64,000 nt of DNA from positions 1 to 64,000 of the forward strand of contig NZ_WNJL01000001.1 in the NCBI RefSeq assembly GCF_010378095.1, read 5' to 3'. Below are positions 1 to 64,000 of the stretch, piece by piece. The stretch comes from Acidithiobacillus ferrianus (GTDB lineage Bacteria > Pseudomonadota > Gammaproteobacteria > Acidithiobacillales > Acidithiobacillaceae). Below the pieces are notes generated by a model. That model saw nothing but the letters and a program-made list of their open reading frames with translations. It ran no database searches and had not been told where the DNA came from. Each line of letters begins with the position of its first letter. The stretch's first letter is position 1. Both the position numbers and the translations under genes were made by a program.

Positions 1-220
1 CGGTGCCGGCGTATTTGGCGAAGAGGACACGATCACCCGCCTTGAGATCCAAGGGGCGAACCTTGCCGTCTTCCAGAATTTTGCCATGGCCCACGGCAAC
101 GACCTCACCCTGCACGGGTTTTTCTTTAGCGGTGTCGGGAATGATGATCCCGCCCGCGGTCTTCTGCTCTTCTTCCAGGCGACGGATGACAACACGATCA
201 TGCAAAGGACGCAGTTTCAT
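1..220 (-). CDS. groES: Co-chaperonin GroES (3' end cut by window edge)
   Basis: Reads leftward from an ATG at 218-220 and runs off the window after about 73 codons of the usual ~96. The translation begins [18 protein letters not shown] and contains [18 protein letters not shown], which is the GroES roof/mobile-loop region, followed by [14 protein letters not shown]. GroES caps the GroEL folding chamber in the cytoplasm. A GAGGAAA Shine-Dalgarno sequence precedes the start. A sigma70-like promoter and a CIRCE element lie directly upstream, so HrcA repression is expected. groEL would be expected just beyond the left edge. Confidence 0.97.
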
Positions 221-272
221 TGAGCATTTCCTCGTTTTAACAGGTTAGTGGATGGACCCATCCTGGGTGCTG

Positions 273-299
273 TTAGCAGTCACACCCATCGAGTGCTAA
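273..299. promoter_or_regulatory. CIRCE operator (HrcA binding site)
   Basis: TTAGCAGTC - 9 bases - GAGTGCTAA on the plus strand. The CIRCE consensus is TTAGCACTC-N9-GAGTGCTAA, so only one arm position differs. It sits between the groES promoter and the groES start, as in HrcA-controlled groESL operons. Confidence 0.93.
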
Positions 300-326
300 T
301 GATAGGCGCTGAGAAAGCGATGTCAA
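299..326 (-). promoter_or_regulatory. sigma70-type promoter of groES
   Basis: On the minus strand TTGACA (321-326) and TATCAT (299-304) are separated by 16 bases, close to the sigma70 consensus. The -10 box abuts the CIRCE inverted repeat, so a repressor bound there would block RNA polymerase. This is a sequence-pattern call. Confidence 0.75.
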
Positions 327-352
327 GGGGGAATCTCGATGCGCGCCAGGGG

Positions 353-1126
353 TCAGGAAATGTGGGTCCAGAGGGCGTGCAGGCTGCGCAGGAGGACGGT
401 GTCGGCCCCCTGCAGGCGGTGGTTGATACCCGGCAGCGGACGAATGGCCAGTTGTGGCGCATGGGCGCGGGCGGCAAACTGATAGCTGGAGGACAAGGGC
501 ACCGCCTCGTCCGCGCTGCCGTGCAGAATTTCCACGGGGCCATGCAGGCACGGCGGGAAGCGCAGCAAGTCATGGTTCCAGCTATCCGTTACCAGATCGA
601 ACCGCATCCTCAGCGTACCGAGTCCGTAGGTGTCTTCCCAGCAGCGCAGATTGTTGTCCCGCCAGGCGCGTTGTTCGTCGACGGGCAGGCGCTGGAAGAT
701 TTCCTGGATGAAGTTGTAGGCGGGGGCGATCAGCAGCAGGGCGCGGATGCGCTCCGGCCAGCGGGCGGCGGCGATGGTCCCCAGCCAGCCGCCCATGCTG
801 GAGCCCACCAGTAACACCGGACGCTTTCCCAGCATCTGCAGGATCAATTGCAGATCCGCCAGATAGCGCGATAGCGTCAGGGCCTCGAAGAGGCCGTCCG
901 AACGCCCCACGCCACGCGGATCGAAACGCACCCAGGACCAGCCCTGGGTCTGGGCGTAACGGGCGAGACGCTGCGATTTGGAGCCTTCCATGTGGGCGGC
1001 AAAACCGGGCAAGAAGAGGCCCACGGGATCGGTATGGGTTTCATGCATGAGTCCGGCGATGCGCTCGCCGCCGGGGTGGACCAGGGTAAAGGGTCTTTCC
1101 GCGGAGGGGGACACTGGCTGCTCCAT
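353..1126 (-). CDS. Alpha/beta-fold hydrolase
   Basis: A 257-aa serine hydrolase of the alpha/beta fold. The nucleophile elbow GSSMGG lies near residue 110. The likely acid is in HGSADEAVP and the likely catalytic His is in GINHRLQG near the C-terminus, giving a full Ser-Asp-His triad. An HPGGERIAG strand and a WVRFDPRGVGRSDG segment match small acyl-thioesterase/esterase relatives (ABHD10-like). There is no signal peptide, so it is probably cytoplasmic. An in-frame TTG directly precedes the chosen ATG (1124-1126), and neither start has a strong ribosome binding site. The substrate is unknown. Confidence 0.85.
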   Translation of the reverse strand: MEQPVSPSAERPFTLVHPGGERIAGLMHETHTDPVGLFLPGFAAHMEGSKSQRLARYAQTQGWSWVRFDPRGVGRSDGLFEALTLSRYLADLQLILQMLGKRPVLLVGSSMGGWLGTIAAARWPERIRALLLIAPAYNFIQEIFQRLPVDEQRAWRDNNLRCWEDTYGLGTLRMRFDLVTDSWNHDLLRFPPCLHGPVEILHGSADEAVPLSSSYQFAARAHAPQLAIRPLPGINHRLQGADTVLLRSLHALWTHIS

Positions 1127-1220
1127 CAAAGGGGAAAAAACCGGGGCTGCGATCGCCCACGGCTGTCAGGGATACTAGTCAAAAGGCGGGGATGTTGACA
1201 AGCGGCCTTCCGGGCGGTTG

Positions 1221-1255
1221 GAAAAAAGATGGGCGGAGCCTTCAAGGACCGCCCA
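1221..1255 (-). terminator. Orphan intrinsic terminator on the minus strand
   Basis: Read leftward, TGGGCGG (1249-1255) and CCGCCCA (1230-1236) pair around a 12-base loop that can itself pair CCT/AGG. The stem is followed by a run of six U (1222-1227 complement). It has the form of a rho-independent terminator. No minus-strand gene ends here: the nearest upstream minus-strand gene ends at 3339, on the far side of dsbD. Confidence 0.6.
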
Positions 1256-1278
1256 AAACCACCAAAGGAGGAAGAAAC

Positions 1279-1317
1279 ATGCGCTCGCAACCATCACAGC
1301 TGCTTGCAAGGGATTAG
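1279..1317 (+). other. Possible 12-codon leader ORF upstream of dsbD
   Basis: An ATG at 1279 is preceded by a near-perfect Shine-Dalgarno sequence (AAAGGAGGAAG, six bases before ATG) and encodes only MRSQPSQLLARD before a TAG. A hairpin and a U-rich tract follow. The strong ribosome site with nothing long behind it suggests a leader peptide, but there is no run of a regulatory codon, so this stays tentative. Apart from this and the hairpins, the 1130-1473 gap shows no gene. A TTGACA at 1195-1200 has no good -10 partner. Confidence 0.25.
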
Positions 1318-1325
1318 AGAGTGGG

Positions 1326-1362
1326 CGCGATGGAAAGTTCCACGCGACTGTGATTTCTTTTT
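1326..1362 (+). other. Hairpin plus T-rich tract in the dsbD leader
   Basis: CGCG-A-TGGAA pairs with TTCCA-CGCG (1326-1346) with one bulged A and a very tight loop. A T-rich stretch follows at 1354-1362. It resembles an attenuator, although the T-run starts several bases after the stem. It lies between the short leader ORF and the dsbD start. Confidence 0.3.
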
Positions 1363-1473
1363 GCGACCGCGTATTCTCAGCGCTGTGGCGCGGTTCTTGC
1401 TCTCCTCATGGAACGAACGAACCGCGGAGAGGGTCTCCATGGTGATGTGGAAATGGTGAGGAGCGATGCGGGT

Positions 1474-3327
1474 ATGAGAGACGGGGCAGGGCGTAGGACC
1501 ATTTGGGCCAGAAATGCGCTGACGTGGAGTGCCGTTTGTGGTTTTCTGCTGTGGTTCTGGCTACCCTGGGCGTCCGCCAATTCGTTTCTGACGCCCGATC
1601 AGGCCTTTCACTTTGAAGCGAGCGTGCCTCGCCACGGTCAACTGCAACTGCGCTGGGATGTGGCACCGGGATACCACCTGTATCGGGATCGGATTAAATT
1701 CTCCGTGTCTCCCGCAAGTGTCGTTCTTGGTCACTATACCCTGCCTGAAGGGGTGATGCTGGACGATCCCGCTTTCGGCAAGGTGCGGGTGCTGGAGGGG
1801 AAAAACGTCCTCACGGTGCCATTTACAGTCCATGGACCCGCCCCGGCCTTTCTGGTGTTGAAGAGTACTTATCAGGGGTGTGCGAATGCGGGCGTCTGTT
1901 ATCCGGAACAGGCCAAAACGGTCAGGCTGGCGTTAGACCCGCAGACCGCCGCGCCTTCCGCGCCGCCCGCCGCGCCGCCGCCGGGGGGCGGCGCGCCCTC
2001 GGGCACTGCCAGTCCGACCAGCAACGCGGGGGTCTTGGCGGGCGCCTTGCAGGATCGTTTCTGGCTGACTTTGGGACTGTTTTTTCTTTCCGGGTTAGGG
2101 CTGGCGTTCACTCCGTGTGTCTTCCCCATGATCCCCATTCTGTCGGCCTTGATCGTCGGTCAGGCGGCGGGGCATGGTCACCGGCGCTCGCGGGCCTTTG
2201 GGCTCTCGAGTGCCTATGTTCTGGGCATGTCGCTGACCTACAGTATCGCCGGGGTGCTCGCGGCGGTGACGGGTGCCTATATGCAGGCGGCCTTTCAGAA
2301 CCCCTGGGTGTTGGGCGCTTTTGCGCTGCTCTTTGTGCTGCTGGCCTTGTCCATGTTCGATTTTTATGCGCTGCAAATGCCGAGCGCCATCCAAAGCCGT
2401 CTTGCCGGTACGGGGCGAGGCGGGCATCTGTTCAGCAGCTTCATTATGGGCGCGCTCTCGGCGTTGATTGTCGGGCCTTGTGTGGCCGCTCCCTTGGCGG
2501 GGGGGCTGCTTTTTATTTCGCAGACGGGGGATGTCTTCCTGGGCGGTCTGTCGCTGTTTGTCCTGAGCCTGGGGATGGGATTGCCTCTGTTGATCATTGG
2601 CACCGTGGGCGGGCATCTGCTGCCGCGGGCGGGTGCGTGGATGGATGCGGTCAAGACGGTCTTTGGCGTGTTGATGCTGGGGGTGGCCATCTGGCTGCTG
2701 TCGCGTGTTCTGCCCGGACCGGTCACTCTCGCCTTGTGGGCGGCGTTGGCGGTGATCAGCGCCCTTTATCTCGGCGCACTGGATGCGATCTCCGCGGAGA
2801 CTTCGGGTTGGCGCCGTTTCTGGAAAGGGTGCGGTGTGCTGGTGCTGGCCTATGGGTTGGCCATGGGCGCGGGGGCGCTGGGCGGTGCCGCTGATCCGCT
2901 GAAACCCTTGGCCCCCTTCACCGCGTCTAGGACGGTGGGCGTGCAAACCCCCGATGCGGCCTTGCGTTTTTCCGTGGTGAAAACCCCGGAGGCGTTGCAG
3001 GCCGCGCTGGAACAGGCCAAAGGCCAGCCGGTATTGGTGGATTATTGGGCCAGTTGGTGTGTGGAGTGTGTGCGCATGGATAAGGTCACCTTCGCCAACC
3101 CGCGGGTCGAAGCCGCTTTACGGGGATGGAGGCTGATCCGCGTGGACGTGACGCAGAATGATGCCGTCAGCCGTGCCTTGTTGAAGCGTTACCATCTGGT
3201 CGGACCCCCCGCCTTCATGGCCGTGAACGCCGGTGGCAAAACGGTGGCGCAACAAGAAGGCTATTTGGGGCCGGAAGCCTTTTTGCGGTGGTTGTCGGCG
3301 GCGCAAGGATCCTTCCGCGGAGCATGA
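1474..3327 (+). CDS. dsbD: Thiol:disulfide interchange protein DsbD
   Basis: DsbD carries electrons from cytoplasmic thioredoxin across the inner membrane to periplasmic DsbC/DsbG and other thiol proteins. All three modules are visible. There is a periplasmic alpha domain with the redox pair in YQGCANAGVCYPEQ. A multi-helix membrane domain holds the paired cysteines FTPCVFPM and VGPCVAAP. A C-terminal thioredoxin domain carries YWASWCVECVRMD. I chose the ATG at 1474 (617 aa) because a GAGGAG lies 10 bases upstream and it yields a typical signal peptide ending in ASA; starts at 1408 and 1453 are also open. The C-terminal motif is CVEC, where E. coli has CVAC. Confidence 0.93.
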   Translation: MRDGAGRRTIWARNALTWSAVCGFLLWFWLPWASANSFLTPDQAFHFEASVPRHGQLQLRWDVAPGYHLYRDRIKFSVSPASVVLGHYTLPEGVMLDDPAFGKVRVLEGKNVLTVPFTVHGPAPAFLVLKSTYQGCANAGVCYPEQAKTVRLALDPQTAAPSAPPAAPPPGGGAPSGTASPTSNAGVLAGALQDRFWLTLGLFFLSGLGLAFTPCVFPMIPILSALIVGQAAGHGHRRSRAFGLSSAYVLGMSLTYSIAGVLAAVTGAYMQAAFQNPWVLGAFALLFVLLALSMFDFYALQMPSAIQSRLAGTGRGGHLFSSFIMGALSALIVGPCVAAPLAGGLLFISQTGDVFLGGLSLFVLSLGMGLPLLIIGTVGGHLLPRAGAWMDAVKTVFGVLMLGVAIWLLSRVLPGPVTLALWAALAVISALYLGALDAISAETSGWRRFWKGCGVLVLAYGLAMGAGALGGAADPLKPLAPFTASRTVGVQTPDAALRFSVVKTPEALQAALEQAKGQPVLVDYWASWCVECVRMDKVTFANPRVEAALRGWRLIRVDVTQNDAVSRALLKRYHLVGPPAFMAVNAGGKTVAQQEGYLGPEAFLRWLSAAQGSFRGA

Positions 3328-3338
3328 CATGGAGTGGC

Positions 3339-3551
3339 TCAGTGCCCCGCCGCCTGTCGCGCCGCCCCACCCCGCAACACATAGAGCGTCCCACAATACG
3401 GACAGCGCGCCTCTCCCGCCGCTTCAATCTTGAGGAAGACGCGGGGATGTCCGTTCCAGCGGCTCATGCCGGGCATGGGACAGTAGAGGGGGAGGTCCTT
3501 GGCCGTCACCTCGGTATAGTTTTTGTCGCAGCAGGTTATTTTTTCGGTCAT
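3339..3551 (-). CDS. CHCC-type zinc-finger domain protein
   Basis: A 70-aa protein with KDLPLYCPMPGMSRWNGHPRVFL followed by EARCPYCGTLYVL. This C-H-C-C spacing matches the zf-CHCC family, also found in the mitochondrial complex I subunit NDUFS6. The family probably binds one zinc, and its bacterial role is not established. The start lies 4 bases after the ilvE stop and lacks its own strong ribosome site, so translation is probably coupled to ilvE. It converges on dsbD with only 11 bases between stops and no terminator there. Confidence 0.85.
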   Translation of the reverse strand: MTEKITCCDKNYTEVTAKDLPLYCPMPGMSRWNGHPRVFLKIEAAGEARCPYCGTLYVLRGGAARQAAGH

Positions 3552-3555
3552 GGTT

Positions 3556-4479
3556 TCAGTCTACGTGATGCAGCCATTCCGGGTGGTCGTCGTGGCGGCC
3601 GGCCACCGTGTCGAAGTAGCGGTTTTGCAGCATTTCGGTAACCGGGCCACGGCGACCCGCGCCGATGATCCGGTTGTCGATCTCGCGGATGGGTGTGACT
3701 TCGGCGGCGGTGCCGGTAAAGAAGGCTTCGTCGGCGATGTAGAACTCATCCCGGGTCAGTGGCTTCTCGACGATGGGGAGACCGGCGTCGCGGGCGAAAC
3801 CCAGGATGGTGTCGCGGGTGATGCCTTCGAGGGCGCTGGTCAGGGTCGGGGTGTAGAGTATGCCGTCGCGGACCATGAAAATGTTTTCCCCGGAACCTTC
3901 GGCGACATAGCCTTCACGGTCCAGCAACAAGGCTTCGTCATAGCCGCAGGCGGAGGCTTCACGCTGGGCGAGCATGGAGTTCATGTAGTTGCCGGTGGCC
4001 TTGGCCTTGCACAGATGTATGTTGACATGATGCCGGCTGAAGGAACTGACTTTGACGCGGATGCCCCTTTCCAGGGCTTCCTGACCCAGGTAGCTGCCCC
4101 AGTTCCAGGCGGCGATCAGGGCGTGAACCTTGAGGCCTTTGGCCGACAGGCCCATGCCTTCCGCACCGTAGAAGAGAAGGGGACGGATGTAGGCGGATTC
4201 CAAGCGATTGACGCGGATGATTTCCTTGGTGGCCTCATTGATCTCGTCCTGGGTGAAGGGAACTTCCATCTGCAGGATCTTGGCGCTGTTGAAGAGCCGT
4301 TTGGTGTGTTCCGGCAGACGGAAAATAGCGGCGCCCTGAGGGGTGGCATAGGCGCGTTCGCCCTCAAAACAACCCATGCCATAGTGCAGGCTATGGGTCA
4401 GTCCATGGACGGTGGCCTCCCGCCAGGGGACCATTTTGCCGTCAAACCAGATAAAACCGTCGCGTTCCGCCATGGACAT
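3556..4479 (-). CDS. ilvE: Branched-chain amino acid aminotransferase
   Basis: A fold-type IV PLP enzyme of 307 aa that performs the last step of leucine, isoleucine and valine synthesis. The segment HYGMGCFEGERAY and the PLP lysine in CKAKATGNYMNS (Lys160 from the chosen start) match IlvE, as do EGSGENIF and EGITRDTI. I chose the ATG at 4477-4479 because AAGGAG lies 8 bases upstream. A GTG six bases further up would sit too close to that site. It is followed at once by the zinc-finger gene. Confidence 0.95.
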   Translation of the reverse strand: MSMAERDGFIWFDGKMVPWREATVHGLTHSLHYGMGCFEGERAYATPQGAAIFRLPEHTKRLFNSAKILQMEVPFTQDEINEATKEIIRVNRLESAYIRPLLFYGAEGMGLSAKGLKVHALIAAWNWGSYLGQEALERGIRVKVSSFSRHHVNIHLCKAKATGNYMNSMLAQREASACGYDEALLLDREGYVAEGSGENIFMVRDGILYTPTLTSALEGITRDTILGFARDAGLPIVEKPLTRDEFYIADEAFFTGTAAEVTPIREIDNRIIGAGRRGPVTEMLQNRYFDTVAGRHDDHPEWLHHVD

Positions 4480-4496
4480 CGTCACATCTCCTTAAC

Positions 4497-7358
4497 TTAA
4501 TCGGTATAGCTGCCAATGAGTGTTTGCCACATTGCCCGCACCGCGCGGGCCGCATCCTGCAACGCATTCTGACGCGGGGCCTCCGTGACGGGAATGTCGT
4601 TGTCTTGCAGGTTCAACCAACGCCGGCTTTCCTCCCGGCGATACAGTTGCCAGGCATGCAAAAGGGCATCGGCTTGCGCCTTGTCCCAGACCCCCGCTTC
4701 CGTCAGCGCGGTGATTCCCGCAGCGGTGCCCGTGCCCTCGCAGAGGAACGGTTGCTGTGAGCAAGCCCCTAGCATAGCAAATTGCACGAGAAACTCGATA
4801 TCTGTGAGGCCGCCGGGACTGAGTTTGAGGTGAAAGACGTCTTGGGGAATGATTTTGGCCTGGTACAGGCGTTGGCGCATGTGTCGGACATCGGCCGCCA
4901 GTTGTGCCGGATCTCGCGGCTGACGGAGGATTTCCGCGCGCAAGGCGGTAAAACGCGCGCCGAGAGTCCTGTCGCCCGCCACCCAGCGGGCGCGGGTGAG
5001 GGCCTGATGTTCCCAGGTCCAGGCGGACTCGCGCTGATAGCGGCCGAACGCATCCAGTGTGGTGACCAGAGGACCGGATTGCCCGCTGGGACGCAGGCGC
5101 ATGTCGATCTGATACAACGATCCGGCGCGGGTGAGGGTGCTGAGGATGTGGATGAGCCGCTGACCCAGCCGCGCAAACCAGGTGGGGGCCGGGAGAGGCG
5201 TGGAACCGTCACTTTCGGCGTCGATGAAGGCATCGTAGAGATAGACCAGATCGAGATCGGAGGCGAAACCCATTTCCCGCCCGCCCAGTTTGCCGAAGGC
5301 GATGACCGTGAAAGGAGCGGCTTGCCCATCCGTGCCGCGGACCTCGCCGTGGCGGCGCTGCATCTCGGCCTTGGCCCAGGCCAGCGCGGTTTGCAGGGTG
5401 AGTTGGGCGAGGTCGCTGAGTGGGGGGAGCAGACCGCCTACGGAGAGGTCGCCGATCCAGAAGGCGGTGGCAAGGCGGATCATTTCGGCGTTCTTGAAAC
5501 GGCGCAGGGCATCCATGCGTTCCTCCATGTCCTCCGCCAACTGCAGTTGTGCGGCGAGGACTTGCGGCCACTGCGTGGGGTCGACGGCGGGATCACCAAT
5601 GAGGTCATCCAAGAGCATGGGGAAGCGGGCTAGTCTCTGCGCCAGCCAGGGGCTGTGCAGCAGTTGCGCGATGCGGACGAGTTGGGGCGGATTCTCCGCG
5701 AGCAGGGCGAGGTAGTTGGCACGTCCAAGAATAGCCTCGATGAGGGTCAGGAAACGCTGCAGCAGGGTGTCCGCGGATGGTTGAGCGGAGCACAAATCGA
5801 GTATGCGGGGGAGCAAGCGGTGCAAACGTCGCTGTCCCTCCGTGGAGAGGCGGCTGGCCACATCGCGGCTATGCGCGAAGCGCCAGAGGCGGGTCCATGC
5901 GGTTGGCGGGTCGGTGAAACCGCGGAGCAGATCGGTGGGCACCGTTTCCAAAACGCCCGTCTGGGCGCTTTGCCAGAGCCTTTGACCGTTGCTGTCCGCT
6001 GGCCTGGCCCCCGCATCCTGGGTGGTCAGCAGGATGCGCCGGAAGATGGCGTGCACTTGCGTGCGGAGGCTGTCCAGGGTATCGCGCAGTGCCGACACCT
6101 CGGCGAAGCCCATGCTGCAGGCGAGGCGTCGCCATTCCTGTGCGGTGTGCGGCAATTGCTGGGTCTGCTGATCGTCGACCATCTGCAGGCAATGCTCGGT
6201 GTCGCGCAAAACGAGATAGGCGCGGCGCAGCAGGTCGGTATCGGCGGTGGGCAGGAGTTTGGCGTGCGCGATGGCGGCGATGGTGTCCAGGGTGTTCGCG
6301 CTGCGCAGGGCGGGTTGGCGGCCACCGTGGATGATCTGCAGGGATTGACAGATGAACTCGATTTCGCGAATGCCGCCACGGCCTTTCTTGATGTCGTCAT
6401 GGCGGCCACCCTGTTCCGTATCCATGCGGATTTTCACTTCGCGCAGTTCGGTGAGCGCGGTGTAGTCCAGATAGCGCCGGTAGACGAACGGCCGCAGCGT
6501 GTCGAGAAGGGTCCGGCCAAAGGAGAGGTCACCCGCCACGGGACGCGCCTTGATGAAGGCATAACGTTCCCAGCCGCGGCCGTGGACCTGATAATATTGC
6601 TCCATGGCGGCGGCGGAGATGCAGAGAGGGCCGGCATCCCCGAAGGGGCGCAGGCGCATGTCGACGCGGAAACAGAAGCCGTCGGCGGTGCGCTGGTCGA
6701 GGGCCCGGATCAACCAACGGCCCAGGCGCTGGAAATATTCACCGTTGTCGAGCGGGATGGGACCATCGCTCTCCCCTTCCTCACCGGAACAGAAAATGAG
6801 ATCGATGTCGGAGGAGAGGTTCAGTTCGCGTCCACCCAACTTGCCCATACCGAGGATGGTGAAGGGCACCTCTTGACCCGCATCATTACGGGGAATCCCG
6901 TGGCGCCGGCGCAGGGTTCCCGTGCCATGGTCGAGGGCCTGTTGCAGGCAGACTTCAGCCAATTCACTCAAGGCGGCGACGGTATCCGGATAGTGTTCCG
7001 CGGATTGACGATCCTGCCAGATGATTTCCGTCATGCGGGCATTGCGGTATTGGCGGAGCGCGGCGAGGAAGGCGTCGCTGGAAAGTGCGTGGATGTCGCC
7101 CAGCACGCTGCGCTTCCCGCGCGCGAGACCCGGCAACCGATGGGGGTGCTGCTGCAGGAACCGGCGCGTGAAAGGGCTGGCACAGGCAATGTGTACCCAG
7201 TGTTTCGCAAAAGGCGCCCCCTGGGCGCGGAGTTCGGCCCGGGCTTCGGTGCTGAGGGCGGCCCAGGTGGCGGCGAGCGATCCGCCGATGGTTTCCGCAT
7301 CGACAGGTAACTGATGGATGGCCTGCAGGATCTCTGTGGGCAGCTCAGATTCCGACAT
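4497..7358 (-). CDS. glnE: Bifunctional glutamine synthetase adenylyltransferase/deadenylase
   Basis: A 953-aa protein matching the usual GlnE length (~946). Two nucleotidyltransferase domains are seen. The N-terminal one has GKLGGRELNLSSDIDLIF and the C-terminal one has GKLGGREMGFASDLDLVYLY, each with the G-S and D-x-D metal-binding signature. GlnE adds or removes AMP on glutamine synthetase according to PII and glutamine status. AAGGAG precedes the ATG by 7 bases. It lies 17 bases upstream of ilvE on the same strand, so the two amino-nitrogen genes may be co-transcribed. Confidence 0.97.
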   Translation of the reverse strand: MSESELPTEILQAIHQLPVDAETIGGSLAATWAALSTEARAELRAQGAPFAKHWVHIACASPFTRRFLQQHPHRLPGLARGKRSVLGDIHALSSDAFLAALRQYRNARMTEIIWQDRQSAEHYPDTVAALSELAEVCLQQALDHGTGTLRRRHGIPRNDAGQEVPFTILGMGKLGGRELNLSSDIDLIFCSGEEGESDGPIPLDNGEYFQRLGRWLIRALDQRTADGFCFRVDMRLRPFGDAGPLCISAAAMEQYYQVHGRGWERYAFIKARPVAGDLSFGRTLLDTLRPFVYRRYLDYTALTELREVKIRMDTEQGGRHDDIKKGRGGIREIEFICQSLQIIHGGRQPALRSANTLDTIAAIAHAKLLPTADTDLLRRAYLVLRDTEHCLQMVDDQQTQQLPHTAQEWRRLACSMGFAEVSALRDTLDSLRTQVHAIFRRILLTTQDAGARPADSNGQRLWQSAQTGVLETVPTDLLRGFTDPPTAWTRLWRFAHSRDVASRLSTEGQRRLHRLLPRILDLCSAQPSADTLLQRFLTLIEAILGRANYLALLAENPPQLVRIAQLLHSPWLAQRLARFPMLLDDLIGDPAVDPTQWPQVLAAQLQLAEDMEERMDALRRFKNAEMIRLATAFWIGDLSVGGLLPPLSDLAQLTLQTALAWAKAEMQRRHGEVRGTDGQAAPFTVIAFGKLGGREMGFASDLDLVYLYDAFIDAESDGSTPLPAPTWFARLGQRLIHILSTLTRAGSLYQIDMRLRPSGQSGPLVTTLDAFGRYQRESAWTWEHQALTRARWVAGDRTLGARFTALRAEILRQPRDPAQLAADVRHMRQRLYQAKIIPQDVFHLKLSPGGLTDIEFLVQFAMLGACSQQPFLCEGTGTAAGITALTEAGVWDKAQADALLHAWQLYRREESRRWLNLQDNDIPVTEAPRQNALQDAARAVRAMWQTLIGSYTD

Positions 7359-7567
7359 GCTGCGCTCCTTGCGGTGGTTGCCTCTGGCGGTTACGAGTGA
7401 GTGTAACTTATCCCGAGTGTCGGGCGTATAAGACGGCGATGACCTTCCTGTGCTAGGATTTTGCCGGATGTTGGGCGGGTTTCATGGCAAGGCGGTTCGC
7501 AGAGATCACCAGAGCAGGGAGCACAATTACATTACTTCATGGCGTTTACCGGTATTGACCGGACGGG

Positions 7568-10500
7568 TTGGCTGATGTCCTTGGCCTTCAAGGGAAACGT
7601 GTCGTGCCGCGTTTGCGCGTGATTTTCGCTGTTTTCCGCCGGGTCGGTGGATGGTCGCTGGCCATCGTGCCGACCGTACTGGTGTTGCTGGCGGTGGCTT
7701 TCTACCTCTTCCTGGTGCCTCGTTTGGATGGACTGCGTCCCTATGTCGCTCAGGCCTTATCGCACGCTTTGCGGGCGCCGGTGCGGATGGAAGGAATGCA
7801 TCTGGGTTGGGACTGGGGACCGTCTCTGGAACTGGCCGCCCTGCGGGTGGGCACGCCAGCACATCCGGAACTGGTGTTACAGGGAGTGCATCTGCGCCTC
7901 TTCGCCTTGCCCCTGCTGTGGGGAAGGTTGATCGCGCAGGATTTTCGCGTGGCGCGGGGGGAGGTGTCGGTCACACCGGCGGCGGAAGGTGGCTGGCGGG
8001 TGGCCGGGCAGACGTTGGGACGAGCCAAGATGGCGCTGCCCCTGGATCTGGATTGGGCGCATGTGGATGTCCGGCACTTCGTTCTGCAATGGTGGTCCCG
8101 GCCGCATGCCGCCCCCATTCCGCTGCAGGTGCGCTGGCAGAGCAGCGGCGGTTTGCGTCCGCACATGCGGGCGCGGTTACGTTGGTCCCCCCAGGGCGTC
8201 TTGCGCTATACGGGTGCGGCACGCGGCATCTTTACTGCACCAGGACGCTCTTCGGGCAGTGGTCACTGGGTGGCGCAGGGGTTGCCCCTGGCCTGGTTGC
8301 ACCGTGTTGATCCGCGTTTGCCGGCGCTGAGGGGCAGCCTGGATAGCCATGGACGTTTGCAGTGGTGGTACGGTTTGCCGCGTGTCGCGGTCGGACGGTT
8401 CACCATGCACGCGCCCGAGTTGGATGGTGCGCGGTGGACGCAACTCCAGGGTCGTCTGGATTGGCGTGGAACGGGATCTTCCGGGATCTTGCGGCTCGCG
8501 GACATGCGGGGGGCGTCGGCCCGTCCGCTGGCTGTAAATCTGGGGTTGAACTGGGGGCAACGCCTGCGCTGGCAGATACGATCACCGCGTCTCCCGGCCG
8601 TCCTGCTGCGGAACCTGCCAGCGCAGGCGTTGCCCGAGCGGCTTCGTTGGATACCTGGGCAAACGTGGCGGGGGACCCTCCGGAATCTGCACTTCCGTTG
8701 GCGGAGTGCGGGAAACCAACCGGCGGTGTGGCGGTTGCAGACCAGGCTTCAAGGCATCGGTGTTTCGCCCCATGGTCCATGGTTGGGGATGCGGGGCCTC
8801 AGCGGCGATCTCGTGCTACGCCCGGACGATCTGCGCTTGCATCTGGCCAGTCCCCGGCTGATTCTGGATTGGCCGCAGCGTTTCGCCGCGCCCCTGAATC
8901 TGCAGGGCGTGTCGGCACAGATCCACGCCCAAAAAATCGGTGCCGGCTGGTCTCTCCAGGCCGATCAGATTTCGTTGCAGGGGCCGGACCATGTCCGCGC
9001 AACCTTGGCCGTGCGGGGTCGGCAAATGCGGCTACAAGCGCAACTCGCCGGCATGCCCGCGACCACCCTTGCCGACTTCGTGCCACAGACAGGGATCAAT
9101 CCGGCTTTGCGACACTGGTTGCTCCAGGCTTTTCAGGCGGGAACCCTGCACCGTGCGCAACTCGATTGGCAAGGATCGTGGCAGCACCTTCCGCGTGATG
9201 TGCCAGGCGAACACTTCTCCCTGGACGCGGATTTCCGCGGGGTGACGCTGCGTTATGCGCCACGCTGGCCGGTGGCTACGCGGGTAAATGCGCAATTGCT
9301 CTGGACAGGGCGGAGACTTTCCGTTCGTAGCCACGAGGGCGACATTCTCGGTGTGCCGGTAGCCTCCGCCAGCGCCGAGATCGACGCGCCCTTTGCGCAA
9401 CATACCCCGCCTCTCCAGGTAAAACTGGAGACCCCGGTACCACTGGACAAGCTGCTGCCCTTTTTGCGGAAAACACCGGTGTTACGGGGCAAGGCCATGG
9501 CGAAAGCGCCTCTGCGCCTGTCCGGCCAGGGACAACTGCATCTGGCCCTGAGTATTCCCCTCGGGGATGAAAAGACCCAGGTGACGGGTAATCTCGTCCT
9601 GAATCGGGCTGGCATCGGCTGGAACGCCTGGCAAGCGACGAATGTACGGGGGCCGCTCTATTTCCAACGGGATGAGATCCGGGCCAGCACGCTGAAAGGT
9701 GTTTTTGCCGGTGGCCCCCTGCAGGTGAGTTTGCAGGCCAGTCATTTGGAAACACAACCGCGCCTGGCGGTGGCGTTGCAGGGAGATGCGCAGGCTGCGG
9801 AACTGCCGGTAGCGGAGCGCTGGCGAGCCGCGCTGAGCGGTATGGCGCCGTATCAGGGAAGCGCCACCCTGTGGAACGACGTTCTGCATTTCGAGGCGAA
9901 TGCCGACCTGCGACAAGTCCACAGCGCGTTACCCGCGCCCTTGGGATGGGCGCCAGGCCAGAGCGTCAACCTGAACGTGCAGGGTCAAGGCGACCTTGCA
10001 CGCAGCCTGCAAGTGGATTTCAGGCTGCCCCCGGGGTCCGGTGTCCTGGCGTGGCGCCGGGAGGGCTCGGCTTGGCGCTGGCAGGCCGGAGCCGTCCATC
10101 TGGGAGGAGGGGTTCCTCCACCGTTACCGCGTAACGGATTCACCATCCAAGGGAGCGGGAATAGACTCCCAGTGGCCCGGTGGCTGACCCTGTTGAAAGG
10201 GGATCAGGGTTCTGGAGCGTGGCCGGAAATCCGTTTCGACCTGCGCTGGCAACACCTGCTTTTCCTGGCGCAGAACTGGCCGGATGTGCGGATGCACGGC
10301 ATGTTGGCGGCGCGGAAACTACACATGCGACTGACCAGCCCGCAGTTGGTGGGCGTTTTGCGCTATCAACGCGCGATGTCACCGGAGAACCCCGCCCGCT
10401 TGCGCCTGGATATCCAGAAATTGCGTATCGCCGCGCCGTCACCGGGCGTGTCATCCGCTCCGGTTCTCTCGCAAGTGTTGGGAGGGGCAGGAGGTGATCC

Positions 10501-11281
10501 GCTGATACTTGGGACCCGCGTCGCGCAACTCGATTGGCATGGACATCAGGTGCATGACGTGCTGCTGGAAGGGGTGCGATCGGCCACCGGCTGGGATTTT
10601 CCCACGCTCAAGGGCGACTGGGCGGGTAGTCGATGGCGTCTCAAGGGGATCTGGCAGGGTGCCGGGGCGGGACGATCGACCTTTCAGGGGAGCGTACACA
10701 GCAGGAACATCGCCCCGGCGCTGCATGATATCGGTATGGACAGCCTGGAATATGGCCGTGCCGACTACCGGGGTATGTTGTCCTGGCCCGGCGCGCCCTG
10801 GGATTTTTCGCCGAGACATCTCGGTGGGCGCGTACAGTCGACCCTGTGGCGGGGTCGCCTCGGGAAACTCGGCACCGATATCTCCTGGCTGGTTTTTCTG
10901 AACCCCACCACGTTGCTTGAGGATCTCCTCACCTTTGACTACCGTCCGCTTTTTGGCAGTGGACTGTTCTTTTCCAAACTTTCCGCCGACGTTCAGTTCC
11001 GGGACGGGCTGGCCCATACCCGCGATCTGCTGCTCCAGTCCAGCGCATTGGAGATGCGCGGCAGCGGTGCCGCCAACCTGGTGGATCGCACCCTGAATAT
11101 GGCGCTGCGGGTCTATCCTCTCCAAAGCATGGATTTGCTGCTCGGACATTTTCCGGTGTTGGGTCGCGCCCTCTTCGGAAAATCAGGCAAGGTGCTAGAA
11201 TTGAACTATCGGGTAGAGGGCTCTTGGAAGCATCCTATGGTGCGCCAGGTCAGCCTGCCCGCTCGGACCGGGGAGGGCTGA
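7568..11281 (+). CDS. yhdP: YhdP/AsmA-like envelope protein (TIGR02099 type)
   Basis: About 1237 aa with one N-terminal transmembrane helix (around residues 27-50 from the TTG) followed by a very long, beta-rich, Trp/Arg-rich periplasmic part. The start LDGLRPYVAQALSHALRAPVRMEGM and the C-terminal DRTLNMALRVYP region resemble the YhdP family. YhdP relatives are thought to bridge inner and outer membranes and move phospholipid outward. The first codon is uncertain: TTG at 7568 gives the full ORF, while GTG at 7604 has AAGGGA upstream. It is divergent from glnE, and the next gene follows after 5 bases. Confidence 0.85.
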   Translation: MADVLGLQGKRVVPRLRVIFAVFRRVGGWSLAIVPTVLVLLAVAFYLFLVPRLDGLRPYVAQALSHALRAPVRMEGMHLGWDWGPSLELAALRVGTPAHPELVLQGVHLRLFALPLLWGRLIAQDFRVARGEVSVTPAAEGGWRVAGQTLGRAKMALPLDLDWAHVDVRHFVLQWWSRPHAAPIPLQVRWQSSGGLRPHMRARLRWSPQGVLRYTGAARGIFTAPGRSSGSGHWVAQGLPLAWLHRVDPRLPALRGSLDSHGRLQWWYGLPRVAVGRFTMHAPELDGARWTQLQGRLDWRGTGSSGILRLADMRGASARPLAVNLGLNWGQRLRWQIRSPRLPAVLLRNLPAQALPERLRWIPGQTWRGTLRNLHFRWRSAGNQPAVWRLQTRLQGIGVSPHGPWLGMRGLSGDLVLRPDDLRLHLASPRLILDWPQRFAAPLNLQGVSAQIHAQKIGAGWSLQADQISLQGPDHVRATLAVRGRQMRLQAQLAGMPATTLADFVPQTGINPALRHWLLQAFQAGTLHRAQLDWQGSWQHLPRDVPGEHFSLDADFRGVTLRYAPRWPVATRVNAQLLWTGRRLSVRSHEGDILGVPVASASAEIDAPFAQHTPPLQVKLETPVPLDKLLPFLRKTPVLRGKAMAKAPLRLSGQGQLHLALSIPLGDEKTQVTGNLVLNRAGIGWNAWQATNVRGPLYFQRDEIRASTLKGVFAGGPLQVSLQASHLETQPRLAVALQGDAQAAELPVAERWRAALSGMAPYQGSATLWNDVLHFEANADLRQVHSALPAPLGWAPGQSVNLNVQGQGDLARSLQVDFRLPPGSGVLAWRREGSAWRWQAGAVHLGGGVPPPLPRNGFTIQGSGNRLPVARWLTLLKGDQGSGAWPEIRFDLRWQHLLFLAQNWPDVRMHGMLAARKLHMRLTSPQLVGVLRYQRAMSPENPARLRLDIQKLRIAAPSPGVSSAPVLSQVLGGAGGDPLILGTRVAQLDWHGHQVHDVLLEGVRSATGWDFPTLKGDWAGSRWRLKGIWQGAGAGRSTFQGSVHSRNIAPALHDIGMDSLEYGRADYRGMLSWPGAPWDFSPRHLGGRVQSTLWRGRLGKLGTDISWLVFLNPTTLLEDLLTFDYRPLFGSGLFFSKLSADVQFRDGLAHTRDLLLQSSALEMRGSGAANLVDRTLNMALRVYPLQSMDLLLGHFPVLGRALFGKSGKVLELNYRVEGSWKHPMVRQVSLPARTGEG

Positions 11282-11286
11282 TTAGG

Positions 11287-12084
11287 ATGAAAACCCAAAT
11301 GGCCGTGGTGCAAATGGTGTCCTCGGATGTGCTGGCGGAGAACCTCGCCCGTGCCGGGTCCCTGCTGGGACAGGCGGCGGCGGAGGGCGCGCGTCTGGCG
11401 CTTCTGCCGGAAAATTTTGCCTTGATGGGACGCGACGAAAAAGCCAAGCTGACGATCATGGAGGCAGAGGGGGACGGACCGATCCAGTCCTGGTTGGCGG
11501 CGCAGGCACGGCGTCATGGCCTGTGGTTGGTGGGCGGGAGCATTCCTCTGGCCGCCCCGGATGGGCGTTGTTATGCCGCTTGTCTGGTCTTCGACCCAGA
11601 GGGCCAGTGCCAGGCGCGTTACGACAAGGTACACCTCTTCGATGTCGATCTGGCGGGCGGCGAGAGCTACCGCGAATCCCGCACCATCGCCCCGGGCGGT
11701 ATTCCGGTGAGCGTGGCTACCCCATGGGGCCGGCTCGGCCTCTCCATTTGCTATGACCTGCGTTTCCCGGAACTGTACCGCCGCTACGCGGGGGCGGAAT
11801 TGCTGGTCGTCCCCAGTGCCTTCACCCAGCAGACGGGCGAAGCGCACTGGGAATGTCTGTTGCGGGCCCGAGCTATCGAGAATCAGGCCTATGTGCTCGC
11901 CGCGGACCAGGGGGGGCGGCACCAGAACGGTCGCCGGACCTTCGGCCACAGCATGGTCATCGACCCCTGGGGCCAGGTGCTGGCCCGCTTGGACCAGGGG
12001 GAGGGGGTCGCATTGGCCCAGATCGACATGGCCTTCCTGCAGCGTTGCCGCGGCAGCTTGCCCGCCCTGCAACATCGCCGCTAA
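11287..12084 (+). CDS. Carbon-nitrogen hydrolase (Nit1/omega-amidase type)
   Basis: A 265-aa nitrilase-superfamily amidohydrolase. The catalytic triad is complete: Glu42 in LLPENFALMG, Lys114 in YDKVHLFDVD and Cys155 in LSICYDLRFPELYR. The motifs RARAIENQAYV and FGHSMVIDPWG fit the Nit1 branch, which in characterised members removes deaminated glutathione. It starts 5 bases after the YhdP-like gene and is likely in one transcript with it, as is common in proteobacteria. Confidence 0.9.
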   Translation: MKTQMAVVQMVSSDVLAENLARAGSLLGQAAAEGARLALLPENFALMGRDEKAKLTIMEAEGDGPIQSWLAAQARRHGLWLVGGSIPLAAPDGRCYAACLVFDPEGQCQARYDKVHLFDVDLAGGESYRESRTIAPGGIPVSVATPWGRLGLSICYDLRFPELYRRYAGAELLVVPSAFTQQTGEAHWECLLRARAIENQAYVLAADQGGRHQNGRRTFGHSMVIDPWGQVLARLDQGEGVALAQIDMAFLQRCRGSLPALQHRR

Positions 12085-12097
12085 CCACGCGACGGCC

Positions 12098-12580
12098 TTA
12101 CCACGCGATGTACGCATAACCCTTCTGTTGCAGGACGACGAGGTCCACCGCCCCGCTAAAGACCGGTTTCGCCTCGGAAATCAGATGGGTTTCGTCGATG
12201 TGGACGGTCTTCATGGTCTGTTCGCAGGCGTTGAAGACCACACCATACATGGACAGGCTTTGCACCTGTTCCATGATGAATTTTCCATAGTGCTTACGGT
12301 TCTTTTCCGGCTTGACCAACAACCAGATGCCGGGTCCGAAACATGCTATGACGATGTCCGCGTCATTGTTGAAATGTTGCAGGATCACGGCGGCACTGTG
12401 CAGGATGTCGCGGATATAGGCTGGGTCGGATTTGTTGAGCTGGAAAACCACCTTGTTTTTGGTCGGGCCCATCATACCCTCCGCCGGGCTTGGACCGGCG
12501 ATGGCCAGCGCACCGATACCAGCCACGGTAGCGAGACCGCCCATGAACCGGCGGCGGGAATGGTTTTTGGCTTGAGCCAT
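12098..12580 (-). CDS. Exported DsrE-family protein
   Basis: A 160-aa protein. The start at 12580 is supported by GAGGAGGA upstream; the longer open frame to 12757 is not. The N-terminus SRRRFMGGLATVAGIGALAIAG is a twin-arginine-type signal peptide. The rest (VVFQLNKSDPAYIRDILHSA, DIVIACFGPGIWLL, VVFNACEQTMK) matches the DsrE/YchN-like fold seen in sulfur-relay proteins. Cysteines occur in IACFG and FNACEQ. Export is inferred from the signal alone. It converges on the amidohydrolase gene with a 13-base gap. Confidence 0.8.
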   Translation of the reverse strand: MAQAKNHSRRRFMGGLATVAGIGALAIAGPSPAEGMMGPTKNKVVFQLNKSDPAYIRDILHSAAVILQHFNNDADIVIACFGPGIWLLVKPEKNRKHYGKFIMEQVQSLSMYGVVFNACEQTMKTVHIDETHLISEAKPVFSGAVDLVVLQQKGYAYIAW

Positions 12581-12707
12581 GCTATCCTCCTCGACTTTGA
12601 CGGGTTGCGGAAACTCCCTCGATCTTAGCAAAATTTGCGCCGATGCGGGGTGGGTATATGAGGAGAAGGTGAGTGAATGATAAACCGGCGTTTTTCGGAG
12701 ATCGCGC

Positions 12708-14471
12708 ATGAAGCAGTTTAACCGCGAATTTTTCCGTGACCTGTGGCGGATAACCAAGCCCTACTGGTGGCATTCCGAGGAACGCTGGGTGGCGCGTGGG
12801 GCTTTCGCCCTCATCCTCCTCCTTAATCTGTTCATGGTCTTCATTTCCTACCGTATTACCGAATGGTACGCCGTATTCTGGAACGCCCTGCAGCATTTCG
12901 CGGTGGACTCCGCTTGGCATCAGATGCTGATTTTTTTGGGGCTGGCCACGCTTTATGTGGTGGCTGGCGTTTCCCAGATTTTTTTCACCCAGATGTTGGA
13001 GATTCGCTGGCGACGCTGGCTGACGCGACATTATCTGGATGCCTGGCTGGCCAAGGGGACTTTCTACCATATGCAGGTTCTGGGTGATGGCACCGATAAC
13101 CCGGATCAGCGTATCAGTGAGGATTTGGCCAGCTTCACCAGCCAGACCCTGGGTATCGTCATCGGCCTGCTGAGTTCCGTGACCACCCTTGCCGCCTTCA
13201 TCTTCATGCTTTGGGAATTGTCGGCAATGGTCACCATTCCTTGGCAGGGCAGTCTCTACACGATTCCGGGCTATCTGGTCTGGGCGGCGGTCATCTATGC
13301 GGTCTTCGGAACCATTCTGACGGCGCTCATCGGGCGACCGCTGATCAATCTGAACTTTAATCAGGAGCGCTATCAAGCGGATTTCCGTTTCAGCATGATG
13401 CGGCTGCGCGAGAACAGCGAGAGTATCGCCCTGTACGGCGGTGAGACCGAAGAACGCCATCATTTCCTGCAGCGATTCGCCGAAGTCTACGCGAATTACT
13501 GGCGGATCATCTGGCGATCCATGCGCCTGAACTGGTGGGTGTCGGGTTATGGCCAGGCGGCCATCATCTTCCCGCTGGTGGTGAGCCTGCCGGCGTACTT
13601 TGTCAACAAAGCCATAGGAATAGGCGGGTTACAGCAGATCATGTCGGCCTTTTCCCAGGTGCAGGGCGCATTGTCCTTTATCGTCAGCAGTTATAGCAGC
13701 CTCGCCAATTGGCATGCCGTCGTCGACCGTCTCCGTTTCTTTGAGCAGTCCATGGATGAGGTGCGTGTCATCCGCGAAACGCACTATCAGATCGAACGCA
13801 AGGATGGCCCGCGGCTTATCGTGCGAGACCTCAATGTGCGCCTGCCGGATGGTCGGGAGTTGATTCATCGGTTGGAGCTGGACATGCGTCGCGGAGAGCG
13901 TCTGCTGATCATGGGACCATCAGGGGGGGGTAAGAGCACGCTGGTGCGCGCCTTGGCCGGTATCTGGCCTTTTGGCGAAGGGGTGGTGGAAATGCCGGAT
14001 GGGGATCGTCCGCTCTTTTTGCCGCAGAAGCCTTATCTGCCCTTGGGCACGCTCCGCGATACGCTGGTGTACCCGTTTGGTGTGCCGGATGTCAGTGATG
14101 CCGGACTGCAGGGAGTGCTGCATTTGGTCGGTATGGGGGCGCTGGCGGACAAACTGGAGGACGCGCGTTTGTGGTCTCATGTGCTGTCCCTGGGTGAGCA
14201 GCAGCGTTTGGCCTTTGCCCGTATTCTACTGCAGAAACCGCAGTGGGTGTTTCTGGACGAGGCTACTTCATCGCTGGATGAGCCGGCCGAGGATGCGCTT
14301 TACGGCACGTTGACCGAAGCGCTGCCCGATACGGCCATCATCAGTGTCGGCCACCGTTCCAGTCTGTTTCAGCATCATCAGCAGTGTTTGCGTTTGCAAG
14401 GGGGCGGGCGCTGGCAGATGGAGACCATTACCCATGCGGTCTCGGGAAACCATCAGCCAGCGTCCGTCTGA
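12708..14471 (+). CDS. ABC transporter, fused permease/ATPase (YddA/SbmA-BacA type)
   Basis: 587 aa. The N-terminal ~340 residues form an ABC_membrane_2-type domain with several helices (ALILLLNLFMVFISYRITEWYAVFWNALQ and on), including LRENSESIALYGGE, typical of this group. The C-terminal ATPase has Walker A GPSGGGKST, signature LSLGEQQR and Walker B WVFLDEATSSLDEP. Relatives act as half-transporters (peroxisomal ABCD, YddA). The substrate cannot be read from the sequence. It is divergent from the DsrE gene. Confidence 0.88.
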   Translation: MKQFNREFFRDLWRITKPYWWHSEERWVARGAFALILLLNLFMVFISYRITEWYAVFWNALQHFAVDSAWHQMLIFLGLATLYVVAGVSQIFFTQMLEIRWRRWLTRHYLDAWLAKGTFYHMQVLGDGTDNPDQRISEDLASFTSQTLGIVIGLLSSVTTLAAFIFMLWELSAMVTIPWQGSLYTIPGYLVWAAVIYAVFGTILTALIGRPLINLNFNQERYQADFRFSMMRLRENSESIALYGGETEERHHFLQRFAEVYANYWRIIWRSMRLNWWVSGYGQAAIIFPLVVSLPAYFVNKAIGIGGLQQIMSAFSQVQGALSFIVSSYSSLANWHAVVDRLRFFEQSMDEVRVIRETHYQIERKDGPRLIVRDLNVRLPDGRELIHRLELDMRRGERLLIMGPSGGGKSTLVRALAGIWPFGEGVVEMPDGDRPLFLPQKPYLPLGTLRDTLVYPFGVPDVSDAGLQGVLHLVGMGALADKLEDARLWSHVLSLGEQQRLAFARILLQKPQWVFLDEATSSLDEPAEDALYGTLTEALPDTAIISVGHRSSLFQHHQQCLRLQGGGRWQMETITHAVSGNHQPASV

Positions 14472-14536
14472 TGATCCGGATCGGGGCACGTTCCCCGTTT
14501 GCTTGTGTCTATGCCCAATGAGAGAGGAGACCCGAT

Positions 14537-15112
14537 ATGGCGATGACGGCTAAGGATTTACCGGTGGGTGGGGCGATGCCGGCGTTTTGTTTGCCCCATG
14601 GGGGCCGGTCGGAACAGTGGTGCAGCACCCAGGCGCTGGGCAAGCCTTTGCTGGTGCTCTTTATCTGTAACCACTGCCCCTACGTGTTGCATATCAGCAA
14701 GCGCCTGGGTGAACTCACCACCCTGTGGCAGCAGCAGGGGTTGAAGGTTGTGGGTATCAATGCCAACGATCCGGTAACCTACCCCGACGACGCCCCCGAG
14801 AAGATGCCTGCGGAGGCCCAACGCGCCGGCTATCATTTTCCCTATCTTTTCGATGCGGATCAGCAGGTGGCCAAAGCGTTTAACGCGGTCTGTACGCCGG
14901 ATATCTTTCTCTTCGATGGTAGCGGTAAACTCTTCTATCACGGGCAGTTCGACGACAGCCGCCCCAAAAATGCGCTGCCGGTGACCGGCGCCGACTTGGC
15001 GGCAGCCGTGGCGGGTGTGATGGCGGGTGCCGAACCGCCGATGAAGGTTTTGCCTTGTATGGGATGCAGCATCAAATGGCGGCCGGGCAATGCGCCGGAG
15101 GATGGGATATGA
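14537..15112 (+). CDS. Thioredoxin-fold redoxin (AhpC/TSA-like)
   Basis: A 191-aa cytoplasmic thioredoxin-fold protein, redoxin family. The start MAMTAKDLPVGGAMPAFCLP resembles peroxiredoxin-like TlpA/ResA relatives. The redox centre CNHCPYV replaces the usual WCxxC. Two further cysteines, CMGCSIKWRPGN, end the protein, as in the DUF899/AhpC-like redoxins that carry the same CNHCPY and C-terminal CxGC pair. A GAGGAG ribosome site lies 8 bases upstream. The stop overlaps the next start (ATGA), so the dehydrogenase is translationally coupled. Confidence 0.85.
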   Translation: MAMTAKDLPVGGAMPAFCLPHGGRSEQWCSTQALGKPLLVLFICNHCPYVLHISKRLGELTTLWQQQGLKVVGINANDPVTYPDDAPEKMPAEAQRAGYHFPYLFDADQQVAKAFNAVCTPDIFLFDGSGKLFYHGQFDDSRPKNALPVTGADLAAAVAGVMAGAEPPMKVLPCMGCSIKWRPGNAPEDGI

Positions 15113-15855
15113 GCGCAGCGCAACGCTGCGCGGTGGTGACCGGCGCCTCTTCCGGCATCGGCGCCGCGACCGCGCGGGTGCTGGCGGCACAGGGATATCG
15201 CGTCATTCTCGGTGCGCGCCGGTTGGAGCGTTTGCAGGCATTGGCTGCGGAAGTGGGGGGCGTGGCGGCCCCCCTGGACGTGACGGATACCGGCAGTATC
15301 GCCGCATTCGCCGCGCATTTGCCGGCCGGGATAGACATACTGGTCAATAACGCCGGGGGCGCGCTGGGCTTGGAACCGCTCGCGGAAATGGACGAGACAC
15401 ACTGGAGTGGGATGTGGCAGAGCAACGTCCTTGGCCTCGTGCGCGTGAGCAAGGCGCTATATCCGCACTTGCTGCGGGCCCCCACAGGACTGGGCCACGT
15501 CGTGAATATCGGAAGTGTCGCCGCCCACGAAACCTATGCGGGCGGCGGCGGTTACACGGCCTGTAAACATGCGGTAAAGGCCATTTCCGAGACGATGCGG
15601 GTGGAGTGGTTGGGCCAGCCGTTGCGGGTGACCGAGGTCGATCCGGGTCTCGTGGAGACGGAATTCAGTCTGGTGCGTTTTGCCGGAGACGCCGAGCGTG
15701 CGGCAGCGGTGTATGCGGGTATGGAACCTCTGACCGCCATGGATGTGGCGGATGCCATCCTCTGGGCGGTTACCCGGCCTGCGCATGTCAACATCGACGA
15801 AATCATCATCAAGCCCCGGGATCAGGCGCGGGTGGGTATGGTCCACCGGCACTGA
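15109..15855 (+). CDS. Short-chain dehydrogenase/reductase (YdfG-like)
   Basis: A 248-aa Rossmann-fold SDR. The cofactor motif TGASSGIG is near residue 10, followed by GARRLERL, which favours NADP. Also present are NNAGGALG, the catalytic Ser in NIGSVAAHETY and the YTACKHAVK (YxxxK) pair. The C-terminal DVADAILWAVTRPAHVNIDEIIIKP is typical of the YdfG branch (3-hydroxy acid or serine dehydrogenase). It begins inside the stop codon of the redoxin gene. Confidence 0.92.
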   Translation: MSAAQRCAVVTGASSGIGAATARVLAAQGYRVILGARRLERLQALAAEVGGVAAPLDVTDTGSIAAFAAHLPAGIDILVNNAGGALGLEPLAEMDETHWSGMWQSNVLGLVRVSKALYPHLLRAPTGLGHVVNIGSVAAHETYAGGGGYTACKHAVKAISETMRVEWLGQPLRVTEVDPGLVETEFSLVRFAGDAERAAAVYAGMEPLTAMDVADAILWAVTRPAHVNIDEIIIKPRDQARVGMVHRH

Positions 15856-15882
15856 TGCCGGTGAGCGAAGGATGGAAGCGAC

Positions 15883-16491
15883 GTGACCCCTCAGGAAGAA
15901 ACGCGGCGTATCGGGCAGGTCCTGCTGCAGCGAGGATTTATTTCACCAGAGCAGTTGGAGCGCGCCGTCATGCGGCAAAGCGTTGATGGGGAGCGCCTGG
16001 GTAAATTGCTCATCGCCGACGGTCTGGTGGGTGAGCGGGATCTGGCCTATACCCTCAGTCATCAGGCGCGTCTGCGGCACGAGGATCGGCGCGCCAAAAG
16101 CGCGCGAATGCTGGGCGGCATAGTGGAAAAACTCCGCGCCGACTTAGACAAGCAGGTTTTGGAGTTGCTCAAAGAGTGGCAGCAGCGTGTGCCCCGTATC
16201 CCCGACCGGGAGGGAGGCGGAGAGCGGAAGCGCCGGGAGGCCGCGTTGCGTCAGTCCATGGACTTTCCGCGGGCTCTGGCCATCGCGCAGGAGGCCGTTG
16301 AGACCGCCAAACGCAAGGGTGACCTTGGCCGTCTGCGACGCTGGTTGAGTGTCTTGCAGCAAGTGGAGAAGGATTTTGTGGTTTTTCGACAGGCCCTGGC
16401 GGGTGCCTCGCTGTATCCGGCGCAGGAGTGGGCGGCCCGTTGGCAGCTTTTGCAGGATTGTGGCAGGGACGTGCAACGCGCGGCGGTTTGA
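15883..16491 (+). CDS. MshEN/GspE-N-like domain protein, unknown function
   Basis: A 202-aa protein starting at GTG. Residues ~5-65 (RRIGQVLLQRGFISPEQLERAVMRQ, ERLGKLLIADGLVGERDLAYTLSHQ) form the double repeat of the GspE/MshE N-terminal domain, which in some ATPases binds c-di-GMP. There is no ATPase domain. The rest is helical and charged with likely coiled coil. It follows the SDR gene by 27 bases. It could be a free-standing regulator or adaptor, but no role can be assigned. Confidence 0.7.
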   Translation: MTPQEETRRIGQVLLQRGFISPEQLERAVMRQSVDGERLGKLLIADGLVGERDLAYTLSHQARLRHEDRRAKSARMLGGIVEKLRADLDKQVLELLKEWQQRVPRIPDREGGGERKRREAALRQSMDFPRALAIAQEAVETAKRKGDLGRLRRWLSVLQQVEKDFVVFRQALAGASLYPAQEWAARWQLLQDCGRDVQRAAV

Positions 16492-16538
16492 TTTCTACGC
16501 ACCGGCAGGAGTGTGTCCCCAGGTCGAGGCTCCTAAAA

Positions 16539-16757
16539 TTAGTGGAAGATGGTATGCAAAAAACCACTGGCCGACTGTTGCCGTTTTGCTACAGCATTCG
16601 ACAGATGCTGGTTTTGCCGTTGCCGGCGCAAGCGCAGCAATCGCTTCTGCAATTCACGCTTGATGCGTTGCCGCTCGTGGCCCGCCATGAAGGAAGTATA
16701 GGTGGGGAAGCTGCGCACCCGGCGCAATGCAGCCAGAAGATTTGCGGTGCTGTCCAT
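16539..16757 (-). CDS. Small basic hypothetical protein
   Basis: A 72-aa ORF beginning MDSTANLLAALRRVRSFPTYTSFMAGHERQRIKRELQKRL. A GGAG lies 7 bases before the ATG at 16755-16757. It is rich in Arg and Gln and has no membrane segment. I do not recognise a family. It lies downstream of lspA on the same strand after 191 bases that contain several small hairpins. A coding role is plausible but unproven. Confidence 0.5.
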   Translation of the reverse strand: MDSTANLLAALRRVRSFPTYTSFMAGHERQRIKRELQKRLLRLRRQRQNQHLSNAVAKRQQSASGFLHTIFH

Positions 16758-16820
16758 ATCGGTCTCCGGTGTTTTGAGGAATATGGCAAGAGTAAGCAAA
16801 GCGCGTGCCAAAAAAATAAT

Positions 16821-16891
16821 GGTCGTGAAAACAACCATCGGGAAGCGATGCCTGTCTCGGTGAGACCGAATTTGTCGTATTTGAGCGACAA
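16821..16891 (-). other. Four tandem small hairpins downstream of lspA
   Basis: Within 71 bases four separate inverted repeats follow one another: 16821-16836 (GGTTGT/ACGACC on the minus strand, one G-U pair, loop TTTC), 16836-16850 (CATCG/CGATG), 16857-16869 (TCGGT/ACCGA, 3-base loop) and 16872-16891 (TTGTCG/CGACAA, 8-base loop). The G-U pair only works on the minus strand, which favours an RNA read in the lspA direction. The rest of the 16758-16948 gap shows no gene. Confidence 0.35.
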
Positions 16892-16948
16892 TTCTCCGTA
16901 CCGCTGGCGAGATGTCATGAATTGTTGGGGGGGCCACCGTTTCCCCGG

Positions 16949-17407
16949 TCAATGGCGCCGGAACGCGTCGAGGACGAGCAGTACGGCGCCGATGCTGATG
17001 GCGCTGTCAGCGATGTTGAAGTAGGGCCAATAGAGGCTGCCCCAATGGGCGCCGATGAAATCCACCACATAACCGAGACGGATGCGGTCAATGAGGTTGC
17101 CGACGGCGCCGCCCAGAATGAGGGCGAGCGACAGGGCGGTCCAGGTGGAACCCGGCTTGAGGCGCCGCAAGATGGCGACGATGACCACCCCCACCAGGAA
17201 CGCGACGCCGATGAGCAGCCAGCGTTGCCAGCCTCCGGCCCCGGCCAGGAAGCTGAAGGCGGCGCCGGTATTGTGGACGAGACGAAAATTGAGCAATCCG
17301 GGGATGACGACGATTCCTTGCCCCACCCGCCAGATATGGCTCAACCAGAGTTTGACGCCCTGATCCAGCAGAATCACTCCGAGCGACAGCCATAAATAAC
17401 GTAGCAT
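16949..17407 (-). CDS. lspA: Signal peptidase II (lipoprotein)
   Basis: A 152-aa inner-membrane aspartyl protease that cleaves prolipoprotein signal peptides. Four membrane helices are visible. The family motifs are LDQGVKLW near the N-terminus, VHNTGAAFSFL, GGAVGNLIDRI (first catalytic Asp) and YVVDFIGAHWG...FNIADSAISIG (second catalytic Asp). The start overlaps the ileS stop by one base (TGATG), so it is translated by coupling, in the conserved ileS-lspA order. Confidence 0.97.
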   Translation of the reverse strand: MLRYLWLSLGVILLDQGVKLWLSHIWRVGQGIVVIPGLLNFRLVHNTGAAFSFLAGAGGWQRWLLIGVAFLVGVVIVAILRRLKPGSTWTALSLALILGGAVGNLIDRIRLGYVVDFIGAHWGSLYWPYFNIADSAISIGAVLLVLDAFRRH

Positions 17408-20220
17408 CAGCAGCACTCCCGCGTTTCGCCGGGCAGGGTGAGATTTTTGACGCAGCGCCCGCAAATCTCCGGATGCGCGGGATGCACCCCGACGTCGGGA
17501 CGGCGATGCCAGCAGCGCACGCACTTTCGGGCATCGCTGCTGGCGGCCTGAATGACAATGCCGGGGAAGGCCTCATCGCATCCTTCCGGACGCTCCGCGT
17601 AGGGGCGCAGGATGCAGTCCGAACTGAGCAGGAGAAAGCGGAGTTCTTCCGCGCGCGGGGCGAGAAAATTCTGCCAGTCGTTGTCGGCGTACAAGGTGAT
17701 TCGCGCGTCCAGGCCGGAACCGATCCTTTTTTCCTGGCGCAGGGGTTCGAGGGCCGCGTTCACGGCATCGCGCAATTGGCCTAGCCGTCCCCAGTGCGTC
17801 ATGAGCGCGTCGCTGTCAGCGGGCGGTGCGATTTCTGGATATTGCGCGAAAAAGACGCTGGGTGCCGTCCGTCCGCCCATCTCGGTCCAGATCTCCTCGG
17901 CGGTAAAGCTGAGGATGGGCGCCATCCACACGACCATCGCCTCGAGCATCTGCCGGAGCACGGTTTGCGCCGAGCGTCGCGCCCGTGAAGCCTGGGGGGT
18001 GGTATAGAGGCGATCCTTGAGGACATCCAGGTAGAGACCGCCCAACTCCACCGAGCAAAAGTGATGCAAGCGTTGTTGCACACGGAGGAACTGGTACTCC
18101 GCGTAGTCCGCGCGGATCTCCTCCTGCAGCAGGGCCGTGCGTGCCAGCATCCACCGATCCATTTCCAGCAATTCCGCGGTGGACAGGGCATCGCTGGCAG
18201 GGTTGAAATCATTCGTGTTGCCCAGCATGTAACGTGCCGTATTACGGATCCGGCGGTAACCGTCACCGAGTTGTTTGAGGATGGCTTCGGAGATGGGGAT
18301 TTCGCCGCGATAATCCTCCGAGGCCACCCACAGGCGCAGGAGGTCCGCGCCATGGCGATCGATGATTGTCTGCGGTGCTATGACGTTGCCGATCGATTTG
18401 CTCATCTTGCGGCCTTCGCCATCGACGGTGAAGCCATGGGTGAGCACCGCCTTGTAGGGCGCCCGCCCGCGACTGGCCACGGACTCCAGCAGGGAAGACT
18501 GGAACCAGCCGCGATGTTGATCGGAGCCTTCCAGATAAAGATCCGCCGGACTGTGTAGTTCCGGCCTTTGCTCCAGCACGAAGGCGTGCGTGCAGCCAGA
18601 GTCGAACCAGACATCGAGGATGTCCGTGACTTTGTGGAAATGGCCATGGCCGCACGCGCCGCAGCGGGCGTTGGCGGGCAGGAAATCCTGGTCGGGCTGG
18701 TTGAACCAGGCATCCACCCCGCCCGCCTCCACCGCCTGGGCGATGCGCTCGAAGGTGTCGGCGTCGCGCAGGGGCTCACCGCACTGGGCACAGGAGAAGA
18801 GCGCGACGGGTACGCCCCAGGCGCGTTGCCGGGAAATGCACCAGTCCGGTCGTTGCGCGATCATGCCCGCAATGCGTTCCTTGCCCCATTCCGGAATCCA
18901 GCGGGTCGCGTCGATGGCCTCTGTGGCCCGTTGACGCAGATGATGATTGCTCATGCTGATAAACCACTGCGGTGTGGCGCGGAAGAGCAGGGGGGTCTTA
19001 TGACGCCAACAGTGGGGATAGCTGTGGCGAATTTTCTCGACGTGGAGCAGGACCCCGCGTTCGCGCAGCAGGGCGGGCACTCGCTCATCGGCCTCCCGTA
19101 CGGTGAGGCCGCCCAAGCCCAAAGGCAGATCGTCCTTCAGACGGCCACTGCCGAGCAGAGGGCTGTCCACTGGCAGACGATAATGGCGGGCCGCCTCATA
19201 GTCGTCCACGCCATGGGCGGGGGCGGTGTGTACGCAGCCGGTGCCGGTTTCCAGGGTGACATGTTGACCGAGAATGACCGGCACCTGGCGCTCCAGGAAG
19301 GGGTGCTGGAGCAGCAGCCCTTCCAGTGCTGCTCCGGGAAACTCGGCGAGGATGGCCTCCTCAGGGTGTCCGTAGCGGGCGAGCGCCGTCTCCGCCAGTG
19401 CCGCGGCGAGAATCAGGTGGCGATGACCCGCCCGCAGCAGGCGGTAGGTGTACTCGGGGTGCAGGGCAACGGCCTGATTCGCTGGCAGGGTCCACGGTGT
19501 CGTGGTCCAGATCACCACTTCGGCGGTCACCGTGGTGGTGAGTCCCAGGCGCTGACGGAGGTCCGCGGGGTTCGCCACCGCAAAGGCGACATCCATGGAC
19601 GGACTCGTGCGATCCTGATACTCGACCTCCGCTTCGGCCAGAGCGCTGCCGCAATCCACGCACCAGTGCACCGGCTTGGCGCCGCGCACCACCTGGCCAT
19701 TGACGGTCAGGCGGCCCAGTTCACGAAGGATACTCGCCTCGGCCTGAAAGTGCATCGTCAGATAAGGTTTGTCCCAGTCCCCGAGGAGACCGAGACGCTC
19801 AAAATCCTGCCGCTGAGCGATGATTTGTCCTTCGGCATAGGTGCGGCAAGCATTCCGAAAAGCCTGGGCGCTGACCCGCTCGCCGGGTCGCCCCAATTCC
19901 TTTTCCACCTGAATCTCGATGGGCAGGCCATGGCAGTCCCAGCCCGGTACATAGGGCACCCGATAGCCTTCGCTCAGCTTGCTCTTGTTGATGATGTCCT
20001 TGAGCACTTTGTTGACGGCATGGCCAATGTGAATCTTTCCGTTGGCGTAGGGTGGGCCATCGTGCAGGATGAACACAGGGCATTCCGCGCGGGCTTTCTG
20101 CAACGCGCCGTAGAGATCATGCTCTTGCCAGTGCGCGAGGATGGCGGGCTCGCGTTCCGGCAGCTTGCCCTGCATGGGGAAATCGGTCCTGGGAAGGTGA
20201 AGGGTCTGCTTGTAGTCCAT
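17407..20220 (-). CDS. ileS: Isoleucyl-tRNA synthetase
   Basis: A 937-aa class I synthetase of normal bacterial length. The HIGH motif is in PYANGKIHIGHAVNK near residue 60 and KMSKS in GRKMSKSIGN near residue 600. The editing (CP1) domain holds ETGTGCVHTAPAHGVDDY. The C-terminal zinc ribbon CVRCWHRRPDVG...CGRC is intact, as in the E. coli type. It is followed by lspA (1-base overlap) and preceded by ribF with a 2-base gap. Confidence 0.98.
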   Translation of the reverse strand: MDYKQTLHLPRTDFPMQGKLPEREPAILAHWQEHDLYGALQKARAECPVFILHDGPPYANGKIHIGHAVNKVLKDIINKSKLSEGYRVPYVPGWDCHGLPIEIQVEKELGRPGERVSAQAFRNACRTYAEGQIIAQRQDFERLGLLGDWDKPYLTMHFQAEASILRELGRLTVNGQVVRGAKPVHWCVDCGSALAEAEVEYQDRTSPSMDVAFAVANPADLRQRLGLTTTVTAEVVIWTTTPWTLPANQAVALHPEYTYRLLRAGHRHLILAAALAETALARYGHPEEAILAEFPGAALEGLLLQHPFLERQVPVILGQHVTLETGTGCVHTAPAHGVDDYEAARHYRLPVDSPLLGSGRLKDDLPLGLGGLTVREADERVPALLRERGVLLHVEKIRHSYPHCWRHKTPLLFRATPQWFISMSNHHLRQRATEAIDATRWIPEWGKERIAGMIAQRPDWCISRQRAWGVPVALFSCAQCGEPLRDADTFERIAQAVEAGGVDAWFNQPDQDFLPANARCGACGHGHFHKVTDILDVWFDSGCTHAFVLEQRPELHSPADLYLEGSDQHRGWFQSSLLESVASRGRAPYKAVLTHGFTVDGEGRKMSKSIGNVIAPQTIIDRHGADLLRLWVASEDYRGEIPISEAILKQLGDGYRRIRNTARYMLGNTNDFNPASDALSTAELLEMDRWMLARTALLQEEIRADYAEYQFLRVQQRLHHFCSVELGGLYLDVLKDRLYTTPQASRARRSAQTVLRQMLEAMVVWMAPILSFTAEEIWTEMGGRTAPSVFFAQYPEIAPPADSDALMTHWGRLGQLRDAVNAALEPLRQEKRIGSGLDARITLYADNDWQNFLAPRAEELRFLLLSSDCILRPYAERPEGCDEAFPGIVIQAASSDARKCVRCWHRRPDVGVHPAHPEICGRCVKNLTLPGETRECC

Positions 20221-20222
20221 GA

Positions 20223-21158
20223 TTATTCAGCATCCTGGGGGTGTTCGGCGAAAAATTTTCGGGTGTTTGCGACGTCGCGATCAATGGCGGCCTTGAGCGT
20301 ATCCAGGTTCGCATATTTTTCTTCATCCCGCAGCTTGTGGCGCAACTCTACGGATACCCGCTGTCCGTAGAGATCGGGGCTGCCATCGAGACAGTGCGCC
20401 TCCAGAACGGGTTGCTTGCCGCCTATGGTAGGGCGCAGGCCGATACTGATCGCCGCAAGCCAGATCCCCCGCGCACTCGAGAGGCGTCCCGCAAAAATCC
20501 CCTGTACCGGCACTGGGCGGCGGTTCAGTGAAATGTTTGCGGTCGGAAAACCCAGTGTGCGACCGAGATGGTCGCCATGCACGACGCGTCCGCAGAGCGC
20601 ATAGGGGCGTCCCAGCCAGGTCTCGGCCCGCACCAGGTCGCCGCGTTGCAGAAAGGCGCGAATCCCGGTGCTGCTCACGCGCTCCCCATCTATCAGAAAG
20701 GGCGCCTGCTCCTGCACGCTATAACCATAGCGTTTCCCATAGTGGCGGAGCATGTCGAGATCGCCGCGACGTTCGGCTCCAAAGCGAAAATCGTGGCCGA
20801 CACTGAGCAGGGCGGTACGCAGCTGCCGCACCAGTATCCGGGCGATGAAATCCTCGGCGGACAGCCTGGCCAGCGATTGGTTGAAAGGCAGACAATGTAT
20901 CCTCCGCACCCCCGCCTGGTGCAGGGCCACCACTTTTTCACGCAGGCTGCTCAATCGGGGCGGCGCATCCGTCCCCAGGAAAAACTCGCGGGGCAGCGGC
21001 TCGAAGGTGAGTACCGTCGTCGGCAGGCCGCTCCGCCGCAGGGTGTTCAGCAACGCCTGATGACCCCGATGCACTCCGTCGAAATTGCCAATGGTGACGG
21101 CCTGTGGCGCGTCGGCGGGGCAGCGGCTGCGACGATGGAGGATGGGGGAGGAATGCAT
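20223..21158 (-). CDS. ribF: Bifunctional riboflavin kinase/FAD synthetase
   Basis: 311 aa. The N-terminal FMN adenylyltransferase domain starts with TIGNFDGVHRGHQALL (nucleotidyltransferase HxGH-like motif) and contains SSTGIRAFLQRGD. The C-terminal riboflavin kinase domain has HGDHLGRTLGFPTANI with the metal-binding PTAN. It converts riboflavin to FMN and FAD. It is directly upstream of ileS in the conserved ribF-ileS-lspA order. Confidence 0.97.
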   Translation of the reverse strand: MHSSPILHRRSRCPADAPQAVTIGNFDGVHRGHQALLNTLRRSGLPTTVLTFEPLPREFFLGTDAPPRLSSLREKVVALHQAGVRRIHCLPFNQSLARLSAEDFIARILVRQLRTALLSVGHDFRFGAERRGDLDMLRHYGKRYGYSVQEQAPFLIDGERVSSTGIRAFLQRGDLVRAETWLGRPYALCGRVVHGDHLGRTLGFPTANISLNRRPVPVQGIFAGRLSSARGIWLAAISIGLRPTIGGKQPVLEAHCLDGSPDLYGQRVSVELRHKLRDEEKYANLDTLKAAIDRDVANTRKFFAEHPQDAE

Positions 21159-21247
21159 GCGCTTCGATCGGTCCGGATTCGCAAAAACGCCGACATCTTA
21201 GCGTAAAAATGCGGATTACCCTAGATTGCGCCACAGTGCATCATTCT

Positions 21248-21739
21248 TTACGGTGCCTTTCCTTCGTCGGAGGTGGCCCAGCCGGGCTGGCGCTCCCGCA
21301 ATATCTCCGGCAAAGGACGCCGTTGGCCAAAGCCTTGGTTGTAGCCATGGTAAAAGCCGAGCGCCATTTCCGGGTGGCGCCAGCAGAGATAGCCGTCGCC
21401 GGTATCGAAATCCAGCAGCCACAGTCCGGAAACCACCACCCCCAGCCTTTCCATCTTGTTGATCCAGCGCTGGACGATGGCTTCATAGCGTTTTTCCTGC
21501 TGGCTCAGGGCTTCATGATGGTGCATGCGGGCTTGCATGGATTCCAGTACGGGGGCCAGCGTGTCATGGGCCTGTGCCGTGATGAAACGGACCAGGGGCA
21601 AGAGCGTCTCGGCCTCGTGCAGGGTAAAAATCCTGACTTTACCGGGCCGCTGAATGGCGAAGACCGCATCACCGTGTCTATGCGGTCCGTCGGGCTCAGC
21701 CACGAGATGGCCCCCGTCGATAGAGCGCGCGCAGTTCAT
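21248..21739 (-). CDS. DUF2203 family protein
   Basis: About 163 aa. VRIFTLHEAETLLPLVRFITAQAHDTLAPVLESMQ followed by GVVVSGLWLLDFDTGDGYLCWRHPEMALGFYHGYNQGF matches the DUF2203 pattern: a helical first half, then a short acid-rich WRxGE-like end. The function is unknown. The start given (21739) overlaps the murJ 3' end by 44 bases. A GTG about 12 codons later is an alternative. It sits between murJ and ribF, where many genomes have the two adjacent. Confidence 0.75.
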   Translation of the reverse strand: MNCARSIDGGHLVAEPDGPHRHGDAVFAIQRPGKVRIFTLHEAETLLPLVRFITAQAHDTLAPVLESMQARMHHHEALSQQEKRYEAIVQRWINKMERLGVVVSGLWLLDFDTGDGYLCWRHPEMALGFYHGYNQGFGQRRPLPEILRERQPGWATSDEGKAP

Positions 21740-23249
21740 GAATGTCCAGCCACCAGGCGCCGGTCAAGTACACTGTGGCGGCGAGGAGCACCAGGCCCAG
21801 CACGTGCACCAGCCGCGCCCAAAACGACAGCGATAGCCAGAAGGCCGTATCGCCCCGCAACGAGAGCAGGATCATGCCCATGATCACGGCTAATCCGGCG
21901 GATTTGAGCAGAAGCGCCGGCCAGCCGGGCTGCGGCTGATAGAGTCCGTCGCGGCGCAGGCGCTGCCAGAGCAACAGGGTGTTGACCAGCGCGGCGCTGC
22001 TCGTCGCGAGGGCCAAGCCCAGTTGTTGCAGCGGCCACGCCAGAATAAGACTGATACCCATGTTGACCGCGATGCTGATCATGCCGAAACGCACCGGCGT
22101 CCGGGTATTTTGGTGGGCATAAAAGGCCGGTGCGAGCACCCGTGCCGCGATGATCGGCAAGATGCCGAGGCCGTAGCCCATCAGGCTGAGGGCGCTTTGC
22201 CGGGCATCCTCCGCCGTATAGGCGCCATAACGGAACAGGCTGATCAGTAAGGGTTGGGCCAGGATGAGCAGGCCAACGGTGGCGGGCAGGCCGATGAGCC
22301 ACGTGAGACGCAACGCCCAGTCCAGAGTGTTCGAGAATTGCGGTGAGCGTTCCGCGGCCTGCCGGGAGAGCAGCGGTAGTACCACGGTTCCCAGCGCCAC
22401 TCCAAAGACACCCAGCGGAAACTCCACCAGACGATCGGAATAATACAGATAAGACACCACGTTCGCCCCCACCAAGGAAGCGAGAATGGTGTTTAGAAAC
22501 AGATTGATCTGTGCTACGGACGCGCCAAAGGCCGCGGGTCCCATGAGTCGCAGCACTTTGTTCACGCCGGGATCGCGGCGGCGCAGGCGGGGCCAGTGCA
22601 GATGCCCGACCCGCTTCAGTGCCGGCAGTTGAAAACAGAGCTGCACCACCCCGCCGATAAACACGCCCCAGGCCACGGCGAGGGCAGGTTGGTGCAGATG
22701 CGGCGCCCAGAAGAGAGCGGCCGCGATGATGCTGAGATTCAGGAAAACCGGGGTGAAGGCGGGTACGGTAAAATGCCCGTAGGTATTGAGCACGCCGCCC
22801 GCCAGCGCCACCAGCGAGACAAAGAAAAGGTAGGGGAAGGTGATACGCAGCAATTCCACGGTGAGGTGAAACTTGTCCGGACTGTCCACGAAACCGGGCG
22901 CGATGGCATAGACCACGACGCTCGCCCCCAGTATGCCGACGAGGGTGACGACCGCCAGGGTAAGGGCCAGCCAGCCCGCCACGTCCGCGACAAAAGCTCT
23001 GGTTTCCTCGACGGAACGGGTGACCCGATACTCGCCCAGCACCGGGACGAATGACTGAGAAAACGCCCCCTCACCGAACAAGCGCCGGAACAAGTTCGGG
23101 ACCCGGAAGGCGACGAAAAACGCATCGGCCATTTCGCCCGCCCCGAAGAGCCGCGCCAGTATCACGTCGCGGGCAAAGCCCAGCAACCGCGACACCATGG
23201 TATTGCTGCCCACCTTGAGCACGCTGCGCAGAGGATGGTGGATGGTCAC
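21696..23249 (-). CDS. murJ: Lipid II flippase MurJ
   Basis: A 517-aa MOP-superfamily flippase that moves lipid II to the periplasmic face for peptidoglycan synthesis. The N-terminus SVLKVGSNTMVSRLLGFARDVILARLFGAG, then ADAFFVAFRVPNLFRRLFGEGAFSQSFVP, is diagnostic. About 14 hydrophobic helices follow. I chose the GTG at 23247-23249 because the family start follows it at once; the frame is open 54 codons further upstream but that part looks non-coding. The ribosome site is weak. Confidence 0.95.
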   Translation of the reverse strand: MTIHHPLRSVLKVGSNTMVSRLLGFARDVILARLFGAGEMADAFFVAFRVPNLFRRLFGEGAFSQSFVPVLGEYRVTRSVEETRAFVADVAGWLALTLAVVTLVGILGASVVVYAIAPGFVDSPDKFHLTVELLRITFPYLFFVSLVALAGGVLNTYGHFTVPAFTPVFLNLSIIAAALFWAPHLHQPALAVAWGVFIGGVVQLCFQLPALKRVGHLHWPRLRRRDPGVNKVLRLMGPAAFGASVAQINLFLNTILASLVGANVVSYLYYSDRLVEFPLGVFGVALGTVVLPLLSRQAAERSPQFSNTLDWALRLTWLIGLPATVGLLILAQPLLISLFRYGAYTAEDARQSALSLMGYGLGILPIIAARVLAPAFYAHQNTRTPVRFGMISIAVNMGISLILAWPLQQLGLALATSSAALVNTLLLWQRLRRDGLYQPQPGWPALLLKSAGLAVIMGMILLSLRGDTAFWLSLSFWARLVHVLGLVLLAATVYLTGAWWLDIHELRALYRRGPSRG

Positions 23250-23355
23250 AGCGCGACAACCGTCAAATGGAGAGGAGGGCTCATCGTGCTGATGATGGCA
23301 CGCTGTCCGGGCAGCGCCAAGAGCGCATCGCGGCGCTCCGCGAAACAACGATATT

Positions 23356-24315
23356 TCACCCGGTGGTCTGGGGTTGCTGGGGTTGGATCGCCTCCTGCAT
23401 AAGTTCCGCAAGCCCCTCCGCCAGAGTGACTTGCGGTTTCCCCAGGTGTTTAATCATCGCCCCATTTTGCGCGACCGAGCGGCGGATGTCGCCGGGAATA
23501 TTGGGTGTGTGACTCAGTACGATTGCGCTTCCAAGGATCCGTGTCATGACCTCCGTCAGTTGTCGGATCGTGATAGCCTGCCCCCCGGCGATATTGAGTA
23601 CCCCGACGTAATCACTCGACAATGCGGCAACATTCGCCCGTGCGACATCGCGGACATGAATGAAATCCCGTTCCTGCAAGCCATCGCCACGCACTGTCAG
23701 AGACCGGCCCGCGAGAAGCATATGAATAAACTTTGTAATTACCCCGCTGTAGGGAGAGGTGGGATCCTGTCGGGGACCGTAAACATTGAAGTAACGCAGC
23801 CCAAGCTGCGATGTGCCGTGCAGGCGGGTATAGAGGGATGCGTATTGTTCATTGGTGACTTTCTCCAACCCATAGGGAGAAATGGGTCTGATCGGATTGG
23901 TCTCTTTGATCGGTAGTTCGATGGGTTCGCCATATACGGCTGCGGATGACGCATAAACCAGACGCGCACCGACCTTGTGCGCGGCATCTAAAATGGTCAG
24001 AAATCCCAAAATATTCTGTTGGCAGGACTGAATGGGATTGTCGACGCTTTTTTGCACAGACACCTGCGCTGCGAGATGGAGCACATGGTTGACGCCTTCG
24101 GTGGCAATCTGCACGGTTTTTCGATCGAGGATATCACCATGAATGAGCTGCAGTCGGCTGCTCCTGGGTAAGTTGCCCCGGCTTCCTGAGGAAAGGTTAT
24201 CCAGTACACGCACTTGACAACCGGATTCGAGTAATAGATCCACGGTATGCGAGCCAATAAACCCGGCGCCACCAGTGATAAGAATTGGTGCAGATCCAAG
24301 ATTGGATGCCATCAT
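23356..24315 (-). CDS. pelX: UDP-sugar 4-epimerase of the pel locus (PelX/WcaG-like)
   Basis: A 319-aa extended SDR. The NAD motif GGAGFIGSHTVDLLL is near residue 15, followed by NLSSGSRGNLP. The catalytic set is in YASSAAVYGE and YGLEKVTNE (YxxxK). RYFNVYGPRQDPTSPYSGVI matches UDP-Glc/UDP-GlcNAc 4-epimerases. Pel is built from GalNAc and GlcNAc, so supplying UDP-GalNAc to PelF is the natural role. Its position 39 bases after pelG in the same orientation supports this. The assignment as pelX is inferred from context. Confidence 0.82.
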   Translation of the reverse strand: MMASNLGSAPILITGGAGFIGSHTVDLLLESGCQVRVLDNLSSGSRGNLPRSSRLQLIHGDILDRKTVQIATEGVNHVLHLAAQVSVQKSVDNPIQSCQQNILGFLTILDAAHKVGARLVYASSAAVYGEPIELPIKETNPIRPISPYGLEKVTNEQYASLYTRLHGTSQLGLRYFNVYGPRQDPTSPYSGVITKFIHMLLAGRSLTVRGDGLQERDFIHVRDVARANVAALSSDYVGVLNIAGGQAITIRQLTEVMTRILGSAIVLSHTPNIPGDIRRSVAQNGAMIKHLGKPQVTLAEGLAELMQEAIQPQQPQTTG

Positions 24316-24354
24316 TCAGGTACCTCTTAGATTTTTTAATGGTGTTCATAAATG

Positions 24355-25734
24355 TTAACTATAATCATTTTTCATAAAGGTTTCATATTCTATTTCTGCG
24401 AAATCACGGTCCAGTAGTCCCAGACCGATCATGTCGGTGATGAGAAGAGAGAACATAAACCCTGCTCCATACAAAAACGGTCCTATCCAAAGAGTCAGTC
24501 CAGTGAGTATCACGTTTCCTATTAAAAAAGCACTGACGAGAAAAAATATTCTTCCACGTCGATCGAGGTAAAAATAAACATTAAGAATGCTCATAAGCAA
24601 AAGTTGCAGACTGGTTCCGATAATGTCAAATTCAAATATTCTGACATAGTCTTGAGAATATCCCAGAGTGGTTAAAATTTGCGCCGAGAAGGCGATACCC
24701 AAAAGGACTACCACGCCTTGGACTTTGGCGATATCTAGAAATCCACGTCGCGCAGCCTCAATCATGGCCTGTTTGGCAAGGGTGATTTCCGCATAAACGG
24801 CCCCATCGCGAATGGCGCCATAGAAGTTGTCGTAAGCCTCGACAAAGTCCGTTTCCAGCCGCATGAGAAAAACCGCAAGCCCTGGAACGATGAGAAGATA
24901 AGAGAGAAAAATAGGAACATCATACACGGGGGACGCCCGCAGCGGACCAATAATGGGACCACTGGTATCCGGATAAAACCAAAACATGATTTTGTCTGCC
25001 CAGATGCCCAGATTAAAAACAAAGCCGATAGGTACGAGTGACCAAAATAGTTTTCGATGACGGAATAATGTAGGAGACAAATCCGCTGGCCCCGGATATT
25101 GGAGGATCACTAATGCACCCAGCGACAGGAGCAGGAGCGATTGCCCAATATCAAAAGCCAGCAGGTATCCGTCAAGACCGTAGTGTCGTAGTAGGATGCC
25201 GGTACCAATCACGCTTGCGTAGGCGATAAAATAGGAAATCAGTAGCCCTTTATAGTTTTTTATACTGCTGGCCATGATGGTCAGTATCCAGATATTGCAA
25301 AGCTCAACGAAGCCAGTCTCCATGAGAATGAGATAACTCTCATGCACATTTTTGAAAAATAATATACCAACGATTGACGCGAATAGTGTGGCCACTAGAG
25401 TGGTAAGCGTCAGCATGGTCATCAGCACACCGATAATCAGCGTCTGGTGACGCGCAAAAAGAATATCAGCCATGAATCGCGTAAAGATCAACTGACCAAA
25501 CCCCGTAAGAATCAGAGAAAAAGCAATCAAGTAGGTGACGGATACCTGAAATTGAATGACTGGCAGATGATTGGAGGTCATGGTGAAGGAAAGAACGCCC
25601 ATCAGTAAAACCCCGACAATGGATAATATCCATGGTCCGGAGGCAATCACTCCCGCATAGGCGTACCCTTGAAGCAGGTCGAAATAACTGTCATGACGTA
25701 GAATTTTGCGCAGTTCGAAGCCTATTCCTGCCAT
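24355..25734 (-). CDS. pelG: Pel polysaccharide inner-membrane transporter PelG
   Basis: 459 aa with about 12 hydrophobic helices and the characteristic start MAGIGFELRKIL. Also typical are TRFMADILFARHQ and LRASPVYDVPIFLSYLLIVPGLAVFLMRLETDF. PelG belongs to the polysaccharide transporter (MOP-like) group and works with PelD, PelE and PelF as the synthase complex. It overlaps the end of pelF by 13 bases. The gene is visibly more AT-rich than the flanking housekeeping genes. Confidence 0.95.
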   Translation of the reverse strand: MAGIGFELRKILRHDSYFDLLQGYAYAGVIASGPWILSIVGVLLMGVLSFTMTSNHLPVIQFQVSVTYLIAFSLILTGFGQLIFTRFMADILFARHQTLIIGVLMTMLTLTTLVATLFASIVGILFFKNVHESYLILMETGFVELCNIWILTIMASSIKNYKGLLISYFIAYASVIGTGILLRHYGLDGYLLAFDIGQSLLLLSLGALVILQYPGPADLSPTLFRHRKLFWSLVPIGFVFNLGIWADKIMFWFYPDTSGPIIGPLRASPVYDVPIFLSYLLIVPGLAVFLMRLETDFVEAYDNFYGAIRDGAVYAEITLAKQAMIEAARRGFLDIAKVQGVVVLLGIAFSAQILTTLGYSQDYVRIFEFDIIGTSLQLLLMSILNVYFYLDRRGRIFFLVSAFLIGNVILTGLTLWIGPFLYGAGFMFSLLITDMIGLGLLDRDFAEIEYETFMKNDYS

Positions 25735-27236
25735 GTCTTGTCCTTTCCCTTCAGTCCGTACAGCGCCTGATACGCGGCGAACATGTGATTTTCCTGGTAG
25801 AATCGTTCGACGCGCGCGATCGCGGCGGAACTCATCTTTGTCCAGATCTCACGATGATACAGTACCTTTTCAATGGAGACCGCCAGCGCATTCGGATTGG
25901 CGATTGCGACGACCTCTCCTGCCGCACCTATGTTCCGGTCCTCAGGTGATTTGCCCAGAATCAGTTCACGACATGAGCCGACATCCGTGGCGATGACGGG
26001 TATGCCGGCGGCAAAGCTTTCGAGCACCGCGAGAGGTAAACTTTCGCTGATCGAACTCAGGACGCTCAGACGGATACCGCGAAGGATCTCCACGGTGGAT
26101 CGGTAACCAAGAAACTGCACTTGTGTGTCTAATCGCAAGTGTCGGATGAGTAATTGACACTCCCGGAAATACTCTGGATCTTCTTCTTCAGGGCCGACGA
26201 TCCAAGCGCGTATGTCGGGATCGCGATCGGTCAGCAGTCTGACGGCACGAATGTAAGTTTTGATGTCCTTGATGGGTACGACACGACCGATGAAGGCGAT
26301 AATGTTCCCGGTATCAGCGAATGCGTGGCGGGCAGGGGAGAAAGTGGAAACGGAAACGCCATTGGGGATCGTGGAAAGCTTGGCGAGCGGGGCGCCGTCC
26401 TTGATTTGCAGATCGCGCGCGCCGGTGTATAGGCTGACAATATGATGGGCTTCCTGATAGGCGGCTCGCGCTAAAATCTCAAAAAAGCGAATCCAGAGCT
26501 CTCGGATGTAACTGACAGCATCTCCTCTTTCAAGAAATCTGCCTTTATCGTGGATCCATTGTGCAAGCATAAGATCGATACGCCTTTCTTTGGTGTAAAT
26601 ACCATGCTCGGAAACAATCAAAGTTCCCTTCTGGCTATATGCGAGCAAGGCACCCAAATAACCGGAATAGCCCGTGGATGCACTATGATAAACCTTTGCG
26701 ATCGGAGCATTTTCAACAATTTTTTTCAGTAACCATAGTGGGGAGTGCATCCCGCGTAGTGTCCAGAAGTAATCGATAAAGGCGGGTTTGTTCTCGATGG
26801 CTTGGTAGGATTCCAGGAAGAAGTCCCAGATGGCGCGGTTGTGCATAAACTGTTTTTCAGTGGTACCCATGCCATCGACAAGACTTTGTATGTCTATGCC
26901 GGAAGCTTCCGACAGGGAATCCTGCCGGAAACTCGCATGGGCGGCGCGGATTCTCTCTATGTCGGGCGCCACGTGCGATGGCTGCCGGGGAGCACGCATA
27001 TATTGCACGTCATACAGAAAGTGCTCCTCGTAGTGCAACACGTTATCCGCTATGACGTATTTTTTGCCGTCATAATCACTGCGGGCGCTGCCCAGAAAGA
27101 TCACCCCAAAGCGTAGGTTTGGAAAACCATGTAAAAGTCGATTCACCCATGAAGAAACACCGCCTTGCACATAGGGGTAAGTTCCTTCGAGGAGCAACAG
27201 TACATCGAGGGGCATGGACGATGGATCGTCTTTCAT
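25722..27236 (-). CDS. pelF: Pel polysaccharide glycosyltransferase PelF
   Basis: A 504-aa GT4-family, GT-B-fold cytosolic polymerase. The start LLLLEGTYPYVQGGVSSWVNRLL is typical of PelF. The C-terminal half has RVVPIKDIKTYIRAVRLL, WIVGPEEEDPEYFREC and the EX7E motif in ESLPLAVLESFAAGIPVIATDVG. It polymerises UDP-linked amino sugars into Pel. It overlaps pelE by 4 bases and pelG by 13. Confidence 0.96.
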   Translation of the reverse strand: MKDDPSSMPLDVLLLLEGTYPYVQGGVSSWVNRLLHGFPNLRFGVIFLGSARSDYDGKKYVIADNVLHYEEHFLYDVQYMRAPRQPSHVAPDIERIRAAHASFRQDSLSEASGIDIQSLVDGMGTTEKQFMHNRAIWDFFLESYQAIENKPAFIDYFWTLRGMHSPLWLLKKIVENAPIAKVYHSASTGYSGYLGALLAYSQKGTLIVSEHGIYTKERRIDLMLAQWIHDKGRFLERGDAVSYIRELWIRFFEILARAAYQEAHHIVSLYTGARDLQIKDGAPLAKLSTIPNGVSVSTFSPARHAFADTGNIIAFIGRVVPIKDIKTYIRAVRLLTDRDPDIRAWIVGPEEEDPEYFRECQLLIRHLRLDTQVQFLGYRSTVEILRGIRLSVLSSISESLPLAVLESFAAGIPVIATDVGSCRELILGKSPEDRNIGAAGEVVAIANPNALAVSIEKVLYHREIWTKMSSAAIARVERFYQENHMFAAYQALYGLKGKDKTWQE

Positions 27237-28156
27237 TTCTGGGCACCCTGCCAGAACAGGGCACTGGCTCCATAGCGTGGTGAAAGGCGGAGTGCCCCGA
27301 GGCGATTAAATATAGTGCTTACTTCAGTAAACTCACCTTGCCGGTACCGCGCTATCGCGAGATATGGGGCAATAACAATTTCCGGAATCCCCCTTTTTTG
27401 TGCCAACAGAAAGAGCGCGGCAGCGAATTGGAGTTGCCCCCATTCCAGAGCGCGCAAACCGTGCAGAAAAGTCATTGACGCGCTGCCATGCTCGGATGGG
27501 GTGCTGGGGTCCACAGGAGAAATGTTTTGCTGGGCAGAAAACGTGCTGACTCCGATCTCCTGTGATTGCTGATGGGCAATATTCCACTCGATCCAAGCTT
27601 GGTGTTCAAGCAGGGTTTGGCGGACGGTGGGGTTGTTGTTTTCTTTCAGCCGATTTTCCAGATTGATCAGCAGCATGGTGTTTTTATGTTCGCGTAGATC
27701 TAGCGCACTATAGGCCAGTAGACGGACCTCCTCCGCTGGGTCGCTGAGTGCGCTGCGCAACAACCGATATTGCTCACTGTACTGAGCTTCCGTAATTTGA
27801 GATATGGCATGGATACGCTCACTGTCATTGATCGAAAAACGTAAACGTGCCGGTATGCTGCCCATCGCGGTACCCGAAAATTCCAACGGTAGTTCACCAA
27901 GATATTCTGGAATAACCACCGCCTGGGTGGCCGGTCGTATTATCCTATGCTCTACTATTCTAAAATATAGGGCGTAAATCATGGCAATAACTGGACCGAA
28001 AAATGGAATGAAAACACTGAGAACGATCGTGATCATTATGACAAAATAATTCTGTCTTTTCTCATGTCGTGGATATATGATGAAAGCAATTAAGGATCCA
28101 GTAATGAGATATATGATATAAGGTATGGAATACAAAACATCAAAGTGCAAGCTCAT
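27233..28156 (-). CDS. pelE: Pel biosynthesis inner-membrane protein PelE
   Basis: 307 aa. Two hydrophobic helices near the N-terminus (PYIIYLITGSLIAFIIYP and VIMITIVLSVFIPFFGPVIAMIYALYF) precede a cytosolic helical-repeat region with TPR-like units (LLRSALSDPAEEVRLLAYSALDL; ALEWGQLQFAAALFLLAQKRG). This topology and its position between pelD and pelF identify it as PelE, a subunit of the PelDEFG complex. It overlaps pelD and pelF by 4 bases each. Confidence 0.9.
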   Translation of the reverse strand: MSLHFDVLYSIPYIIYLITGSLIAFIIYPRHEKRQNYFVIMITIVLSVFIPFFGPVIAMIYALYFRIVEHRIIRPATQAVVIPEYLGELPLEFSGTAMGSIPARLRFSINDSERIHAISQITEAQYSEQYRLLRSALSDPAEEVRLLAYSALDLREHKNTMLLINLENRLKENNNPTVRQTLLEHQAWIEWNIAHQQSQEIGVSTFSAQQNISPVDPSTPSEHGSASMTFLHGLRALEWGQLQFAAALFLLAQKRGIPEIVIAPYLAIARYRQGEFTEVSTIFNRLGALRLSPRYGASALFWQGAQK

Positions 28157-29433
28157 GGGACACGCTCTGCTGGCAGGATCGTGTGGAGAAGCGCGGCCGG
28201 ACTTTGACCGCCAACGGTGTAATCATGGATGGAGGTACAGTGTGTCTGCCAACTTTCACCGAAGCGATCGTTCATTTCCAGGCTCACCCGTGCCATATGA
28301 CCGTCAATGCTTGCCGCACCGGAGAAGGGCAGCAGGAAGATGATCCGTACCGATTTCTCCGTAGTGTATCGCCATACGATATCGAGACCCCGGCGCAACG
28401 TGCAGAGATGTCTGGAGAGTGACTCTGAGTGTTCATCGGGATGGAGCGTGTAAACCAGGAGCGTGCTCGTTACCTGGTACTGCCTATTTAATTCTGCCAA
28501 TACGGTGAGTTCAACGGCGAAATCATCCGGACAGTCCGGCCATTCGCGAAGGACATCCAGACCCTTTTCTATAGCCATATTGTGGTTACAGAAATAACGA
28601 AAGATGACCCCTATGACTCGAATATTATCTTCGTTCAAAGAGAAAAATGATATGTCCGATACGGCAAGTACAATCTCATGGCCATGCTGGACATTGTCGA
28701 AAAGATAGATCGCTAGGTAATGTCTCATTTGTGCGGGATCCAAATCGACCAGCGAACGACTTTCCTGGTGTTCGATCGCGCTTAGGTACACGGGGTCTGT
28801 GGGTTGGAATGGCCCCAGATCGCCAAATCTCGCCACTTCTAGTGGCGTGCGATGATGGCTTTTCACATAGATTCCGGCGGACTGTACACCGCAGGTCTGG
28901 TTGAGCAGATACAGAAACTGCTCACCGAGATCCTTGGTAAGCGTACCACCGGAAATGATGGCGCTGTGTTTAATCTCCTGCAGCGCGGAGCGCAGAGAAA
29001 TCGGTTTATAAATCAGATTTTGTTCCAGTCGCTCTTGCGAAATGCGTGCAACATATAAATCGTCTGTCAATCGCGTCATGCGTTCTTCGAGAACCTCTGA
29101 CCGTGCTTCGCTGCGGCGCCGGCGAGAAGTCCAGACATCCGAATATTCTCCGCATATCAGGGTAAGGAGGATCAGGCCGGTAAATGCCGGAAGCCATTCT
29201 GTGGAAGGCTCTGGCCTCCAGAAGAGGCTGGTCATGAGCGTCAGCACCGCAAGCAATCCCGGAGTGACCCCATAGCGCAATGCCACCAGTGTCGGCGCGA
29301 GCCATAGCCAAGGAAACGACTCATCGAGAAAAAGCGGATTCCGCGAGTGCCACACGAACGACAGGGCCAGTGCCGTCATAGGAATGGCAACCGCCTCTAT
29401 CCAAGGCATCCAGTGCCGGCGCGTGGTCATCAT
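28153..29433 (-). CDS. pelD: c-di-GMP receptor PelD
   Basis: 426 aa. Four membrane helices lie within residues ~10-100. A short coiled coil (RSEARSEVLEERMTRLTDDLYVARISQERLEQ) follows, then a GAF domain (residues ~150-285), then a degenerate GGDEF domain lacking the catalytic motif. The c-di-GMP inhibitory-type site RxxD is present as Arg348-Gly-Leu-Asp351 in LCTLRRGLDIVW, so nucleotide binding is likely retained. PelD turns c-di-GMP into activation of Pel polymerisation. It overlaps the pelC stop by 4 bases. Confidence 0.94.
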   Translation of the reverse strand: MMTTRRHWMPWIEAVAIPMTALALSFVWHSRNPLFLDESFPWLWLAPTLVALRYGVTPGLLAVLTLMTSLFWRPEPSTEWLPAFTGLILLTLICGEYSDVWTSRRRRSEARSEVLEERMTRLTDDLYVARISQERLEQNLIYKPISLRSALQEIKHSAIISGGTLTKDLGEQFLYLLNQTCGVQSAGIYVKSHHRTPLEVARFGDLGPFQPTDPVYLSAIEHQESRSLVDLDPAQMRHYLAIYLFDNVQHGHEIVLAVSDISFFSLNEDNIRVIGVIFRYFCNHNMAIEKGLDVLREWPDCPDDFAVELTVLAELNRQYQVTSTLLVYTLHPDEHSESLSRHLCTLRRGLDIVWRYTTEKSVRIIFLLPFSGAASIDGHMARVSLEMNDRFGESWQTHCTSIHDYTVGGQSPAALLHTILPAERVP

Positions 29434-29960
29434 CGATCGAGCGCGCGGTCTATGAGACGATTTATGATCCGCTGCGCCAGGTTACTGGTGCTGGCCTGCG
29501 AGAAATCACCCCCGCTTGCGTTGGCGACACCGCGCCATATGATTTTGTCACTGTGTACATCCACAATCCAGAGAGTCAGGCTTACGGCGGCCTTGGCGTT
29601 GATGCCTGCCCGATAATTCCATTCGTCCACGGAACCGCTGAGCGCATAATTTGCTCCTGTGCGGTGTGCGTTGCGCAGCGCCGCTGCATAGCGTTTTTTC
29701 CAGTTTCCGCCCAACAGTTCTTGGGTGCGCGTGTCATTGGGCAGGTTGCCAATGACGGTTTCGCCATCGGCCTGGAGGACCGCGGCCGCCATGGACGCCG
29801 CACGATCATTGGCCATGGGAGTTTCGGTGTTGTTGGCGAAGGGCAGTACGCTCCAGGAGGCCTGTTTATCCAATTTGGGGTGTTTGGCACTTTTGATGTC
29901 CAGATTAGCGCACCCGACTAGCATTAAAACCAAGGGAATCGACAGCAGCAGCTTTTTCAT
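29430..29960 (-). CDS. pelC: Pel outer-membrane-associated lipoprotein PelC
   Basis: 176 aa with a lipoprotein signal MKKLLLSIPLVLMLVGC, lipidated at Cys17. The body has WSVLPFANNTETPMANDRAASM, ANYALSGSVDEW and LTLWIVDVHSDKIIW, matching PelC. PelC forms a dodecameric ring funnel below the PelB pore. It lies between pelB and pelD, with 12 bases to the pelB stop. Confidence 0.94.
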   Translation of the reverse strand: MKKLLLSIPLVLMLVGCANLDIKSAKHPKLDKQASWSVLPFANNTETPMANDRAASMAAAVLQADGETVIGNLPNDTRTQELLGGNWKKRYAAALRNAHRTGANYALSGSVDEWNYRAGINAKAAVSLTLWIVDVHSDKIIWRGVANASGGDFSQASTSNLAQRIINRLIDRALDR

Positions 29961-29972
29961 ATCAGGCCCTCT

Positions 29973-32879
29973 CTATGGCGAGAAATAATAGGTGTAACTT
30001 AAATGGACTTCCCGCTGATTCAGTGCAAGCGCGTTACCACCTTGCCCTTGACTGTAAGACAGGCTCAGTTCATCGGGCCCCCATAGGGGGGTATGCATAC
30101 CGGCGCTGAATAGATATTGGAAGCCGAATAGTGTGTTATTGTATACGCTGACGGCTAGATAGGGCGTCCAGCGAAAGTTTAAGGCGGGTTCCGCCGAGCC
30201 TAGGGAAAAGTGGAGACCATAGTCTGCGTAACTACCCGCCAGCACATTGGAAACGTCACGGCCAGTTGGGAGCAAAGTCTGAGCAAGCAGACCCGTCACG
30301 TTCGCGGCGCGATGTATATCGTACATATTGGCAAACGGCCCAAGCGCATAACCCCAGGCCCCCCAGTGATGATGCCAGGTTACGGAAATGCCGCCAAAAC
30401 GACTGCTACCTACGGGTGTACCATCCTGTCCTTCGTACCGTGTCCAGCCCGCATAAAGACTTTCAGACCAGTCCGCATGGTTGTGATCGATCTGTATTTG
30501 CGCGTCATTTTTCATGCCCGCAACGGCCAGGGCAGGACTTTGGGTGGCACGCCGATGAAGGCCTAATCTGCCGTGGATACTGAGTCCGTCACCTAGGGCG
30601 TATTCTCCGGAGAAATCTCCGGTGAGGAAATGACGCATTGCGTCACGCTGGCCCGCGTATGCCTGAACTCGCCACAAAGGATTTTGCAGAAAAAAGCCGG
30701 TTTCCGCCGATTGCTCTCTGGCCGGGATGCCCGTCAGGAACGATGCGGTGTCAGCGGTTTGCCAATGATAGGCGCTTCGTAAGAGAAGTCCCCAGTTTGG
30801 TCCAATGAACAACTTCCCATGGAGGATGGTGGCATAACGTTGTAATCCACTGAAAGAGAGCCAACGGGTTCCCAAGGTGACGACACTGGCATTGTGGGAC
30901 ACCACCTCCAGATATTGCTGGCGTAAGTGTTGATCTCGCGGATTATCCTGCAAACGCTGAAAAGCCCAGTATTGTGCCCGGGCATAATCTCCAAGCATGA
31001 CATAGGCCCTGATCAGGTCATGGGGGGATAACCTGTGCGGGTGCGCCACCAGTGTAGCCAGCGCATCGAGATCATGGCTCCGCAGGGCGAGACTGAGGCG
31101 GACCCAGTCGGGCACGGGTTGGGGGTCGGTCCGCATGAGCGCCCGGGCGAGATCCCAGTGTCCTTGGGCCATGCTCCAGGAAATGGCAGGGAGATAGTCG
31201 CCCTTCCGAGCGGCGGCCAGCATAACGCGCAGCGTGCCGTTCCCACCCGTTGGCGCGGCCGCGAGGGCGCGAGCGAGCAGATGGAGGTGTTGCGTCATAT
31301 CAACGGCGACCTGACGTCGCAGGCTCCACGCCCTTCCGCGCAAATCGTTGTCACTCAGAATGTCAGCCTGGTTCAAGATGGCATCGGGACCGCTGGCCTT
31401 CTCCTGCTGCAGATAAAGCGCGAGTTGCGGACGATGCATCACCTGAGCGGCATTGATGAGCGCGTTGCGGAGATTGCCCGGATGGTCAAGGTTGCCGATC
31501 AATAACGCCCGTAGGAGCGCCTCGTCTTTTTGGTCGATCAACAACCAGATCAAATCGGCTTGAATGGCCGTATCTCCCGGACGGATGTCCAGGGCCTGAG
31601 CATAGTCGGCTAATGCTCTGGGTAAATCTTTTCGCGCTATGGCCAGTTGGGCCTCAGCGATCCAATAAGCCGGATGCCGCCTTAGTCTTAAAGGGTCCCC
31701 ACGGGGGATCGTTTTCAGTAGCCTGGCGAGCGCGCGCCAATGCGCCTGGTTGGCGGCCAGAGAAATACTTTCAAAAAAGAAGAGGGGTGACCGAAATTGG
31801 CGCCAGCCCTGCCGGGCTATGGCGAAGGCCGCTTGCGGCTGGTTGTTCTGGGTAAGCATGATCAGGCGCTGCACATCATATCGGTTCGCCGCGCCCAAGA
31901 GGTACAGCCGTTTTTCCGCAGCCAGTGCGGCCTTATGTTCGTTCAGCGTCCACGCCAGCACCGCGTAAAGACGCCAGAAGTCCACATCGCCCAGTGTGGC
32001 CTTAGGCTCGGCGGCCCGCATGGCCGCCATCGCCGCTGAAAACTGTCCTTTCATGGCGAGCAATTGGGCTTCTCTCAGCGCGGTGGCTGGCATGGATCCA
32101 TATATTCGGTCGGACTGTTGCAGTGCGGCAAGACTTTGCCCGATCCGACCCATCTGATAAGTCAGGTAGGCTTTTTGCTCGAGTAGAAAGTGGCTCTGGC
32201 GGTGGCGCAAGGCGGCGTTGATGTCAGCCACCGCTTTATTCGGCTGGCCCAGTTCGCCATAGGCAAAGATCAGCGTTTTCCAGTCCGCATCGCTCAGGGT
32301 TCCGTCGCGCGCGGCTGGGGACAGCATCCCGACGATGACATCCGGGCGCGCCAGGGCGACGGCCAGGGTGACGGTAGCGGCTTGCGCGGTCGCGTCCCCG
32401 TGGGCCGCCAGCCAGCGCCATTGACGAAGCTCCTCCTCGCGCTGACCGAGCCAGGCCGCCACCCGGATGAGCCGCTTCCGCCAGTGGGGACTGTCCGGGT
32501 TCTTGTGCACCGCGGTCCATGCCACGCGATAGGCATTTTCAAGCTGGTGACTCTGCAAGAAGGCCTGATAAGCGAGATCATAGAGTTTTGCGTGATAGGC
32601 GCCGGGAAAGGGCTCTACGGCGAGAGGGGGATGATACCAGTTCGGCGAGATCCCCCCTTGATCCAGATAAGACAAGCCCTTTCCACTCTTGAGACTTCGC
32701 TGCAGATTTGCGGCAAAAGCATTACCAATCTCATTACGCACCCGATGTGTCCGTAACCATCCCGCGGCATCTTTCGACAAACTGCCTGGAGCATCCCACC
32801 AGTCGGTAGCAAAGCTGAGGAGGGGCAGCAGACTGCTGAATAGGAGTGTGGCCACGCCATATATCTTCAGAAGTTTCAT
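29973..32879 (-). CDS. pelB: PelB C-terminal part: periplasmic TPRs and outer-membrane porin
   Basis: 968 aa with its own signal peptide (MKLLKIYGVATLLFSSLLPLLSFA, cleavage near 24). Residues ~30-650 are TPR-like helical repeats (for example NAYRVAWTAVHKNPDSPHWRKRLIRVAAWLG and LAIARKDLPRALADYAQALDIRPGDTAIQADLI). The last ~300 residues alternate in beta-barrel fashion and end SYTYYFSP, an outer-membrane strand. In Pseudomonas, PelB is one ~1190-aa protein. Here the barrel part is a separate gene that starts inside the stop codon of its N-terminal partner. Confidence 0.9.
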   Translation of the reverse strand: MKLLKIYGVATLLFSSLLPLLSFATDWWDAPGSLSKDAAGWLRTHRVRNEIGNAFAANLQRSLKSGKGLSYLDQGGISPNWYHPPLAVEPFPGAYHAKLYDLAYQAFLQSHQLENAYRVAWTAVHKNPDSPHWRKRLIRVAAWLGQREEELRQWRWLAAHGDATAQAATVTLAVALARPDVIVGMLSPAARDGTLSDADWKTLIFAYGELGQPNKAVADINAALRHRQSHFLLEQKAYLTYQMGRIGQSLAALQQSDRIYGSMPATALREAQLLAMKGQFSAAMAAMRAAEPKATLGDVDFWRLYAVLAWTLNEHKAALAAEKRLYLLGAANRYDVQRLIMLTQNNQPQAAFAIARQGWRQFRSPLFFFESISLAANQAHWRALARLLKTIPRGDPLRLRRHPAYWIAEAQLAIARKDLPRALADYAQALDIRPGDTAIQADLIWLLIDQKDEALLRALLIGNLDHPGNLRNALINAAQVMHRPQLALYLQQEKASGPDAILNQADILSDNDLRGRAWSLRRQVAVDMTQHLHLLARALAAAPTGGNGTLRVMLAAARKGDYLPAISWSMAQGHWDLARALMRTDPQPVPDWVRLSLALRSHDLDALATLVAHPHRLSPHDLIRAYVMLGDYARAQYWAFQRLQDNPRDQHLRQQYLEVVSHNASVVTLGTRWLSFSGLQRYATILHGKLFIGPNWGLLLRSAYHWQTADTASFLTGIPAREQSAETGFFLQNPLWRVQAYAGQRDAMRHFLTGDFSGEYALGDGLSIHGRLGLHRRATQSPALAVAGMKNDAQIQIDHNHADWSESLYAGWTRYEGQDGTPVGSSRFGGISVTWHHHWGAWGYALGPFANMYDIHRAANVTGLLAQTLLPTGRDVSNVLAGSYADYGLHFSLGSAEPALNFRWTPYLAVSVYNNTLFGFQYLFSAGMHTPLWGPDELSLSYSQGQGGNALALNQREVHLSYTYYFSP

Positions 32880-33727
32880 GGAGAAACCGTTCCACCGGAC
32901 AACGCGGAGAATAAAATATTCGCCGCGATCTTCGGTTCATCCGCCGCCATGGCCAATGAAGCCATACGCAGCACGATATTTCGTTCCTTGGCCAGTTGCG
33001 GCAACTGGCGTAGCGCGTTTTGACCCCGTTTTAATGCGGCCTTGGCTCCCGCTGCACTTTCAATGAGATTCAGCCCGGTTAGAAAAAAATGACTTTGTCG
33101 CGCGGGATCTTTCTCGACGAGTGCCAGTGTGAGATAGATCATTCCGGCCTTCGCACCCTCTCCAGCGGCGGCCAGCGTGCTGGCCGCCTGTTGGCGAAGA
33201 TAGAGGGCCTGTTCAGGGTGCGATCGCGCCGCCGCCTCCCAAGCGTCCGCCGATAATTGGAGATCGCCCAGTGCGGCGGAACGGGTGGCGATAGTCTGCC
33301 ATTCCTGCGCCGTCCAGCCGCCCAGAGAAACAATGTCCTGGGTGCGCCGTCGCAGGGCTTTCCATGCCGCGATCCGCGCCGCGCTCCCTGTGGGCAGACT
33401 CATGGTTTGTTCCCAGTGGAATTGCCAGGACAGCCAGCGCACCCGCCGGAAGGTGGCGCTCCGAGAATTTTTCAACAGTGGCGCCAACTGTGCCTGAGCG
33501 GCGGCAAACTGACCGCTGTCAGCGAGTATCTGTGCGGTCTGCAGTCGCGGTGACAGGGTTACGGCCACTGTTGTGTTCCGGCCTTGCGGCCGCCAGCCGT
33601 AATGGATGGCAACCGCCAAGGCGAGGGTGCAGACCACGACAAAGAACAGCAGCAATGGCAGCGGTCCAGCCAGTCGTGGCGATTCAATACGGTTATGATT
33701 TGTCACAACGGACACGCAGGTTCGCAT
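32876..33727 (-). CDS. pelB: PelB N-terminal part: membrane anchor and TPR-like repeats
   Basis: About 283 aa. One hydrophobic helix (LPLLLFFVVVCTLALAVAIHYGW) is followed by TPR-like helices (AQILADSGQFAAAQAQLAPLL, SADAWEAAARSHPEQALYLRQQAASTLAAAGEGAKAGMIYLTLALVE). It occupies the place of the PelB N-terminus between pelA and the barrel gene and overlaps both (4 bases with the barrel gene). The start is uncertain: ATG at 33727, or GTG at 33715 or 33706, none with a good ribosome site. It probably stays anchored in the inner membrane. Confidence 0.78.
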   Translation of the reverse strand: MRTCVSVVTNHNRIESPRLAGPLPLLLFFVVVCTLALAVAIHYGWRPQGRNTTVAVTLSPRLQTAQILADSGQFAAAQAQLAPLLKNSRSATFRRVRWLSWQFHWEQTMSLPTGSAARIAAWKALRRRTQDIVSLGGWTAQEWQTIATRSAALGDLQLSADAWEAAARSHPEQALYLRQQAASTLAAAGEGAKAGMIYLTLALVEKDPARQSHFFLTGLNLIESAAGAKAALKRGQNALRQLPQLAKERNIVLRMASLAMAADEPKIAANILFSALSGGTVSP

Positions 33728-36434
33728 TTTGGTTGGCCACACTGATATTTCCCGGGACACTTGCCACGATGCTCTTGCCATTGACAGTGGTGCTGCAGCC
33801 CTGGGCATTTTTGAGTTGTATCCGGATGGGTACGTATCCTTTAAGCCGCGCCGTGAAACCGCGGCCCATCGGGTCAAACCCAACGATGGGCGCATTGGCG
33901 CTCTCTATATAAGACTGATCGCCAGTCCCCGGAGCCAATGATAGATAGGCCGATCCCCGCCCATCCAAATGTACGTACCAATTACCATTGGGACTCCTGT
34001 TGTAACCCGCCACGCCAGAGCTGGCAGCGATATTGGGTCTACCGAGCGCCGGGGGCATACGCATTTCGCGCAAGGCATCGGCATCGCCGATCCAGAAACC
34101 ATCCGCCTGACGCGCCACATGGATGGTGAAGAAATTAAGCGCGATGCGCGCGTAGTCGTCGACATAAACCGGCGTAATGGGTTGCCGCAACACCCATGCG
34201 TACACTTTTTCCAGCGCCGCGAGCGAAGCCAGCTTGGTTGCGGTGTACCAGTGGGTGTATATATCGATGGGTTTTAGCCGATGCGGCGTATTGGTCATCT
34301 CGAAGGTCTGGATGACGTTCTCATAGCCCCAGAATGGGCCGAGCCACTGGTTGGTGAAATAATCTTCATTGGCATCCGGCGCGAATACTTGCAGGTACGG
34401 CCCCCGATGAATGCCAATCGGAGGCACTGCGGTGACGCTGGGGTCTTTTTTGCTGATATAACTAGGCGCACCATTGATGTTCATCAGTCCGGCCTCATAA
34501 GCCAAACTTACCACCTGGGCATCGGGCTCACAGTCCCCCGACCACTGGTCAATCACTACCTCTTTATCCGGGGGCGCCAGGTGTTTGTTGATCCATTTCG
34601 CGGCGCCCACCGCTTCCATGTAGGGGCTGAAGTGATAGCCGGGTACCGGCAGATTAATGTCCGGATAGTCTTTACCGGCCTCCAGAGCCGACCAGTCGAA
34701 GGGGTGGGACCACATGTGCGAGCCGATTTCGACATAGGGTAACTTGAATATCGCCCGAGCGATTTCAACCCCGAGTGGCGCCATCGCCGGGTAAAGCCCT
34801 CGGTCACCGGGCAGGAGATCGCCGACAATGATGGATCCGGTGACAGGCAGCCTATAGCGCTCCAGGATTCTGTGCATATAGACCTCCCCCGCAATATGAT
34901 AGGGAGGGAAGTCGGCACGGCTCACGAAACCGTCACCGTCGATATGCGCCATGAATAAGCGTCGGCCACTTTCGGTAGTCGTGTCCGGAACGGGCATTTG
35001 CGGAAGCCGCAAAGCCTTGCGATAGAGCGCGAAGGGATCCACCAGCCAGCGGCTATCTTGATTAGGCAGGGTTTCCAAAACGTAAGGCGCCAGAACGTAA
35101 CCCCCCCAGGGGGTAATGGCGGCTGCGTCCTCGGTGGCACCATCGCCGGTAAGTGACAGCCATACCCGGCTGTTCGCGGGCGCCCGCAAGCTGATAAAAT
35201 CATGCGCACGCGCCCGGATGGGCATTTCGTAGCCAAGGTATGGAGATTGGTGTTGGATCTGTACATTGGCCGGTAGTGTGTCGCCGGGTGTGGTCATATC
35301 GAAGCCCCTGTACAGGGTGTCGTTACCGCTGGTCGCAAAGTTTCCGACGAACAGCACGGGAATTCCCGCGGCACGGCATTTTTGCAGCCACTGATGGTAA
35401 GCACGCAGATTTTTGACCGGTTTGCCGTCACTCCAGACGATTACACCCGCAAACTCACCGGCATGCGGCGCGGGGGGTACCGGCTTACTGAAGGGCCGCA
35501 GGTCGGGTATGTAACCCAAATATTCCAGAGGCATAACCCCTGCGCTGAAAGCGGAACTATCCTCTTCTTTCTGGCCGCGGTCATAAAGCATCAAGACGTG
35601 GCGCGGCATGGGTTCCCGCAGCCCGGCGCCGACGGCTGTCAGATCGCTGTTGGTGACATAAGGGATAAATCCCAGATGTGTTATCTTTTGCGCCGCTTTC
35701 CACCAGTCGGCGCGCCCTATCCTGACGGGTAGATAATCGATGACGATGACCGGAGTGCCAGCAGCCTTGACCCTGTCCAGCTCCTTCAGAAGCGCTTCAC
35801 GGGTGTCTTTCTTCACCGGCTGATATTGCCGAGTGGCCTGATCCCATGCATCGAAGAGTGATTCGGCCGCGACTGCGACAATATCTTTTCTGATCTTCGG
35901 GAACACGGAAAAGCCGCGATTGGTGATGAGTTGCGCCGTGGGGTGTGCCGTTTTCAACGCCTTGATGAAAGCGATCAATCCAAGACGTTGTGCACTCAGC
36001 GCCCCCGGGGTCTTGCTGACCAGTTCGTAGGCGTCCAGGGTGTCCAGAAAAAAGGCGTGATACCCCTTTTGCCAGACAGGGTCGACCACATTGTGGAGCA
36101 GGTAAGCGCGGCATCTGGCGTCGCCCAGATTGATGATTTTTCCACCCCAATGGGAGTCCGTACCCATACTACAGTGGCTGGGCAGATCGTGATAGGCCTC
36201 GTTGCCGGGCACCGTTTCTCCGACGCTGATGTAAGCGAAAGGAGTCTGATGCCTCTTGAACGTGCCGGGTAGCCGCTCAGGTCCGGGGTTGACAATCACC
36301 CAGTCGAAATCCTGAAAACCGGAAGGGAGCGGACCGTTGCCATAATAAAAACCTACCGACGGATTGGCGAAAGCTGTGGCGATACCCATGAATATACCCA
36401 ACAATATTAGTTGTATACGAAAAAACCTAGGCAT
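33693..36434 (-). CDS. pelA: Pel deacetylase/glycoside hydrolase PelA
   Basis: A 913-aa periplasmic protein with signal peptide (residues ~1-23). The N-terminal hydrolase domain (VGFYYGNGPLPSGFQDFDWVIVNPG; DTLDAYEL around 131; Glu191 in AVAAESLFDAWD) corresponds to the PelA endo-hydrolase. The deacetylase domain holds the metal site Asp499/Asp501 in HIDGDGF and His573/His577 in GSHMWSHPFDW. PelA partly de-N-acetylates Pel, making it cationic, and can cleave it. AGGAG lies 7 bases before the ATG. It is the first gene of the operon and divergent from cbbL. Confidence 0.95.
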   Translation of the reverse strand: MPRFFRIQLILLGIFMGIATAFANPSVGFYYGNGPLPSGFQDFDWVIVNPGPERLPGTFKRHQTPFAYISVGETVPGNEAYHDLPSHCSMGTDSHWGGKIINLGDARCRAYLLHNVVDPVWQKGYHAFFLDTLDAYELVSKTPGALSAQRLGLIAFIKALKTAHPTAQLITNRGFSVFPKIRKDIVAVAAESLFDAWDQATRQYQPVKKDTREALLKELDRVKAAGTPVIVIDYLPVRIGRADWWKAAQKITHLGFIPYVTNSDLTAVGAGLREPMPRHVLMLYDRGQKEEDSSAFSAGVMPLEYLGYIPDLRPFSKPVPPAPHAGEFAGVIVWSDGKPVKNLRAYHQWLQKCRAAGIPVLFVGNFATSGNDTLYRGFDMTTPGDTLPANVQIQHQSPYLGYEMPIRARAHDFISLRAPANSRVWLSLTGDGATEDAAAITPWGGYVLAPYVLETLPNQDSRWLVDPFALYRKALRLPQMPVPDTTTESGRRLFMAHIDGDGFVSRADFPPYHIAGEVYMHRILERYRLPVTGSIIVGDLLPGDRGLYPAMAPLGVEIARAIFKLPYVEIGSHMWSHPFDWSALEAGKDYPDINLPVPGYHFSPYMEAVGAAKWINKHLAPPDKEVVIDQWSGDCEPDAQVVSLAYEAGLMNINGAPSYISKKDPSVTAVPPIGIHRGPYLQVFAPDANEDYFTNQWLGPFWGYENVIQTFEMTNTPHRLKPIDIYTHWYTATKLASLAALEKVYAWVLRQPITPVYVDDYARIALNFFTIHVARQADGFWIGDADALREMRMPPALGRPNIAASSGVAGYNRSPNGNWYVHLDGRGSAYLSLAPGTGDQSYIESANAPIVGFDPMGRGFTARLKGYVPIRIQLKNAQGCSTTVNGKSIVASVPGNISVANQNANLRVRCDKS

Positions 36435-36776
36435 CGCGTTTCTCCTTATCGGATCGCCATCAAGGTTCAGGTCGCTGCAAAGTTTTTCTTGTTAAGCAGT
36501 GAATCACGCGCCAGCGCCAGTCACGCGGGTTGTCGACGCGACGGATATATAGTCGATAACCGGATGCTGTGCCATGCGCCTCCTTCATGGTGAATATCCA
36601 ATTGATGATAGAAATCCTGTCCGGCGGGGCAATGTTGGTATTCGCTATAGCTTATGAAAAGAATCATAAATACTGATTAGTGTTTATGATTACGCCGCAC
36701 TATAGTCAGACGATCGCTACAGACGTAGCGATTGCGCCGGAGGTGCCGGCGTCGGGCAACTGCATGGAGGTGGCAA
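36435..36776. promoter_or_regulatory. Divergent pelA/cbbL control region
   Basis: These 342 bases contain no credible gene and must hold the promoters for both operons. Besides the palindrome described separately, a TATAGT at 36701-36706 is a good -10 candidate for cbbL. Its -35 position (around 36678-36683) falls inside the palindrome and is poor, as in activator-dependent promoters. GGAGGTGG at 36766-36773 is the cbbL ribosome site. No clear pelA promoter can be picked by eye. Confidence 0.6.
36662..36691. promoter_or_regulatory. Near-perfect palindrome, probable CbbR-type operator
   Basis: AATCATAAATACT - GATT - AGTGTTTATGATT: 13-base arms matching at 12 of 13 positions around a 4-base spacer. 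It contains T-N11-A type half-sites as used by LysR-family regulators and overlaps the -35 position of the candidate cbbL promoter. CbbR is the usual LysR-type activator of cbbLS, so this is the best candidate site. No cbbR gene lies next to it. Confidence 0.6.
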
Positions 36777-38198
36777 ATGGCCGTTAAGACCTATAACGCG
36801 GGTGTGAAGGAATACCGGAACACCTATTGGGAACCGGATTACGACGTCAAGGATACCGATATCCTGGCCGTGTTCAAGATTACTCCCCAGGCGGGTGTGG
36901 ATCGTGAGGAAGCCGCTGCCGCGGTTGCCGCCGAATCCTCCACCGGCACCTGGACCACGGTGTGGACCGATCTCCTCACCGATCTCGACTACTACAAGGG
37001 ACGTGCGTATAAGATCGAGGACGTTCCCGGGGATGACACCTGTTTCTATGCGTTCATCGCCTACCCCATCGACCTGTTCGAGGAAGGTTCCGTGGTCAAT
37101 GTCTTCACTTCGCTGGTCGGCAACGTGTTCGGCTTCAAGGCCGTGCGCGCCTTACGTCTGGAAGACGTGCGTTTCCCGATCGCGTACGTCAAGACCTGCG
37201 GTGGCCCACCCCACGGCATTCAGGTCGAGCGCGACATCATGAACAAGTATGGTCGTCCGCTGCTGGGCTGCACCATCAAGCCCAAGCTGGGGCTGTCGGC
37301 CAAAAATTACGGCCGCGCCTGCTATGAGGGATTGCGTGGCGGCCTGGATTTCACCAAGGACGACGAAAACGTCAACAGCCAGCCCTTCATGCGCTGGAAG
37401 CAGCGTTTCGATTTCGTCATGGAAGCGATCGAAAAGGCGGAACGGGAGACGGGCGAGCGCAAGGGGCATTACCTGAACGTCACCGCGCCGACCCCGGAAG
37501 AGATGTACAAGCGCGCGGAATACGCCAAGGAAATCGGCGCGCCCATCATCATGCACGACTATATCACCGGCGGTTTCTGCGCCAACACGGGTCTGGCCAA
37601 CTGGTGCCGCGATAACGGCCTGTTGTTGCACATCCACCGCGCCATGCACGCGGTGCTCGACCGTAACCCGCACCACGGTATCCACTTCCGCGTGCTGACC
37701 AAGATCCTCCGCCTGTCCGGCGGCGACCACCTGCACTCCGGTACGGTGGTGGGCAAGCTCGAAGGCGACCGCGAGGCGACCCTGGGCTGGATCGACATCA
37801 TGCGGGATAGATTCATCAAGGAAGATCGCAGCCGCGGCATCTTCTTCGACCAGGACTGGGGCTCCATGCCGGGCGTCATGCCGGTCGCTTCCGGGGGTAT
37901 TCACGTCTGGCACATGCCGGCGCTGGTCACCATCTTTGGGGATGACTCGGTGTTGCAGTTCGGCGGTGGCACGCTGGGCCATCCCTGGGGCAACGCGGCG
38001 GGTGCCGCGGCCAACCGTGTCGCGTTGGAAGCCTGCGTGGAAGCCCGCAATCGCGGCGTCCCCGTCGAGAAGGAAGGCAAGGCGATCCTCACCGAGGCGG
38101 CCAAGCACTCCCCCGAACTCAAGATCGCCATGGAAACCTGGAAAGAGATCAAGTTCGAGTTCGATACGGTCGACAAGCTGGACGTCTCCCACAAGTAA
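36777..38198 (+). CDS. cbbL: RuBisCO large subunit, form IA
   Basis: A 473-aa ribulose-1,5-bisphosphate carboxylase large chain. Key residues are TIKPK (Lys168/170), the carbamylated lysine Lys194 in [29 protein letters not shown] and [18 protein letters not shown] (loop 6). Form I is shown by the cbbS partner, and form IA by overall sequence and the cbbQ/cbbO neighbours. I chose the ATG at 36777 for its GGAGGTGG ribosome site. No carboxysome genes follow, so this is the non-carboxysomal (IAq) type, cytosolic. Confidence 0.98.
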
Positions 38199-38273
38199 GC
38201 ACGTTTATCGTGTACCCCGGCGGGGACGCCTTGATCCTCGCTCCGGCGGGCACGTCATGCCTAGGAGCTTTTT

Positions 38274-38630
38274 ATGAGTGAAGTGCAGGATTACCAATCC
38301 CGTCTCTCCGACCCGGCGAGCCGGAAGTTCGAGACCTTGTCCTATCTGCCCGCCCTGACCGCGGCGCAGATCCGTCACCAGGTCGAATACATCGTCTCCA
38401 AGGGCTGGAACCCGGCTATTGAGCACACCGAGCCGGAAAATGCCTTTGATCACTACTGGTATATGTGGAAGCTGCCCATGTTCGGTGAAACCGACGTGGA
38501 CCGCATCCTGAAAGAGGCGGAGGCCTGTCACAAGGCCAATCCCCATAACCACGTCCGTCTGGTCGGTTATGACAACTACAAGCAATCCCAGGGCGCCGCT
38601 CTGGTGGTTTATCGGGGCAAGACCGTATAA
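38274..38630 (+). CDS. cbbS: RuBisCO small subunit, form I
   Basis: 118 aa. It contains [34 protein letters not shown] and [12 protein letters not shown], hallmarks of the form I small chain. It starts 75 bases after cbbL with a TAGGAG site 8 bases before the ATG, and assembles with CbbL as L8S8. The 156-base gap to cbbQ is longer than the cbbL-cbbS gap. Confidence 0.98.
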
Positions 38631-38658
38631 ATCCCGTGCCGTATCCGCAAGGCGTCTC

Positions 38659-38678
38659 GCGCCGGGCGGGTGCGGCGC
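38659..38678 (+). other. GC-rich hairpin between cbbS and cbbQ
   Basis: GCGCCG (38659-38664) pairs with CGGCGC (38673-38678) around an 8-base loop, without a T-run. It may stabilise the 3' end of a processed cbbLS transcript and lower cbbQO expression relative to RuBisCO. The role is inferred. Confidence 0.4.
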
Positions 38679-38786
38679 TTGTCGAGAACGTTCCCTGCCA
38701 ACCCTTCGGGTGGCCGATAGCGTGAATGCTCCCGTCAAGCGCCGTATTTCCCTGTCCAAGAATATTTGTCCGAGGAGAATCATCTC

Positions 38787-39590
38787 ATGAGCGACCAGTT
38801 GGCCGAATATCGTATCCAGAAAGAACCCTACTACCGCGCCACCGGTGACGAAGTGGAGCTGTATGACGCCGCCTACGGCGTGCGCATGCCGATGATGCTC
38901 AAGGGTCCCACGGGTTGCGGCAAGACCCGCTTCGTGGAATACATGGCCTATAAGTTGGATAAGCCGTTGATTACGGTGGCCTGCAATGAAGATATGACCG
39001 CCTCCGACCTGGTCGGGCGGTTCCTGCTCGATCCGCAAGGGACCCGCTGGCAGGATGGTCCGCTGACTCTGGCGGCGCGTTTGGGTGCCATTTGCTATCT
39101 GGACGAAGTCGTGGAGGCCCGCCAGGACACCACCGTGGTCATCCATCCGCTGACCGATAATCGCCGGGTACTGCCGCTGGAAAAGAAGGGCGAACTCGTG
39201 CGGGCCCATCCCGATTTCCAATTGGTGATCTCGTATAATCCGGGTTATCAGAGTCTCATGAAGGACCTGAAGCAATCCACCAAGCAGCGTTTCGGCGCCC
39301 TGGATTTCAACTACCCCGATCACGAGACAGAGACGGAAATCGTCTCGCACGAGACCGGCGTCAGCAAGGACGTCGCCAGCAAGCTGGTATCCATCGCCGA
39401 GCGTGCCCGTAACCTGAAGGGACATGGTCTGGATGAGGGCATCTCCACCCGTATGCTGGTTTACGCGGGCTCGCTGATCAGCAAGGGTGTCGAAGCGAAG
39501 GCCGCCTGCCGGGTGACGCTGGTGCGTCCGATCACGGACGACCCCGACATGCGCGACGCGTTGGATGCGGCGGTGACCACTTATTTCTGA
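38787..39590 (+). CDS. cbbQ: RuBisCO activase ATPase CbbQ
   Basis: A 267-aa MoxR-class AAA+ ATPase. Walker A is [10 protein letters not shown] near residue 45, Walker B is [12 protein letters not shown], and sensor 1 lies in [12 protein letters not shown]. CbbQ rings with CbbO remove inhibitory sugar phosphates from form I RuBisCO. The ATG at 38787 follows a GAGGAG. The frame is open 7 codons upstream. Confidence 0.96.
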
Positions 39591-39641
39591 GTGCTCACGT
39601 TCGCCCCGCAGTGGAGAGATCGTAGCGATCCCGGAGGACGC

Positions 39642-41960
39642 ATGAAACGTCTGGAAGATTACGCGGAATTGCTGGAAGCCTTTGGTGAAGACAGCCAGGC
39701 TGTTCTGCGGAGCAACTGGCAGGAGGCCGCCCGGGTTTTCAGCCCCTTGGGCCTGGACCAATACCTGGATGGCGCCATGGGGATGCGCTCTCTGGGGAAG
39801 GGTGACGGGCTGGTGAGCAGTTACCTCGATTCGGCGCCGCAGGTCGCTCGCGAGGTGGGCGAGGACGCGGTCTGGGAACTGGTGAGCGCCGTCATGAAAA
39901 TGGCGTCCAAGACCAGTGGCGCGGTGTTGGAGGCGGTCGTGTCCACCAGCCCGACGGCGGCCAGTCGTCTGGCCGATCTGGAACTCTTCAAAAGCTACCT
40001 CGGCCTGCTGGACCGCCTGCTGGCCCAGGTGCCCCGGGCGGTGCGGCCGATGCTGGAACATATCGATCAGCTCTTCGGTTATCTGACCCTGGGGGGGTTG
40101 CGCCGCTGGGCGTTGTGGGGCGCGCACGCGCACCGCACGGATTTCGAGGCGCAGATCGCCTACTTTTCCCTGAAAAGTCCGGAAGCGCTGGCCATGCTCC
40201 AGCAGGAGCGTAAAGGGACCCTCTTCGTCGACATCCAGCGCCGTCTGCGGATGTATTTGCGGGCCTTGTGGGGGCGGGATTTCTTTCTGCGCCCCACCAG
40301 TGGCGATTTTGAAGACCGCGAAGGTTACCGGCCCTTCATCGAAGGCATCTTCATCCATATCCCCGATGCCTATGACGACTGGGAAGGCATCGATGGCATG
40401 ACCCGCTATCGCGCCGTCGCCGCCCACGCGGCAGCGCACGTCGCTTACCTGCCGAGGGCCATTTCCGCGGAGGCGCTCAATCCCGAGCAGATGGCGGTCA
40501 TCGGTCTGCTGGAAGACGCCCGGGTCGAGGCGCTGGCGATGCGCGCCTTTCCGGGGATTCGGGCCATCTGGCTACCTTTTCACACGGCCATCGCGGGGCC
40601 GGTGGCCAGCCTCGGCCATCTGTTCTCCCGCTTGGCGCGCGCGATGATCGATCCGGCTTATCAGGATGACCACCCGTGGGTGCGGGAAGGGCGGCAAGCC
40701 TTTCTGGAGGCCGAGGAGCGCTGGGAAGACCCGCAACTCTCCTGGGATTTGGGCGTGCGTCTCGCGCACAGCTTGCGGAAAGAGGGGATACCTTTCCATG
40801 TCCGCACGGATATCCCGGACATCCCCTATCGGGATGACAACCGCTATATCTGGGAGTTTGAAGAGGTGGACTGGGAAAATGAAGCGACGATCCTCCCCGG
40901 CGCCCAGGTGCGGAAATACGTCAACGTCATGGAAATGGTCAATGAGGTGGATACCGAATTGGCCGGTGACGACGCCCAGGAGGTCTGGGTGCTGCAATCC
41001 GAGCTTTTCCCCTATGAGGATATGGGACTGAGTTACAACCAGACGGAAGGCAAGGAGCCGGTTTCCGACCCCTACCACTATCCGGAGTGGGATTATCAGA
41101 TTCAGACCAGTCGCCCCCACTGGGCAACGGTGCTGGAGCGTCGACCCAGGGTCGGCGACAGGGGCGTCGTGCGTGAGGTGCTGGACAAGTACAAACCGGT
41201 CTCCAGCCGCCTCAAATACCTGATCGAGGCTTTGCAGCCGCAAGGGGTGCAGCGGCTGCGCAAACAGGAAGATGGCGATGAGATCGATCTGGAAGCGGCG
41301 GTGCGCGCTCTGGTCGACATTCGCATGGGATTGGCCCCGGACACCCGCATCCACCTGCGCAACCTGCGTAAGGTGCGTGACCTGGGTGTGCTGGTATTGA
41401 TGGATTTATCGGAGTCCACCAACGACACGGTCTATGGTTCGGAAGATACGGTTCTCCAGCTCACCCGGGATGCGACATCGCTGCTCGCGGATGCCATGCA
41501 CCGTATCGGCGATCCCTTCGCCATCCATGGTTTCCACTCCGACGGGCGGCATGACGTGGCTTACTACCGCTTCAAAGACTTTGACGAGGCGTATGGCGAT
41601 GTGGCCATGGGCCGTATCGCCGGCATGACGGGCAAGCTCTCCACTCGCATGGGGGCGGCGCTGCGCCACGCGGGACACTATCTTCGCCAGCAGCGGCAGA
41701 GCAAGAAGCTGCTGCTGGTCATCACCGATGGTGAGCCGGCGGATATCGATGTGCGGGATCCCCAGTATCTGCGTTACGATGCCAAACGGGCGGTGGAGGA
41801 ATTGGGGCGGGATGGTGTGATCACCTATTGCCTGAGTCTGGACCCGCACGCGGACGAATATGTGTCGCGGATCTTCGGGGCGCGCAACTATCAGGTGATC
41901 GATCATGTGGAACGCTTGCCGGAACGTTTGCCCATGCTGTACGCGGGGTTGACCCAGTAG
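39642..41960 (+). CDS. cbbO: RuBisCO activase adaptor CbbO (vWA domain)
   Basis: 772 aa. A long N-terminal helical part leads to a C-terminal von Willebrand A domain whose MIDAS starts DLSESTN, in LGVLVLMDLSESTND, with later LLLVITDGEPADIDV. CbbO links the CbbQ ring to RuBisCO through this domain. The ATG at 39642 has GGAGG 6 bases upstream. It is the last gene of cbbLSQO. Confidence 0.95.
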   Translation: MKRLEDYAELLEAFGEDSQAVLRSNWQEAARVFSPLGLDQYLDGAMGMRSLGKGDGLVSSYLDSAPQVAREVGEDAVWELVSAVMKMASKTSGAVLEAVVSTSPTAASRLADLELFKSYLGLLDRLLAQVPRAVRPMLEHIDQLFGYLTLGGLRRWALWGAHAHRTDFEAQIAYFSLKSPEALAMLQQERKGTLFVDIQRRLRMYLRALWGRDFFLRPTSGDFEDREGYRPFIEGIFIHIPDAYDDWEGIDGMTRYRAVAAHAAAHVAYLPRAISAEALNPEQMAVIGLLEDARVEALAMRAFPGIRAIWLPFHTAIAGPVASLGHLFSRLARAMIDPAYQDDHPWVREGRQAFLEAEERWEDPQLSWDLGVRLAHSLRKEGIPFHVRTDIPDIPYRDDNRYIWEFEEVDWENEATILPGAQVRKYVNVMEMVNEVDTELAGDDAQEVWVLQSELFPYEDMGLSYNQTEGKEPVSDPYHYPEWDYQIQTSRPHWATVLERRPRVGDRGVVREVLDKYKPVSSRLKYLIEALQPQGVQRLRKQEDGDEIDLEAAVRALVDIRMGLAPDTRIHLRNLRKVRDLGVLVLMDLSESTNDTVYGSEDTVLQLTRDATSLLADAMHRIGDPFAIHGFHSDGRHDVAYYRFKDFDEAYGDVAMGRIAGMTGKLSTRMGAALRHAGHYLRQQRQSKKLLLVITDGEPADIDVRDPQYLRYDAKRAVEELGRDGVITYCLSLDPHADEYVSRIFGARNYQVIDHVERLPERLPMLYAGLTQ

Positions 41961-42083
41961 CGCGGGGACGGGTCCCGGCGGACGCGCACCAACTGCGGGG
42001 AGACCCCGCTCTACCGCCGGGCGTGATACCGAATGCGACCTCCCGCCGCTGACTTGGCCGGGCGCTCCCGGGACGGCTTACGC

Positions 42084-42449
42084 TCAGGGCCTGGCGTCCC
42101 CCCGCTCCCGGCCGCCGCGCGCAAGGTTCGGCGCAGAGGCCTTCACCAGGGCACGCGCACGCTGCTGCGTGGTGGGGTCAATGGAGCAAACGGGCCGCCG
42201 ATGATAGCGTGCGTATAACCGCTCCCAATCGCGGCGCGCCTCGGCGGGTTTGCCCCGCGCCAAGGCCAGCATCCCGAAGCCGTCATCGTTCCAGCCGCAG
42301 TCGCCAAGCACCTCTTCCGGCCAGCGTTGCATGTAGGCGTCGCGCATGATTTTCCTGCCCAATTCGGCGAGATCCTCCGCAACCCCCGATGCCCGCGCCT
42401 GCGCTTTCCACACATCCCACTCGAACAGTAGTTCCTGAGTCGTTATCAT
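42084..42449 (-). CDS. Hypothetical protein
   Basis: A 121-aa protein starting MITTQELLFEWDVWKAQARASGVAEDLAELGRKIMRDAY. GGAGAG lies 7 bases before the ATG at 42447-42449. The middle (GFGMLALARGKPAEARRDWERLYARYH) looks helical and perhaps TPR-like. No family is recognised. The frame stays open far upstream, opposite yicC and gmk, but that is an antisense shadow. It converges on cbbO with 123 bases between them, which hold a GCGGGG/CCCCGC hairpin without a T-run. Confidence 0.65.
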   Translation of the reverse strand: MITTQELLFEWDVWKAQARASGVAEDLAELGRKIMRDAYMQRWPEEVLGDCGWNDDGFGMLALARGKPAEARRDWERLYARYHRRPVCSIDPTTQQRARALVKASAPNLARGGRERGDARP

Positions 42450-42501
42450 GTGACACTCTCCCGCAGTTATGCTGTATGGCCTGGTTTGTCCAGTCGGTGA
42501 T

Positions 42502-42524
42502 AGGGGTCGGCAGCCCCTTTTTTT
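42502..42524 (+). terminator. Intrinsic terminator reading rightward
   Basis: AGGGGT and GCCCCT pair around CGGCA, followed directly by six more T. This is a textbook rho-independent terminator on the plus strand. It lies between two divergent gene starts, so the transcript it stops must come from cbbO readthrough or from an unrecognised plus-strand start. Confidence 0.75.
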
Positions 42525-42692
42525 ACGCAGCCCTTTAGGTTTAGTTCGGGAGATCGGCGGTGTCAAGGAAGCGGTTTGGCGCGGTGGTTTCGCGCCCCTG
42601 CGCAGAGGTCGCCGGATGACCGGCCTTATGCTAAATTGCCCGGATGGTGCCTGCGATCCCCGCAGGTCGGGGCGGGCTTGGGAGCAAACAAC

Positions 42693-43556
42693 ATGATACG
42701 CAGTATGACCGGGTTTGCGCGCGGCGAGAGTCATGGTCCTTGGGGAGGACTGACTTGGGAACTGCGTACGGTGAATCATCGTTTTCTGGAGCTTGGACTG
42801 CGCTTGCCGGAGGGCATGGGGGCCTTGGAGACGCCGGTGCGCGCTCGCATCCAGAAACTGCTGACGCGCGGGCGGGTCGATGCGTGGTTGCGCTTTCAGC
42901 CGTCGGCGGGCGGGTCGTTGCGTCTGAATACGGCTCTGGCCATGGACTTGCGCGGGCTCTACACGGAGTTGGCGGACATGTGGGAGGTGCCGGACTCGGC
43001 ATTCAATGCGCTGGAAGCCCTGCGCTGGCCGGGGATGGTGCAGGTTGCGGGCAGCGATATGGAAACGCTGGAGACGGAGGTGCTCCGGTTGCTGGATCAG
43101 GCGCTGGCCGAGCTGCAGGCCGCCCGAGAGCGGGAAGGCGCTGCCCTGGCGCAACACCTCCTGGCTCGACTGGACGCCATCGCCGGGCAGACCAGTGCGG
43201 TACGCGCCCAACTGCCCGCGCTGGAAACCGCGCTGCGCGAGCGCTTGCAGGCGCGTCTGCAGGACCTGGCGCTGCAGGTGGACGCGGCGCGCTGGGAGCA
43301 GGAACTGTTGTTCTATCTGCAGCGTCAGGATGTGGCGGAAGAGTTGGATCGGCTGGATACCCACCTGACGGAATTGCGACAGATCTTGCGGCGTCGGGAA
43401 GCGGTGGGCCGGCGTCTCGACTTTCTGATCCAGGAACTCAATCGAGAGGCGAATACCCTGGCCTCCAAGGCCGCTGACAGCCAGATCACCCTCGCGGCCG
43501 TGGAGTTGAAGGTGCTGATCGAGCAGATGCGGGAGCAGGCGCAGAATGTGGAATAG
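42693..43556 (+). CDS. yicC: YicC family endoribonuclease-like protein
   Basis: 287 aa beginning MIRSMTGFARGES, the YicC signature, followed by GGLTWELRTVNHRFLELGLRLPEG. The C-terminus has DTHLTELRQILRRREAVGRRLDFLIQELNREANTLASKA, the conserved DUF1732 end. Members in E. coli and B. subtilis act on RNA. The ATG follows GGAG by 8 bases. It sits immediately upstream of gmk in the widely conserved yicC-gmk-rpoZ-spoT order. Confidence 0.95.
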   Translation: MIRSMTGFARGESHGPWGGLTWELRTVNHRFLELGLRLPEGMGALETPVRARIQKLLTRGRVDAWLRFQPSAGGSLRLNTALAMDLRGLYTELADMWEVPDSAFNALEALRWPGMVQVAGSDMETLETEVLRLLDQALAELQAAREREGAALAQHLLARLDAIAGQTSAVRAQLPALETALRERLQARLQDLALQVDAARWEQELLFYLQRQDVAEELDRLDTHLTELRQILRRREAVGRRLDFLIQELNREANTLASKAADSQITLAAVELKVLIEQMREQAQNVE

Positions 43557-43589
43557 CCTCTTGCGTGCGGATCGCGCCGGGAAGCCGCT

Positions 43590-44225
43590 ATGAGCGGCGG
43601 GAGTGAGCACGGTGTCCTGTGGGTGATCTCGGCGCCGAGCGGGGCGGGCAAAACCAGCCTGGCGCGGGCGCTGGTCCAGACGACCCCGCGACTGCGCACC
43701 TCGGTGTCCTACACGACGCGCCCGCCGCGGCCCGGTGAAACGGAGGGGGAAGATTACCACTTCGTCGGCATGGAAACCTTCTCCGCGATGGCGGAGCGGG
43801 GCGAATTTCTGGAATACGCGCGGGTCCACGGCAACGGCTATGGCACCAGTGAAGCGTGGGTCAAGAACCAGTTATTTGCCGGAGACGACTGTCTGCTGGA
43901 GATCGATTGGCAAGGTGCGCGGCAGGTGCGGGAACGTTTGCGGGGGCAGATGATCAGTATCTTCATCCTGCCTCCTTCGGTGGCGGCGCTGGAGACGCGC
44001 CTGCGTGATCGTGGTCAGGATACGGAGGCGGTGATCGAAAGGCGGCTGGCGGCGGCGCGCGAGGAGTTGTTGCATTATGATGAGTTTGATTATTTGGTGG
44101 TGAATGACCATTTTGAAGAGGCGTTGAGCGATTTGCAGAGCATCGTTCATGCGGAGCATCTCCGGTGTGGTCGGCAGCAGCACGCGCAGCATGAGCGGTT
44201 ACGAGGTCTTTTGGGTATTGGCTAG
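43590..44225 (+). CDS. gmk: Guanylate kinase
   Basis: A 211-aa enzyme that phosphorylates GMP to GDP. The P-loop is SAPSGAGKTSLARAL. The GMP-binding region is TRPPRPGETEGEDYHFV...FLEYARVHGNGYGTS, with the conserved LEIDWQGARQVR and LRDRGQDTEAVIERRL lid segment. It precedes rpoZ by 24 bases. Confidence 0.97.
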   Translation: MSGGSEHGVLWVISAPSGAGKTSLARALVQTTPRLRTSVSYTTRPPRPGETEGEDYHFVGMETFSAMAERGEFLEYARVHGNGYGTSEAWVKNQLFAGDDCLLEIDWQGARQVRERLRGQMISIFILPPSVAALETRLRDRGQDTEAVIERRLAAAREELLHYDEFDYLVVNDHFEEALSDLQSIVHAEHLRCGRQQHAQHERLRGLLGIG

Positions 44226-44249
44226 TCTGATGGATAAGGTGAAAACACG

Positions 44250-44525
44250 ATGGCACGAGTAACGGTGGAAGATTGTCTGGATCATGTGGATAATCGGTTC
44301 GAATTGACCCTGGTGGCGGCGCGGCGCGCGCGGCAACTGGCTTCCGGCGCGGTTCCGGAAGTGGAGCCGGGGCGCGATAAAAATACGGTGATCGCATTGC
44401 GCGAGGTGGCGGCGGGCAAGGTGGGCCGCACGATTCTCGATCAGCAAATGCCGCCGCCGTTGCCGAACTTCCCCGGCGCGATCCACCGGGAAACGGCTGG
44501 AGTCGAGGATGTCGCTGGCGAGTGA
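44250..44525 (+). CDS. rpoZ: RNA polymerase omega subunit
   Basis: 91 aa beginning [30 protein letters not shown], then [16 protein letters not shown], both conserved in omega. Omega helps beta-prime folding and forms part of a ppGpp site on RNA polymerase. The last 17 bases overlap the start of the (p)ppGpp synthetase gene. Confidence 0.97.
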
Positions 44526-46788
44526 AAGCGAACTAGGCGCGCTCGTGCCTCAGTTGCCTCTGGGAGCGGAGGTTGGTGAGGTGCTGCGCCTGCCGCCGGT
44601 GCCTCCGGCGCTGGAGGACCCTTGCGCGCCATTGCGGGCCCTGCTGCAGCAGTACATGAGCCCCGCCGAGGTGGAGCGCGCGCGCGAGGCGTATGCATTG
44701 GCGGCCAGTGCGCATGAAGAGCAGTTCAGACGCAGCGGCGAGCCCTACATCCATCACCCCGTGGCGGTGGCCTGCATCCTGGCCGAACTGCAACTGGATA
44801 TCTTCACTATTCAGGCGGCGTTGCTCCACGATGTCATCGAAGACTGCAACATCAGCAAGGAAACGCTGGTGGAACGTTTCGGGCCGGAAGTGGCGGAGAT
44901 GGTGGACGGGGTTAGCAAACTCGGCCAGGTGCGCTTTGAGACCCGCGAAGAGGCGCAGGCGGAGAATTTCCGCAAGATGTTCCTGGCCATGTCGCGCGAT
45001 ATCCGGGTGGTGCTGATCAAGCTGGCCGACCGTTTGCACAACATGCGCACCATGGGCGTGATGAAACCGGAGAAACGGCGGCGCATTTCCCGCGAGACGC
45101 TGGATATCTACGCCCCCATCGCCCAACGTCTGGGGATTCACGCCATCCGCATCGAGCTGGAGGAGATGGCCTTCTCCCATCTGTATCCGAAACGCTGGCA
45201 TACCCTCAATGAGGCGGTAAAGGCGGCGCGGGGTAACCGCAAGGAGGCCGTCCAGAAGATCGAGCACGCCCTGGAGGATCGCCTCCGCCAGGAAGGCTTC
45301 GCCGCGCAGGTCAGCGGACGTGAGAAGCATGTCTACAGCATCTATCGCAAGATGCAGAAGAAGGGCATGTCTTTCGGCGACATCCACGATCTGCACGCCT
45401 TTCGGATCATCGTCGCCGACGTGGATACCTGTTACCGCGTTCTCGGCATCATTCACAGTCTGTATCGGCCGATTCCGGGGCGATTCAAGGATTATATCGC
45501 CATCCCCAAATCCAACGGTTACCAATCGCTGCATACGGTGCTGCTGGGTCCTTTCGGACACCCCGTCGAAGTCCAGATCCGCACGGAGGACATGCACCGG
45601 GTGGCCGAGGCGGGAGTGGCGGCCCACTGGCTCTACAAGACGGGCACCAATAACGCGCATGCCGAAGTCCAGGCGCGCGCCTGGTTGCAGCGTTTACTGG
45701 AACTCCAGATGCAGGGCGGAGATTCCCAGGAGTTTCTGGAGAGCGTCAAACTCGATCTCTTTCCCGACGAGGTCTATGTCTTCACCCCCAAGGGCAAGAT
45801 TCTCAGCCTGCCGCGCGGGGCGACGGCGGTGGATTTCGCCTATGCCGTGCATACGGACGTGGGGGATCAGGCCGTGGCGGCCAAGGTCAACGACATCTAC
45901 GTGCCTTTGCGCAGTCTCCTGAATAACGGGGACAAGGTGGAGATTATCATGGCGGCCTCGGCGCACCCACAGCCGGGTTGGCTGGACGTGGTGGTCACGG
46001 CGAAGGCGCGCAGCAGCGTGCGCGCTTATCTGAAGACCATGCAGCGGGGTGACGCCGAGTTGCTGGGCCGCAATTTGCTGGAGAAGGCACTGAACAGCCT
46101 GGGTACGGACCTGAAACAGGTGGAGCCCGCGGATTTCCGGCGGGTGCTGGCGACGTTCAATGCGCAGAACGAGGGGCAACTGCTGGCCGCCATCGGCATG
46201 GGCGAGGTCTTCCCGCTGGTGGTGGCCCATAAACTGCTTCCCGAGGAAGAAGACCGCGGGAAGCTGGTGCAGACGGCGCGCCGTCTGGGGCAGGCGGTGA
46301 GCCACCTGTTGCCGAGCCGCCTCAACCGGGAAGAAACCACGAAAAAGCCGCTGCTGATCCGGGGGACGGAAGGCATGCCAGTGACGCTGGCGCGCTGTTG
46401 CCGGCCCATTCCCGGCGATCCTATTCTGGGGTTCATCAGCGCCGGCAAGGGCGTGGTGGTGCATACCCATGACTGCCACAACATCCGCGAATGGCGTAAG
46501 CGGCGCGACCGTTGGGTGGATGTGCAGTGGGACCCCGAGACGCAGGGCGAGTTTCCGGTGACGATCCGGGTGGTGGCGGAGAGCGCGCGAGGCGTGCTGG
46601 CCCGCATCGCCACTCTCATATCCGACGAGGATTCCAATATCGATCACGTGGACATCGAGCCCCAGGATGGACTCTATACGGGTATTACCTTTACCATACA
46701 GGCGCATCACCGCGATCACCTGGCCAAAATCATGCGCAGTTTGCGCAGCCTGTCCATGGTATCGCGGGTACAGCGCGTCAAAGGCTAA
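44509..46788 (+). CDS. spoT: Bifunctional (p)ppGpp synthetase/hydrolase
   Basis: A 759-aa RSH protein with the full domain set. The HD hydrolase has [18 protein letters not shown] and [10 protein letters not shown]. The synthetase has [25 protein letters not shown] begins near [24 protein letters not shown], followed by a zinc-finger-like [11 protein letters not shown] and a C-terminal ACT domain. It makes and degrades the stringent-response alarmone. It overlaps rpoZ, and ridA follows after 15 bases. Confidence 0.96.
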
Positions 46789-46803
46789 CTGAAGGAGTGC
46801 CCC

Positions 46804-47193
46804 ATGCCGGTTCCAGTACACAGCGATGCAGCACCCCAGGCCATCGGGGCCTACAGTCAGGGGATGGTGCATAACGGCCTGCTCTATCTTTCGGGCCAGA
46901 TCCCTCTGGACCCCGCTACCGGGCAAATGGTGGAGGGCAGCTTCGCGCTACAGATTCGACGGGTGCTGGATAACCTGCAAGCGGTGTGCGAGGGGGCGGG
47001 CGGACGTTTGCAGGATGCCATCAAGTTACAGATTTACCTCACGGATCTCGGTCACTTCGCGGAGGTGAATCAAGCCATGGAGGCGGCGTTCGCGCCCCCT
47101 TATCCGGCCCGGGCCGTGGTCCAGGTGGCGGCGCTCCCGCGCGGCGCGCCCGTGGAAATCGACGGTATCGTCGCCTTGGATGGGGCGGGCTGA
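46804..47193 (+). CDS. ridA: RidA family enamine/imine deaminase
   Basis: 129 aa. GAYSQGMVHNGLLYLSGQIPLDPATGQMV and the C-terminal PARAVVQVAALPRGAPVEIDGIVAL, with the catalytic-site Arg in PARAVV, identify RidA. It clears reactive 2-aminoacrylate-type intermediates from PLP enzymes. It is translated just upstream of the DUF1858 gene. Confidence 0.95.
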   Translation: MPVPVHSDAAPQAIGAYSQGMVHNGLLYLSGQIPLDPATGQMVEGSFALQIRRVLDNLQAVCEGAGGRLQDAIKLQIYLTDLGHFAEVNQAMEAAFAPPYPARAVVQVAALPRGAPVEIDGIVALDGAG

Positions 47194-47194
47194 C

Positions 47195-47410
47195 ATGGAG
47201 CGCGCGGAAGCGCTGGCCCAGCCCATGCGCATGCTGTTGCAGGCGCATCCGGCATTGGTCTCCTTGCTGGAAGAACGCGGCATTCACTGCGGGGAGTGCT
47301 TTATCGCGGATCGGGAGACGCTGGCGGAGGTGGCCACCATGCACCGCGTCGATCTGGATGAGCTCCTCGCGGAATGGGCGCGGCGCGAGGCCCTGTCGCG
47401 CGCTGATTAG
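47195..47410 (+). CDS. DUF1858-like small protein
   Basis: 71 aa. HPALVSLLEERGIHCGECFIADRETLAEVATMHRVDLDELLAEW matches DUF1858, the domain found at the N-terminus of ScdA/RIC-like and other redox proteins, with the conserved GxxCxxC-like GIHCGEC. It stands alone here. The start overlaps the ridA stop region and recG begins 2 bases after its end. Confidence 0.8.
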   Translation: MERAEALAQPMRMLLQAHPALVSLLEERGIHCGECFIADRETLAEVATMHRVDLDELLAEWARREALSRAD

Positions 47411-47412
47411 CG

Positions 47413-49467
47413 ATGGCGGTCACGAAGACGGGGCTGTATCTGCAAAGTTCCGTTTCAGCATTGCGCGGGGTGGGTCCCGCGCTCGTTCAACGCCTGCAGC
47501 GCATGGACTTGTGGCGGGTACAGGATATCCTGTTTCATCTGCCCAGCCGTTACCAGGATCGCCGCCATATCGTCCCCCTGGCGGCTGTGCAGCCGGGGCA
47601 GGAGTGCGCGGTGCTGGGCGAGATTATCAGCGTCGAGCATCAACGCGGGCGGCGCGAACAATGGCTGGTTGCCCTGAGTGATGGCGGCGGCCGGCTGCAA
47701 ATCCGGTTGTTTCACATGGCGGCGGCCCAGCGCGGACAATGGCAGACTGGTCGCCGCCTCTGGTGTTTCGGGGAACTGCGCAGCGGCTTCCACGGTCTGG
47801 AAATGGTACACCCGGAATGGCAGATGGCGGATCTCCCCCAATTCCAGGCCCCGCGCCACCTCACCCCCTTTTATCCCAGTTGTGATGGCATCACCCAGGC
47901 CCAGTGGCGGCGTTGGGTGGCGCAGGCCCTGACCCTGCTCGATGCGCTGCCGGACTACCTCGAACACCGTCTTCCTCCGCAATGGCCCGGTTTGCGCGCG
48001 GGTTTGCGCCTGCTGCACGAAAGCGCCGATGAAATACCCTCGCCGCGGCATCCCGCCTGGCAGCGGCTGGCGCTGGAAGAGTTGCTGGCGCATCACCTGG
48101 CGGTGCGGCAGACGCGACAGTCGGGAATCCCGCAGAGCGCGCCGGCCCTGCACGGCGGCACGTCATTGTGGGAGCGGTTCCGGGCACGCTTACCCTTTGC
48201 GCCCACGGGTGCCCAGGAACGGGTGATCGCCGAGATCAAAGCCGATCTCGCGCGCCACCTGCCCATGCGGCGGTTGTTGCAAGGGGATGTGGGCTCCGGC
48301 AAGACTCTGGTCGCGGCGGCGGCGGCGCTGACCGCCCTGGAATCCGGGTATCAGGTGGCGCTCATGGCCCCGACCGAGATCCTTGCGGAACAACTCTATA
48401 TGCGCTTCCGGCAGTGGCTGGAGCCTCTGGACCGGGATGTCGGTTATCTGGTGGGCAGCCGTTCGCCGCGGGCGCGCCGGGAGACCCTGGAGGCGCTCGC
48501 CAGCGGTCGCCTCGGGCTGGTGACGGGGACGCAGGCGTTGTTTCAGGAAGGCGTGACCTTCGCCCGCCTCGGGCTGGTCATCATTGACGAGCAGCATCGC
48601 TTCGGCGTTGAGCAACGGCGCCAATTGCTGGAGAAGGGCGGCATGCCGCACCTGCTGGTGATGACCGCCACGCCGATCCCGCGCACTCTGGCGATGACGG
48701 TGCACGCGGATCTGGAGGTGTCGGTGATCGATGCGCTGCCACCGGGGCGCACCCCCGTAGAAACCCTGGTGATGCCCGACAGCCGCAGGCCCGAATTGAT
48801 CGGACGGATGCAGCATGTGCTGGAGGAAGGGCGGCAAATCTATTGGGTGTGTCCGCTGATCGAGGAGTCGGAAATACTCGAACTGCAGGCGGCGGAGGCG
48901 AGTTTCACGGATCTGCGGGCGGCCTTGCCCGGCGTGGCCATCGGTCTGGTGCATGGGCGGATGCGGGCGGCGGAGAAGGCGGAAGCCATGGACGCCTTCC
49001 AGTCGGGCGCGGTACGGATTCTGGTGGCGACGACGGTGATCGAAGTGGGGGTGGATGTGCCCAATGCCAGCCTCATGGTCATCGAGCACGCGGAGCGCCT
49101 GGGTCTGGCGCAACTCCACCAGTTGCGCGGACGGGTTGGACGGGGTATGCAGCAGAGCAGTTGCATCCTGTTGTATCATCCGCCCCTGAGCGCCAAGGCC
49201 CGGACGCGCCTGCGGGTGATGCGCGAAACCCATGATGGTTTTGTCATCGCGCGCAAGGATCTGGAGTTGCGCGGTCCGGGCGAATATCTGGGCACGCGAC
49301 AGACCGGCATCCTGCAGATGCGCGTCGCCGACCTCCTTCGTGATGAATCCCTGTTGGACAAGATCCCGGCGCTGGCGGAGCGTTTGCTGCGGGAAGACCC
49401 CGATGCGGCGCGGGCCGTCGTGCAGCGCTGGCTGGGGAACAGGCTGGATTACGGGCAGGTGGGTTGA
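47413..49467 (+). CDS. recG: ATP-dependent DNA helicase RecG
   Basis: 684 aa. The N-terminal wedge/OB region (residues ~1-150) is followed by superfamily 2 helicase motifs: I LLQGDVGSGKTLVAAAA, Ia MAPTEILAEQ, II IIDEQHRFGVEQR, III MTATPIPRTLAMT, V VATTVIEVGVDVPNASLM and VI QLHQLRGRVGRG. RecG remodels stalled forks and Holliday junctions. It is the last gene of the yicC-to-recG block. Confidence 0.98.
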   Translation: MAVTKTGLYLQSSVSALRGVGPALVQRLQRMDLWRVQDILFHLPSRYQDRRHIVPLAAVQPGQECAVLGEIISVEHQRGRREQWLVALSDGGGRLQIRLFHMAAAQRGQWQTGRRLWCFGELRSGFHGLEMVHPEWQMADLPQFQAPRHLTPFYPSCDGITQAQWRRWVAQALTLLDALPDYLEHRLPPQWPGLRAGLRLLHESADEIPSPRHPAWQRLALEELLAHHLAVRQTRQSGIPQSAPALHGGTSLWERFRARLPFAPTGAQERVIAEIKADLARHLPMRRLLQGDVGSGKTLVAAAAALTALESGYQVALMAPTEILAEQLYMRFRQWLEPLDRDVGYLVGSRSPRARRETLEALASGRLGLVTGTQALFQEGVTFARLGLVIIDEQHRFGVEQRRQLLEKGGMPHLLVMTATPIPRTLAMTVHADLEVSVIDALPPGRTPVETLVMPDSRRPELIGRMQHVLEEGRQIYWVCPLIEESEILELQAAEASFTDLRAALPGVAIGLVHGRMRAAEKAEAMDAFQSGAVRILVATTVIEVGVDVPNASLMVIEHAERLGLAQLHQLRGRVGRGMQQSSCILLYHPPLSAKARTRLRVMRETHDGFVIARKDLELRGPGEYLGTRQTGILQMRVADLLRDESLLDKIPALAERLLREDPDAARAVVQRWLGNRLDYGQVG

Positions 49468-49559
49468 CATCCTGATCGGGCAGGATCATAGATCCCGCGC
49501 CGAGGCTTCGGGTATATTAGGAGAGTGTGGGGGTGGAAGTTTTCAGGAGAAAGGGAACG

Positions 49560-50354
49560 ATGGGCAAAGCGCGGGGGAGGTGGTTTTTGGGGGCGATGCT
49601 GGGGGCCACGGGATTGGGGGGGTGTACGACACACCTGCCCATAACATCGGTGCACTCGGTAGCCTACTACGCCGCGCAAATCCCCCCGCCGGTCATTCCG
49701 CCGGTGGTCCCCGTGGTATCTCCCGCGCCACCCCCCGCGCCCGTAGCCCATCGGTTGCGTCTGGTCATTTCGACCACCGCGCATCGCCTGGAGGTCTACA
49801 AGGGGAACACGGTACTGGCCACTTACCCGGTGGCCATCGGTTTCCATGGCGCGGCCCCCAAACGGACGCGCGGGGACGACATCACCCCGGTGGGACGCTA
49901 TCACATCGGCTGGATCAGCCGGAACACACGCTACGGCCCTTTCATGGGGCTCACCTACCCCAATCGGGAGAATGCCGAATGGGGATTGCGCGAAGGCATC
50001 ATCACCAAGGCGCAGTATCGCGCGATCGTCGATGCCATCGACGCGGGCCGGACGCCACCGCAGAACACCCCCCTGGGCGGCGCCATCGGCATTCATGGCA
50101 TGGGTCCACTGTTCAACGACGATCCGCGGAGCACGGTGTTTCCGGGGCGCTGGACGGCGGGCTGCGTGGCCTTGTCCAACTGGGACGCGCAGCAGGTCGC
50201 CGCGATGGTCCGGGTGGGGACGCCCGTGGAGATCGTTGGGGATATCCCCGGTTATCGGCGCGCGTCCGTTGCCGGGCCCAAGATCACGGTGACGCCGAAA
50301 GTGGTGTCGATGGATATCGGGGTGCCCGGATGGAGTGCCGGGCCGGTGCATTGA
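49560..50354 (+). CDS. L,D-transpeptidase lipoprotein (YkuD domain)
   Basis: 264 aa. The start MGKARGRWFLGAMLGATGLGGC is a lipoprotein signal with lipobox LGGC, then a Pro-rich linker. The YkuD domain runs from LRLVISTTAHRLEVYKGNTVLATYPVAIG to the C-terminus. It has GIHGMGPLF and the active-site cysteine in WTAGCVALSNWD. Such enzymes cross-link peptidoglycan or attach lipoproteins. The ATG at 49560 follows AAGGGAA. Confidence 0.9.
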   Translation: MGKARGRWFLGAMLGATGLGGCTTHLPITSVHSVAYYAAQIPPPVIPPVVPVVSPAPPPAPVAHRLRLVISTTAHRLEVYKGNTVLATYPVAIGFHGAAPKRTRGDDITPVGRYHIGWISRNTRYGPFMGLTYPNRENAEWGLREGIITKAQYRAIVDAIDAGRTPPQNTPLGGAIGIHGMGPLFNDDPRSTVFPGRWTAGCVALSNWDAQQVAAMVRVGTPVEIVGDIPGYRRASVAGPKITVTPKVVSMDIGVPGWSAGPVH

Positions 50355-50373
50355 TCGCCGGTGGGGACGCGGC

Positions 50374-51711
50374 TTAGTGCCGCCAGTCCTCGCCCTGACT
50401 GAACTGGTAAGCCTGTTCGATACAATCCCCCAGCGCTACGCCATCCCGCCAGTTGGCGCGGAAATAAAGTCCGGGGTGTCGCGCGCGGCGGGTGTCGATA
50501 CGCCGCACCCGATCCAGATGTTCCAGGTCGTACTGCGGGATGGCGCGCGGCCAGATCCGCGCGCGGGTGAAAACGGGAGCACCGCTGATGCCCAGCAACG
50601 GACTGATTTCACGGAGTGCCGTTTCCAGCAGGTCACTTGCGTCGCGTCCGCCGATGTCGTTCTGGCTGCCGCCGATGAACGCCGTCAGCAAGACCTGATT
50701 GGCCGGCGCGCGTTCGGGGAACAGCGTGGAAGAAAAGAGCACCCCCAGGGTCTCCAGACCCATGACGCGCGGAATCAGCATGCCGAAACCGTCCAGCGGG
50801 TGCTGGACTTGGGTGCGCCGCAAGCCGAGGGAAAGGGTGCCGACCGGCGGATAGGGAATGCTCCGCAGATCTTCGGCGAGCGCGGTGTCCAAAGGGGCGA
50901 GCAGATCGCCGGCGGCGCCCGCCGGCAGGGCGAGAATCAGCCGTTTGCTCCGCCACGCGCTGTCGCCGCTGCGCACCTGCCAGACGCCGTCGTCATACGA
51001 CAACTGATCGATGGGCGTGTTGCAGCGCACGCTGTCGCCGAGCCTGTTGGCGACGGTGAGCGGCAGGGTTTGCAGGCCGTCGCGGAAAGAAATCAGGCGT
51101 GTTGCAGCGGCGCCGGGGGTTTTTCTTTTCCGGGCGCGCCAGGCGCCGCGCAGGAGCGACCCACCCTCCCGCTCCAGTGCGACCAGACGCGGGAGGGTGG
51201 CCTGTACCGAGAGGCGCGCCGAGTCGCCGGCAAAAACCCCGGAGACGAAGGGGTCTACCAGCCAGGTGAGGGCTTCATTCCCAAGACGCCGCCGCACGAA
51301 GTTGGCAATGCTTTCCGCTCCATCCGCCGCCCGGCGCGCCTGAAAGGGTTCTCCCAGGAGGCGTAACCGCCCGCGCAGACTCAGTAAACGGCCGCCGAGC
51401 AGCGTCCCCGGTCCCAGGGCGACCGGTTGCCGATGCCGATTGAGGATATAACGGCGTTTGGCGAGCGGATTGGCCTCGACGATGGCGCTCTCCAACCGCA
51501 GTGCGCGGAGCCATTCGGGGACGATCCGGCCTTTGAGCATGAGCGAGTTGGGACCCAGATCACGCAGAAAACCGCTTTCTCGCCGGCTCTGGAGGTTGCC
51601 GCCGGGCGTGGCGGCAGCCTCCAGCAGCAACGGTGACCAACCGCGTTCGCGGAGGAAATAGGCGGTGGCCAGGCCGGAGATTCCGCCGCCGATGATGAGG
51701 ACTTCTTCCAT
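50374..51711 (-). CDS. hemY: Protoporphyrinogen/coproporphyrinogen oxidase (HemY type)
   Basis: 445 aa. The FAD motif is VLIIGGGISGLATAYFLRERGWSPLLLEAAATPGGNLQS, then LRDLGPNSLML. WLVDPFVSGVFAGDSARLSVQATLPRLVALE and the C-terminal HPGLYFRANWRDGVALGDCIEQA complete the PPOX pattern. It oxidises a porphyrinogen in haem synthesis using oxygen. It converges on the transpeptidase gene with a 19-base gap. Confidence 0.92.
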   Translation of the reverse strand: MEEVLIIGGGISGLATAYFLRERGWSPLLLEAAATPGGNLQSRRESGFLRDLGPNSLMLKGRIVPEWLRALRLESAIVEANPLAKRRYILNRHRQPVALGPGTLLGGRLLSLRGRLRLLGEPFQARRAADGAESIANFVRRRLGNEALTWLVDPFVSGVFAGDSARLSVQATLPRLVALEREGGSLLRGAWRARKRKTPGAAATRLISFRDGLQTLPLTVANRLGDSVRCNTPIDQLSYDDGVWQVRSGDSAWRSKRLILALPAGAAGDLLAPLDTALAEDLRSIPYPPVGTLSLGLRRTQVQHPLDGFGMLIPRVMGLETLGVLFSSTLFPERAPANQVLLTAFIGGSQNDIGGRDASDLLETALREISPLLGISGAPVFTRARIWPRAIPQYDLEHLDRVRRIDTRRARHPGLYFRANWRDGVALGDCIEQAYQFSQGEDWRH

Positions 51712-51714
51712 GGT

Positions 51715-52758
51715 CTACGGCTCTTTATCCAGGTAGTGGGGGCTTTGCAGATACCAGCCATGAACGTGACGCAGCAGGGCGATGAGGACGGCGGTGATCG
51801 GTAAAGCCAGCAACAGGCCGGCGAAGCCAAAGAGTTCACCCCCCGCCAGCACCGCAAAAATGACCGCAACGGGATGCAGGCCGATACGATCTCCCACCAG
51901 ATAAGGCGTGAATACCATGCTTTCCAAGATCTGGCCGATCGCAAAAACCATCAACACCCAGAGAATCGGCAAAAAGGCCCCCGTCTGCACATACATGGCG
52001 AGACTGGCCATGGTCACCCCGCTCACGACGCCGAGATAGGGCACGAAACTGAGCAAACCGGCGACCAGGCCGATAAGAATGGCCGTTTGCAGGCCGACGA
52101 TGCTGAGACCGATCGCGTAGCTGGTGCCCAGGGCCAGCATGACCAGCAACTGTCCCCGCAAGAAGGCCATGAGCATGGCGTCGGCATCGCTGGCCAGGCG
52201 CTGGGAGATGGGCAGATAGTGCTGAGGAATCAATGCGGCAATGCGATTTAAGAGGTACGGCCAGTCGCGCAGCAGATAGAAACCGAGGACGGGCACCAAA
52301 ATTACATCGAGGACACTGCTGATCAGGCCAGAGCCTGAACTCAGGGCCACCTGCAGGCTGCGTCCCAGCCATCCCGCCAGCTTCTGCGCGTTGGCGGTGG
52401 CATAATGGGTGATGCTCTGGCTGTCGAGGTGGATGCCGATCCGCGCGGAGAGTTGCGGGATGATCCGGGTTTGCAGGAGTTCCAGATATTGGCGCAGATA
52501 TTCCACGAAGAGCAGGGACTGGTGGCGGATGACGGGAAGCAAGGCCATGGTGACGCCCGCCAGGAGCAAAAGGACGCTGATGAAAACCAGTGTGGTGCCC
52601 CAGGTGCGGGGAATGCGGTATCGTTGCAGGCGGGTCACCAGCGGATTCCCGAGATAGGCGAGGATACCGGCGACCAGAAAGGGACTGAGAATGGGGGAGA
52701 GCCGATACGTCAGCCAGCCCAGCAGGATCAGGACGGCCAGCACAAAAAATCGTTGCAT
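51715..52758 (-). CDS. AI-2E family permease
   Basis: 347 aa with about eight helices. LSPFLVAGILAYLGNPLVTRLQRYRIPRTWGTTLVF at the N-terminus and FVPYLGVVSGVTMASLAM...ILESMVFTPYLVGDRIGLHPVAVIFAVLAGGELFGFAGLLLALPITAVL at the C-terminus are the family hallmarks. Relatives transport diverse substrates; a role in AI-2 uptake is not implied. It ends 3 bases upstream of hemY on the same strand. Confidence 0.93.
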   Translation of the reverse strand: MQRFFVLAVLILLGWLTYRLSPILSPFLVAGILAYLGNPLVTRLQRYRIPRTWGTTLVFISVLLLLAGVTMALLPVIRHQSLLFVEYLRQYLELLQTRIIPQLSARIGIHLDSQSITHYATANAQKLAGWLGRSLQVALSSGSGLISSVLDVILVPVLGFYLLRDWPYLLNRIAALIPQHYLPISQRLASDADAMLMAFLRGQLLVMLALGTSYAIGLSIVGLQTAILIGLVAGLLSFVPYLGVVSGVTMASLAMYVQTGAFLPILWVLMVFAIGQILESMVFTPYLVGDRIGLHPVAVIFAVLAGGELFGFAGLLLALPITAVLIALLRHVHGWYLQSPHYLDKEP

Positions 52759-52851
52759 CGTTCGCGAGGCTCCCCAATCCGGAATCCAACAAGAATGGGG
52801 TCAGAATAACCCAGTCCGGTGCGGGTTCGCTACGGGGTGGCCGGGCGGCCA

Positions 52852-54258
52852 CTATTCAGGGTCGGGAGCGACCCGCGCATCCGCGGGCTGATAGGTGGTG
52901 TACCAGCGGTTTTCCAAAATTACTTTGAGGAGCTGCTGGGTGCTTTGCGCCCAGGTGAGGTAGGGCATGTCGGCGGAGCGGGGGGCTTGGCCCTCGGCGT
53001 GGAGCTGGAGCCAGTGGCGGAGGCTGTCGGTCAAGGCGGCGCTATCGGTGTTGGGAAAGTAAAAGGCGAAATCGCCCGCCACCTCATGAAAAACCGGGAT
53101 ATCGCGGGCGATGACGGGCAGGCCGTAATGGGCCGCTTCGATGAGAGGCAGGCCGAAACCTTCGGCGTAAGAGGCGGCCAGTAAGGCCGTCGATTGGGCA
53201 TAAAGCTGCATGAGCAGGGCGTCACTGGCCTTTTCCAGCCAGAAGAGTTGCTTGTTGCGCCGGGGATGGCGGCGCAGGCGGCGGGCCAGAGCGTGGCTGC
53301 GCCAGCCTTCCTTGCCGACGATGACGAGGTTGATGTCCGTGCCATCTTTCCAGAGCGCTTCCAGCGCATCGAGCGCCTGAGCGTGGCCTTTGCGCGGCTC
53401 TACGGTACCGACCATGAGGAGGGTGGGGCGCTCGCGCAACACCGCGAGCATGGACGCTTCGTCCTGACTGGTGCCTTCGGTGGGTTTGCTGGATTCCAGA
53501 TCGGCGCCCAGATGGAAATAGCCGATGGGGAGGGGAGACTGGCGGGCCTCGGGGTGCTGCCGCAGCCAATCATGCACTTCGTCAGCCACGGATCGGGAGT
53601 CGCAGATTATGGCGTCAGTTATGGTCAACGTGCCGGTCAACCAGTCGTCAAAAGCCAGCCTATAGGCTTTAGGGAGCATTGCGTCAAGTTTCATGGCCAG
53701 CAGATCGTAGACTATAAATATTATCCTTAGTCCTTGATCGCGTAACAGTTCTAATGTAGAAAAGGGGAAGGTGAGGTATAAATCGGCGCTTAGAAAAACA
53801 TCGCCAGGTGTGATTTGTACGGGCTCTTCCAGCATATTCGAATTGATCTGTCCAGATATGGTGGCAGCATACTTCTGCGCATAAAACAGGCTACCCCCGG
53901 CATCGGCACGCACTACATGTAGTCGGTAACCTGCTGGAGGATGCTGTAGCATTTCCAGCAGTAGGGCCCGCACGACCCGTTGAATGCCCGTGTGGATGTC
54001 TCTTATGGCTAATTCGGAAACATCAAAAAGTAATTGTGGCACATAGCCTTCAGGTGGCTTCACCTGGCTGATCTGGCGTGTTTGTGACCAGGCGATAGGT
54101 TGTTTTGTTGATTGCTTGAGCCGATATGCTAAGACTCGAACTTCTTCTTCCAGTCCTGGGAACGGGCGTAACAGATTCCGAACGCTGGCGATCGCTTCTT
54201 GGTTGTAAAGAATACCATGCATCTTGCGCCGTAGGTATTTTTTGAGTGCCATTGTCAT
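52852..54258 (-). CDS. Glycosyltransferase (GT4, GT-B fold)
   Basis: 468 aa from the ATG at 54256-54258, which follows GGAATAAA. Residues ~60-110 contain QLLFDVSELAIRDIHTGIQRVVRALLLEML, typical of GT4 mannosyl/rhamnosyltransferases of LPS clusters. The donor site has LMVGTVEPRKGHAQALDALEAL and the EX7E motif in EGFGLPLIEAAHYGLPVIARDIPVFHEV. It is part of a glycan cluster with the methyltransferase and flippase upstream. The sugar is unknown. Confidence 0.9.
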   Translation of the reverse strand: MTMALKKYLRRKMHGILYNQEAIASVRNLLRPFPGLEEEVRVLAYRLKQSTKQPIAWSQTRQISQVKPPEGYVPQLLFDVSELAIRDIHTGIQRVVRALLLEMLQHPPAGYRLHVVRADAGGSLFYAQKYAATISGQINSNMLEEPVQITPGDVFLSADLYLTFPFSTLELLRDQGLRIIFIVYDLLAMKLDAMLPKAYRLAFDDWLTGTLTITDAIICDSRSVADEVHDWLRQHPEARQSPLPIGYFHLGADLESSKPTEGTSQDEASMLAVLRERPTLLMVGTVEPRKGHAQALDALEALWKDGTDINLVIVGKEGWRSHALARRLRRHPRRNKQLFWLEKASDALLMQLYAQSTALLAASYAEGFGLPLIEAAHYGLPVIARDIPVFHEVAGDFAFYFPNTDSAALTDSLRHWLQLHAEGQAPRSADMPYLTWAQSTQQLLKVILENRWYTTYQPADARVAPDPE

Positions 54259-54269
54259 TTTATTCCAGT

Positions 54270-55082
54270 TTAATGCCCCGGCTTTTTTGCAAAGACCGCA
54301 TAGTTGAAATAGGCTCGTGTGGGGTCTTTGGCTTCGGAGAGGCTGAATGCCAGCGGATTGGTATAGATAACCTGTGCATCCACGAACCCATGCCACTGAA
54401 GCATGAATACCAATAAATCAGATGGTACAGGGCGCTGGTGCGTGGGATCAGTATAAAATGAATGAAACGCCAATGGATGTTTGATGTTTATGGTTTCAAT
54501 GAGCACTGCGCCGCCCGGCATGAGTTTTTCAAATATTATCGATAGCAGAGGGGATACTATGTCTGGGGAAATATGCTCAATAACCTCCAACAGTGAAATG
54601 CCAGAGTATTTTTTTCTGCTTTCTCTTAAGTGGCTTTCGGCGCTGGCACAACAGACTGATAGTCCTCTTCGTGTGGCGCGTTCGACTTCCTGGGTATCCT
54701 GGTCAACACCTTCGGCGCAAATATGGTTTTGGTTCAGATAGTAGATAAACTCCCCCGCACCACAGCCTATATCGAGAAACTGTCCTTCTGGTAGCGTTCT
54801 GAGAAACGGAAGATAGGAACTGTATTGCTCGTTAAGTTCGGATTCGTAGCCTTGGTCCCATATTTCACTAAAGTAGCTATAGAAGTTATTGGTATTCCTT
54901 TCAGTGATGGGTAGGTTGCCAATGCGTGCTATGGCACGGTTCAAGAAGGGTGCTGCGGGTTCGATATGACTGAAAGGCAATGGATAGGTACTGCGACCAA
55001 ATATGGCTGCAATATATTTCAGTGGCTTGAAGAATGGTGTTTTATGAAGTGCAGATTTTAGTTGCTTTCTGGATGGGATCAC
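54270..55082 (-). CDS. SAM-dependent methyltransferase
   Basis: 270 aa. The class I motif I is GQFLDIGCGAGEFIYYLN near residue 107, then acidic EGVDQDTQEVERA, and YSGISLLEVIEHISPDIV as motif IV. Methyltransferases of this kind often cap or modify O-antigen sugars. It sits 1 base after the flippase stop and 11 bases before the glycosyltransferase start. The sequence is noticeably AT-richer than the housekeeping genes. Confidence 0.87.
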   Translation of the reverse strand: MIPSRKQLKSALHKTPFFKPLKYIAAIFGRSTYPLPFSHIEPAAPFLNRAIARIGNLPITERNTNNFYSYFSEIWDQGYESELNEQYSSYLPFLRTLPEGQFLDIGCGAGEFIYYLNQNHICAEGVDQDTQEVERATRRGLSVCCASAESHLRESRKKYSGISLLEVIEHISPDIVSPLLSIIFEKLMPGGAVLIETINIKHPLAFHSFYTDPTHQRPVPSDLLVFMLQWHGFVDAQVIYTNPLAFSLSEAKDPTRAYFNYAVFAKKPGH

Positions 55083-55083
55083 T

Positions 55084-56601
55084 TCATGGCTCCAAAACGG
55101 GTTTTGCAGAATGATCTCGCCAGGAATGGATGCGTTGCTTTATTGGTTTTGGTAGCAAATAGAACGACAAGGCAATGGCGATAAGTACGGTGATGAATGC
55201 TACAGGGATATATCCATAAGATGGTTTCTGGGTAAAGGCCGTTATGGTGGCTATCGCAATGGGTAACAAGGTGATCCCTGAAGCAATGCCATAGGTACGC
55301 GTAGTGCCTGTAGCTACGAAGCAGAAAACAGCATCTGCGGTACTGCGTATGACCCATGCCAACGCCGCGCCCATGATACCCCATAGATCCACCAGCCACC
55401 AAAGCAATGCAAGGAAAGGGAGCAATTCCGCAAGATAGAATCTGGCCATCAGGTCTGGTCGGCCCTGGGCGGGCATCCAGTTATGGGGTAGATAGGCAGG
55501 GCCATTAATCCATATCCCGACGAGTAGCACAACGGCCACCGGCGCGGCGCGTCTGGTGAGGTCGAGGCCAACCCAAAGATTGAAGAAGGGATAAATCAGC
55601 AGGATACCCAAAACGATAAAAGGTGTTTGGATGGCCACCAATCCGCGAATACCGTCATTCAGGATCTGTTGCGCGCTCTCACTGTTTCCATCACGGGCAA
55701 AACGCGGAAAGAGTGCGGTGCTGAGGGCTGCGGGCAGATAAGTGAAACGCTGAGTGAGGTTGTAAGGCACCGCATAGGCGGTCACGGCGGCCGCACCAAG
55801 CATCGTGCCAATGAAAAACCGGTCCACAATGGTCAGTAACGGCGTTACCAGCCCGGATACGCTGACCCATCCGCCAAAGCGCAACAGCGGCCCGATTTCT
55901 GGTCGGTGTATGCGGGGCAATCCATAAAAGGGTAGCGCGCGTGCCGTGGCCGCAATCATCACGGCGACGCCGAGCAGGCGTCCGGCAAGGGCGGCGGCCA
56001 GCAAGACGGGCATGGAGCTATGACCAAGCATGGCGGCGGCCAGGGGCAGGATTTGCAGGCCGATGACACCGGTCATCTGACTGAGATTGAGGGCGACGAA
56101 GGACTGCCGGGCTTCCAATGCGCCCGCGAGCACTGAGATGACGGCGGTGAGCGGGACGATGGCGGCCAGCCAGGGGACGGCGTTTTCCATTTCCGGGCGG
56201 AGGTCGGCGGGGATGCGGAAGATGGCGGCGAAGATCCATTGTCCAAGAAAATATAGGAGGATCGCGCCGATGATTCCCATGCCGGTGGAGAGGAGAAAGG
56301 CTGTCCAGAAGGTGTGATTGCGGTCTTTGACACCGTCCTGACGTGCTACCCGTTGTGCGACGGCGCGACCCAGGCCGAGGTCGAATGCACCGAAATAGCC
56401 GAGGAAGGTGAAGGCGAGCAGCAGGACGCCGTAGCGGATTTCTCCAATCTGGTGCAGGTAGAGGGGGACCGTGGCGAGGCCGACGACGGTGGGCACCAGT
56501 AGGCCAAGGAGGTTGATGAGTGTCGATCGCCCAATGCCGGGCCCGCGCTTGGGGCTTTCCGACGTCTCAGTCTCGGGTGTCGGCACAGCGCGACCGGTCA
56601 C
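55084..56601 (-). CDS. Polysaccharide flippase (Wzx-like)
   Basis: 505 aa, GTG start. About 12-14 helices are seen. The start GIGRSTLINLLGLLVPTVVGLATVPLYLHQIG and FDLGLGRAVAQRVAR, then TIVDRFFIGTMLGAAAVTAYAVPYNL, match MOP-superfamily O-antigen/oligosaccharide flippases. It is the first gene of the leftward flippase-methyltransferase-glycosyltransferase block. No polymerase gene is seen nearby. Confidence 0.9.
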   Translation of the reverse strand: MTGRAVPTPETETSESPKRGPGIGRSTLINLLGLLVPTVVGLATVPLYLHQIGEIRYGVLLLAFTFLGYFGAFDLGLGRAVAQRVARQDGVKDRNHTFWTAFLLSTGMGIIGAILLYFLGQWIFAAIFRIPADLRPEMENAVPWLAAIVPLTAVISVLAGALEARQSFVALNLSQMTGVIGLQILPLAAAMLGHSSMPVLLAAALAGRLLGVAVMIAATARALPFYGLPRIHRPEIGPLLRFGGWVSVSGLVTPLLTIVDRFFIGTMLGAAAVTAYAVPYNLTQRFTYLPAALSTALFPRFARDGNSESAQQILNDGIRGLVAIQTPFIVLGILLIYPFFNLWVGLDLTRRAAPVAVVLLVGIWINGPAYLPHNWMPAQGRPDLMARFYLAELLPFLALLWWLVDLWGIMGAALAWVIRSTADAVFCFVATGTTRTYGIASGITLLPIAIATITAFTQKPSYGYIPVAFITVLIAIALSFYLLPKPIKQRIHSWRDHSAKPVLEP

Positions 56602-56935
56602 GCCGATGCCTTGGGCAGGGGGCGGCGCATGGGTCTAGCCCATCGGGAGGCCGCTGGCGATCTCACTCCCGGCGGTGCCAAGCAGATCATAAGGGATAAT
56701 GGGCGGTGCGTTCCGCGGCGGTCATCTGTGACTCCCTGATCCCAAATTGTGTTCATGTCCGACTGAGGGTAGGGAGGCATTCAGGAGGTGTCAAGGCTGA
56801 GGGTCCTGCCACGGGACTCCGCGAGAGCTGAATCGGATGGTCGAAAGCCGCGCTCTTGACCTCTGCTGAGGCAGAGGTTAGTTATTATAATTATATCATA
56901 AGTATTATGGTGCATGAGTTGTTTTTTTATAATCT
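56602..56935. other. Intergenic region with a terminator-like hairpin
   Basis: No credible gene. At 56859-56878 ACCTCTGC and GCAGAGGT form a perfect 8-bp stem with a TGAG loop, about 57 bases past the acyltransferase stop. There is no proper U-run on that side (TCAAGAG), so it could be a weak or rho-assisted terminator. A 60-aa minus-strand ORF at 56598-56780 has no ribosome site and was not accepted. Confidence 0.5.
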
Positions 56936-58093
56936 TTATCGTGATAGGGTTCTGGAGATATTTATAGCCGGACTTTCCACAAACCGGTATACAAGGTCAG
57001 AAAGTAAAAATGTAACACCGATGGATAGTGGCAGCAGGACTGGTAAAGGGATTACGCCGTAGAAAGCATGTAACATGGCCAGCAAAACCACCGCGTGCAA
57101 TAAATATAAACTATAAGAAATTTTTCCAAAATATAAAAAAACAGGTCTCGTAAGAGTTTTGATCGCGACCATGTCGTAAGCCGATACAACCAGTAAAATG
57201 GCCGCGCCCGCTACGGCTGGCCAGTCGCGAACCACCAAATGGTGAATCCCTATGCTGCTAATGAAGTGGGGTCCATAGTAATAAAGAGAAAACCCGATGA
57301 TAAACATGCTTATCCGACCTTGTGTGTTGAGTCGGCTATACCATTTTTGTAATGGCTTACGCTGGCTTGCCAGTGTAGCACCAAGGACGAAAGCGAATAT
57401 GTAGTATGGCGTAAAAATATAGGCAGTGAATGATCCAGAGAGAGTTAGCCAAGGCAGCAATTTCCAACCGGACAGAGCAAGAATGCGGATTGCCATGGAT
57501 AACGTGCTAACTGTAAAGAATATAACGATTGAAATCCACCACTTTTTGCCGCGCATAAACAATAAAATGGCAGGAAATAATATAGATATTCTCATCTCCT
57601 GCACTAGTGTCCATATGGTAAAATCATAGCGATTAGTGTCGAACGCATCTATAAATAGTAGAAGATCAAATATTGATTTTGTCGTTATTGAACCAGACCA
57701 AAACTGGTTTACCCATGGATTTAGTCCGGATAGCTTTCCGTGATATAGGAGGTATTCTCCAACGATTCCCAAAAATACCGCAAATAAATATGGTATATAC
57801 AAACGCAGGCCACGCTTCAGGAGAAACTGTATGTAGTTTACACTTGCGTTGTTGATCATAACAAACAACACGTAGCCACTCAACACGAAGAACAATAGCA
57901 CAGCGGATCTTCCCGCCCAGAATATGCCCAATGGGCTATATGATAAACTAGCTATAATTGAAGATAAATTTTTGTAATATGACGACGATGAATTGGCAAA
58001 TATAAGAACATAATGTGATAACATCACAGCCAACGCGGCGATTCCTCGAATCGCATCGAATTGATGGATGTGGCGTCTTTTTTCTACGGACAT
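56936..58093 (-). CDS. Acyltransferase family protein (acyltransferase 3)
   Basis: A 385-aa inner-membrane protein with about 10 helices. The start HQFDAIRGIAALAVMLSHYVLIF is the conserved acyltransferase-3 motif (catalytic-type His in LSHY), and LYLLHAVVLLAMLHAFYG resembles the conserved final part. Such enzymes O-acetylate O-antigen or exopolysaccharide. The gene is strikingly AT-rich against its surroundings and is flanked by an IS, which suggests acquisition by transfer. Confidence 0.9.
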   Translation of the reverse strand: MSVEKRRHIHQFDAIRGIAALAVMLSHYVLIFANSSSSYYKNLSSIIASLSYSPLGIFWAGRSAVLLFFVLSGYVLFVMINNASVNYIQFLLKRGLRLYIPYLFAVFLGIVGEYLLYHGKLSGLNPWVNQFWSGSITTKSIFDLLLFIDAFDTNRYDFTIWTLVQEMRISILFPAILLFMRGKKWWISIVIFFTVSTLSMAIRILALSGWKLLPWLTLSGSFTAYIFTPYYIFAFVLGATLASQRKPLQKWYSRLNTQGRISMFIIGFSLYYYGPHFISSIGIHHLVVRDWPAVAGAAILLVVSAYDMVAIKTLTRPVFLYFGKISYSLYLLHAVVLLAMLHAFYGVIPLPVLLPLSIGVTFLLSDLVYRFVESPAINISRTLSR

Positions 58094-58183
58094 ATCTCTC
58101 CTTCCGTAAAATGACCAATAAACAGTATCATGCTTGATCTGATTTCAGCAATCCCATGTCCACAGGCATGGAACAGAGATGTA

Positions 58184-58195
58184 ATGGATGCCTCC
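58184..58195 (+). repeat. Left subterminal inverted repeat of the IS
   Basis: ATGGATGCCTCC, paired with the right repeat at 59594-59605 with one mismatch. Confidence 0.8.
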
Positions 58196-58317
58196 TCCTA
58201 TGGTAGGACGGACACAGCGGGGAGTGCTCCTAGAAAAGGGAGTCCTCGCTTGAACCGGACGGCATCGAAGTGCCAAGGTGGACATTTCATCCACGAATAG
58301 GTCAAGGAGGACTCACC

Positions 58318-59346
58318 ATGGATTCTACAATTTACGGTTTGGATTTGGCAAAGCGGGTGATGCAACTACACTGGGTGGACATGGGTACCGGTGAAATCCA
58401 CCGCAAGCAATTACAGCGGCGGGCGCTCCTGGAGTTTTTTGCCAACCGGGAACCTGGCATCGTTGCTATGGAAGCCTGCGGCAGTGCGCACCACTGGGCC
58501 CGGGAGCTGCGCAAGCTGGGGCACGAGGTCCGCTTGATCGCCGCGCAGTTTGTGCGGCCCTTCGTCAAGACCAACAAAACCGACGCGGCGGACGCGGCGG
58601 CGATCTGGGAGGCAGCCCAGCGGCCAGACATGCGCTTCGTGACCGTCAAGAGCGTAGAGCAGCAATCCGTCTTGGCCCTGCACCGAATGCGGGAGCAGTT
58701 GGTCAAGATCCGCACCATGCAGATCAACGCGATTCGGGGACTTTTGTACGAGTTCGGTGCCGATATTCCCCAAGGGCGCCAGAAGGGGGAACAGACGATT
58801 CCCCAGGTCTTGGAGCAACTGGAAGAGCAAATCTCCAAGATGACGTTGGACGCGATGCGCGGGCAGCTGGAGCGACTGAAAGCGCTGGATCAGAATATTG
58901 CCGACATTGAGAAATCGCTGACCTTCTGGAAAAAGGATCAGGAAGCTGTATCCCGACTGATGGCCATCCCCGGCGTGGGCTTGCTGACGGCAACGGCGAT
59001 TGTGGCTACCGTGGGCGACATGAAGACCTTTCGTTCTGGTCGGGAGTTTGCGTCCTTCCTGGGCTTGGTCCCTCGACAGAGTGGCACAGGTGGCCGGGTC
59101 CGGTTACTAGGGATCAGCAAACGGGGAGACACCTATCTTCGGTCCTTGCTGACCCATGGGGCGCGGGCGGTAGTGAATCGACAGATCCATAACCGCAATC
59201 CCTGGATCGACCGGTTACTCAGTCGCCGGCCGCACAATGTGGCCGTTGTGGCTCTGGCCAACAAGATGGCCCGAACGATCTGGGCATTGCTGACCAGGGA
59301 CCGGAGCTACGATCCTCTGCACCAGAGGAGCGTAACAGCCGCCTGA
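58318..59346 (+). CDS. IS110/IS1111-family transposase
   Basis: 342 aa. The N-terminal RuvC-like DEDD domain has TIYGLDLAKRVMQLHWVD (first Asp), IVAMEACGSAHHWARELRKLGHEVRLI (Glu) and VKTNKTDAADAAAIWEAAQ (Asp pair). The C-terminal Tnp_20 domain has AIPGVGLLTATAIVATVGDMKTFRSGREFASFLGLVPRQSGTGGRVRLLGISKRGDTYLRSLL with the catalytic-type serine in RQSGTGG. The gene appears intact. AAGGAGGA precedes the ATG by 6 bases, and a 5-bp hairpin (58278-58294) lies just upstream. Confidence 0.95.
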   Translation: MDSTIYGLDLAKRVMQLHWVDMGTGEIHRKQLQRRALLEFFANREPGIVAMEACGSAHHWARELRKLGHEVRLIAAQFVRPFVKTNKTDAADAAAIWEAAQRPDMRFVTVKSVEQQSVLALHRMREQLVKIRTMQINAIRGLLYEFGADIPQGRQKGEQTIPQVLEQLEEQISKMTLDAMRGQLERLKALDQNIADIEKSLTFWKKDQEAVSRLMAIPGVGLLTATAIVATVGDMKTFRSGREFASFLGLVPRQSGTGGRVRLLGISKRGDTYLRSLLTHGARAVVNRQIHNRNPWIDRLLSRRPHNVAVVALANKMARTIWALLTRDRSYDPLHQRSVTAA

Positions 59347-59593
59347 TCCCAGAGGGGTAGTAGCAGAGTTCCGCAGTAAAGAGTTGCGCAGGCAGAAAGA
59401 CGATTGATGGCAGAATAGGTCAGACCGGGGAAGGGAGAACCTGGCAAACTCCAGTCCTTTAAGGACGCGACAGAGATGAGGACCCTTCCAGCGGATTTCA
59501 TCAAGGCCAGCAGAGATAATCTGCGCTACAGGCCGGATATAAGGCAGTAACTCGACCTCAACCGCCAACGATCAAAAGTCGGCTTGCACAAAC
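59347..59593 (+). ncRNA. Putative seekRNA (guide RNA) region of the IS
   Basis: Non-coding. It contains TGGCAAACT (59442-59450), then a hairpin GTCCT-TTA-AGGAC (59454-59466), then ACAGAGATG (59470-59478). TGGCAAACT is the exact reverse complement of the right IS flank (59609-59617). ACAGAGATG is identical to the left flank (58173-58181). IS1111-group elements encode a short target-guiding RNA in this position. The RNA ends are not defined. Confidence 0.5.
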
Positions 59594-59605
59594 GGGGGCA
59601 TCCAT
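59594..59605 (-). repeat. Right subterminal inverted repeat of the IS
   Basis: GGGGGCATCCAT on the plus strand, the inverted partner of 58184-58195. Confidence 0.8.
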
Positions 59606-59617
59606 ATAAGTTTGCCA

Positions 59618-59936
59618 CGGCACCACACATTAAGTTTTGATCAAATGCGGATAAAAAGAGCCATGACTGAACCCATTCAAGAGGCCGTAACCATGCCATA
59701 AGGGGAATGGGCCACGGATTCATGCTGAGCAGTCCGGGTGCTCGGCCATCTCGGACTGTAGCGCCCGCTCCACCGGTTGCTTTGTCGACCTTGCCTGGGG
59801 AGCGCGGCAGGGATAACTTCCCTCTATCGGGCACGTCCCGGACCGGGCGTATCGAGGAGCATATTATCCGCTTGCACCACGCTTTCAGCGCGTACGGCAA
59901 ATTCATGAGGTTGTTTTTGACTTGGGAGTCGCTTAT
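59618..59936. other. Unassigned region between the IS and the HugZ-like gene
   Basis: About 320 bases without an accepted gene. A 77-codon open frame (59707-59940) lacks a ribosome site, and a minus-strand frame across it reads as a shadow. A 6-bp inverted repeat AGTCCG/CGGACT lies near 59731-59756. It may contain the promoter of the next gene or remnants of an older insertion, but I cannot identify either. Confidence 0.4.
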
Positions 59937-60443
59937 ATGAAAAACCTGCCCAATCCGGAAATCGAGGTCGCCGCTTTGTTTGAACACTGCCGCACCTTGA
60001 CCTTGGCCACGATGGATACACATGGTATCCCTCAATCCTCCCCGGCACCGTTCGTCCGTGATGAAGAGAACCGATTCTATGTTTTGGTGAGTGCCCTCGC
60101 GCCGCATACCGCGCACTTGGCCGCCCTGAAACCGACGGGGGTCCTGCTGATCGAGGACGAACATGACGCCCTGGACGTGTTTGCCCGCAAGCGGATGAGT
60201 TATGTCTGCGCCGTGGCGGAACTGCTTCGAGACACTTCCGAATGGCGAAACAGGCTGGATCGCTTGAATGACCGTTTCGGTGCCATAGTGGCCACCCTGG
60301 CGGCCTTGCCAGATTTCCGCATGTTCCGTCTTGCTCCGCTAAGCGGACGATTGGTGATCGGATTTGGCCGCGCTTATCGTGTCAAAGACGGAGTGTTCAC
60401 GCCCATCGGACCCGCGGAAGAGGCCGAGGATTCGAAATCATAG
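59937..60443 (+). CDS. HugZ/pyridoxamine 5'-phosphate oxidase-like flavoprotein
   Basis: 168 aa. The split-barrel domain shows LFEHCRTLTLATMDTHGIPQSSPAPFVRDEENRFYVLVSALAPHTAHLAAL, the flavin/haem-binding start of HugZ-like proteins, and MFRLAPLSGRLVIGFGRAYRV near the C-terminus. HugZ relatives bind or degrade haem; others are FMN oxidoreductases. The ATG at 59937 follows GGGAG by about 11 bases. The C-terminal HugZ histidine tail is missing, so the haem role is uncertain. Confidence 0.78.
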   Translation: MKNLPNPEIEVAALFEHCRTLTLATMDTHGIPQSSPAPFVRDEENRFYVLVSALAPHTAHLAALKPTGVLLIEDEHDALDVFARKRMSYVCAVAELLRDTSEWRNRLDRLNDRFGAIVATLAALPDFRMFRLAPLSGRLVIGFGRAYRVKDGVFTPIGPAEEAEDSKS

Positions 60444-60614
60444 GAGCGTTGCTTGGCCCATGCATTCAAATCTTCCTATACTGCTGCCGATAGGCTACCG
60501 ATCCCGCGTTGAATCCGGGGCGGGTTCCGCATGGGAGGAAATCATCAGAAATCGTGTGCCGGGCCGGTGTGGGCCATTCAGTTCGACCGTATCCAGTCAC
60601 CCGGAGGGCGCTGT

Positions 60615-61784
60615 ATGATGAGGTTTCTATACCCCCAGACCCTGCGCACGCCTGGGAACCCCAGGGCGGCGGCCGTGTCGCGCTCCATGGAATCGTTTCT
60701 CCTCCTGGCCCCAGGGGAATGGCGGGATCTCGTTTCCAGTCTCCACCACCCCTCCCTTTTCCAGCACGAACGGGCGCGCTTCATCCTCTCCCGCGTCCAT
60801 ATCATGGCCGCCCTGCTGGCCATTCTCGCCCCATTCCGGATTGCTGTGGATGAATTGCTGCTTCCCCATCCCCTTTTCATCCTGATTGACAGCGGACGGG
60901 TCCTCGTGGCCGCGGCGTTCGTCATATTGGCTTTCTTTTGCAAGTGCAGCCCAACACAGCGGCACGCCCGGTTGGCGATGGTCATACTCTTTCTGATCCC
61001 CGCCCTCTTCTTTCTCTTTTCACACGTCTTACTCGCCCGGACCCCGCTGCAGGGCGCGGCGGAATACTTCGACCGGTACACTTATCTGCCCTTCATACTC
61101 ATGGCGAGCATCGGGGTGTTCCCCATGGTCCTGCTGGAAACCCTGGCGTTCACCTTTTCCCTTCTTGTGGTGTTTGCGCTTCCCTTATGGTTGTGGGAGG
61201 ACCCGCGCATCCTACCGGAGCTTGTTGATCTGGTGCTGGTAGCCAGTGTGGCCACCCTGGCCGCCATGAGCCAGCTTCAAGGCATGAACAGACTCTTCGT
61301 GCAATCCACCACGGACCCCTTGACCGGGTTGTTTAACCGGCGCGCCGGTGAAAATTTGTTGACCCTGCTGTTTGCCCAGGCCCAACGCCACCCCCACGCG
61401 CTTTCCATCGCCCTGTTGGACGTGGATAATTTCAAGAGGATCAATGACCAGTGGGGTCACAAGGCGGGCGATCGGGTGCTTCAGGACGTGGCGCAATTAC
61501 TACGCACCGGGGTACGGATGGGGGACGCCGTGATACGATGGGGTGGTGAAGAGTTCGTGGTGGTGATGCCCTACGTGAATTCTGTACAGGCCCAGGCGCG
61601 TCTACAGACGATTCTGGGTGAGCGTGCCGTGCGGGGACCGGATGGACAAGCCATCGGGATGAGTGGGGGCATTGCCGAACTGCAGGCTGAAAGCGGTAAC
61701 AGTTGGGACGATCTGGTGAAACTGGCCGACGACCGTATGTACCGGGTTAAAACCAGCGGAAGGGGTCGAATCGTCACGGAGTAG
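60615..61784 (+). CDS. Membrane-bound diguanylate cyclase (GGDEF)
   Basis: 389 aa. About six helices between residues ~62 and 220 form a sensory membrane part. The GGDEF domain starts at DPLTGLFNRRAGENLL. The active site is GGEEF (310-314), with metal ligands in LLDVDNFKRINDQWGHKAGD. The inhibitory I-site RxxD is present as Arg301-Met-Gly-Asp304, five residues before GGEEF. It should make c-di-GMP with product feedback. The ATG at 60615 follows GGAGGG. Confidence 0.93.
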   Translation: MMRFLYPQTLRTPGNPRAAAVSRSMESFLLLAPGEWRDLVSSLHHPSLFQHERARFILSRVHIMAALLAILAPFRIAVDELLLPHPLFILIDSGRVLVAAAFVILAFFCKCSPTQRHARLAMVILFLIPALFFLFSHVLLARTPLQGAAEYFDRYTYLPFILMASIGVFPMVLLETLAFTFSLLVVFALPLWLWEDPRILPELVDLVLVASVATLAAMSQLQGMNRLFVQSTTDPLTGLFNRRAGENLLTLLFAQAQRHPHALSIALLDVDNFKRINDQWGHKAGDRVLQDVAQLLRTGVRMGDAVIRWGGEEFVVVMPYVNSVQAQARLQTILGERAVRGPDGQAIGMSGGIAELQAESGNSWDDLVKLADDRMYRVKTSGRGRIVTE

Positions 61785-61802
61785 CGATTCACCACTGCGC
61801 TA

Positions 61803-62879
61803 CTAGCGGTGGCCGTCATCGCGGCTCAGAAGACCTGCGGTAGCCTCGATCTCCACCAGGAGATCCGCCCTGCAAATGTCTGCCTGAAGGTACAGGGTGG
61901 TGGCAAATGGCTGGATGAGACGATCCAGTTCAGCCCGTATCTTGGCCAAGTCTTGCTTGTTGCGGAAGTAAACCCGATAGCTCAGTAGATTGAGATCATA
62001 TACATCACTTCTCGCCACCCGGTTCGCTTCGGCAACGATCGCTGCAATGTTGTGTATGCTTTCCCGTGTCTGGGCCGCTGCATCGCCGGCGTGCATGGTT
62101 GAATGCCCAACGATGCTGGCGGTTCCAGAGATGAAAAGGATATTTTGCGGTCCCAGGTCGATCCATCCGCCACGAGAAAATGTCGGGCTGCGTGGGCCGT
62201 ATTTTTCGGGGTAGCGATACGCCTCGACCTGTCTCGGGTTTTCCAGGGCCACGGGGATGCATCGCCCGGCGAGAAAATGCACGATCAGCGCCTCCGCACG
62301 GGTACCTACGGCCGTGGCTGCGGGAATGCTGCCGGTGTCTGAAAGGCGGTTGTGCGCGATAAAGGCATTCTGCCGTCCAATGTTAAACTGACGATAGTGT
62401 TCCAGTTCCCGGGTATTGGAATTGATGTCTGGTATCCAGTTCCAGACGCGCAGCAGGCGGTGATGTTCGATGTCTTCAAGAAGTGTGAATATTTGCCGAT
62501 AGGCTTCTTCTGTGCGTACCTGTAGCGATGATGGCCCGTGGTCGCCGTTTTGTCCTGCTGGGCAAGCGATGGCTTGGGTAATACTGCCAAAAATAAAATC
62601 CGGGCTACGGCGATAGGTGATGTCGAAAAAGTCCGCTGAAACTACGGGTTGATCCGTGCTCCATATTTCGCAATTGTCCGGTCCCGAGAGGGGCAGGGGA
62701 ATTTCGGCGATTCCGCGCGGTGCTTCCGGACGCGCTTCTGAGGTCGGAAGGGGATTGAACGTGACGATGCTGAGAATGTGTTCTCGCCGGAGCGCGAAAT
62801 GCTCCATCGCTTCCGCGGTTGGCGCATAAGAAACGGAAAGTGGCGCGCGTCGGCTTGCTCTCATGTCATCTGCCCTCAT
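61803..62879 (-). CDS. Chorismatase (FkbO/Hyg5/XanB2 family)
   Basis: 358 aa. LLRVWNWIPDINSNTRELEHYRQFNIGRQNAFIAH and the RidA-like C-terminal half (NILFISGTASIVGHSTMHAGDAAAQTRESIHNIAAIVAEA; VYFRNKQDLAKIRAEL; LLVEIEATA) match chorismatases. These hydrolyse chorismate to hydroxybenzoates (XanB2: 3-HBA and 4-HBA) or a dihydrodiol. It begins 2 bases after the stop of the next gene, a halogenase-like flavoprotein, as in pigment loci that use 3-HBA or 4-HBA as starter. The product specificity is not readable by eye. Confidence 0.85.
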   Translation of the reverse strand: MRADDMRASRRAPLSVSYAPTAEAMEHFALRREHILSIVTFNPLPTSEARPEAPRGIAEIPLPLSGPDNCEIWSTDQPVVSADFFDITYRRSPDFIFGSITQAIACPAGQNGDHGPSSLQVRTEEAYRQIFTLLEDIEHHRLLRVWNWIPDINSNTRELEHYRQFNIGRQNAFIAHNRLSDTGSIPAATAVGTRAEALIVHFLAGRCIPVALENPRQVEAYRYPEKYGPRSPTFSRGGWIDLGPQNILFISGTASIVGHSTMHAGDAAAQTRESIHNIAAIVAEANRVARSDVYDLNLLSYRVYFRNKQDLAKIRAELDRLIQPFATTLYLQADICRADLLVEIEATAGLLSRDDGHR

Positions 62880-62881
62880 GG

Positions 62882-64000
62882 TTATACTTTTATGTCATTT
62901 TTCCGCTTTCTGTGTGCCGCCCAGGAACGGCCTATGTGTCGGGCGGAGGTGAGATAGTAGAGGAATTTGAAGAACTGAAGGGCAGGCCAAATGGGTGTCT
63001 TTCCAAAGATATCTCCGGCAAGGACCGAGAGCACCGCTTCTTTGGTCCGCACCATGTTACGCGGGCGCATAAACATATCGCGCATGGTGGGTTGGCTGAT
63101 GCGGTAAATATACCAGGAGAAAACGCTACCGCCGTGCCGGACTTTTTTGTCGAACCATTTAAGTATCGCCGCTGCGTTCTCCGGCTCACGAAGACACGCG
63201 TCAATAGCCTCCGCACCGAAGAAAGCACTTTGCATGGCGAGCATGACGCCGGATGAAAATACCGGATCGTAAAACGCGAAGGCATCTCCGAGCATGAGGT
63301 AGTTCGATCCATGGGTCTGGTCGCAGACATAGGAGTAGTTGCCGGTGGCTTCGACGTCGGTAATACGCTGCGCATCAGTCAGGCGCGCGGCCAAAGCCGG
63401 AGACATGGCGATCGTGTCATCAAAGAAGTCTTCTATGGATTTCTTTCGTGTTTTGAGATAGTAAGGCCAGACCACCGCTCCGATACTGGTCGTGCCATCC
63501 GCGAGCGGAATAAACCAAAACCAGCCGTGTTCAAACCAGAACAGCGAAATGTGTCCCTCCTCGTTGCTGGTGAGGCGATGTGCCCCGCGAAAATGCGCAT
63601 AAAGAGCGGAACTGTTATGTTTCGGATTGCTGCGTTTGGTTTTGAGGCGTGTTCCCAGGAAGGTGTCCCGGCCTGATGCATCCACGAGGAAACGGGCATG
63701 CCACGTCTCCTTGCGTCCGTCATTTCCTTGTGAATGTACTAACACCCCGCCATTGCCGGGTAAAAAATCTACCGCGTGAGCGCGGCAGCCCTCGACGGTT
63801 TTCGCTCCCTTTCGGATGGCGTTGCGGAATAGGATATGGTCGAAGTCCGCACGCCGTACCTGATAAGCCATGGGCATGGATTTATCCCAGGCGTCGGCAA
63901 ATAAAAAGGTTTGCGTTTTTTCCGCGTGGTAGGGCGAGTTGAATTCTGCCCCCCATTTTTTCATCCCAATGCGATCTACTTCCTCAGCCACACCCAACTG
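62882..64000 (-). CDS. FAD-dependent halogenase/monooxygenase-like protein (5' end cut)
   Basis: At least 372 residues; the N-terminal GxGxxG FAD motif lies beyond the right edge. Visible features include the Rossmann-FAD segment ARFLVDASGRDTFLGTRL, HGWFWFIPLADGTTSIGAVVWP and NYLMLGDAFAFYDPVFSSGVMLAMQSAFFGAEAI. These match the tryptophan-halogenase-like/geranylgeranyl-reductase-like flavoproteins found in xanthomonadin and aryl-polyene clusters. It is 2 bases upstream of the chorismatase gene and surely co-transcribed with it. Confidence 0.82.
   Translation of the reverse strand, partial: QLGVAEEVDRIGMKKWGAEFNSPYHAEKTQTFLFADAWDKSMPMAYQVRRADFDHILFRNAIRKGAKTVEGCRAHAVDFLPGNGGVLVHSQGNDGRKETWHARFLVDASGRDTFLGTRLKTKRSNPKHNSSALYAHFRGAHRLTSNEEGHISLFWFEHGWFWFIPLADGTTSIGAVVWPYYLKTRKKSIEDFFDDTIAMSPALAARLTDAQRITDVEATGNYSYVCDQTHGSNYLMLGDAFAFYDPVFSSGVMLAMQSAFFGAEAIDACLREPENAAAILKWFDKKVRHGGSVFSWYIYRISQPTMRDMFMRPRNMVRTKEAVLSVLAGDIFGKTPIWPALQFFKFLYYLTSARHIGRSWAAHRKRKNDIKV

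Follow-up and report, generated by a model that had tools for sequence, protein, structure and literature searches.

An IS1111-type element in Acidithiobacillus ferrianus whose guide RNA appears to follow both the target and the right end of the element

The closest described systems are the seekRNA-guided IS1111 insertion sequences (ISEc11, ISKpn4, ISPst6 and ISPa11; PMC11187229) and the IS110/IS621 elements with a bridge RNA (PMC11208160, PMC11208158). Two papers of 2024 differ on the role of the IS1111 RNA: PMC11187229 describes a target-reading seekRNA, an 82-nt short form of which is enough for movement of ISEc11, and its available text leaves the long form open, whereas PMC11208160 describes donor-binding nucleotides. 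In the available sections of the latter, bridge RNAs are predicted in 93.0% of IS1111s and the donor-binding nucleotides were inferred from six elements inspected by hand, three from each group. PMC11187229 also gives rules for the anatomy of the group, namely subterminal repeats of usually 11-13 bp, perfect or near-perfect, and terminal extensions of 7 bp on the left and 3 bp on the right. The available text of PMC10214660 records IS110-family elements in all strains studied there, with IS1111 unmentioned in it. A literature search that had preprints and most subscription journals outside its scope found no paper covering both IS1111 and Acidithiobacillus.

The window analysed here, a stretch of 64,000 nucleotides from Acidithiobacillus ferrianus, contains an element that belongs to the IS1111 group of the IS110 family, a known kind of which this is a new member (Table 1). 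Its predicted DEDD-type transposase contains both Pfam domains, PF01548 and PF02371, and has the ISCro4 and IS621 transposases as its nearest solved relatives. The mechanically called reading frame begins upstream of the presumed start codon, at GTG 58270, and a homologue from Acidithiobacillus caldus is annotated at a length matching the ATG. The subterminal repeats ATGGATGCC and GGCATCCAT are exact over 9 bp, compared with 12 bp in the A. caldus copy, and the longer non-coding stretch (59347-59596) lies 3′ of the transposase gene as in the IS1111 group. Judged on the family copies, the 7-bp left and 3-bp right extensions are present without target duplication, and the element ends thus agree with the rule of PMC11187229. 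Taken together, the domains, repeats, extensions and 3′ non-coding region bear out the IS1111 assignment made in the earlier note. The same note had called the element probably intact, which is likely given the open frame, both transposase domains and the existence of two further identical copies, one full and one partial.

Table 1. Features of the element and its flanks (positions in the window).
Feature	Position	Strand	Basis or remark
Left half-target ACAG, host flank	58173-58176	+	copy alignment, guide match
Whole element, AGATGTA ... ATA	58177-59608	+	1,432 bp; ends common to 8 full copies; uninterrupted sites in relatives; nested YTS05 copy
Left terminal extension AGATGTA, 7 bp	58177-58183	+	constant in 8/8 full copies; 7-bp rule of PMC11187229
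Left subterminal inverted repeat ATGGATGCC	58184-58192	+	
Transposase gene	58318-59346	+	presumed start at ATG 58318; Pfam domains
Guide RNA region as modelled	59418-59547	+	RNA ends are those of the model
Target-loop stem, 5′ strand GGAAGGG	59429-59435	+	7/7 pairs with 59483-59489 changed on both sides
Right-target guide TGGCAAACT	59442-59450	+	flank match
Hairpin GTCCT-TTA-AGGAC between guides	59454-59466	+	covariation, sequence check
Left-target guide ACAGAGATG: ACAG, core AG, then ATG like the element's first bases	59470-59478	+	
Target-loop stem, 3′ strand CCCTTCC	59483-59489	+	covariation
Candidate left-end word ATTTCATC	59495-59502	+	complement of 58178-58185, one mismatch
Second loop: GGCC...GGCC helix and inner hairpin	59505-59534	+	covariation
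Right-end word ATATAAG	59537-59543	+	equals 59604-59610 (right-end tail and core)
Right subterminal inverted repeat GGCATCCAT	59597-59605	+	
Right terminal extension ATA, 3 bp	59606-59608	+	copies, uninterrupted sites; 3-bp rule of PMC11187229
Right half-target AGTTTGCCA, starting with the AG core	59609-59617	+	all flank

The host genome contains eight full copies of the element and three fragments. One full copy (L002) is identical to the window copy across 1,439 bases and a part copy cut by a contig end (L066) is identical across its 487 bases, while four mutually identical copies (family B, L004-L007) are about 77% identical to the window copy. In each of the eight full copies the left repeat is preceded by AGATGTA and the right repeat is followed by ATA-AG. 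Because the copies share these ends and uninterrupted sites in relatives join there, 58177-58181 (AGATG) is assigned to the element and only ACAG to the flank. The joining is gapless and free of duplication for the L004 site in G008, for the L002 site in G012 and G004 (with a left flank aligned there of 11 bases only) and for the L006-left and L005-right flanks, which are contiguous in G004 with 90/90 bases identical. Small departures occur at the L002 site in G009, with a 1-base gap right of the junction, and where L005-left meets L007-right in G006, with two 1-base gaps close to the junction. The empty site of the window copy was not found among the 16 other genomes of the genus, where matches to its flanks were unjoined. 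In strain YTS05 one copy is inserted within the left guide of another (GGACGCAATAA and AGATAAGG at the split), with nothing duplicated. The anatomy and the junctions of the element are established.

The nested YTS05 arrangement (L072, L080, L081) places a copy inside the RNA guide of another copy, so that the guide's own template served as a half-target. Two further elements, L057 and L060, have a right flank that starts with GG rather than AG, and their right guides read GG at the same place. In a distant IS1111 element of genome G142 the left GA is present in 11/11 fetched copies (GA was part of the search pattern), and the right dinucleotide is GA in five, GT in three, GC in two and AA in one of the 11. 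Since the left dinucleotide is constant and the right one varies, the left core travels with the element and the right core with the target.

Two words in the non-coding region had been proposed in the earlier note as guides matched to the present insertion site. The word at 59442-59450, TGGCAAACT, is the exact reverse complement of 59609-59617, as claimed; the distances given from the flank words to the inverted repeats were also correct, and a 5-bp hairpin, GTCCT (59454-59458) with AGGAC (59462-59466), lies between the two words. The word at 59470-59478, ACAGAGATG, does equal 58173-58181, but five of these nine bases (AGATG) are element rather than flank in full copies, and a 9-nt left flank match is rejected. 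Scored against its own guides, the window copy matches 4/6 bases on the left and 7/7 on the right. None of the 124,922 other window positions, counted on both strands, is as good (left at least 4/6, right 7/7, fixed register).

The relation between guides and flanks was examined across 16 guide pairs carried on a nearly constant scaffold, drawn from 33 listed events. Repeat views of counted insertions (from L070, L072, L073, L075 and L079) and ends without a readable guide were omitted, and L025, although among the 33, has no usable flank. The left guide matched its own six flank bases at a mean of 4.75/6 (12 types) compared with 2.24 when permuted (sd 0.37), and the right guide matched its own flank at 3.43/7 (14 types) compared with 1.75 (sd 0.29), rising to 3.96 compared with 2.72 when a slide of 0-2 bases was allowed. 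No permutation of the 16 guide types reached the observed left, right or slid-right score (0/20,000). The own left guide ranked first in 24/28 events, with 4 tied; the own right guide did so in only 17/31, with 5 tied.

The match extends to a wider set. Among 23 IS1111 elements of the class, the left target word scored 6.39/8 compared with 5.20 permuted and the right target word 7.23/9 compared with 5.76 (22 elements), neither being reached in 20,000 permutations, which ignore relatedness among elements. Wrong-sense controls were flat in both the target and the right-end tests of these 23, and the guides occupy the same RNA positions in most of them. Related elements with different guide words occupy correspondingly different sites: the family B site, uninterrupted in G004, reads TGCGCAGGCTCAT, and the two family B guides spell it without a break. 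The best plasmid match, a copy on the A. caldus SM-1 megaplasmid (NC_015851.1, L123; transposase 91.3% identical), has the same ends and RNA scaffold as the window copy and other guides, and these fit its own flanks (left CAGTCG with TAGTCG, right GCTTCT shared). The target words follow the order of seekRNA-guided IS1111 elements, with the top-strand complement preceding the bottom-strand match. The match between guides and flanks is established, and the earlier proposal of a 3′ RNA with two guides for the two target strands, in IS1111 order, is supported by the permutations. The element therefore resembles the seekRNA IS1111 elements of PMC11187229 in its subterminal repeats, its 7-bp and 3-bp extensions, its 3′ RNA, the order of its guides and the absence of target duplication; it is unlike them in having other guides and targets, and in the second, donor-like loop argued for below, which is absent from the available text of that paper.

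The fold of the RNA is established by covariation. In 19 sequences, 23 base pairs form five helices, with 97.3% of cells paired compared with 89.4% in shuffled alignments and 12/23 pairs changed on both sides compared with 5.3. The covariation score was reached by 0/500 shuffles and the number of further pair types by 2/500; sliding the partners by one column reduced pairing to 52.5-55.9%. Taken singly, the window RNA folds no more stably than its shuffles (z -0.97), and an Rfam search of 58000-59800 gave no match up to E = 1. The RNA model matched once in the window and ten times in the host genome at E up to 1. Across 369 genomes drawn from the class, the scaffold was present in 54, and the element does not by itself constitute the new subgroup that had been suggested for it.

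Downstream of the target loop the RNA reads GGCCGG-ATATAAG-GCAG, in which ATATAAG equals the right-end tail plus core. Among 19 elements with known ends, a 7/7 copy of the element's own right end was found in its own non-coding region in 17 and a 6/7 copy in two (mean 6.89 compared with 5.73 permuted, 0/20,000), and the reverse-complement control gave 5.26 compared with 5.20. In a second reading, 38 elements were taken (37 of 39 RNA-model matches, leaving out L107 and L124, plus the window copy), 23 of which have clear ends; the left end is atypical in 4 of the 15 omitted, and the other 11 lack a clear repeat. For the 23, the five bases after the right repeat agreed with the word at 4.83/5 compared with 3.76 permuted (0/20,000), the word being exact in 19 and one base off in 4. 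The 19- and 23-element results are not independent events, as the sets overlap and their members are related. Among the 11 elements without a clear repeat, the word was found near the expected right end in 5 but not in 6. Always in the same RNA context, the word varies with the end through cores AG, CG, TG, GA and TT and extensions ATA, ACA, CTA and AGA; its covariation with the right end is likewise established.

The candidate left-end word is weaker than the right-end word. A blind search for it was not significant (1,873/20,000 permutations), whereas at a fixed, hand-chosen place upstream of GGCC its two variable bases agreed in 43/62 cases compared with 21.9 (31 elements, 0/20,000), or in 21/34 compared with 11.3 when 17 distinct combinations were counted (2/20,000). 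With respect to the joined ends, the two second-loop words are arranged just as the target guides are with respect to the target. In one related copy (L044) the donor hairpin and the ATATAAG word are duplicated in tandem.

These observations suggest a mechanism that we consider likely, in which the element is directed by its own two-loop RNA and the AG core is where donor and target recombine. The RNA from the region 3′ of the transposase gene would fold into two loops. In the first, TGGCAAACT is the complement of the top strand on the right side of the junction and ACAG-AG reads like the top strand on its left side, so that the two guides would jointly address ACAG^AGTTTGCCA. In the second, ATTTCATC, complementary to the left end, together with ATATAAG, equal to the right-end tail and core, would address the donor, the two words being ordered likewise with respect to the joined ends of a circular form; the transposase would then carry out the recombination at that core with no bases duplicated. 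We infer transcription of the RNA, its base pairing with DNA, the circular intermediate, catalysis and present activity. Such an arrangement would resemble the IS110/IS621 bridge RNA systems in its target and donor loops, shared core dinucleotide and DEDD recombinase, although IS110 elements have the RNA upstream and very short repeats whereas this element has it downstream with long subterminal repeats (PMC11208160, PMC11208158). By analogy with the handshake bases described for the IS110/IS621 bridge RNA (PMC11208158), the AG-ATG tail of the left guide, which matches the first bases of the element, may be a handshake segment.

Alternatively, the RNA may read the target flanks only, with the transposase recognising the ends through the subterminal repeats and ATATAAG being structural or protein-bound. 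The target matches, the only ones given in the available text of PMC11187229, and the sufficiency of the 82-nt form in ISEc11 fit this reading, as does the weak blind test of the left-end word. We nevertheless regard it as doubtful, since the right-end word follows the right end and core across many types, exactly in 19/23 elements, at a level reached in 0/20,000 permutations and always in the same RNA context. A two-loop bridge RNA is expected to contain a donor word that tracks the right end with its core; this is found here as covariation, which on sequence grounds favours such an RNA over a target-only seekRNA in IS1111. A coincidental match of words and flanks, or capture of flank sequence by the element on insertion, is extremely improbable. 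The left word is mostly element sequence and the right match is missing in L002 and L066, as this would predict; yet the permutations across 16 guide types and 23 distant elements contradict chance, which is rejected, as the earlier note had anticipated, and capture predicts a guide of its own for every copy, whereas identical copies with the same guide occupy different sites.

The preferred two-loop reading leaves several copies that sit in poorly fitting sites. For copies identical to the window copy, the expectation that their flanks would match the same words held for the left of L002 (CAACAG) but not on the right, where L002 (AGGGTTTTTGAG) and L066 (AGGGTTGCAGCC / AGGGTTGC) match poorly; homologous uninterrupted sites show AGGGTTTTTG to be the true flank right of L002. 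The right match of L004 is 2/7. A strict match of nine bases on either side, as first proposed, is contradicted by this loose right half in identical copies.

Recombination after insertion may account for the misfits, with identical copies swapping flanks and gene conversion between families replacing guides; we give this explanation an even chance. The L006-left and L005-right flanks, and those of L005-left and L007-right (with their two 1-base gaps near the junction), adjoin in relatives. Two copies are mosaics by alignment with family B: L008 matches it over the first 805 aligned columns and departs thereafter, and L003 shows the reverse pattern, with 33 differing columns, all before about 357, and identity beyond. 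L003 carries guide B but sits at a site that fits guide C better (5/6 and 6/7); conversely, L008 carries guide C and has a left site that fits guide B (5/6). Against this, misjoined identical repeats in a 90-contig assembly would also permute flanks, so that the permuted flanks of L005, L006 and L007 fit recombination and misassembly alike, and the breakpoints of L003 and L008 differ. In two relatives a single contig carries both outer flanks of L008, one on each strand, and their exchange is for that reason not established. Replacement of guides by recombination after insertion appears to be the simplest reading of L003 and L008; a reciprocal crossover between the two is rejected, as mosaics are present but the breakpoints differ and no joined flanks were found. 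Downstream of L008, at L173 1441-1700, lies a relic of another IS1111 element, whose right flank, AGGCTGCTA, reads as the reverse complement of a segment within its own guide region.

The looseness of the right half-target may take the form of a tolerated slide of 0-2 nt relative to the junction, as two elements suggest. Of 11 right flanks in YTS05, five fit best at offset 0, three have the guide's ATTG 1-2 bases further right, one is equal at offsets 0 and 1 and two are without a clear fit. In G142, the distance from the junction to the ATG is 7 bases in six of the 11 copies, 8 in four and 9 in one. Our view, held with somewhat more belief than doubt, is that IS1111 RNAs in general have two loops, reading the target and the element's own ends with the core, that guides are swapped between co-resident copies and that the right half slides by 0-2 nt. 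If so, recombined guides would strand a copy in a site that does not fit its RNA, and a sliding right half would allow a single guide pair to serve functional sites whose spacing varies, a ribosome-binding site with its start codon being one example. The readable guide rule would then be wider than the earlier note proposed, since a donor-reading loop seems to be included.

The element group and its relatives constitute a natural experiment in which one scaffold carries many guide pairs and several types of end. Bearing on the disagreement between the two 2024 papers, the data favour a donor-reading loop, name the bases to change, locate the core and show the looseness of the right half-target; the point that deserves specialist attention is how the second loop covaries with the right end.

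In 11/11 fetched copies, the G142 element (L174-L184) has a Shine-Dalgarno-like AGGA on its left and a start-like ATG on its right. Its left flank ends with AGGA in 7/11 copies, and in 9/11 the reading frame after the ATG stays open through the rest of the stretch. The target motif given for IS900, a member of the IS110 family, in the available text of PMC8141618 is CATGNNNNNNTCTCCTT, which is similar to this AGGA/ATG site.
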